Source: a virus. Taken from it: a stretch of DNA of 28,336 nt. Every line of letters starts with the position of its first letter. Within the stretch, counting starts at the first letter, position 1. The translations under genes were made by a program, and so were the position numbers. Positions 1 through 28,336 of the stretch are shown here, piece by piece. The stretch is taken from the IMG/VR virus record IMGVR_UViG_3300048110_000273, positions 1-28,336 of that record. One strand, given 5' to 3'. Below the pieces are notes generated by a model. That model was not told where the DNA came from. It did no database searches and worked only from the letters and a program-made list of their open reading frames with translations.

Positions 1-99
1 CTCCGCGTGTTGGTTTTCGTACCGATTGTACTCCATACCAAACAGCGCGTTGAGGCCCGGTTCTAGCTCTTTCGCTAGTTGTGCGCGAGAAATAGCCAT
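1..99 (-). CDS. Major capsid protein, N-terminal fragment
   Basis: Only the first 33 residues are inside the window; the gene runs off the left edge. It starts MAISRAQLAKELEPGLNALF after a strong AGGAGG ribosome site. This N-terminus and its place after scaffold and head genes match the major capsid protein of many marine tailed phages, which builds the icosahedral shell around the scaffold. The identification rests on 33 residues and gene order, so the fold cannot be checked here. It is the last visible gene of the long minus-strand late operon. Confidence 0.7.
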   Translation of the reverse strand, partial: MAISRAQLAKELEPGLNALFGMEYNRYENQHAE

Positions 100-112
100 T
101 CTTTAGACCTCC

Positions 113-748
113 TTAAACGCCAGTAGTCGATGGAGTACCAGCAACAATCGCGCCATTGGCGGAGTTGAAGCTGTTATTCAATCGAACAATTAATGGGATA
201 CCAGCCGCAGTAAAGTCTGCATTTTCTGGGTCATCTTGAATGCCCATAATACGCAGTTGCAATGCCGCAGTGGTGGCGATTGTGCTAACACCCAACTTAG
301 CAGACGAAATACCTGTGGTCGAAGAACCAGAAGCACCAGTCGCAAAGTTTGCGTTTGCAAACACATGGCCCCGCGCAGTTGCTTCGCTAGTCAGTGAAGC
401 GTCTGAGCAGATGACAAATGTCTGCATTGGGTTGTCATACACGAAGGCTTTGACGGGATGATTAGAATCCGCGCCAGAACCGGGCCAGCTATTTGAGAAA
501 ATAGTTTCACCAGTGGTAGACGATACATATTCGCATCCCCAGAACACACCTAAAAGACCTACCGACCCACCAGCAGCCGCGCCAACAATATCAATAAAGC
601 CTGTTGACAGCGGAATTACGGGTGAACCTTGGTAAATCGCGTTAGTGTTTCCAGAGGCGATACGATACTCGGTCGCACCAGTGGTGTTTGCAGCCTGACC
701 GACTACACCAATCGGACGAAGTCCGAAAGCACCGTTACTGTTTGCCAT
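113..748 (-). CDS. Putative head decoration / structural protein
   Basis: A 211-residue protein rich in Gly, Ala, Ser and Thr with alternating hydrophobic residues, consistent with a beta-rich virion protein. It begins MANSNGAFGLRPIGVVGQ; the pattern of NGxFGLRP near the start and a C-terminal LIVRLNNS recurs in phage proteins encoded beside the major capsid gene and often labelled structural or decoration protein. No catalytic motif, signal peptide or membrane segment is visible. It ends 13 bases before the capsid gene starts, so both are surely co-transcribed. Role as capsid cement is an inference from position and composition. Confidence 0.55.
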   Translation of the reverse strand: MANSNGAFGLRPIGVVGQAANTTGATEYRIASGNTNAIYQGSPVIPLSTGFIDIVGAAAGGSVGLLGVFWGCEYVSSTTGETIFSNSWPGSGADSNHPVKAFVYDNPMQTFVICSDASLTSEATARGHVFANANFATGASGSSTTGISSAKLGVSTIATTAALQLRIMGIQDDPENADFTAAGIPLIVRLNNSFNSANGAIVAGTPSTTGV

Positions 749-767
749 TTTAGCAATCCTCTTTCAA

Positions 768-1226
768 TTAATCGGAGTCTCTACGAGATCCCCCGAATGA
801 TACACGACTTTGCCGACTATTACTTATCGGCATCGAAGGATGTTGTTCCTTCATAAGGTCCTGATCTACAGCAGTCATCTGTTCGCGGGTTCTGCCCCCG
901 TAATATGCAGTTCTTTCTGCTACTGTTTCAACAGGTATTCGGCACAGCATCAGTCCGCCTTGACCAATCACACCCTCATACCGACCATCGTCGATAACAG
1001 GTGCTTCATAGTTTGGATATTCGTCTTTCCGGACAGGTTCCCATCCTTCGCGTAGCTTGGCGTTGACATTCATTTTGTCTTCCTCACCACGCATTGCAAC
1101 TCGTATCCAACGATGCACAAAGCCCTCTGGGGCGTCAGGTGCTGCAAGGTGACTGGGCGGAGCCCATGGTTTTCTGCGCGTTTCTGATTCGCGTGTTTCG
1201 CTTGCGCGAGGTTTTCTATCAGCCAT
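768..1226 (-). CDS. Conserved phage head-region protein, unknown function
   Basis: A 152-residue protein. The first 20 residues are strongly basic and charged (repeated Arg-Glu pairs), the middle contains RWIRVAMRGEEDKMNVNAKL and a run of Gly-rich turns, and the last 25 residues are Arg/Ser rich and probably disordered. It lies between scaffold and the decoration-like gene, four bases after the scaffold stop. Similar-looking proteins sit at this place in marine phage genomes, from memory. A head-assembly role is likely from context only; no enzyme motif is visible. Confidence 0.5.
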   Translation of the reverse strand: MADRKPRASETRESETRRKPWAPPSHLAAPDAPEGFVHRWIRVAMRGEEDKMNVNAKLREGWEPVRKDEYPNYEAPVIDDGRYEGVIGQGGLMLCRIPVETVAERTAYYGGRTREQMTAVDQDLMKEQHPSMPISNSRQSRVSFGGSRRDSD

Positions 1227-1230
1227 AATC

Positions 1231-2127
1231 TTAATCCTTCACAAATTTTGCATATTCTTCAAGCGGTACATTTAGACGTTTCGCCATCGCTATTTGTGAC
1301 GGTGATAGTTTAACCGACCTGCGCCCCGTTTTTGCCGTGCTGCGAGATGCTGAAGCGCCAGCCGAGGCGACCTGTGCTCCACTCGATTTCTTCGCCTGAA
1401 ACTTGTTCGGAAACTCCGAACGCATTCGACGATCAACTTCAGTATAGTATTCTTCGCTGGCTGGGTCAAACCCCTCTTCCTCAACGAGCTTCCTATGTAT
1501 CCCAAACGCCGCATAAGTCATGACTTCGTCAGACCCAAACCAATCGTTTTTCTCCGCCCACGACTGCGCCTTTGGATCAGGCTTTGGAGCAGGAGGAGCA
1601 ACGGGCTGCTGTACCGGAGCCTGCTGCTGTGCAACAGGCGCTTGATCGGAAACTTGCTCAGACCGCTGCTTGGCAATTCGCAAACGTTCTTGCTCAATAG
1701 ACATCTTTGATAACGCTTCCTGCGCCTCAAACATCTTGTCCGTATCACCAGCGTCATACGCTTCTTTGTACAACCGTTTCGCGGTTTCTACCTGAGCATC
1801 TATTCGGGTGCCGTACTCAGATAAATATCCTTTATCCAAGTTTTGAACCCGGCTTTTTAGATTCTCATTCTCCTGCAACAACTGCTGCGCTAGACGAACG
1901 GCCTCTTCACGGTCCCGTTCTTCCTTGCGGTATCTCTCGGTTAACTTTTTTATCCGAGCTTGAACCTTGTTACTGTAGCTATCTAGCTCATCATCGCCAG
2001 ATTCCGCAGCAGATTCTTGCTCTTGCGATTCCGGTTCTTCAACAACCTCTTGACCCGCCGGTTCTTCAGTCGCCTCAACCTCTACTTCTACACCCTCATC
2101 TTCGAGGACTTCTTGTTCTTCAGCCAT
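1231..2127 (-). CDS. Capsid assembly scaffolding protein
   Basis: A 298-residue, very hydrophilic protein. Residues 1-50 are almost entirely acidic (Glu/Asp), residues 52-155 form a predicted long coiled coil with alternating charges, residues 160-190 are a Pro/Gln/Ala linker, and the C-terminus is basic (SRSTAKTGRRSVKLSP near residue 262), as expected for the coat-binding end of a scaffold. Acidic start, helical middle and basic tail, directly upstream of head genes, are typical of phage scaffolds, which organise coat subunits into a procapsid and then leave. No protease motif is visible. Confidence 0.75.
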   Translation of the reverse strand: MAEEQEVLEDEGVEVEVEATEEPAGQEVVEEPESQEQESAAESGDDELDSYSNKVQARIKKLTERYRKEERDREEAVRLAQQLLQENENLKSRVQNLDKGYLSEYGTRIDAQVETAKRLYKEAYDAGDTDKMFEAQEALSKMSIEQERLRIAKQRSEQVSDQAPVAQQQAPVQQPVAPPAPKPDPKAQSWAEKNDWFGSDEVMTYAAFGIHRKLVEEEGFDPASEEYYTEVDRRMRSEFPNKFQAKKSSGAQVASAGASASRSTAKTGRRSVKLSPSQIAMAKRLNVPLEEYAKFVKD

Positions 2128-2136
2128 TGGTATCTC

Positions 2137-2625
2137 CTAAACCTGCTTAATGTCATCGGGCTCTAAGATCGTAGCAATAACCTCATCGTCATTGATTATA
2201 CGAACTTCGCCCCCATCGATCTTAAATCTCGATCCCGAGTATCGACCGATACAAACCCATTGTCCCTCCGCACACCAAGGCGCAGCGTCTGGACCAAACT
2301 TATCAGGGTCTTTGTAAGCAATAGGACCAACCTTTAAAACATACGCAACAACCGTTGCTACAGCTTCACGATCCCGAACCTCGTCAGGGATGTGTAAACC
2401 GCCCTGTGTTTTGCTAGCACCTTGATAAGGCATAACTAAAACACGCCAGCCCGTAGGCTGCGGTAGTCTTTCAAGAAGGGGTTTTTCTAAAAGAGAAGGA
2501 TCTAAAACCTTCTCGGTGGTATCAACATACGCGCTACCAACGTCAGAAGAAGCAGCGGTGTTCCCTGCTTTCTCTTTGTTAATTTTCTGCGCGACATGAT
2601 CAGGAAGATATAAGGTCTTCGACAT
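2137..2625 (-). CDS. GroES-like co-chaperonin with N-terminal extension
   Basis: A 162-residue protein from ATG at 2625 (MSKTLYLPDH). Residues about 57-155 match the GroES/Cpn10 beta-barrel: start of the fold at PTGWRVLVMP, a flexible mobile-loop segment around 68-82 (GASKTQGGLHIPDEV), and the C-terminal strands with GQWVCIGRYSG and DDEVIATI. Bacterial GroES has about 97 residues, so some 55 extra residues precede the domain and the central part is also longer. The protein would cap the host GroEL ring and help fold capsid protein, as T4 gp31 does. It sits just upstream of scaffold. An in-frame start further upstream (2691) is possible but would overlap the previous gene much more. Confidence 0.8.
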   Translation of the reverse strand: MSKTLYLPDHVAQKINKEKAGNTAASSDVGSAYVDTTEKVLDPSLLEKPLLERLPQPTGWRVLVMPYQGASKTQGGLHIPDEVRDREAVATVVAYVLKVGPIAYKDPDKFGPDAAPWCAEGQWVCIGRYSGSRFKIDGGEVRIINDDEVIATILEPDDIKQV

Positions 2626-2812
2626 CGTCAGCGTGGTTCTCCAGCAGGGCTTTGATTTCCTCACGAGCGTAGGCAATGCCCCGTACTTCACCTACCATGA
2701 GCTTATACTGCTCCCAGTCTTTAGCAGCATCATGTGCAAGAGCAGACGCAATGTCCTGCTCTCGTTCCTTCAGGATCTTATACATATATGTAGCGAAAGC
2801 AACAGCGTCCAT
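2600..2812 (-). CDS. Small conserved phage protein, unknown function
   Basis: A 70-residue acidic, probably all-helical protein starting MDAVAFATYMYKILKEREQD. It has a helix-turn-helix-like heptad arrangement but no recognisable DNA-binding pattern. Its end overlaps the GroES-like gene by 26 bases and its start touches the stop of the Cys-rich gene, so translation is likely coupled. Similar short proteins precede head genes in marine phages. Function not recognised. Confidence 0.5.
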   Translation of the reverse strand: MDAVAFATYMYKILKEREQDIASALAHDAAKDWEQYKLMVGEVRGIAYAREEIKALLENHADDVEDLISS

Positions 2813-3192
2813 TAAAGAATGTCCCTCTCCGAACCCTCGGCTATAGATTTAATTGGACCACCCTTTACCCAGTCATTGCAAACGTGGTCGGACGAACACA
2901 TGAATTTGTACATCTGGCAGTATCCTAGATCACCAGAATCATCGCCAATACATTCCAACATGTCTTCCGTTTGATTGTACGCTCCGCAGTTTCCACAAAC
3001 CTCGGTCAGCTTAAAGCCCCCGTCCACAGAGGGATCTCGGTAGTTTGCTTCTTCTACCGCAACCTCTTTGGCTTCCATGTTTGCTTCAGCATCTTTGGTG
3101 GCTATAGGACAGCTTGGACCTCCATCGTCGCCGTCCTGCATTTTATCTACCGGAATACCATCCGGTATAATGCTAATCATAATACTAGGCAT
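2812..3192 (-). CDS. Cysteine-rich, probably metal-binding protein
   Basis: A 126-residue acidic protein with six clustered cysteines in its C-terminal half: Cys66, Cys69, Cys81, Cys92, Cys99 and Cys105. The order C-x2-C-x11-C-x10-C with a GYC at the last position looks like a shortened version of the iron-sulfur site of high-potential iron-sulfur proteins, and it could equally be a zinc site. The N-terminal 55 residues are low complexity. There is no signal peptide, which speaks against a periplasmic electron carrier. It is embedded in the late operon with one-base overlaps on both sides. Metal binding is an inference from Cys spacing. Confidence 0.55.
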   Translation of the reverse strand: MPSIMISIIPDGIPVDKMQDGDDGGPSCPIATKDAEANMEAKEVAVEEANYRDPSVDGGFKLTEVCGNCGAYNQTEDMLECIGDDSGDLGYCQMYKFMCSSDHVCNDWVKGGPIKSIAEGSERDIL

Positions 3193-3437
3193 TAAAATGT
3201 CTTCCCACGTTTAGAATTGTCTCGAACATCACCCGCTCGACCACCGAGAAAAAACTTCTTGGGTTTCTTATCTAACATCTCTTCGAACATCTCAGGGTTT
3301 TTACGAAGAAGTTTTTCCACCTCTTGCGCTACCGCAGTCTGTCCTCCCGCGCCGGGGCTCTTCGAACCGCCCATCGCTTCGTCTCCTGTGGACCCCTTTA
3401 AAAATCGGTCCAGTTGTTCGCGTGTAAAACTCGGCAT
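3192..3437 (-). CDS. Small hydrophilic protein, unknown function
   Basis: An 81-residue basic protein. It begins MPSFTREQLDRFLKGSTGDE, has a Gly-rich stretch around residues 24-33, a helix at 36-58 and a basic tail with LGGRAGDVRDNSKRGKTF. The tail is loosely similar to the GGxV...F ends of other late proteins in this window. It follows the endopeptidase gene closely. Function not recognised. Confidence 0.45.
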   Translation of the reverse strand: MPSFTREQLDRFLKGSTGDEAMGGSKSPGAGGQTAVAQEVEKLLRKNPEMFEEMLDKKPKKFFLGGRAGDVRDNSKRGKTF

Positions 3438-3446
3438 AATAATCTG

Positions 3447-3911
3447 TTATCCTTTTTGAAAGTGGGGCATATCGACAAAGGGCGTCCGTTTTTGACTACG
3501 CCGAAGGTCTACATAATCGTTGTATGCGTCCAGCATTGTACCATCCCACTCTAGGATGTTGTCAATGTGCCAAGCACCTCCCCATTTAAGCTGCTTAATG
3601 CCCATATCCTTAGCCGTTTTTACAATAGCATCGCCAACATCATCATAAAACTTTAACTCCCAACAAACTTTCGGACCCAAAAACACCATGAAATCAAAAG
3701 CCATTCCATCCAAATGCTTGCTTTTCATAGTTTTCGAAGCCCCAGAATCCACAAGGGAACGCTGCTCCTCTATCGTTCTCAACCCGCCAAGGTGGGGAAT
3801 GCCAAAGTCATACGGCGTATTGTGTATAGCAGTGCGAACCAAAGTGTATAACTCTTCATCAATACCTTCGATGCGGTCCAGACTACGCTGGCTTAATTTA
3901 AAATTACTCAT
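3447..3911 (-). CDS. M15-family L-Ala-D-Glu/D-Ala-type peptidase (endolysin)
   Basis: A 154-residue enzyme from ATG at 3911. It shows the three zinc ligands of M15 (VanY/T5-Lys-like) peptidases: His66 and Asp73 in the motif SKHLDGMAFDF and His115 in GGAWHID. These enzymes cut peptide cross-bridges of peptidoglycan. Its length fits phage endolysins of this class, and there is no signal peptide, so it needs a holin to reach the wall. The 3-TM holin gene lies one base upstream. The in-frame ATG at 4025 would overlap the holin gene and was not chosen. Together with its neighbours it forms the lysis module. Confidence 0.85.
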   Translation of the reverse strand: MSNFKLSQRSLDRIEGIDEELYTLVRTAIHNTPYDFGIPHLGGLRTIEEQRSLVDSGASKTMKSKHLDGMAFDFMVFLGPKVCWELKFYDDVGDAIVKTAKDMGIKQLKWGGAWHIDNILEWDGTMLDAYNDYVDLRRSQKRTPFVDMPHFQKG

Positions 3912-3912
3912 A

Positions 3913-4302
3913 TCATTTCCTCTTAAAAAAGGCTTGCGCCCCACGCACACCGAAACTCGCTGAAATTGCAATTCCAAGGCTGTAAAAATACCAGTCCGGA
4001 GCTTTTGAAAGCTGCGCAAACCCACGATCTACCCAACCTTCAGCGCCCGGAATCCAACATAAAATCAAAGGGATAGACAGTATTACAACAAACCATTCGT
4101 CCTTCCAACTGGATTTTGCACCCTCTGCCATAATGCGTTCCCAGTCGGCAACACTTGTCTTTTCAGACAACAGTATCTGGGCTTTCGCCTTCGCCTCAGT
4201 AAGCTTCAACTCCGCAGCGGCTGCGTTCTTATCGGCCTTACCTTGTAGCCACGATCCAGCAAGATTGGCTATCGGCCCCAGTGCAGCGGTAAAGATACTC
4301 AT
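3913..4302 (-). CDS. Holin, GTA/3-TM holin type
   Basis: A 129-residue membrane protein. An Ala-rich amphipathic N-terminus (residues 1-20) is followed by a charged helix (22-68) and two clear membrane segments at about 70-85 (WFVVILSIPLILCWIPG) and 104-119 (YFYSLGIAISASFGV), ending in a basic tail (FFKRK). This is the layout of the holin family named for gene transfer agent release (three TM segments). It would permeabilise the inner membrane so that the adjacent M15 endolysin reaches peptidoglycan. Its start overlaps the stop of the preceding small membrane gene by four bases. Confidence 0.75.
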   Translation of the reverse strand: MSIFTAALGPIANLAGSWLQGKADKNAAAAELKLTEAKAKAQILLSEKTSVADWERIMAEGAKSSWKDEWFVVILSIPLILCWIPGAEGWVDRGFAQLSKAPDWYFYSLGIAISASFGVRGAQAFFKRK

Positions 4303-4487
4303 TTCTCAGAACCCAGCCACACGGCGAACGCGCCTGTCATGGCTCCAGAACAGACGCTAATCATTGCAGATTGTTGCGTTGACAAGTCGTCAAGACTCAT
4401 CCCCCACTCCAAAACGCGAATGTACATTACCGTCATAACGGCCATCATAAGCCGGGGCATAATTTTCCAAGCCAGTATTTTTTCCAT
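4299..4487 (-). CDS. Small two-helix membrane protein of the lysis cassette
   Basis: A 62-residue protein with two predicted membrane segments, about 10-24 (MPRLMMAVMTVMYIR) and 39-58 (Q-S-A-M-I-S-V... to AVWLG). It starts MEKILAWKIMPRLMM, a start seen in small membrane proteins of other marine phages. The gene overlaps the holin gene by four bases (ATGA type). It may be a second holin, a holin regulator or an accessory membrane protein; the sequence cannot decide. Confidence 0.55.
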   Translation of the reverse strand: MEKILAWKIMPRLMMAVMTVMYIRVLEWGMSLDDLSTQQSAMISVCSGAMTGAFAVWLGSEK

Positions 4488-4488
4488 G

Positions 4489-4743
4489 TCAAACCTCTAT
4501 GTTTAACTTCGTTCCCTGCGGACGATCCGCATTAGTCTTGCGCCCAAACCTATCATAACTTTCCTGTAAGTCCAATCGTTGCTTTACAAGAGCCTCTAAA
4601 TGGCTGTGGTTGGCCCGGTGTTCTTTTTCTACCCGCTGCTCCACAAGATGCGTTTCTATGCGCTCACGGGCCCGCGTTTGGGCGTGTATGTCGCTTCCTA
4701 CGTTAAAAGGAGCAGAGCCTATTCCTGAAACCCCGTCTGCCAT
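4489..4743 (-). CDS. Small charged protein, unknown function
   Basis: An 84-residue soluble protein. Residues 20-65 are strongly charged and likely form a helix with many Arg, Glu and His (ARERIETHLVEQRVEKEH); the N-terminus is Gly/Ser rich. No signal peptide or membrane segment is visible. It lies between the tail-anchored protein and the small membrane protein, with one-base overlap upstream, so it belongs to the same translational unit. Function not recognised. Confidence 0.45.
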   Translation of the reverse strand: MADGVSGIGSAPFNVGSDIHAQTRARERIETHLVEQRVEKEHRANHSHLEALVKQRLDLQESYDRFGRKTNADRPQGTKLNIEV

Positions 4744-5186
4744 CAGAGACGCCCCTGTTTCGCTAAAATTATCACAATCGTAATACCCAGCATTATAGAA
4801 ACAATTATGACCGCCCCGCCATAAATAACTATACGCTCAACCAACTTAGCCTTGCGCTTCTTCTCCGCTGCAATCTTAGCCTTGCGGTCCTTCCGAGCCT
4901 GTACCCGTATAGCCTGAAGTTCGCCCCAAGCAGAAAAACCCCTAGTGGCTATCACAATCTGCCTAAGTTCCTCCTCGGCGTCCTTTGCCCTTTGCAAATT
5001 CACAAACGTCTCCATCGCATTTTCATCCGATCCTGAGAACAAACTGTTCTTCTTTTTCTCATGGGCGGCGCGTAAATCATCCACCCCATCAAAAAACTCA
5101 CCAATCTGCTTGGTGACATTAACGAGCTCTTTGCCCGCAGAAACAGCAGACTTAACCGCCGCCAGTGCTGTAAAGGGGTCCATCAT
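4743..5186 (-). CDS. Tail-anchored membrane protein, possible lysis factor
   Basis: A 147-residue protein with a soluble N-terminal part beginning MMDPFTALAAVKSAVSAGKE, a charged coiled-coil region at about 85-118 ending in a Lys-rich stretch (KKRKAKLVER), and a single C-terminal membrane helix at about 119-141 (IVIYGGAVIIVSIMLGITIV). The basic residues just before the helix place the long part in the cytoplasm. The family is common beside lysis genes in marine phages but its function is not established as far as I recall. The start overlaps the stop of a 58-residue secreted-like gene by four bases (ATGA). A spanin role is possible but topology does not fit a classical i-spanin. Confidence 0.55.
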   Translation of the reverse strand: MMDPFTALAAVKSAVSAGKELVNVTKQIGEFFDGVDDLRAAHEKKKNSLFSGSDENAMETFVNLQRAKDAEEELRQIVIATRGFSAWGELQAIRVQARKDRKAKIAAEKKRKAKLVERIVIYGGAVIIVSIMLGITIVIILAKQGRL

Positions 5187-5359
5187 ACACGTTCACCCAC
5201 CTTGGCTACAGGAGGACACCGGAAGTCATACGGTATCCGTATTATTCTCGGGTAATGATAGTAAAAATAAGAAACGTCTCTAGGACAACGATACACACAC
5301 GCCTTGTACATGTCGCCGCCATGCATCCCCACCAGCACAGCGGTGAGAGCGCACAACAC
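5183..5359 (-). CDS. Short secreted-like Cys-containing peptide (58 aa)
   Basis: An unusually short gene filling the gap between two others. It starts with GTG at 5359, whose G overlaps the previous stop codon, and has GGAG seven bases upstream. It ends in an ATGA overlap with the tail-anchored gene. The product has a hydrophobic start ([12 protein letters not shown]), then YKACVYRCPRDVSYFYYHYP and a C-terminal FRCPP, so three Cys outside the hydrophobic start. It looks like a small exported, possibly disulfide-bonded protein. There is no clear lipobox, so it is not a standard o-spanin. Both exact overlaps support that the gene is real. Confidence 0.5.
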   Translation of the reverse strand: MLCALTAVLVGMHGGDMYKACVYRCPRDVSYFYYHYPRIIRIPYDFRCPPVAKVGERV

Positions 5360-5556
5360 TAGAACTCTCCAACAAACCTCTGTGGTCGGGCTATCGGACT
5401 AAACCGCCTGTTCACCATACCGCCAGAAGAATATTTACTTTTACCCGCTTTGCTTAACGCAATAGCAACCGCTTGATTTTGCGGTTTTCCAGCAGCCATT
5501 TCTGTCTTGATGTTCTGGCTGATAACACCTTTTGATGTGCCTTCTTTAAGAGGCAT
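5359..5556 (-). CDS. DUF6496-like small protein
   Basis: A 65-residue basic protein beginning [20 protein letters not shown], followed by [20 protein letters not shown]. This pattern (KxGxSxxxISxNIxxEMxAGKPQxQAxAIAL) is the short DUF6496 pattern found in phages and bacteria, function unknown. After it comes a tail [19 protein letters not shown] ending VGEF, which resembles the ends of two other late proteins here. The gene starts one base from the portal stop, so it may be translated with the portal and act at the portal or neck; this is inference. Confidence 0.6.
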
Positions 5557-8063
5557 CAGGTCCTCCGTAACATAGCTTCTCGCTGCACATCGATCCGCTC
5601 TTGGTTCACAGCATTGCGATTGTCCGCAACCTCTTCCTGTAAATCCAATCGAGCAGCATCCGTAACAGCACGTTGCTCCAATCGAGCCCCTTCAAGTTCA
5701 AGATTCGCTTGATCCATCGCGGCCTTGTGTTGAGCTTCCATCTGCTTAATCGAAAGCTCCTGCATCCGTATCTTAACCAGCGGATCTTCTTGATCCCCCT
5801 CTGGAGAATACGAAAGTTTAAGCATCAGATCCTTAATCATTTCTTCTTCAACCTGAGCCACACGAGACTCGATCTGCTCAGGCGTAAACTGCGTAGGACC
5901 TTGCTGTTGTAACGCCGCCATCTGTTGCTGGGCAACCATAGGATCCACCGCTCCCGCTTGCGCCATCAACTGCAACTGCTGCATTTGCTGCTGTGGCTGT
6001 GCCGTAATCTGTGCCAATTCTTTATCCACCTGTTCACGAGCCTTAAAGCTAACGTGCTGCAACGTATGGGTAAACAATGCGGACAATACAGGTGGCGCAT
6101 TCTGCAACATCGGTATCTCCAGCAATGCAATATGCGCCGTCAAATGCGCGTCATGATCCTGCTGCGCAAACGCCTGCGGAGTCTGCCCACCAATCAACAA
6201 CCCATTTTCTATCGCAGGGTCTTGTGGCTGCGGAGGTGGCGGTGGCGGTGGCAAGATCTCATCTATGTTCTGCACCTCTAATGCTTGATACATCCTTCTA
6301 TACGCCGCATGAAGGTTGTGCATCTGGGGGTTAGATTGCGCTAGCTGAAGTTGGGTTTGAGCCAGCGTTACCCTCTGAGACATAGAGAAAATGTTCGGAT
6401 CAGAAACGGGGAGAACGTCGATCCTAGCATCAAAGTCTTGCATCTTAACCTGTTGTGGCGCACCCGCTACTTCGTAGGGGTACATCGGAGGAAGGTTTTC
6501 CGCAAAGATACGCGCCAACAAACGGAACTCCGTCTTCTGGGCGTAGTGCATACGTTTGTGAATCGCAGACATAACCTTCATGCCACGCTCCAACATGGCA
6601 ACCGTAGTCCCCACTGGCGTTTCCTGATTCATGTCCGACATCTGCTGATCAGCTAAAGCAACAAACCTACGTCCGTCGTTAACCAAACCACCCAACAACT
6701 GAGCCAATGTCGCAGACGGCTCTTTGTACGGCAACGGAACAATAGCGTCCCTGATGCTGCCTCCGGGCGCGTCAATGTCCCTAAACTCTCCGGGCTGTAA
6801 CGGCTCATCAGAGTTGCGTACACGCACTCCACGGGCCTTAAACCCAGCAGGGAGGTTGGCTAACGTCCCAGCGTCTATCAACTGACGCAACAAGCTCGTC
6901 GCAGCGCGGCCCAAACCGCCAATCATGTGCACCAAACCAAAGCCGTAGAACCCCAAACCGGGCATAAACTTATAATGCACAAAATACTGGCGCTTGCGCT
7001 TCACCGGATCCGTCATGTCGTAGTTACGACGAATCGCTAAAACCTTCCCTGAAGACTCGTCAATCGTCACAACATAAGGAAGACGAATACCCGTAGGCTC
7101 ACCAGTCTCCGGATCTAAATCCTCAAACCGCTCAAGATCTAACTCAACGTGCATCTCCAAAATCGTCAGAACATCATCGCTGTAGTTCTTAGATATCCCC
7201 TCAAGCTCATTAACCTTCTGCTTAACAGGGTCCTCTTCCGTATCCGAAGACGTTTGCAAATCTACATCACGGTAAACCTGAGCAACCTGCATCTTACGAA
7301 CGTCATTCTCATCCATCCGCAATACATGCGTAACTCGCGTCGATGTCGCTAAATCAGAAGCAGAATACGGAACAACCAAATCCTGCGCAGGAATAAACTT
7401 CGCAACAGCCCGCTGCCGCGTCTGATCAAAATACACCTTCTTAAATGTCGAACCGCTCAAGGGTAAATAAAACAACATCTGATCCATGTCCGGATCATAT
7501 TCTTCCATAACCTCAGTAATCTGATAGTTCATGAAGTCTTTTACACGATTGGCCTGCTCTTCTCGCTCCGCGTTCTGCAATCCCAAAACATTCGTGCGAA
7601 CCGGACCACCCGCTGGCAACAACTCCTTATACGCCTGAGCCTGAAACTGCGTAACACTCTCGCTAATCATCGGATGCGTAATACCACTCGCACCCTCAAA
7701 CGGAGTCGTGCGCTCCTCAGTCTTCAAACCAAGCAGATCAAGACCCTTAACATACGTCTCTTCCCACTCGTCACGAGAATCCAAATCCTCGTTATACGAA
7801 GCCCGCAACTCAGAAGATAACTCCCCCAACGTGCCCTCGTCCAAAACCTCCGCTAAGTTAGCGTCAAAAGGTATAGCCTCGTCAGGGATCTCCATCTCCC
7901 CATCACGAATAGCCTGCACAATCGCGCCGCCCTCGCCATCCTCAATAATCTCCGCACCATCCGGAAACTCCATCGGTACATCAATAGGAATTTCTACGTC
8001 TGGAAGTCCCGCTGTGTCATCGAGGTCCAACCCCGGTGCAACCATGTTAGGTGGCAAAGCCAT
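5556..8063 (-). CDS. Portal protein (P22-like)
   Basis: An 835-residue protein, near the large size of P22 gp1-type portals. The N-terminal 90 residues are acidic. The body (about 100-560) carries typical portal features: [19 protein letters not shown], a long helix region with [10 protein letters not shown], and [20 protein letters not shown], a Gly-rich segment of the wing/stem region. A Pro run lies near residue 603. The C-terminal 200 residues are rich in Gln and charged residues and probably form a long helical barrel or coiled coil. Twelve copies would form the ring through which DNA enters and leaves and on which the terminase docks. The large terminase gene lies just upstream, separated by one small gene. 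Confidence 0.9.
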
Positions 8064-8335
8064 TAGAACGTTCCTTTAAACTTGGTTCCTTGAACCTGAC
8101 CACCGTTTTTAAAACCTTCTCGCAGTTGTCCTTCGTCGTCAAAAGGATAACCCACTGCATCTGATGCTTTTTCAAACCCTAATGACTTTAAAAGATACGG
8201 AGCAATGGTATAGCTCCCAACCCTTTGGGCGGTCTTCTTTACTCTGCTACCCGCGTCTTTTATTTTTTGGTTACGTTTTGCTTTGGCTTCTCTTAAAACC
8301 TTCTGCGCTTCTTCTCTTGTAACTTTGTTTGCCAT
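8063..8335 (-). CDS. Small basic protein between terminase and portal
   Basis: A 90-residue protein. Residues 1-40 are a basic helix (REEAQKVLREAKAKRNQKIK), the middle holds SYTIAPYLLKSLGFEKASDA, and the end is KNGGQVQGTKFKGTF, close to the tails of the DUF6496-like protein and the 746-residue protein. It starts one base after the terminase stop and its own stop overlaps the portal start (TAATG). A role in head-neck assembly or packaging is possible from position only. Confidence 0.5.
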   Translation of the reverse strand: MANKVTREEAQKVLREAKAKRNQKIKDAGSRVKKTAQRVGSYTIAPYLLKSLGFEKASDAVGYPFDDEGQLREGFKNGGQVQGTKFKGTF

Positions 8336-8336
8336 T

Positions 8337-9803
8337 TTAATAATACTCCCGCTTACGGGGCCTCCATTCTAAACTATCCTCGTCTTCGCCACTCAACGAA
8401 ATAAACCCGCCTTGACGAAAACGCATCAGTGCCAAGGTCATACTATCACAAAAGTCATCATGATCGCCATTAGGAAATGAAACTACCTCCTCAACGACCT
8501 CGTCAGCAAACTTTTCGTGCATCGGGGCCCAAACCATTTCAGCCTCAAACAAAGGCGCAACCATGTGCATTCTCGTTATCTTATCATTCCCTTTGCCCGG
8601 TGAGAAGCCCAATGCCGGAATACCACGAAGCCGCAACTCGTCAATAAGTGGTGTACCCGTCGCTTTCGCTTCGACCAACACCATGTCTGGCTCCCAGTAT
8701 TCGTGCTCTTCATACGCAATCTCCTTGAGTTCCGGAAAATTCCACCGCCCTCGACGGGCATCCAACAAAATAATGTGCTCAGGACCACCCTCCTCGGGCT
8801 TAAATACCCCCCAAGTCGTAATCGCACTGTAATCCGCAGTCTCTTTCTTCGAAAACGCCGTGTCATACGCCTGCAAAATGTAATCCAGCCGTGGAATCTT
8901 CTCTTTATCCCAATCCTTCCACCACTCACGCTTGATAATCGCAGATTCCGACGCCGTAGGCTGCTGCTGCCACTGCGCATTCCACTTTCCTACAGGAAGT
9001 GACGCCTTAATCCCCAATAATGCGTCTTTTTCCCAGAATTCAGGCCATAAAGGCTTGTCAGAAGGCATAATCGCAGGAAATTCCACAACCTCCCACTTGT
9101 CCGCCATCACATCGCCGCCCTGCGCGGCAATCAAACGACCTGTCAAGTCCTTTTTTCCCCACCGAGTCATAACAATTATGATCGAACCACCCGGTTGAAG
9201 ACGCTGACGAGGACCAGAAGTGTACCACTCATACGCATTGTCGAACGCACTGTCGCTCATAGCGTCCTGCTCCGAATGCGGATCGTCAATCACAAACAAA
9301 TCCGCACCACGACCCGTTACCGCAGCACCAACACCCGCCGCAAAGTACTCGCCGCCACGGTCCGTCTGCCAACGACCCGCACCCTTGTTGTCTTCCTTCA
9401 AATTCGTGTCCGGAAAAATAGACTTATACGCAGGATCGTCAATTAAATCACGAACCTTACGTCCAAATCGTACCGCCAACTCAGTGTTGTGCGTAGCCTG
9501 AATGATCTTTAACTTCGGATTCCGCCCCAAAAACCACGCAGGCATCAAATAACTGGCAAACTCAGACTTCGAATGACGAGGCGGCATATTAATAATTAAC
9601 CGCTTTAACTCGCCCCTCGCTACCTGCTCCAACTTTTCCGCAATAACCCGATGATGACGACCCTCAATGAAGTTTTCATACACATGATGAGCAAAAGGCA
9701 TGAACTGATCATGCGCCTTTTCCCTCAAATCCAAGGTTTTCTTAGCCTCAGTTAAGGCTAAGATCTCTTTTAACGCTTCTTCAGGTAATGCCTGTAAATT
9801 CAT
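8337..9803 (-). CDS. terL: Terminase large subunit
   Basis: A 488-residue packaging motor. The N-terminal ATPase has a Walker A-like loop PPRHSKS at 74-80, a Walker B LFVIDDPH at 169-176 and a coupling-motif TRWG at 213-216. The C-terminal RNase H-like nuclease shows its acidic residues in AYDTAF (Asp313), VLVEAK (Glu378) and NGDHDDFCDS (Asp449/450). The length is normal and the protein looks intact. It drives DNA into the prohead and cuts the concatemer, working with the small subunit encoded about 9 kb away on the same strand but in another transcription unit. Its start overlaps the stop of the previous gene (TAATG). Confidence 0.95.
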   Translation of the reverse strand: MNLQALPEEALKEILALTEAKKTLDLREKAHDQFMPFAHHVYENFIEGRHHRVIAEKLEQVARGELKRLIINMPPRHSKSEFASYLMPAWFLGRNPKLKIIQATHNTELAVRFGRKVRDLIDDPAYKSIFPDTNLKEDNKGAGRWQTDRGGEYFAAGVGAAVTGRGADLFVIDDPHSEQDAMSDSAFDNAYEWYTSGPRQRLQPGGSIIIVMTRWGKKDLTGRLIAAQGGDVMADKWEVVEFPAIMPSDKPLWPEFWEKDALLGIKASLPVGKWNAQWQQQPTASESAIIKREWWKDWDKEKIPRLDYILQAYDTAFSKKETADYSAITTWGVFKPEEGGPEHIILLDARRGRWNFPELKEIAYEEHEYWEPDMVLVEAKATGTPLIDELRLRGIPALGFSPGKGNDKITRMHMVAPLFEAEMVWAPMHEKFADEVVEEVVSFPNGDHDDFCDSMTLALMRFRQGGFISLSGEDEDSLEWRPRKREYY

Positions 9804-11017
9804 TACCTAAACGGATCTATGTCCGTTGGCATACCACCATAAGTTGTCGGCATGAACCCCCGACTAAAATCAGGCATCGGTAACGCACCAGTTCCCGGCA
9901 ACAACGGTGGAACCCCACCCGTAACAGGCATCTGCGTATAGTCCGAAGAGCCCACAACCGTCGGAACCGCAACCGGTTCAGGGCGTGTTAAATCCGGAAA
10001 CCCCGGAACCACAGGAGGAGGAGTTCCGCCAGTAACATCATCCGCTGGAACACACGCATTCGTCACCGTATCCATCCGATACCCCTCCGGGCAAGGATCC
10101 GCAGCAGCAGGCAACGTGTACGGCATCGAGTCATCCCCAGCGGGGCGAGCGCCACCACCCTGCTGTCTTGCTCGCTCGGCTGTCTCGTCCGTTACTAAGA
10201 AATATTCATCGATCTCAAAATCAGAGTACATCCTAGAACCGTCCGGGTTACGCGCCTCTTGGAGATTCCTACGTTGCTCTTCACGAGAACGCAAAGGACC
10301 ACCCGCGTAATACGACATCTGTATGTCCCCCGCAGCACCCTTAGCCGCGTCAATCAACATAGGTACGCCCGGAATCATGCCCAATAAATTAGTAAGATCG
10401 CCAAGACCACCTCGCGGGACAGGACGATCAAATGGATCCGGACCAGCGCCAGAGGGTCTGCCCGAGGGCCGAGGACCCTGATAAACACTCGTAACATTTC
10501 CGCTGTCTGGTGCCGAAGCAATGACCTTGGCCTTTCGAGCTTCCGCAGCCGCAGCCGCAGCCGCAGCCGCAGCCTCACGAGCCCGCATCTGTTGCTCGCG
10601 CTGTCTGTCCGCTTGACCCTGCTGTCGAGCTTGAGCCGCTTGACCCTGCTGTCGAGCTCGTTCCGCATTAGCCTGCGCGTTGGCCCGCGCTACCTGCTCC
10701 GCAGGAGAAGGACGATTCGGATTGTTGTCTTGACCAGAAGACGGTCGGGAAGGAGAATCATCGCGTTGAATCTCTCGATCCATCGCCGCTTGCTGCCTTG
10801 ATGCCGTGTTTTGAGTTCGATCCCGAGAAATCGTACTAGGGTTATAATTGGAATTATAAACACGATACGCAGGAACTCCGCCCGGACCCGGCTCACCACT
10901 CCCACCATAAGCCCGCAATAAATCCGCCTCAAACGGGTTTATATACGCCAAATCATGACGCTGACCACCAATCGTCGTCTGACGGGGAACTCCGCCACCA
11001 CCTTGAAACTTCTTCAT
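9803..11017 (-). CDS. Low-complexity virion-associated protein with CPEGY motif
   Basis: A 404-residue protein rich in Gly, Pro, Gln, Arg and Ala. It begins MKKFQGGGGVPRQTTIGGQ. Residues 105-145 are Arg/Gln/Ala rich with two RQQGQA copies (122-127, 131-136), followed by a ten-residue Ala run (149-158). Residues 309-324 are CPEGYRMDTVTNACVP, a short two-Cys motif I recall from other marine phage structural proteins. The rest is Pro/Gly rich and likely disordered. It lies between terminase and other virion genes, so it is probably a tail, neck or internal protein. No enzyme motif is visible. Confidence 0.5.
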   Translation of the reverse strand: MKKFQGGGGVPRQTTIGGQRHDLAYINPFEADLLRAYGGSGEPGPGGVPAYRVYNSNYNPSTISRDRTQNTASRQQAAMDREIQRDDSPSRPSSGQDNNPNRPSPAEQVARANAQANAERARQQGQAAQARQQGQADRQREQQMRAREAAAAAAAAAAEARKAKVIASAPDSGNVTSVYQGPRPSGRPSGAGPDPFDRPVPRGGLGDLTNLLGMIPGVPMLIDAAKGAAGDIQMSYYAGGPLRSREEQRRNLQEARNPDGSRMYSDFEIDEYFLVTDETAERARQQGGGARPAGDDSMPYTLPAAADPCPEGYRMDTVTNACVPADDVTGGTPPPVVPGFPDLTRPEPVAVPTVVGSSDYTQMPVTGGVPPLLPGTGALPMPDFSRGFMPTTYGGMPTDIDPFR

Positions 11018-11035
11018 TCGAGTTCTCCTTCAACT

Positions 11036-12418
11036 CTAAGCATAATAACCGCGCATCGCGCCACCAAACGGACTGCTCTGCGGAGGCGTCGGATAACCAC
11101 CCATCGACGGCATCGATTGCGGCGGACCATATGTCGAAGGCTGCGGATAAAAGGAACCTAGTCCACCACCACTCATGCCCATCATAGGATTAAAACCACC
11201 GCCCATGCCCATCATAGGATTCATTCCCATAAACGGACTGTAACCACCCATGCCCATACCGCCCATCATAGGATTAAAGCCGCCACCCATGCCCATCATC
11301 GGGTTGTAGCCGCCCATTCCCATGCCGCCCATCATAGGATGGAACGAGCCCATGCCCATTCCCATAAACGGATTCTGGAACGGCATAGGACGCTGAGAAG
11401 ACCCCATAAACATCTGACTGAATAACTGACTCGCCTCCGGATGCTCCGATTCCAACTTCGTTGCAAACTCCTGAAACATCGGCAGCTTAGTTAAACTCGC
11501 TAATCCGCTAAACGGCATAGGACGTTGCGTCATATCAGGGGCAACAAGGGGGTTCCCATTATCAACAATGTTACCGTCTACAAGTTTTTTATTACTAGGC
11601 AGAGGAACGTTAGTTGGATTATTAATCGCATCAGGATTAGTTTCTACAGGTTGTGGAAACATTCCCGGCTGAGGACGAGCATATGGATCAATAGGTCCGT
11701 CGGGGGTATGTGGCAGAATACCGCCAACTACTCCAGAACCCGGCACCAAACCACCGCCCGCAATCGCAGGGCCAAAAACTTCTGACAAAATACCGCCCGC
11801 TGCCGCAGTGCCACCCAAAATACCCCCCGCTTCCGCAGTGCCCTCTAAAGAGCCGAGAGAAACTTTATTTCCAAAAGCATCCGATAAAAGTGCCCCGCCG
11901 CCATACCCCGCAGATTCCGCAGCGACTAAATTAGCAGGACGACCAAACTTTACAAAATCCTCATAACTCATCTCCTCGCCCGGAGCTATATAACGACCCA
12001 TGTCCCCCGGATCTCGAAGAGTACTCTTGAACGCATAGAAATCATCCTTGTCAGGGTCCGGGCGGGGTTGCGGCGTTATAAAGTTAGGATCACCTTTTAT
12101 CTCTATCCCCGAAGCAGAGCCCGGGGTGTTAGATAAAAAAGGAGGGGGAGGCTGACCACCAAGAGGAGGACCGCCAAGCCCCGTGTCAGTCGGGCCAGTG
12201 GCTACACCCAAACCCCCATACGGAGTCAGTTGTAACGCCCGAAAAGACTCAAAGTCCCCTTCCCCCGGCAAAACAACCTGCCCTAAAAACCCCTCCGCTC
12301 GTCGCTTCGCAGACGCCGCCTTCGCCGCATCATACTGTGCGCGAAGCTCCGCTTCCGTCGGAGCAGGACCAGTCGGAAGCGACCCCGCGAACATATTCGC
12401 ACTTAATTGAGCCACCAT
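11036..12418 (-). CDS. Met/Gly-repeat protein, probable virion component
   Basis: A 460-residue protein, low complexity throughout. The N-terminal 60 residues hold a charged helix (LRAQYDAAKAASAKRRAEGF). The middle is Pro/Gly rich. The C-terminal third has tandem repeats built of units such as NPMMGMGGGFNPMMGGMGMG and GMGGYSPFMGMN, with very high Met and Gly content. The last residues are GGAMRGYYA. The gene sits between a virion muramidase and the CPEGY protein and is probably a virion or ejected protein. Function is not recognised. Confidence 0.5.
   Translation of the reverse strand: MVAQLSANMFAGSLPTGPAPTEAELRAQYDAAKAASAKRRAEGFLGQVVLPGEGDFESFRALQLTPYGGLGVATGPTDTGLGGPPLGGQPPPPFLSNTPGSASGIEIKGDPNFITPQPRPDPDKDDFYAFKSTLRDPGDMGRYIAPGEEMSYEDFVKFGRPANLVAAESAGYGGGALLSDAFGNKVSLGSLEGTAEAGGILGGTAAAGGILSEVFGPAIAGGGLVPGSGVVGGILPHTPDGPIDPYARPQPGMFPQPVETNPDAINNPTNVPLPSNKKLVDGNIVDNGNPLVAPDMTQRPMPFSGLASLTKLPMFQEFATKLESEHPEASQLFSQMFMGSSQRPMPFQNPFMGMGMGSFHPMMGGMGMGGYNPMMGMGGGFNPMMGGMGMGGYSPFMGMNPMMGMGGGFNPMMGMSGGGLGSFYPQPSTYGPPQSMPSMGGYPTPPQSSPFGGAMRGYYA
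11177..11372 (-). repeat. Tandem in-frame repeats encoding Met-Gly units
   Basis: Within the 460-residue gene the DNA carries several near-identical units of the type CCCATCATAGGATTAAA and CCACCCATGCCCAT on the plus strand, in frame on the minus strand. They give repeats of MMGMGGGFNPMMG and GMGGY. Copy number could change by slippage or recombination without breaking the frame. Confidence 0.8.
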
Positions 12419-13056
12419 TATAACTCCCCTCCTAAGCTGCCCACACCCTGAAAATTACGCAACGGATCCACACTTGTACCACGGCGAAGCTGAATGTCCA
12501 ATAATTCAGGAGGGGCCTCACGAGAAGGTGCCATCAAACCCATAGCCTGTGACATCACCCCTCGCTTACCACGATCCAAACTAGCCATAATCCCCGCATC
12601 AACCAAATCTACCGTCTCCTCATCACCATACGGTAAATACTCAAGGCCCGAGAAACGAGAACCATAGTCAGATAAACTCGTGCCGAACTTATCCACCGGA
12701 TTGTCCTCACCACCACTCTCCAAAAACCGCCGCATACCCTTGCGACCACCCAAGTGAGCCATAGCCAACAACGAACTAGGCGTAACCTCAACACCACCAA
12801 CAGTCTTGCCAACATAGTCATCTAATCCAAACTCCTCAACATAATCCAATATGTCCCGCTCATGCCAATCCATCGCCTGCTCCTGCAATGCAGGACTGCG
12901 CAAAAATTCATCCCTCGAAACACCCCGACCCAAAAAATCCTCAAACTCACTAAAACGAGCAGGACCAAATTGATAACCACCAACATACTTACCCTGAACA
13001 ACACCATAATCACCGCTGCTCTCACTACCCAATAACTTACTGCGAAACTCAGTCAT
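12418..13056 (-). CDS. Virion-associated lysozyme-like muramidase / transglycosylase
   Basis: A 212-residue protein with the pattern of phage peptidoglycan-degrading virion proteins of the lysozyme-like superfamily: ESSGDY at 12-17 with Glu12 as likely catalytic acid, then GGYQFGPARF at 26-35, and LLAMAHLGG at 96-104. There is no signal peptide. Such proteins travel in the particle and open the wall during DNA entry; the separate M15 enzyme is the better candidate for lysis. The domain fills about residues 8-125, and the rest is unassigned. The start overlaps the end of the 746-residue gene by four bases. Confidence 0.7.
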   Translation of the reverse strand: MTEFRSKLLGSESSGDYGVVQGKYVGGYQFGPARFSEFEDFLGRGVSRDEFLRSPALQEQAMDWHERDILDYVEEFGLDDYVGKTVGGVEVTPSSLLAMAHLGGRKGMRRFLESGGEDNPVDKFGTSLSDYGSRFSGLEYLPYGDEETVDLVDAGIMASLDRGKRGVMSQAMGLMAPSREAPPELLDIQLRRGTSVDPLRNFQGVGSLGGEL

Positions 13057-15293
13057 AACATATATCCCATAGATCCAAGGCCCGTGAACCGAGTATCACG
13101 AACCATACCTCCATCTCGAAACGCAGAAATCCCCGTCTCCCGTAAGGCACGAAGAAAGTTTTCAGTAATCTCGAACCCCGGAACATCGTGCAATTTCGTG
13201 TCACCACTCCGGTCCCGACCAGCAATGGTTACATTGCCCAACTTCGGCATCTCTAAACCACTGTCCTTCTCTAACTTCGCTAAAATATTCTTAATGCGAC
13301 TCGGAACAATCTTATCATAATATTCCCGCTGACCAGACAAACTACCCATCGTCATATCAAAAGCCATGTCCCCAGTGCCCAACGTGAAAAACTCCAAACC
13401 CTCGTTACTCGGTAAAGCAACCTGATCAAAAGCACTCTTAATCGCCATGTCCGTAACACGATTCGTCTTAAATAACTTCCCTAAACCAACATCCTCCGGA
13501 ACCTGATACCCCGACTCATACTGAAGATCCGATAAAATACTCGCAGCACGACGCTTCTTGTAACTAGGATCCAAACTATCAAACACTTTTGATAGTTCTT
13601 TCGCCGAAAAATCTAGTTCATCGGCAAGATACTTCTTCTTAACATCCGGTGATAACTGATCAAAAAACTCCAGCAATACATCACCACGAGCATCACCAAC
13701 CGACTCCACACTGTTTAACGTTTCCAACATACCCTTCGGTAATGAATCCAAAACATTCCGAGCCTGTACCGCAGATCGAGAACGCTGCGTAATGTCCGAC
13801 TGAATCTCCCCCAAATGAAACGATGAAGTACCCTCAATCCCACCATCCTTAGCCACAGGAAACACAGCAGAACGGTAATGTACAACAGGAACCCCGCGAA
13901 CCGAACCAAAATGCTCGTCAGCACCCGGCAAACCCCGCGCACCATCATCAAAATTCTGGTTTAACGTTAATACCGTCTCCTGATAATCACTCCCACCCGG
14001 AGTGAAATACCCACCATAAGCAACCCGATCCCCCTTTAAAACATTCACAGCAACCGGATCTTCAACTAACTGATCAAAAACCTCATCCAAACTAACCCCG
14101 TCAGGAAAACGATTGCGAAGATCCTTTGTCGCTAAACCACGAGCTTCCAACTCCGCGGGCTTTACACCACGGTTCTCCAACGTCTTCACAAACTGATCAA
14201 CAGAACCAAACTTTTGTTTCGGAAAATTAGACAAAACAGGGTCTAAACTATTCCGCAATACCGAATCCTCGAACAAACCAAACCGAAAACCCGTATGGTC
14301 AAAAGGATTTGGGTCATCAGGATCAAAAACATTTGCAACCGGACCACCCAGAACATTGTCCTCCCGAGTAACACTCACCACAAAACCATCGTCCGGATGA
14401 AAATAATCATTAATAATCTCAGGTGAAACACCAGCATCTTCCGCTAACCGACGAGCCACCCTAACCCGATCCGCAATGTCAATCGTCGCTTCACCAAAAT
14501 TAGCGTCAGCCATACTCATGTCCGGAGAAAACGCCGAAAGTAAATCGTCCTCAAACTCACTAGCACCCAGAATGTCAGGCAAACCATTCGTCCGCAACTG
14601 ACGCAATAACGGCTGTAATATATCCATGTCCACAAATCGAGTGCCCGTATCAACATCAGTCGCCGTCACCGGATCGATTCGAGTAGTAAAGGCAGGCTCA
14701 AACTGATTCTCGTCCGGTAAAAACTCTTCAGGACGTAAAACAACCTCCAAAGTAGCCTCGTCAGGCCCAATAAACGGAACCATGCCAAACGAATCATCAA
14801 TAGGAGGTTCAAATTCTGATTCAAATTCACGATTTAAAAAATCGTAAAAATCGTCTTCAGGAAATTCAAAAGGTGCAAGGGCCTCATCAACATCAACATC
14901 AACAGAAACATCAACAACAGGCTGCTGTAACGCCTGCTCCTGCAAAGCCAATAACTCATCTTCCGAATTAGCACGAGCCAACGCCTCTAACTGAGCCTCC
15001 GCATCAGGACCCGGACTCAAACCAAACATCTCCATTAAAGCTGCCTTGGCAGGCTGCTTTAAAAATCGACCAGCACCCAAAGTTAAAGCAGGGATCAACG
15101 TCTCTAATCCAGCCTCGATCCGGTCCTCTGGCTTCTCGCCCGCCGTGCCAATGCGCCCAGCCGCCTCCATACCACGACGAAGACCCGTCGTCGGAACCAA
15201 ATTAGAAACGTCATCCGCTCCAACCGATTGAAACAACGGACGAAGGTTCGGGGGAATATATTGCGTGATCGGTAAAGAAAATCTATCGGCCAT
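13053..15293 (-). CDS. Large virion protein with polyvalent-protein-like domain
   Basis: A 746-residue acidic protein and first gene of the late operon. Residues 1-350 are mostly low complexity, with acidic stretches and VDVSVDVDVDEAL at 127-139. Residues about 375-510 read like a diverged domain of phage large polyvalent proteins: ELEARGL (381-387), GGYFTPGGSDYQETVLTL (427-444), HF (461-462) and GEIQSD (495-500), which corresponds to EIQSDWHQ in those proteins. A later EYYDKIVPSRIKN (657-669) fits the second conserved block. The end is RDGGMVRDTRF then TGLGSMGYML. Such domains occur in proteins injected with phage DNA. An ejection role is inference. Confidence 0.5.
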   Translation of the reverse strand: MADRFSLPITQYIPPNLRPLFQSVGADDVSNLVPTTGLRRGMEAAGRIGTAGEKPEDRIEAGLETLIPALTLGAGRFLKQPAKAALMEMFGLSPGPDAEAQLEALARANSEDELLALQEQALQQPVVDVSVDVDVDEALAPFEFPEDDFYDFLNREFESEFEPPIDDSFGMVPFIGPDEATLEVVLRPEEFLPDENQFEPAFTTRIDPVTATDVDTGTRFVDMDILQPLLRQLRTNGLPDILGASEFEDDLLSAFSPDMSMADANFGEATIDIADRVRVARRLAEDAGVSPEIINDYFHPDDGFVVSVTREDNVLGGPVANVFDPDDPNPFDHTGFRFGLFEDSVLRNSLDPVLSNFPKQKFGSVDQFVKTLENRGVKPAELEARGLATKDLRNRFPDGVSLDEVFDQLVEDPVAVNVLKGDRVAYGGYFTPGGSDYQETVLTLNQNFDDGARGLPGADEHFGSVRGVPVVHYRSAVFPVAKDGGIEGTSSFHLGEIQSDITQRSRSAVQARNVLDSLPKGMLETLNSVESVGDARGDVLLEFFDQLSPDVKKKYLADELDFSAKELSKVFDSLDPSYKKRRAASILSDLQYESGYQVPEDVGLGKLFKTNRVTDMAIKSAFDQVALPSNEGLEFFTLGTGDMAFDMTMGSLSGQREYYDKIVPSRIKNILAKLEKDSGLEMPKLGNVTIAGRDRSGDTKLHDVPGFEITENFLRALRETGISAFRDGGMVRDTRFTGLGSMGYML

Positions 15294-15394
15294 CGGTTCT
15301 CTCAGAAAAACTCAAATGAAATTATACCCGAAATAATTTGAAAGCGATAGGGGCCTCAAAGACGGGATTCCCTATAGGGGAAAAACCCAATAAA

Positions 15395-15423
15395 ATTATA
15401 TCGCAATGAATTTACAAAACCAA
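15395..15423 (-). promoter_or_regulatory. Candidate promoter of the late operon
   Basis: On the minus strand TTGGTT (15418-15423) is followed after 17 bases by a perfect TATAAT (15395-15400), 100 bases upstream of the first late gene. Two more minus-strand TATAAT copies lie at 15321-15326 and 15425-15430 without a good upstream box. The whole stretch 15301-15430 is AT rich compared with the GC-rich block to its right. Confidence 0.35.
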
Positions 15424-15532
15424 CATTATACAGACACCAGACGCACCGCACCGCCCAAAACGGGGGGATGGGGGTAGCAAGAGCCCCGATCCGTGCACCC
15501 AGATTTGCCAAAGTAACCCCTAACAACGTAGA

Positions 15533-15564
15533 GTCGCCTGTTAACCGAGCAAGCTCGGGGCGAC
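15533..15564. repeat. Repeat A, copy 1 (two-level hairpin)
   Basis: A 32-base element with an outer stem GTCGCC/GGCGAC around TGTTAACC and an inner palindrome CCGAGC-AA-GCTCGG. A second 32-base copy lies at 18305-18336 with an outer stem GTTGCC/GGCAAC. Confidence 0.75.
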
Positions 15565-15908
15565 GAGAAGAAAAGACAACGGGCCTTCAGCCCGTGCGGT
15601 ATCCGAACCGCAGTCGGCCAACGGCTATAGCCCCGTTGGATCAGGCACTTGGAGCTCGCCTGACCGTACCGATATGCGCCCAGTCAGGGCCTGCGTTCCC
15701 TCTCCATGCTACGTCGATCCACCCTGCGCCGGGAACATCCTTCAGATGTTCTCACGCCTTGAGTGTCTCGTCGTGCACGGAGCCTCTTCCTCTGGTCAGC
15801 CTGACTGAGAGCGCCACCGCGTAGACTATACTACACACACATGAACCCCCGTGGGCATCGTCCCTCCGGGAAGCCCCATTGCCCAATGCGTCGTCAACCC
15901 CATCACGT

Positions 15909-15929
15909 TTATTGTGTCCTTGCGGACTC
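15909..15929. repeat. Repeat B, copy 1
   Basis: TTATTGTGTCCTT followed by GCGGACTC. Copy 2 at 18351-18370 has the same 13 bases followed by CGGACTC, a one-base indel. The GTCC/GGAC arms form a small hairpin, here followed by a T-run (CTTTTTG at 15933-15939). Confidence 0.7.
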
Positions 15930-16270
15930 ATTCTTTTTGATGGGGTCGGAAGGTCACGGTGGACGTTAGGTCATTTGTATTGGACGAAACGTAACCTTGA
16001 GGCCCCAACAGATCTCTTTTGCTCTGGCGGACTTGCGGGCCGTAGTGTCCTCGTCCGGTGAGCAAATATGCGAGGTCAGGCTCAAGTTTACGAAACGTCA
16101 AATCCAAAGGACCTTACGTCAACCGCCGCTTCGCTGACTACCCGAGCGGGGACGCTCGGCTTCCTTGACCATTCCCTCGTTCCTCGGCGCGATTGGGCAG
16201 GCGGCAGGATGCGGGGACAATGCACGAAGTTCATGTGCGTTGTATTATCCATAACATAGGAGATCTCAAC

Positions 16271-16702
16271 ATGGATATCACAGTACTCAAATTGTCAGAC
16301 GAAGTAAGCGAAATCAACCGGGCTCTGCGCAACCTTAACTACGACTGGACAGACTTCGATTGTAGGGTCGAAGGTGACGGGACAGGGTTCGACGCGCAGC
16401 ATGTAAGGTTTCAGCTCTACTATCGAGGGCTACCTTCGAGCGAACATATGTCGGAAACATGGAGGTTCAACTTCGATGGAGAGTACAACCTTCAAGACAA
16501 CCTGACGCAAGTCACTGAAGCTATCTTGAACTTCATTCAGAACCTTCCAACAGGCGACACGCTCAAGCAGCAAGACATGGTTCGACTCTTCGAAAAAGGT
16601 AAGCGCCTAGCCGAAGAGCTCGGGATCGACGGGGATTTCATCAACCCGCTGGTCGGGATCATGGAAAAGTTGGCAACCAATGCCGTCACTTATCGCAAGT
16701 AA
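16271..16702 (+). CDS. Hypothetical protein, first gene of plus-strand cassette
   Basis: A 143-residue acidic soluble protein. ATG at 16271 is preceded by AGGAGA with good spacing, so I chose it over an upstream in-frame ATG at 16193 inside the hairpin block. The start is MDITVLKLSDEVSEINRALR, a predicted helix; the middle has mixed beta content (HVRFQLYYRGLP), and residues 95-143 are helical. No catalytic or DNA-binding motif is recognisable. It is followed by a strong GC hairpin and then the next gene. Function unknown. Confidence 0.55.
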   Translation: MDITVLKLSDEVSEINRALRNLNYDWTDFDCRVEGDGTGFDAQHVRFQLYYRGLPSSEHMSETWRFNFDGEYNLQDNLTQVTEAILNFIQNLPTGDTLKQQDMVRLFEKGKRLAEELGIDGDFINPLVGIMEKLATNAVTYRK

Positions 16703-16709
16703 TTCAACC

Positions 16710-16725
16710 GGGGGCTGCGGCCCCC
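16710..16725 (+). other. Intergenic GC hairpin
   Basis: GGGGGC-TGCG-GCCCCC, a perfect 6-bp stem with a four-base loop between two cassette genes. There is no T-run, so it is more likely an mRNA stability or attenuation element than an intrinsic terminator. Confidence 0.55.
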
Positions 16726-16745
16726 ACCAACCACAGGAGGCGAAC

Positions 16746-17075
16746 ATGCCACACAAACCACCCTTCAGATTCATCTCAGATGCAGCACATGGCTGGCTCG
16801 AAGTGTCACGCAACGACCTAGCCGTCATCGGACTATCCGAAGCGGACTTCTCAGAGTTCAGCTACAAGCTCGGCGGGATGCTCTACCTCGAAGAAGATTG
16901 CGACGCAGCAACGTTCATCGGGACATACGAGGCAATCCACGGCCACACGCCGCGCTTCACCGAGCACGATCACGGTAACTGGTCGCGCATTCGTGGCTTC
17001 CAACGGATCGAGAACCCCAACTTCACTTGGGAAATCGACCAAGCACTTTCCATCATCCAAAACAAAGAGGTATAA
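16746..17075 (+). CDS. Conserved phage/plasmid hypothetical protein
   Basis: A 109-residue protein with ATG at 16746 after AGGAGG. It starts MPHKPPFRFISDAAHGWLEV and contains KLGGMLYLEEDCDAATFIGT. The pattern FxSDxxHxWLEV ... YLEEDCDA is one I recall from short phage and plasmid proteins with no known function. Several aromatic residues and a C-terminal helix are visible; no enzyme motif. It lies in a run of small genes with tiny spacers, so it is co-transcribed with them. Confidence 0.6.
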   Translation: MPHKPPFRFISDAAHGWLEVSRNDLAVIGLSEADFSEFSYKLGGMLYLEEDCDAATFIGTYEAIHGHTPRFTEHDHGNWSRIRGFQRIENPNFTWEIDQALSIIQNKEV

Positions 17076-17078
17076 CTC

Positions 17079-17363
17079 ATGGATAACCCAATCTACGCTT
17101 TCATCAACGCCATCGTGGACGGACTCAAGAATCACGAAGGCTTCAAAGAGTTCATCAAAGAGCACAGCGGAAACAGTTTCGACGATAGCGACTTCTGCGA
17201 CATGCTTCGAAACAACTCGTATGAAGTCAACGAGGTCGCGCTCGAGTTCTTCGACATCGACAACTACAGTTCCGAGATCGTTGGCATCATCGACAGTCAT
17301 ATCGACGACGAGTTCATGTCAGACCGCATCAAGGGTCTGGAGTGGGAGATCCAAGTAAAATGA
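17079..17363 (+). CDS. Acidic small protein, unknown function
   Basis: A 94-residue, strongly acidic protein (MDNPIYAFINAIVDGLKNHE), probably helical, with no Cys-pair or basic patch that would suggest nucleic-acid binding. High negative charge is compatible with a DNA-mimic or host-protein inhibitor, which is speculation. It starts three bases after the previous stop and overlaps the next start by four bases (ATGA). Confidence 0.5.
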   Translation: MDNPIYAFINAIVDGLKNHEGFKEFIKEHSGNSFDDSDFCDMLRNNSYEVNEVALEFFDIDNYSSEIVGIIDSHIDDEFMSDRIKGLEWEIQVK

Positions 17364-17497
17364 CAATCGAGATCGTACCGCACAGCGGAATGATCGTGAT
17401 ATCAGACATCATCGGCGGGTACTTAGTGACCCGTCGATACATCGGGTACACGAAGCACGAAGCAATCAAACTATTCGGAGAGGAATGTCACACATGA
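17360..17497 (+). CDS. 45-residue conserved small phage protein
   Basis: A very short gene defined by ATGA overlaps on both sides (17360-17363 and 17494-17497). The product contains GYLVTRRYIGYTKHEAIKLF; the pattern Y-x-V-x-RRY-x-GYTKxEAIxxF is recognisable from small phage proteins of unknown function. The exact overlaps and this pattern support that it is translated. Confidence 0.6.
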   Translation: MTIEIVPHSGMIVISDIIGGYLVTRRYIGYTKHEAIKLFGEECHT

Positions 17498-17859
17498 GAA
17501 AAGAGACGTACAAAATTGCACATGCGTTTCTAACAGGGCGGCCCGCAAAGGCTGCCCGAACGCATACCGACGGACAAACAGTCTGGCTGCACAACAACCG
17601 TATCGCATGGCGCAATACAGACCATGACGTTTGCTTCACCCTAGCAGGGTGGCCCACCGTCACAACACGCGAGCGTATCAACGGACTGCTCAACGTCTTC
17701 GGACAGTCCAGATGGGGCGTCACCCAGCGCAAGCACGAGCAGTACCTCACCTTCTACGACCACCTGTCAGGCGTAGAACATCTGGAACCAATAGGCGACA
17801 ACGAAGTAATCAGCTTCAACTGCCTGCAAACTTTCGAGAAGGAATACAAACTATGCTAA
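17494..17859 (+). CDS. Conserved phage protein with GWPTVTTRERINGL motif
   Basis: A 121-residue protein from ATG at 17494 (MRKETYKIAHAFLTGRPAKA); an in-frame ATG at 17485 sits too close to the GGAG. Motifs are LHNNRIAWRN and FTLAGWPTVTTRERINGLLN, then TQRKHEQYL. This combination is shared by a frequent phage accessory family of unknown function. It is basic and could bind nucleic acid, but no fold is evident. The end overlaps the next gene by seven bases. Confidence 0.65.
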   Translation: MRKETYKIAHAFLTGRPAKAARTHTDGQTVWLHNNRIAWRNTDHDVCFTLAGWPTVTTRERINGLLNVFGQSRWGVTQRKHEQYLTFYDHLSGVEHLEPIGDNEVISFNCLQTFEKEYKLC

Positions 17860-18023
17860 CTGAAATCGGACTATTTCGCACACCCGAAGACTGGGATGAA
17901 GTAATGCATTGGATCAACCTGCACAACCCAGAGGATCGAGCACACCTCGTTACCGCTGCCGCCATGGCTTGGAACCTAGCGGCTAAACTCACCGACACAC
18001 AGAAGGAAACGGAAGATGCCTAA
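17853..18023 (+). CDS. 56-residue acidic helical protein
   Basis: A short acidic protein starting MLTEIGLFRTPEDWDEVMHW, then an Ala-rich helix (LVTAAAMAWNLAAKL). An AAGGA ribosome site precedes the ATG. It overlaps the genes on both sides by seven to eight bases. Function not recognised. Confidence 0.5.
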   Translation: MLTEIGLFRTPEDWDEVMHWINLHNPEDRAHLVTAAAMAWNLAAKLTDTQKETEDA

Positions 18024-18237
18024 ACCAATGTGGGAATGGACACACGACGAGATCCGCGACTACTACGACAGCAACCCAGACATGACCATTCTGACATACG
18101 CTGGGGCGTTGGGACTGACAGGAGGTGAGGTCAAAGAAATCCTGCAAACAGACGGTAGCGCCGTCGATAAGGAAGAAGAGGCCATGGCGGAAGAGATGTT
18201 CGAAACCGAAGCCAGAACAACGCGCAACTACTGGTAA
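18016..18237 (+). CDS. 73-residue protein, last gene of cassette
   Basis: An acidic protein starting MPKPMWEWTHDEIRDYYDSN. Residues 25-45 (ILTYAGALGLTGGEVKEILQ) look like a small helix-turn-helix-type segment, as in many short phage regulators, though the recognition helix is acidic. The C-terminal 25 residues are mostly Glu. It is followed by a terminator-like hairpin, which fits its place at the end of the unit. Confidence 0.5.
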   Translation: MPKPMWEWTHDEIRDYYDSNPDMTILTYAGALGLTGGEVKEILQTDGSAVDKEEEAMAEEMFETEARTTRNYW

Positions 18238-18246
18238 CTAACACCG

Positions 18247-18281
18247 AAGGGTACCCGGCTCCTACGTCGCTGGGTATCCTT
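18247..18281 (+). terminator. Terminator-like hairpin after the cassette
   Basis: AAGGGTACCC (18247-18256) pairs along its full length with GGGTATCCTT (18272-18281), with one G-U pair and a 15-base loop. The following sequence TCTCATC is only weakly T rich, so efficiency is uncertain. Confidence 0.55.
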
Positions 18282-18304
18282 CTCATCAAAAAGTTTTAAA
18301 AGGA

Positions 18305-18336
18305 GTTGCCTGTTAACCTCGCAAGCTCGGGGCAAC
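18305..18336. repeat. Repeat A, copy 2
   Basis: A 32-base copy of the element at 15533-15564. The outer stem is GTTGCC/GGCAAC, a compensated change of one base pair relative to GTCGCC/GGCGAC. The inner stem differs at two adjacent bases (CCTCGC instead of CCGAGC), which weakens it. Confidence 0.75.
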
Positions 18337-18350
18337 AAAGAAGAAGCGGG

Positions 18351-18370
18351 TTATTGTGTCCTTCGGACTC
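18351..18370. repeat. Repeat B, copy 2
   Basis: TTATTGTGTCCTT followed by CGGACTC. It follows repeat A after only 14 bases here, whereas in the left block the two are about 345 bases apart. Confidence 0.7.
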
Positions 18371-18388
18371 TCTATCCTAGTTCCCATC

Positions 18389-18508
18389 CCCGGCAAGCCC
18401 GGGCCGGGAACCCGCCGCGCCAGAGTCGCAAGGCTCAGGCGCGAGCCGCAAGGCATAAAATCAGCGGCAGCAGAGCCGCAAGGCCTCGAAAAGAGACGCA
18501 AGGTCCTC
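18389..18508 (+). repeat. Cluster of GCAA-loop hairpins
   Basis: Four hairpins with loop GCAA closed by C-G occur at 18423-18436 (GAGTC/GGCTC), 18445-18454 (GCC/GGC), 18473-18487 (GAGCC/GGCCTC with one bulge) and 18493-18508 (GAGAC/GGTCCTC with bulges). A related hairpin with loop CAAGC lies at 18389-18403. As RNA from the plus strand these would be GNRA tetraloops. The last two copies lie inside the 3' end of the nuclease gene on the other strand and encode two similar peptides, FEDLASL and FEALRL. Confidence 0.6.
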
Positions 18509-18850
18509 GAAACTCTGCCCCTCAACCCCATCGATCCCCTTTTCAAGGAGCTCGGGCCCCTTATCACCCCCAAATAAATATATTCTCTTGGTAGAGAGGG
18601 CCTTTACCAAGTAAAAATTATTGCCCCCGCGAGCCCAATACGCCATATTCCACGCGATTTGATGCGGAGATATTTTTGGTTTGTTAGTTTTCGTTACTTT
18701 TAGCTCCGCCCAAAAAGCAATACCATCCCAGATTGCATGAAGGTCAGGAACACCACCGCCATGCTTGTTTTCTATGCGGGTTGCAAAGCATTTCTCAGGC
18801 AGATTTCTCCTGATCGTGCTCCAAAAGTTGGCCTCCGGTCCTCTGCTCAT
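18461..18850 (-). CDS. VRR-NUC / PD-(D/E)XK nuclease, resolvase-like
   Basis: A 129-residue protein with the VRR-NUC core: RIENKHGGGVPDLHAIWDG at 25-43 with Asp36, then FWAELKVTK with Glu49 and Lys51, and a downstream SPHQIAWN with Gln64. These form the metal-binding PD-(D/E)XK site. Proteins of this size in phages may resolve branched DNA before packaging or cut DNA at the terminase step. ATG at 18850 has GAGG upstream and lies inside the small terminase gene (56-base overlap), so the two are coupled. The C-terminal 20 residues are encoded by repeats that continue past the stop, which may have replaced the original end. Confidence 0.75.
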   Translation of the reverse strand: MSRGPEANFWSTIRRNLPEKCFATRIENKHGGGVPDLHAIWDGIAFWAELKVTKTNKPKISPHQIAWNMAYWARGGNNFYLVKALSTKRIYLFGGDKGPELLEKGIDGVEGQSFEDLASLFEALRLCCR

Positions 18851-19316
18851 CCGTTATATCCTCATATGATCCCTCGATTGTGAACGCTTGAGGGTATTTT
18901 TTTTGTAAATCGGAAAGCCGTGCCACAATTTCATCGCGGGATAGCTGATCTATCTGGTTGATATTCTCTCGTCGATCCACAGTCAAACCACCCAATGCTG
19001 CGCGAATTTTTTCTGCGTTGATAGCCGCTGAAAACTGGCCCGCGTCCTCCGCCCCTTCGGAAAGTTGTTGGAGACGTTGTAGCTGCCCAATGGTGGTCAC
19101 ACCATAGCGCCGTTCTCGCTCCTCCCTGAGCTCCTTTATGTATTCGAGCACATGAGGATAGTCGCGCCCGTTTAGCAGCACTGAGGCGCGTAGGTTTGCG
19201 AGATCAGCGGCATATCCGGCCTTCCTTGCGCATTCCGTATTCGAGTAGATCCCTTCGACGATGTGCCGAGCGAAAGTTTTCTGTCGATTAGTCAGTTTCT
19301 GGATTTTCCCAGCCAT
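18795..19316 (-). CDS. terS: Terminase small subunit (Terminase_2-like)
   Basis: A 173-residue protein. Residues 8-36 (LTNRQKTFARHIVEG, then NTECARKAGYA) match the N-terminal DNA-binding helix-turn-helix of small terminase subunits of the Terminase_2 type, which pick the packaging start site and activate the large subunit. Residues 55-75 are a charged helix (YIKELREERERRYG), and 80-140 probably form the oligomerisation helices. GGAGG lies seven bases before the ATG. The gene is separated from the large subunit by about 9 kb and has its own promoter region, unlike the usual adjacent arrangement. Confidence 0.8.
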   Translation of the reverse strand: MAGKIQKLTNRQKTFARHIVEGIYSNTECARKAGYAADLANLRASVLLNGRDYPHVLEYIKELREERERRYGVTTIGQLQRLQQLSEGAEDAGQFSAAINAEKIRAALGGLTVDRRENINQIDQLSRDEIVARLSDLQKKYPQAFTIEGSYEDITDEQRTGGQLLEHDQEKSA

Positions 19317-19341
19317 TTAAAATCCTCCGTATATAAGCAGT

Positions 19342-19371
19342 TTTATACCCCCTGTTTACATTCACAGTCAA
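19342..19371 (-). promoter_or_regulatory. Promoter of the small terminase / nuclease unit
   Basis: On the minus strand TTGACT (19366-19371) is followed after 18 bases by TATAAA (19342-19347), about 25 bases before the start codon. One of the seven GTTTAC motifs (19354-19359) lies inside the spacer, which suggests repression by whatever binds that motif. Confidence 0.55.
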
Positions 19372-19519
19372 ATCTCGAAGGGTTTGAAATTTGCCTAGTT
19401 GTCAAAAAGGGGGGGTGTTTACGTTTCTAACGTAAACCGTTTACGCAGTGTTTACCTTTAAGGCAGGGGGTTAAATCACTGTATAATAACAATAAAACCC
19501 ATGTGTTTACAGAGTTTAC
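19354..19519. promoter_or_regulatory. Seven-copy GTTTAC cluster: operator or iteron region
   Basis: GTTTAC occurs at 19354, 19417, 19439, 19450, 19505 and 19514 on the plus strand, and inverted (GTAAAC) at 19432. The pair 19431-19445 forms the palindrome CGTAAAC-C-GTTTACG. Most copies extend to GTGTTTAC. A plus-strand TATAAT lies at 19482-19487, and a run of 15 A lies at 19537-19551, followed by AT-rich DNA to 19634. The layout fits multiple repressor operators between divergent units or an iteron-type origin. Confidence 0.6.
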
Positions 19520-19634
19520 ACCAAAAACGTGTTTTGAAAAAAAAAAAAAAACGGAGAGGGGGGGCAAAAAACATTATTTATCCTATATAACTTCTTACAT
19601 ACCTATTCATTCAATTCAATCTAGGAGTATCGAT

Positions 19635-19940
19635 ATGACGACAGTCACCTATAATTTACCTGCCTTTTGGGCCACTGCGTTGTTCTACGACGACACCAGT
19701 GCCTTCGAATCCTATGAGGATGACAAGCAATTCCAAGATTTCTGCGCCTATATGCTCAAGGAGCACGGTTCGTCCGAGCCTGTTTCGTGCAGCGAGGAGC
19801 GTGGATTTATGAAGTATCACGACGCCACCTGTTTTGGTGTGCTTGCGTGTGATGTGTTGGAGTATACGTTTATTGAGGGTCGCGGCAATCCTGTCACGAG
19901 TGCGATGGTTACGTTGTCTCACACGATGGGGGGAGAGTGA
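19635..19940 (+). CDS. DUF6926-like small phage protein
   Basis: A 101-residue protein from ATG at 19635, preceded by AGGAG. An in-frame start at 19503 would read through the operator region and poly-A run and was rejected. The start MTTVTYNLPAFWATALFYDD resembles a family of short phage proteins that begin with LPxxWAxAL...D, which I recall as DUF6926, with unknown function. Acidic, four Cys in the C-terminal half, no clear motif. It is the first gene of the plus-strand small-gene array. Confidence 0.5.
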   Translation: MTTVTYNLPAFWATALFYDDTSAFESYEDDKQFQDFCAYMLKEHGSSEPVSCSEERGFMKYHDATCFGVLACDVLEYTFIEGRGNPVTSAMVTLSHTMGGE

Positions 19941-19941
19941 T

Positions 19942-20181
19942 ATGTATTCTTATCATGCGATTGGTGCGGATGGCACGACGACGTTAAGCCCGATGTTGAA
20001 AACGATTGGTGCGTTGCGCGGTCGTTATTTCAGGCAGGCTGAGATGTTCAAGGACCGTGTTCCGGTGACTGAGATTATTGTATTCAAGGGTCGTAAGATT
20101 CACGGTTATTACACTCCGGATTTTAAGTTGGACAAAAGCAAGCCGGTTGATTTGCATAATATTTTATATGGGAGAGTGTGA
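19942..20181 (+). CDS. 79-residue basic protein, unknown function
   Basis: Starts MYSYHAIGADGTTTLSPMLK at ATG 19942 after GGGGAG. The product is basic with a central REKD-poor beta-like segment (TEIIVFKGRKIHGYYTPDF). An upstream in-frame start would overlap the previous gene widely and gives an unlikely Arg/Cys-rich extension. One-base overlap with the next gene. Function not recognised. Confidence 0.5.
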   Translation: MYSYHAIGADGTTTLSPMLKTIGALRGRYFRQAEMFKDRVPVTEIIVFKGRKIHGYYTPDFKLDKSKPVDLHNILYGRV

Positions 20182-20420
20182 TGTCTTATAATGGTTGGAG
20201 CAATAAAGAGACTTGGTTGGTTCAGTTGTGGTTGGGTGATGTTTTGGACGCTGACAAGGAGGAGGGTGCGTTGATCACGCCTGAGCACATTGAGTCTTTG
20301 GTTGATCAGATGATGTATCGTTTTGAGGATGAGAGTGGTTTTGTTCGTGACATGATAAACTGCGCTTTGGGTGAGATTGATTACGCGGAGCTTGCTTCGC
20401 ATTACGAGGAGGACGAGTGA
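20181..20420 (+). CDS. DUF7249-like small protein (NGWSNKETW)
   Basis: A 79-residue acidic protein starting MSYNGWSNKETWLVQLWLGD. The N-terminal pattern YNGWxNxETWxVxLW is well known in small phage and plasmid proteins of unknown function (recalled as DUF7249). The rest is acidic and helical, ending in ASHYEEDE. TGATG overlaps join it to both neighbours, so translation is coupled. Confidence 0.6.
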   Translation: MSYNGWSNKETWLVQLWLGDVLDADKEEGALITPEHIESLVDQMMYRFEDESGFVRDMINCALGEIDYAELASHYEEDE

Positions 20421-20647
20421 TGATTCGGGATATTGAGATACGGGCCGAGCGGCCATCTTTGGAGGAGGCTCAGGCTATTGTTGGTGGATTGATTGAGATT
20501 GTGATCGACGATGGTGAGAAGCAATTGATTGTGAACGAGGAGGGGTTGTTGTTGGGTTTACCGTTTAATGAGACGGCCAGTGGCATGACGGGTCGGTATA
20601 TAGTGGGTCCAGCGTTACTGCTTGCAGGGGAGGCGATGTTAGACTGA
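20420..20647 (+). CDS. DUF3846-like protein
   Basis: A 75-residue protein with the pattern SLEEAQAIVGGLIEIV (residues 13-28), then KQLIVNEEGLLLGLPFNETA and a final IVGPALLL. This is the DUF3846 pattern (LqxIVGGxIExV ... lIvNEEGxLxglpxN ... ivG), frequent in phages and conjugative elements with unknown function. A TGATG overlap joins it to the previous gene. Confidence 0.65.
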   Translation: MIRDIEIRAERPSLEEAQAIVGGLIEIVIDDGEKQLIVNEEGLLLGLPFNETASGMTGRYIVGPALLLAGEAMLD

Positions 20648-21099
20648 TGGCATATTTATTTGATCAGGAGATACTGAATATTGGTGTTCACCGAGGTGAT
20701 TGGAGCATGGATAATGGTACGGTGGTTCCATTGGACAATGGGATTGCGGAATACAGTGCGTCTGTCATTCGGGATCATTTTTGCACGGCGGAAAAGACTG
20801 CTCGCATGTTTGGTGGTGATATAAAGTTGTGTGTTTATGTGGAGTTTTCGGTTGCGGGGATTGCCTCGCATACGGGTTGGAGGGTTCTGGAAGATTACAA
20901 TGACATCACTGACGAGCCGAGGGCCAAGATGTGGCGTGTTGTAGTTGAGCAGCGAAACGTTTTTTACGAGGAGGCCGAGACAGCAGAGGAGGCACGGCGC
21001 ATCGCTTTAGAGGAACGCGTCTGGGATGAGAACCAGAGCGAAGAAGATACCTATGATTTTGAAATTACTGTGGAGGAGTATGCGGCATGCGAGAGTTAA
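20647..21099 (+). CDS. 150-residue acidic protein, unknown function
   Basis: Starts MAYLFDQEILNIGVHRGDWS at a TGATG junction. The N-terminal two thirds seem beta rich (IKLCVYVEFSVAGIA), and the C-terminal third is a Glu-rich helix with FYEEAETAEEARRIALEERV, a pattern common to many short adaptor-like proteins. Strongly acidic overall. No enzymatic or DNA-binding motif is visible. Largest but one of the small-gene array. Confidence 0.5.
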   Translation: MAYLFDQEILNIGVHRGDWSMDNGTVVPLDNGIAEYSASVIRDHFCTAEKTARMFGGDIKLCVYVEFSVAGIASHTGWRVLEDYNDITDEPRAKMWRVVVEQRNVFYEEAETAEEARRIALEERVWDENQSEEDTYDFEITVEEYAACES

Positions 21100-21293
21100 A
21101 CGGGTGGTATGAGGATGAGTGCGGCGCGGTTCCATTTACGATGCCTGCTAAGACGTTATTGAACGCGGTTGTGAAGATGCGTGAGATGGACGCGGATTTT
21201 GGTCACACTGACATGGAGGTGAATTGGGGCACGTTGGACGATTACGAGGACGTAGGATCGATTATTTATAAGTTGTTGGAGGAGGAGCTATGA
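21087..21293 (+). CDS. 68-residue acidic protein
   Basis: Starts MRELNGWYEDECGAVPFTMP within the end of the previous gene (13-base overlap) and ends in an ATGA overlap with the next. Sequence LLNAVVKMREMDADFGHTDM suggests one helix followed by a turn. Acidic; function not recognised. Confidence 0.5.
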   Translation: MRELNGWYEDECGAVPFTMPAKTLLNAVVKMREMDADFGHTDMEVNWGTLDDYEDVGSIIYKLLEEEL

Positions 21294-21499
21294 AAGCCAA
21301 GATAAAAATTTGGGATGAGGATCGTTTGCCGGTGGCGGAGTTAATTGTTCCTCGCGATGCCTCATACATGTTGAATACGGATGCGTTTGTCGCTCGGTGT
21401 TGGGAGGCTGCGGATAAAATGGCGTTAATTCTTACGCCGTCCGACGAGTGGGGCATGGAGATGGTTATTACCTGTGATTTTACGGGGGAGGGTGAGTAA
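21290..21499 (+). CDS. 69-residue protein, unknown function
   Basis: Starts MKAKIKIWDEDRLPVAELIV in an ATGA overlap after GGAGGAG. The start reads as two beta strands, the rest as a helix (AFVARCWEAADKMALIL) and a final strand. It may be a small alpha-beta fold of phage type. Acidic. Function not recognised. Confidence 0.5.
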   Translation: MKAKIKIWDEDRLPVAELIVPRDASYMLNTDAFVARCWEAADKMALILTPSDEWGMEMVITCDFTGEGE

Positions 21500-21762
21500 T
21501 GGGCAAGATTAAGAATATGTTGATCGAGGCGATGGAGACGCCGATTATGGATGCGTGTGCCGAGTGCCAAGGTTCGGGGATGGTTGAGGTAGATGTTGTT
21601 CGTCCGCAGGGTTTTGGTCGTGATGTTGGTGTTATTGACGGGGTGTTGGAGGATTGTTCTGCGTGTGGTGGTGTTGGAGAGGTGGAGCGATTGTGTGCGT
21701 GTGGTGAGTGGGTGACATCGGTTCGCGGTGATGCTGCGTTGGTTTGTGAGGAGTGTGTGTAA
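21499..21762 (+). CDS. DnaJ-like zinc-motif small protein
   Basis: An 87-residue protein with CAECQGSGMVEV at 20-31, CSACGGVGEVERLCACGEW in the middle and CEEC at the end. The CxxCxGxG units are those of the DnaJ zinc finger, and together with LCACG and CEEC they could form two zinc sites. Free-standing proteins of this kind in phages are often called DnaJ-like or zinc-finger proteins and might bind unfolded proteins or act as adaptors. There is no J domain. One-base overlaps on both sides. Confidence 0.65.
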   Translation: MGKIKNMLIEAMETPIMDACAECQGSGMVEVDVVRPQGFGRDVGVIDGVLEDCSACGGVGEVERLCACGEWVTSVRGDAALVCEECV

Positions 21763-21830
21763 TGACGAGTAGGGAGTTGGAAGAAATGTTGGATGAAATC
21801 TTTAGAAAAGTTTTTGGAAAGGACTGGTAG
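21762..21830 (+). CDS. 22-residue mini-ORF
   Basis: Fills the gap between two genes exactly: its ATG overlaps the previous stop (TAATG), and it stops one base before the next start. The product is MTSRELEEMLDEIFRKVFGK then DW, an amphipathic helix. Could be a real micropeptide or only a coupling leader that keeps ribosomes moving to the next gene. Confidence 0.35.
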   Translation: MTSRELEEMLDEIFRKVFGKDW

Positions 21831-21831
21831 A

Positions 21832-22176
21832 ATGGATAATAGGGTTTGCATGTTTTACGTCGCTGATCGTTTAGATGATATTATAAACGGCGAGGATCCT
21901 AAAAAGTTTAGGGATGAGTGCATTTATAATTTGGGGGTGAACGCTCGGCGTCCTGCGGTTGATCCCAAGCCTTCGAAGGGCGTTGCTTTGCGCGAGTGGT
22001 TGCGAGACAGCGGCCTGTCGGCGCTTGAGTTCAGCAGGCGATTGGATGTTTCTCAGCCTACGTTATCGCGTTGGATGTTGGGGAAGGCGTTGCCTACGGT
22101 CGATCATGCGTTGAAGATCGAGGCGGCAACGGGCGGCGCTGTATCCTGTGACACATGGAGGAAGCGCAGTGGGTGA
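21832..22176 (+). CDS. Helix-turn-helix regulator, Cro/CI (XRE) type
   Basis: A 114-residue protein from ATG at 21832, one base after the mini-ORF. An in-frame ATG at 21793 is possible but would lie inside the mini-ORF. Residues about 50-82 form a Cro/XRE-like HTH: LREWLRDSGLSALEFSRRLD, then VSQPTLSRWMLGKALPTVDH, with VSQPTLSRW as recognition helix. The N-terminal 45 residues are a separate helical part. This is the best candidate in the window for a protein that could bind the GTTTAC motifs, though no sequence evidence links them. Confidence 0.7.
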   Translation: MDNRVCMFYVADRLDDIINGEDPKKFRDECIYNLGVNARRPAVDPKPSKGVALREWLRDSGLSALEFSRRLDVSQPTLSRWMLGKALPTVDHALKIEAATGGAVSCDTWRKRSG

Positions 22177-22357
22177 TCAGGAGCTAACTAAGTTTCAGGC
22201 AGCGCAGTTGCGTTGGCTGAAACGTCAGGTCGATGCGTTGCAGGAGGAGCGTTACCGCAGGGACGCAAGGCCCAATGTGCAGCGTGAATTGTTTGCGGCG
22301 CGTGAGGAGTTGGATACTTACGTTAGCAACCTTCGGGAGATTGGTAAGCAGATATGA
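22169..22357 (+). CDS. 62-residue coiled-coil protein
   Basis: GTG at 22169 is chosen because GGAGG lies seven bases before it; an earlier in-frame GTG (22148) has no such site. The product is almost entirely a charged helix (KFQAAQLRWLKRQVDALQEE), likely a dimeric coiled coil. It overlaps the HTH gene by eight bases and the next gene by four. Function unknown. Confidence 0.5.
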   Translation: MGDQELTKFQAAQLRWLKRQVDALQEERYRRDARPNVQRELFAAREELDTYVSNLREIGKQI

Positions 22358-22701
22358 ACACATACAAGCGTGATAAGTATGAGGACATTTATCGTCAGGC
22401 GTGGTTGGCGCAGAACATCAAGGACAAGGCGGACAATCCGCGTTGGAATGGTGGGATAAGCAACAGTGCGTTGAACGGGTTCACGAAGCATACGTCTGTG
22501 AACAAGGGTGGGCGTCCGAAGTTGCCGCTGTCCAAAGTTGCTTCGGTATTAAACAATTTGTTGCATCGGGAGATTAGTTTGAACGATGCTGCGGATATCA
22601 TGGGCACGACGGTCAAGTCGCTGCGCCAGATTAAATCAAGATACAATTTACCGAGGAGCGAGGATGGACCCGAGACTGACGAGTATCAAGAAGTTGATTA
22701 A
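22354..22701 (+). CDS. Basic protein with possible HTH, unknown function
   Basis: A 115-residue protein starting MNTYKRDKYEDIYRQAWLAQ in an ATGA overlap. Residues about 54-100 are basic with KGGRPKLPLSKVASVLNNLL and then SLNDAADIMGTTVKSLRQIK, which reads like a helix-turn-helix (sigma-like or homeodomain-like). A DNA-binding role is plausible from these two segments. The C-terminus is acidic. Confidence 0.5.
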   Translation: MNTYKRDKYEDIYRQAWLAQNIKDKADNPRWNGGISNSALNGFTKHTSVNKGGRPKLPLSKVASVLNNLLHREISLNDAADIMGTTVKSLRQIKSRYNLPRSEDGPETDEYQEVD

Positions 22702-22834
22702 GGATTTGAACAAGGAGATTGACGATATTTTGTGGGAGGAGACATCTGACCCGAGGATCGAGGCGCTTGTTGAGGAGTTGGAGTATTTAAAACTGAAGGA
22801 GTCAAAAGGAGAATTATATGAGCCAAAGTTTTGA
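22664..22834 (+). CDS. 56-residue acidic helical protein
   Basis: ATG at 22664 follows GAGGAGCGAGG and lies inside the previous gene, overlapping it by 38 bases. The product MDPRLTSIKKLIKDLNKEID is nearly all helix with heptad leucines. An earlier in-frame start would overlap more and has no ribosome site. Function not recognised. Confidence 0.45.
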   Translation: MDPRLTSIKKLIKDLNKEIDDILWEETSDPRIEALVEELEYLKLKESKGELYEPKF

Positions 22835-23057
22835 GCAGGGGGCAGAGATGTCCAAGGATGTTAATGAGTTGATCATGTCGTGGCAGTCGCAGGGCTATGA
22901 TCCGGTTGTGTGTACATATTCGATCTTGCTGCGGTTTACGGCGATAGCTGCGGGCATGATTGAGGAGGAAGATCTTGAGAAGTTTTTAGATGACGCGAGG
23001 AAGAAAGGATTAGAATTACATGAAAAGCAAACGGAAGGTAGCTACTATGCACATTGA
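22818..23057 (+). CDS. 79-residue acidic protein
   Basis: ATG at 22818 with AAGGAG ten bases upstream. The sequence includes NELIMSWQSQGYDPVVCTYS and LLRFTAIAAGMIEEEDLEKF, a helical protein resembling small four-helix or two-helix phage proteins. Overlaps both neighbours slightly. Function not recognised. Confidence 0.5.
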   Translation: MSQSFEQGAEMSKDVNELIMSWQSQGYDPVVCTYSILLRFTAIAAGMIEEEDLEKFLDDARKKGLELHEKQTEGSYYAH

Positions 23058-23565
23058 TACACGCGAGTTAATTATTACGAACATCATTCCGAATGGCGGC
23101 GCTGGTTTTGGATTATGTCAGCAAGAGGAGTGCGATATATTTATCAGCAATCATTTGCTCGAAGGAACGGGGATTGATGTTGGTGATATTGTGAAGGCGA
23201 TTGTTGTTCCTAATAACTTTGGGAATCCCAACACGCCGTACAAGGCCATACGGATTGATCGGTTGAAGGGTTTTGATTCGGTTCTTGAGGACAATGAACC
23301 GGAGCCTGAGCCTGAGCCTGATGAGCCAACGTTGCAGGAGCGTGTGTTGGAATTGTTGGAGGGGAATCCGGACGATTACTTTACGGTCAACGAGATCATG
23401 GAGGAGTTGGAGTTGGACATTGGTCACAACGAGGTTTTGTATTCGTGTGATGGTTTGCATTCGATAGGGTCGATATGCAAGGCTTCGGTCTGGGCTCCGA
23501 ATTACACGAAGAAGTCTACGTTTAATTTGTATTCGAAGAACATCACGGCGTTTGCGGTGGAATAA
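23047..23565 (+). CDS. Two-domain protein: OB/cold-shock-like N-terminus, winged-helix-like C-terminus
   Basis: A 172-residue protein; ATG at 23047 with GGAAGG upstream. Residues 7-58 (ELIITNIIPNGGAGFGLC ... DIFISNHLL ... GDIVKAIVV) follow the strand pattern of cold-shock/OB folds: GxGFG, DIFISN and a GDIV turn. An acidic linker with repeated Glu-Pro pairs (residues about 80-95) leads to a C-terminal domain (about 100-165) that reads as a winged helix (TVNEIMEELEL). Nucleic-acid binding is inferred. It is the last gene of the array and is followed by a strong terminator. Confidence 0.5.
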   Translation: MHIDTRELIITNIIPNGGAGFGLCQQEECDIFISNHLLEGTGIDVGDIVKAIVVPNNFGNPNTPYKAIRIDRLKGFDSVLEDNEPEPEPEPDEPTLQERVLELLEGNPDDYFTVNEIMEELELDIGHNEVLYSCDGLHSIGSICKASVWAPNYTKKSTFNLYSKNITAFAVE

Positions 23566-23571
23566 AAAAAA

Positions 23572-23595
23572 GAGGGAGCCGAGAGGCTCCCTTTT
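23572..23595 (+). terminator. Intrinsic terminator, possibly bidirectional
   Basis: GGGAGCC-GAGA-GGCTCCC is a perfect 7-bp stem, followed by TTTT and preceded by a run of eight A, so it can stop transcription from both sides. It separates the plus-strand array from the convergent minus-strand ribbon-helix-helix gene. Confidence 0.85.
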
Positions 23596-23644
23596 AGTTT
23601 ATGAGGGCAGATAAGGCCACAGGCGTGGGCCTATCGAGCAGTGT

Positions 23645-23812
23645 TCAGAGTTTACTGGATTCCAGATCTTTTTCAAACTCTTTTTTAATCATGTAGGATA
23701 TTTGTTTTGACAGGGCGCGATGCTCTCGCTTCGAGAGTTGTCGCAGTCGGTCATGATCCTCGGGAAGAATAGCGACTGTCTTCCACTTCACGTTTTGTGT
23801 TTCGTCTAGCAT
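23645..23812 (-). CDS. Ribbon-helix-helix (Arc/CopG-like) small protein
   Basis: A 55-residue gene, easy to miss. The product contains VKWKTVAILPEDHDRLRQLS, then KREHRALSKQISYMIKKEF. This is a strand followed by two helices with the LPEDxxxxLRxLSKxxxRxLSxQIxxMIxxE pattern of Arc/CopG/MetJ regulators, which bind operators as dimers through the strand. It is likely a transcriptional regulator of the phage, perhaps autoregulating through AT-rich palindromes nearby. No toxin or antitoxin partner is adjacent. Confidence 0.6.
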   Translation of the reverse strand: MLDETQNVKWKTVAILPEDHDRLRQLSKREHRALSKQISYMIKKEFEKDLESSKL

Positions 23813-23894
23813 TTGTTTTTTCCTTTGCCTTCTGCTGCTTTCGCAGGGCCTTCTCCCATTTTCGGGAGAGGCAGTGTATCTTTTCCCGTTTCAT
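23751..23894 (-). CDS. 47-residue very basic peptide, uncertain
   Basis: Starts ATG at 23894, six bases after the stop of the upstream gene, with no clear ribosome site, so it would need coupling. The product begins MKREKIHCLSRKWEKALRKQ and is extremely Lys/Arg rich. Its end overlaps the ribbon-helix-helix gene by 62 bases in another frame. It spans the hairpin CTCCC/GGGAG at about 23839-23854. Either a real small nucleic-acid-binding peptide or a leader of the RHH gene. Confidence 0.3.
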   Translation of the reverse strand: MKREKIHCLSRKWEKALRKQQKAKEKTNARRNTKREVEDSRYSSRGS

Positions 23895-23900
23895 TATATA

Positions 23901-24140
23901 CTATATAGAAACCTTGCCAAGTCTGGCCTCACGATTTTTACGACAGCCTTCGTTTTCGTATGTCCAGCTTCGGATTTGTGAGATGTTTTTGCCTGACCAT
24001 CCATCGGTCAGGGCTTTGGCTACATCCAGATCGAGGCCCGTGAGCCGAGCGATCTCGGCTCCAGCGGTATCTCGGGTACGCATCCCTTTCTTTCGATCCA
24101 CGATGCATTCGGTTACTTCGGTGGCGTCAAAGTCAGCCAT
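23901..24140 (-). CDS. Small protein downstream of the helicase, possible HTH
   Basis: A 79-residue basic protein. Residues 22-48 (RDTAGAEIARLTGLDLDVAK) and following look like a helix-turn-helix; the C-terminus (SQIRSWTYENEGCRKNREAR) is a basic tail. GGAG lies upstream and the start is inside the end of the helicase gene (28-base overlap), so the two are coupled and may work together. Function not recognised. Confidence 0.5.
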   Translation of the reverse strand: MADFDATEVTECIVDRKKGMRTRDTAGAEIARLTGLDLDVAKALTDGWSGKNISQIRSWTYENEGCRKNREARLGKVSI

Positions 24141-25579
24141 TGTCTTGCCTCTTCTCCTAGTACCTTTGCTCCGATATCGATCTTTGCTCGAAGGGCTTTC
24201 ACGATTTTCTCATCGATTGTTCCCTCTGATATCAGATCAACGTAGGTCACGTTATTCTTTTGACCAATCCTGTGCGCTCGATCCTCTGATTGGATCCGAG
24301 TTTCGAGGTTAAAGTCGTTTGCATAGTACACCACGAGGTTAGCTTCGGTCAATGTGATGCCGTATCCTGCGGTTGCGGGGTTCCCGACGAAGTATTTCAG
24401 GCGGGAGTGTGGCTTTTGGAAGTCCTCGACAATTCTTTGGCGCTCATCGTCGGACGTATCGCCGTAGTATGCGGCGGCGCATCCCTCGCCGTGGACCTTG
24501 TTTAGGTTTTCGACGATCTGTTGGATGTCATGACGGAAGCGCGACCAGATGATTGCCTTGCCATCGTGCTCTTCGATCACTTCGAGCAGCGCATCCATGC
24601 GCTTCGAGGGGAATGTAACGGTGTGCCCGTCATCTGTTTTGAGATGCCCACACAAAACCTGCTGCAATCTGAGCAGTTGGGTAATGACCATGGGCGCAGT
24701 AACGAAGTCCATGTCACCCAATACAACCATAGCATGTTCCTTGATCTGCTGATACATCTTATGCTGGTCCTGGGTGAGTCCGACATACCGGGATGTGTAG
24801 ATTTTCTCGGGTAGGTCGAGGCAATCCTTTTTTAACACGCGGAACGTGTATCGATCCACTCGGTTATTGAGGTCATCGAGGTTTCGAAAGCCGACGATTT
24901 GGTTAAACGCGGCAGCGCCCATCTTAACCTTGTTCATGATGGCGTATCGGCCTTGGAATCCGTAGAAACTTTCGAAGCCGAGCAGCCCTTGGCGCAGGAA
25001 CTCGAACTGCGCGAAGATATCCATGGGGCTTTTGGTAACGGGGGAGCCTGTCAAGAGTCTTCTGAACTTGAACCCGTCCGCGATCTTGATTAGGCTCTTG
25101 GTGCGTTTGGCCTTGGGGTTTTTAATCGTCGTGCTTTCGTCGATTGCAATCATACCCTTTGGCCCAAACGCACGAGACAACCACTGCCCTGCCTTCTGAC
25201 CACGGACCGTGGAGAAAGATTCGACGTTCATCACGAAGATGGTCAGGCCCTCGAACTTATCTTTAACGGAGCGCATTTCCTCGGCTTGTTTCTTATTGGG
25301 TCCGGACACCCATCGGATGACGCGATGCGGCACTTGCTCGGACATATGCTCTGGGATTTCTTTGGCGACCCAGTTTCGATAGACGCCTTTGGGTGCGATG
25401 ATCAGAGCGAAATCTATCTGCTCGCTTTGGTACAGCATTCCAAGGTTGTCGATCAGAACTTTTGATTTCCCTGTTCCCATCTCCATAAAGTACCCAAACT
25501 CGGGCAGGTTCCATCCAACATGCAGCGCCTCGCTCTGATGCTCGAATGGTTTTGTTTTAAAAAAGTTTGTATCTGGCAT
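24113..25579 (-). CDS. SNF2-like superfamily 2 DNA helicase/translocase
   Basis: A 488-residue protein with the full SF2 motif set: motif I MGTGKS at 34-39, motif II DEST at 147-150 (in place of DEAH), motif III TGSP at 177-180, and motif VI QSEDRAHRIGQ at 430-440, typical of SNF2 enzymes. The N-terminal Q-motif-like HQSEAL precedes motif I. It would move on duplex DNA using ATP and may act in replication, recombination or removal of bound proteins; compact phage members with no extra domain are common near replication genes. It has its own divergent promoter region opposite the plus-strand replication genes. Confidence 0.9.
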   Translation of the reverse strand: MPDTNFFKTKPFEHQSEALHVGWNLPEFGYFMEMGTGKSKVLIDNLGMLYQSEQIDFALIIAPKGVYRNWVAKEIPEHMSEQVPHRVIRWVSGPNKKQAEEMRSVKDKFEGLTIFVMNVESFSTVRGQKAGQWLSRAFGPKGMIAIDESTTIKNPKAKRTKSLIKIADGFKFRRLLTGSPVTKSPMDIFAQFEFLRQGLLGFESFYGFQGRYAIMNKVKMGAAAFNQIVGFRNLDDLNNRVDRYTFRVLKKDCLDLPEKIYTSRYVGLTQDQHKMYQQIKEHAMVVLGDMDFVTAPMVITQLLRLQQVLCGHLKTDDGHTVTFPSKRMDALLEVIEEHDGKAIIWSRFRHDIQQIVENLNKVHGEGCAAAYYGDTSDDERQRIVEDFQKPHSRLKYFVGNPATAGYGITLTEANLVVYYANDFNLETRIQSEDRAHRIGQKNNVTYVDLISEGTIDEKIVKALRAKIDIGAKVLGEEARQWLTLTPPK

Positions 25580-25613
25580 TGCAATCCTCCATAGTGTGTA
25601 TATATATGTAATC

Positions 25614-25627
25614 GATACACATGTATC
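25614..25627. promoter_or_regulatory. Palindrome between divergent helicase and replication genes
   Basis: GATACA-CA-TGTATC, a perfect 6-bp inverted repeat, in the 83-base gap between the two divergent units. A wider pair, GTGTAT (25595-25600) and ATACAC (25615-25620), also occurs, around an AT-rich TATATATAT that could serve as a -10 on the minus strand. This looks like an operator controlling both units. Confidence 0.45.
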
Positions 25628-25662
25628 AACCCATCTTATACCTGAAGAGGAGAAACTTTTTG

Positions 25663-26220
25663 ATGGATATCTTTGAAGACATGTTCGACGAGTCCGGTGC
25701 GTTGAGCTCAGTCAATACTGAAACCGGAAAAACTCTCAGCAGCTTGGTAAAACAGCTTCGCTCTGTAGAAATGCAGATCGAGGATGCTGAAAGCCACCTC
25801 AAGACATTGAAGCAAGAGAAGCACAAGCTCTCTGTGGAAAACATCCCAGCCGTTATGGATGAGATGGGGGTGGAGCGCGTAGACGTAGAGGGCCTGACCG
25901 TGGCGCGGAAGATGATGGTACACGCATCTATTCCTGTGGCTCGGAAAGAAGAGGCGTTCGAGTGGCTGCGCCAGCATGGTCTTGATGACATAATCAAGAA
26001 CGATGTAACCTGTTCGTTCGGCAAGGGTCAGGACAATCTCGCTGGAGATGTCGTGGGTCTGCTAGAACAGCGTGGGTTTGATCCCAAAACCAAGACCCAT
26101 GTCCACCCGTCCACATTAAAAGCGTTCATCAAGGAACGTGTAACGGATGGCAAACCAATCGACCTCGATATGTTCGGGGCATTTATCGCAAACGCGGCTG
26201 AGATACGGAGGAAATCATAA
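25663..26220 (+). CDS. Coiled-coil replication-region protein, unknown function
   Basis: A 185-residue acidic protein from ATG at 25663, with GAGGAG about 12 bases upstream. Residues about 24-60 form a coiled coil (LVKQLRSVEMQIEDAESHLK), followed by IPAVMDEMGVERVDVEGLTV and a conserved-looking SIPVARKEEAFEWLRQHGLD, then FGKGQDN and VHPSTLKAFIKERV. This arrangement recurs directly upstream of SSB-like and primase genes in phages, so a role in DNA metabolism such as a nuclease inhibitor or accessory factor is plausible. I cannot assign it. One-base overlap with the next gene. Confidence 0.55.
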   Translation: MDIFEDMFDESGALSSVNTETGKTLSSLVKQLRSVEMQIEDAESHLKTLKQEKHKLSVENIPAVMDEMGVERVDVEGLTVARKMMVHASIPVARKEEAFEWLRQHGLDDIIKNDVTCSFGKGQDNLAGDVVGLLEQRGFDPKTKTHVHPSTLKAFIKERVTDGKPIDLDMFGAFIANAAEIRRKS

Positions 26221-27011
26221 TGGCTAATGCAGTTGCTAAGAAAAAGAAAACGGATGTTTCAACGGATGTAATGGATGACATCTTGGGCATGGCTGGCGAG
26301 GGTGCGTCCTTCGATAGTTCCGAGATGCAGATCCCGTTCGTTCGTGTGCTGCAAGCCTTGTCTCCGCAGTTGAACAAAAAGAAAGCGGAGTACATCGAAG
26401 GTGCCGAGCAGGGGGATTTGTTTAACAACGTCACCATGCAGTCTTGGGACGGCGAGGACGGGGTAAACATCATCCCATGTTTCCAGACCACCAAGTATCT
26501 GGAGTTCACGCCCCGTGATATGGGCGGCGGGTTTCGTGGTGAGCTTGCCGCGAATGATCCAGCGATTGCGCAGACTACACGAGTGGGGTCGAAGGAGCTT
26601 TTGTCCAACGGTAACGAGCTTGTGAAGTCTGATCAGCATTACTGTCTTGTGGTCGAGGATGACGGGTCTTTCCAGCCTGCGGTTGTGGATATGAAATCCA
26701 CGCAGCTAAAGGTAAGCCGTCGTTGGAAAACGCAGATTGCAATGCAAAAGGTCAAGCGTCCGGATGGCAGCGTTGTTACGCCTCCGGTGTTTGCTACGAT
26801 CTGGAAGTTGAAGACCGTCGAGGAAAGCAATGACCAAGGAACGTGGAACAACTACCAAGTAGAGAAGGTTGGGTTGGTTGATAGCCGAGATCTTCTTATG
26901 GAAGCGAAAGCATTCCGAGACTCCATCCAAGCGGGTGAAGTGAAAGCTATGTCAGAAGAGGGAGCAGGCGGGACATCTGCTCCTGTCAAGGATGATGAAA
27001 TCCCGTTTTGA
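26220..27011 (+). CDS. Putative single-stranded DNA-binding protein
   Basis: A 263-residue protein. After a basic start (VAKKKKTD) come MQIPFVRVLQALSPQLNKKK and AEYIEGAEQGDLFNNVT, a pattern of a widespread phage family placed next to primase genes and often considered SSB-like. The central part appears beta rich with many aromatics (IIPCFQTTKYLEF). The last six residues are DDEIPF, the acidic-aromatic tip typical of SSB proteins, which recruits replication partners. SSB assignment rests on this tip, the family pattern and the context between the coiled-coil protein and the primase. Confidence 0.65.
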   Translation: MANAVAKKKKTDVSTDVMDDILGMAGEGASFDSSEMQIPFVRVLQALSPQLNKKKAEYIEGAEQGDLFNNVTMQSWDGEDGVNIIPCFQTTKYLEFTPRDMGGGFRGELAANDPAIAQTTRVGSKELLSNGNELVKSDQHYCLVVEDDGSFQPAVVDMKSTQLKVSRRWKTQIAMQKVKRPDGSVVTPPVFATIWKLKTVEESNDQGTWNNYQVEKVGLVDSRDLLMEAKAFRDSIQAGEVKAMSEEGAGGTSAPVKDDEIPF

Positions 27012-27020
27012 TGTAGCTCG

Positions 27021-27050
27021 GGGGGAGCGGACGGGACATCTGCTCTCCCC
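27021..27050 (+). other. Intergenic hairpin before the primase
   Basis: GGGGGAGC (27021-27028) pairs with GCTCTCCCC (27042-27050) with one bulged T; the loop has 13 bases. No T-run follows, so it may reduce read-through or protect the upstream mRNA rather than terminate. The loop and right arm repeat sequence from the end of the SSB-like gene. Confidence 0.5.
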
Positions 27051-27072
27051 ACCATTCGCTTAGGAGTAAAGT

Positions 27073-28336
27073 ATGTCAGCAGCAGAAAGAATGCTGGCGG
27101 TTTTTGAGGGATCAGAAAAGGGACATGGCAGGACGAACGTTGGACCAGTGGGTCGCAACGGAAAGACTGAGGCCAAATCTTTTGTTATCCGCGAGCCGCT
27201 AACAGTTGAAAAGATGCAAGCGCATATCGGCGGGCAGCAGGGGGTGGGTGCCATCCCGATCAAGGCTGGAAACGTGTGCAAGTTTGGGACGTTGGATATC
27301 GATGTCTATGACTTGGACCACGCTGCGCTTAATAAAAAGATCACGCAGTTGAAGCTGCCGTTGTTTCATTGCCGCTCGAAGTCGGGCGGTGCCCATTTGT
27401 ATTTGTTCTTGGAAGAGTGGGAGCCTGCTTCGATTGTTCGGGAGATCCTCGAAGAGATGGCTGCGGCGCTTGGGCACTCTGGTTGTGAGGTGTTTCCAAA
27501 GCAGGATACGATCCTCGATAGCGAGGGGGATCTTGGGAACTTTATAAACCTGCCGTATTTCAATTCGGAAGAAACGATGCGGTACTGCCTCGATAAAAAG
27601 AACAAGGCCATGACGTTGGATAAGTTCTTGGATCGGGCGGAGAAGGGGCGCATCTCGATGTCCAAGCTATCTGCTTTGCAGTTCGGCGGGGATCGAAAGC
27701 ATTTCACAGACGGACCGTACTGCCTCGAAACGATATCGAGCCAAGGTCCAGTGACCGAGTACCGAAACATTACGATGTTTAATGTTGGTGTGTATTGCAG
27801 GAACAAATGGCCTGATGATTGGAAGGATCATCACGAGGAATACAATCGCATATTGTGCGAGCCTCCGCTGCCAGCGGATGAGATGGTGCAGTTGCAAAAG
27901 TCTTTGACGCGCAAAGAGTATTACTACCAGTGCGATCAGTGTCCGTTGAAGGATTTCTGTAACAAGAACATGTGCCGCAGCAGGCAGTACGGGATTGGCA
28001 GCGATGCGCCTGACACGCCACAGATCGGCGGGCTTACGATCATGTTGTCCGAGCCTCGGCTGTATTTCATGGATGTAAATGGGAAGCGCGTGGTTCTGGC
28101 TACGGATCAGCTACAGCATCCGTCGCTCTGGCAGCGGGCTTGTATGGAGCAGATTGATATGATGCCGCCCACGCCCAAGGCTTCGGATTGGCAGCAGGTT
28201 ATCAACGGGATGATGGCGACTGCCACGAAGCTCGATGTTCCGGAGGAGTTGACGTTTAGCGGACAGTTCAAGGAGCATCTGCGTTCGTTCTGTACCAGTC
28301 GGATCAGGGCCATGTCTCCGGAGGAGATGGAGTTGA
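27073..28336 (+). CDS. Archaeo-eukaryotic-type primase (TOTE-like), partial
   Basis: Open from ATG at 27073 (GGAG upstream) to the right edge: 421 residues and continuing. The primase core shows the two catalytic acids in LDIDVY (Asp75, Asp77), the SxH-type motif in SKSGGAHLYLF (His108), then EVFPKQD (139-145) and NFINLPYF (156-163), in the order seen in primases of TOTE-type systems. A Cys cluster follows: Cys287, Cys290, Cys296, Cys301 in CDQCPLKDFCNKNMC, likely a zinc or iron-sulfur site. It would make primers for phage replication. A helicase domain may follow beyond the window; this cannot be seen. Confidence 0.8.
   Translation, partial: MSAAERMLAVFEGSEKGHGRTNVGPVGRNGKTEAKSFVIREPLTVEKMQAHIGGQQGVGAIPIKAGNVCKFGTLDIDVYDLDHAALNKKITQLKLPLFHCRSKSGGAHLYLFLEEWEPASIVREILEEMAAALGHSGCEVFPKQDTILDSEGDLGNFINLPYFNSEETMRYCLDKKNKAMTLDKFLDRAEKGRISMSKLSALQFGGDRKHFTDGPYCLETISSQGPVTEYRNITMFNVGVYCRNKWPDDWKDHHEEYNRILCEPPLPADEMVQLQKSLTRKEYYYQCDQCPLKDFCNKNMCRSRQYGIGSDAPDTPQIGGLTIMLSEPRLYFMDVNGKRVVLATDQLQHPSLWQRACMEQIDMMPPTPKASDWQQVINGMMATATKLDVPEELTFSGQFKEHLRSFCTSRIRAMSPEEMEL

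Follow-up and report, generated by a model that had tools for sequence, protein, structure and literature searches.

A candidate large structured RNA with exchanged bodies next to a phage late operon

The minus strand of the window (the whole 28,336-nt stretch of viral DNA analysed here, positions 1 to 28,336 of IMG/VR record IMGVR_UViG_3300048110_000273) carries a conserved, structured and non-coding element between a late operon and a divergently transcribed gene, and close relatives have exchanged the body of this element as a unit. We consider it probable that the stretch from about 16245 to 15579 encodes a stand-alone RNA of an uncatalogued class that acts in trans. A first-pass annotation, made from the sequence, had marked a hairpin-dense block at 15470-16240 and suggested that it might be a large structured RNA of a phage, possibly of a new class, a proposal now supported by covariation, by fold energy compared with shuffles and by the lack of an Rfam match. 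The block itself is real, non-coding and structured; better limits are about 15579-16245, on the minus strand (Table 1). With covariation-supported structure, no ORF and a phage genome as its source, the element would belong to the general kind of large structured phage non-coding RNAs.

Anatomy and fold of the candidate RNA

The gene-free block sits between the first late-operon gene and the divergent gene, the latter having no PHROG or Pfam match, and no tRNA was found in the 28-kb window. That the block holds no credible gene, as first annotated, is confirmed across 17 homologues, in which the longest ORF on either strand lies within the shuffled range except in L106 and, marginally, in L055, on one strand only.

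The RNA was located via its homologues by blastn, patterns and a covariance model; its predicted 5′ end on the minus strand lies near 16245 and its 3′ hairpin finishes at 15579. According to the folds, a long closed rod at its 5′ end would be followed by another rod and then by a tail made of three hairpins. P1, the helix closing the 5′ rod, is present in all MFE folds of the window, L107, L108, L119, L106, L113, L006 and L126 and is also supported by the alignment fold of nine sequences of one body type (type A), while the inner module of the 5′ domain is swapped among relatives; the structures of variable modules rest on single-sequence folds. The 3′ strand of P1 holds a (TG)n run (GTTCATGTGTGTG in the window), and by eye a (TG)n or TTG-rich run on the 3′ side of the closing helix is kept in all body types though the bodies are unalignable. 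This run could slide or pair alternatively with GACGACGCAT. A pairing of GACGACGCAT with the (TG)n strand, obtained with MAFFT/RNAalifold from the 3′ half alone, was rejected, as adding the 5′ half puts the (TG)n strand in P1. In the middle domain, the terminal loop is one of two CTTCA loops, and pairs 154-157 of A1 show two-sided changes. Hairpin P4 reads TGCGGTTCGGATACCGCA in the window and GTCAGTTCGAATACTGAC in L008.

Table 1 Features of the putative RNA and its surroundings in the window
Feature	Position	Strand	Basis or remark
Putative structured RNA gene, whole, ~670 nt	15579..16245	−	Fold z, homologues, body-swap limits; ends approximate
5′ domain, a long rod with P1 (GCACATGAACTTCGTGCATTGTCCC paired to GGGACGATGCCCACGGGGGTTCATGTGTGTG) as its closing helix	15833..16238	−	Closing helix in MFE folds and in the alignment fold
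Middle domain, irregular hairpin rod ending GAACATC-TGAAG-GATGTTC	15677..15816	−	MFE and alignment folds; limits approximate
Tail hairpin P3, CCAACGG / CCGTTGG	15618..15639	−	7 pairs, pairing in 100% of cells, two-sided changes in 5 of the pairs
Tail hairpin P4, loop UCGRAN	15595..15612	−	99% of cells paired, 2 pairs compensated
Tail hairpin P5, then U-rich TTGTCTTTTCTTCT, terminator-like 3′ end	15579..15595	−	Pairing in 94% of cells, two-sided changes in 4 pairs; terminator-like match
3′ element GTCGCC-CCGAGCTTGCTCGG-TTAACA-GGCGAC	15531..15564	−	Behind the tail; repeat 88% identical to second copy
Promoter-like motif AAATTNATTNSGGTATAATTTCATT, upstream copy	15389..15413	−	Between the RNA and the late operon
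Promoter-like motif AAATTNATTNSGGTATAATTTCATT, downstream copy	15315..15339	−	In tandem with the upstream copy
First late-operon gene, function unassigned	13053..15293	−	Downstream of the RNA; followed by lysin, terminase and portal genes
Divergent gene, function unassigned	16271..16702	+	ORF list and sequence; ribosome site at most ~25 nt from the RNA 5′ end

The evidence for structure in the window's block comes from its fold as a whole and not from the number of its hairpins. The first-pass annotation had counted at least ten perfect hairpins, and ten non-overlapping ones do exist (arms of 5-7 bp, loops of up to 30 nt), but their number is at chance: dinucleotide shuffles give 10.8 ± 2.1 under the same loop limit and reach ten in 224 of 300 cases, so the plain count, standing at the shuffled mean, is no evidence for a structured RNA. 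With loops of up to 12 nt there are six hairpins, compared with 5.8 in shuffles; arms of at least 6 bp are the sole enriched class (5 versus 1.6, with 5 reached in 10 of 500 shuffles). The two identical CTTCA loops that had been pointed out are present, at 15579-15595 and 15733-15751. The minus-strand MFE of the whole block is −342.8 kcal/mol versus −297.5 in shuffles, a z of −7.4 (−7.15 in the batch of 17 homologues, whose z values are rough, with 15 shuffles each), and the plus strand has a z of −3.9 against shuffles. The worry that shuffled sequence might give the same stems is thus answered by the fold, which is better than in shuffles though the plain hairpin count is at chance. Folding in 300-nt sliding windows underestimates the block because its helices are long-range, and the picture of a row of local hairpins has to be given up, as the RNA consists mainly of long-range helices.

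Conservation, covariation and exchange of bodies

About 35 IMG/VR contigs, mostly fragments, carry the RNA in the same location; the searches that recovered them used neighbouring proteins, a repeat element of 26 bp and three patterns derived from the RNA. Its size across relatives is ~670-920 nt, and the homologous blocks fold with a larger excess over shuffles than the window's block (z of −14.2 in L008, −12.4 in L010 and −9.1 in L021; −9 to −15 in most). A covariance model built from the tail, R1, scores 63-95 bits for the window and the other carriers tested, gives only marginal scores elsewhere, and identified one carrier (L056) that all patterns had missed. Some relatives show no matching RNA. 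In L052/L054, around 5240-5320, an RNA of a second body type (type B) has lost ~130 nt, the tail with its three hairpins among them, which amounts to a deletion of the tail that arose in nature. Pattern matches in L109, L111 and L112, all in coding sequence, were judged likely chance because the flanking tail hairpins are absent, and a single match of the tail pattern in a scan of one prokaryote genome (Kribbella, L130) received no score from the covariance model.

Covariation among homologues had been proposed as a check on the structured RNA, and it is strong in both tail and full-length alignments. Across 17 distinct sequences, the 75-nt tail with its three hairpins and 20 pairs has standard pairs in 97.6% of cells, and 11 of the 20 pairs have changed on both sides; the covariation score of 0.303 compares with 0.124 in shuffles and was reached in none of 500. 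Sliding the partner by 1-3 columns lowers tail pairing to 13-42%, a control that, as we caution, favours the tail structure since this came from the same alignment. The tail keeps conserved loop letters beside single-nucleotide compensation. The full-length type A alignment (nine sequences) has a z of −10.5 against column shuffles, with 19 two-sided pairs versus 6.7 (maximum 13 in 40 shuffles). For type B (four sequences) the z is −10.9; its 40 two-sided pairs barely exceed the largest number in shuffles (39), and support for type B therefore comes more from energy than from covariation.

Pairwise alignment of five pairs of relatives revealed flanks that are 90-98% identical around RNA bodies, of ~480-870 nt, that are unalignable: the window and L008 (flanks 93.8% and 93.5%; bodies of 629 and 865 nt), L113 and L110 (97.2% and 97.6%), L055 and L056 (94.2% and 94.6%), L108 and L021 (95.1% and 98.4%), and L107 and L105 (89.9% and 90.8%). 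The 5′ junction of the swaps coincides with the predicted RNA start and the 3′ junction falls in or just before the tail; between the window and L008, alignment stops at 16244 and resumes at 15615. The converse also occurs, the bodies of L110 and L008 being 96.6% identical in differing backgrounds. Across the swaps the slot is constant and the tail mostly so. Of all the observations, this exchange speaks most strongly for the RNA being an independent unit whose replacement is favoured in some way.

The nearest named relatives by TerL (51-61% identity) are phages 023Pt_psg01 and DSL-LC04 and the Pelagibacter phages HTVC027P and HTVC023P, and structured gaps occur among them as well. HTVC027P has an unannotated 548-nt gap in the same slot (L116 9177-9724 = MN698241 17671-18218; z −5 to −6) whose end is formed by a strong intrinsic terminator, GCAGGGG...CCCCTGC-TTTTTTT, oriented as the late operon is, and 023Pt_psg01 has an unannotated structured gap on the plus strand (L114 10127-10453; z −7.7). 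The tail model matches none of the gaps of these four phages, which are therefore at most analogues in the same slot, that of HTVC027P being syntenic. In the window itself, a second non-coding stretch at 23400-24110 folds with a z of −5.8 (300-nt window at 23401, minus) and −5.1 (at 23851, plus); it is 98% conserved in the L010 contig, and short inverted pieces of it occur in the L108 and L117 contigs.

Late-operon context, strand and alternative readings

The chief rival explanation makes the block a leader that acts in cis on the late operon, either as an attenuator or as an antiterminator region of the put/6S type, with no independent RNA. Late-leader RNAs such as the lambda 6S region and HK022 put are structured RNAs that head a phage late operon, and the window RNA is likewise structured, on the matching strand and at the matching position; P5 with its U-rich stretch is terminator-like, and a canonical terminator closes the syntenic gap of HTVC027P. 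The window RNA is, however, several times larger than these RNAs, and its size range far exceeds that of known leaders. The promoter-like motif AAATTNATTNSGGTATAATTTCATT has two matches in the window, where none is expected, both in tandem behind the RNA and none elsewhere; it is possibly a phage-specific late promoter. In a scan of 20 relatives this TATAAT-type motif lies behind the tail in 14, separating the RNA from the operon in most of them, and the first genes downstream belong to several unrelated groups; varied downstream genes together with a promoter-like motif after the tail indicate that the RNA is not tied to one gene. Nor would a switch tuned to one operon be expected to have its whole body swapped with the operon intact. 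Size, motif, variable downstream gene and body exchange make a cis-acting leader less likely, and we regard it as unlikely.

The functional strand could instead be the plus strand, with the block serving as a large 5′ leader of the divergent cassette that starts at 16271. The ribosome site of the divergent gene abuts the block, which makes a plus transcript through it conceivable. Two further points weigh against a stand-alone minus-strand RNA: divergent transcription of the neighbour leaves scant space for separate leaders, and a scan for a sigma-70 promoter upstream of the RNA on the minus strand found no clear one. The complement also beats shuffles in fold energy, which is to be expected of any helix-rich DNA; in L106 it does so by a slightly wider margin than the RNA strand. 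Yet the RNA strand has the lower MFE in all 17 homologues. In the type A alignment the energy is −349.8 on the minus strand versus −304.2 on the plus strand, the column-shuffle z −10.5 versus −6.5, the G-U fraction 0.115 versus 0.047 and the number of one-sided compatible changes 25 versus 7, the excess of G-U pairs and one-sided changes pointing to RNA on the minus strand; the column-shuffle z of type B does not separate the strands (−10.9 versus −11.6).

The layout supports the minus strand too. The 3′ element has a second copy at 18303-18336 with a compensating change in its outer stem, lying in the same orientation behind the minus-strand operon of the terminase small subunit, and the HTVC027P terminator is in matching orientation. 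Both copies of the element are retained in most close relatives. On these grounds we judge a plus-strand leader improbable. The convergent gap at 18240-18460, which holds the second copy, also carries GAGTCCGAAGGACACAATAA, a near match to GAGTCCGCAAGGACACAATAA within the 5′ domain of the RNA.

Just as improbable, in our judgement, is a role of the block as DNA (a replication origin, or a packaging or recombination site, with hairpins) with pairing as a by-product. Terminase genes are near, the cumulative GC skew reaches its minimum a few kb from the block, and recombination at the block edges is clear; such a site would nevertheless sit poorly with the one-strand preference and G-U tolerance in type A, with a tail whose 20 pairs show single-nucleotide compensation and whose loop letters are conserved, and with long irregular rods in place of palindromes. 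A decayed insert, which the first-pass annotation had listed, or chance hairpins in a non-coding gap would agree with a perfect-hairpin count equal to the shuffled mean, but this reading has a negligible probability, being already refuted by covariation and contradicted by conservation in ~35 contigs and by the fold energies.

Known RNA classes and proposed role

Rfam 15 was compared at gathering thresholds with the window plus 20 homologous loci, and at E values of 5 or less with the blocks of the window, L008 and L106. No family matched: the RNA is not GOLLD or ROOL, and no group I/II intron, HEARO, OLE or known ribozyme was matched in the same searches. Matches at the permissive threshold to Bp1_162, MIR856, mir-4856, GlsR13 and mir-2968 were taken as chance. 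Searches with blastn against annotated phages gave no match, and no published description of the RNA was found in the open-licence literature.

The closest likeness is to GOLLD (Rfam; Weinberg 2009; PMC12286853), which is phage-encoded, 600-900 nt long and elaborately structured, with a conserved 3′ and a less conserved 5′ part that recall the shared tail and exchanged bodies here, a resemblance and not a sequence kinship. ROOL (~600-660 nt, of phage or prophage origin and elaborately structured) is similar in kind, and both form homo-oligomeric RNA nanocages (PMC12286853). The window RNA differs from GOLLD in matching no Rfam model at either threshold, in the exchange of whole bodies and in its setting, where a divergent cassette lies on one side, the late operon on the other and no tRNA nearby, GOLLD being often near tRNA islands; it differs from ROOL likewise in the missing model match and tRNA island and in its architecture. 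Packaging RNA of the phi29 type is also phage-encoded and structured, and the window RNA lies near terminase genes; but the window RNA is ~4 times longer, has no Rfam match and occurs in a phage with ordinary small and large terminase subunits.

If a stand-alone RNA is the right reading, a discrete transcript would start in the divergent region and end at the hairpin tail, ahead of the promoter-like motifs of the late operon, and this structured RNA would exert its function in trans in the course of infection. By analogy with GOLLD and ROOL, it would probably be a scaffold or a self-assembling particle (PMC12286853). The tail may be a common handle that helps to form the 3′ end, stabilises the RNA or binds a factor of phage or host. 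The variable body may be the working part, and the selection acting on it would change, with host defence and competing phages as examples of its source. More tentatively, we suggest an allelic-locus RNA class, in which one slot receives unrelated bodies exchanged whole and the RNA carries specificity, such as immunity to or competition with phages or evasion of RNA-directed host defence, possibly as a self-assembled particle; this is possible, though we do not hold it to be the likelier outcome.

Large ornate phage RNAs are few, and GOLLD and ROOL, the best known, have no assigned functions. The RNA described here would add an ornate class without an Rfam match, in phages related by their terminase to the abundant HTVC023P-type pelagiphages, and with it an evolutionary clue that is absent for GOLLD and ROOL: a body replaced as a unit in a constant slot is the signature expected under diversifying selection. 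The same terminase lineage has cultured members, and an HTVC027P infection transcriptome has been published (BioProject PRJNA1253180; PMC12753301), so that the role of such RNAs becomes testable.
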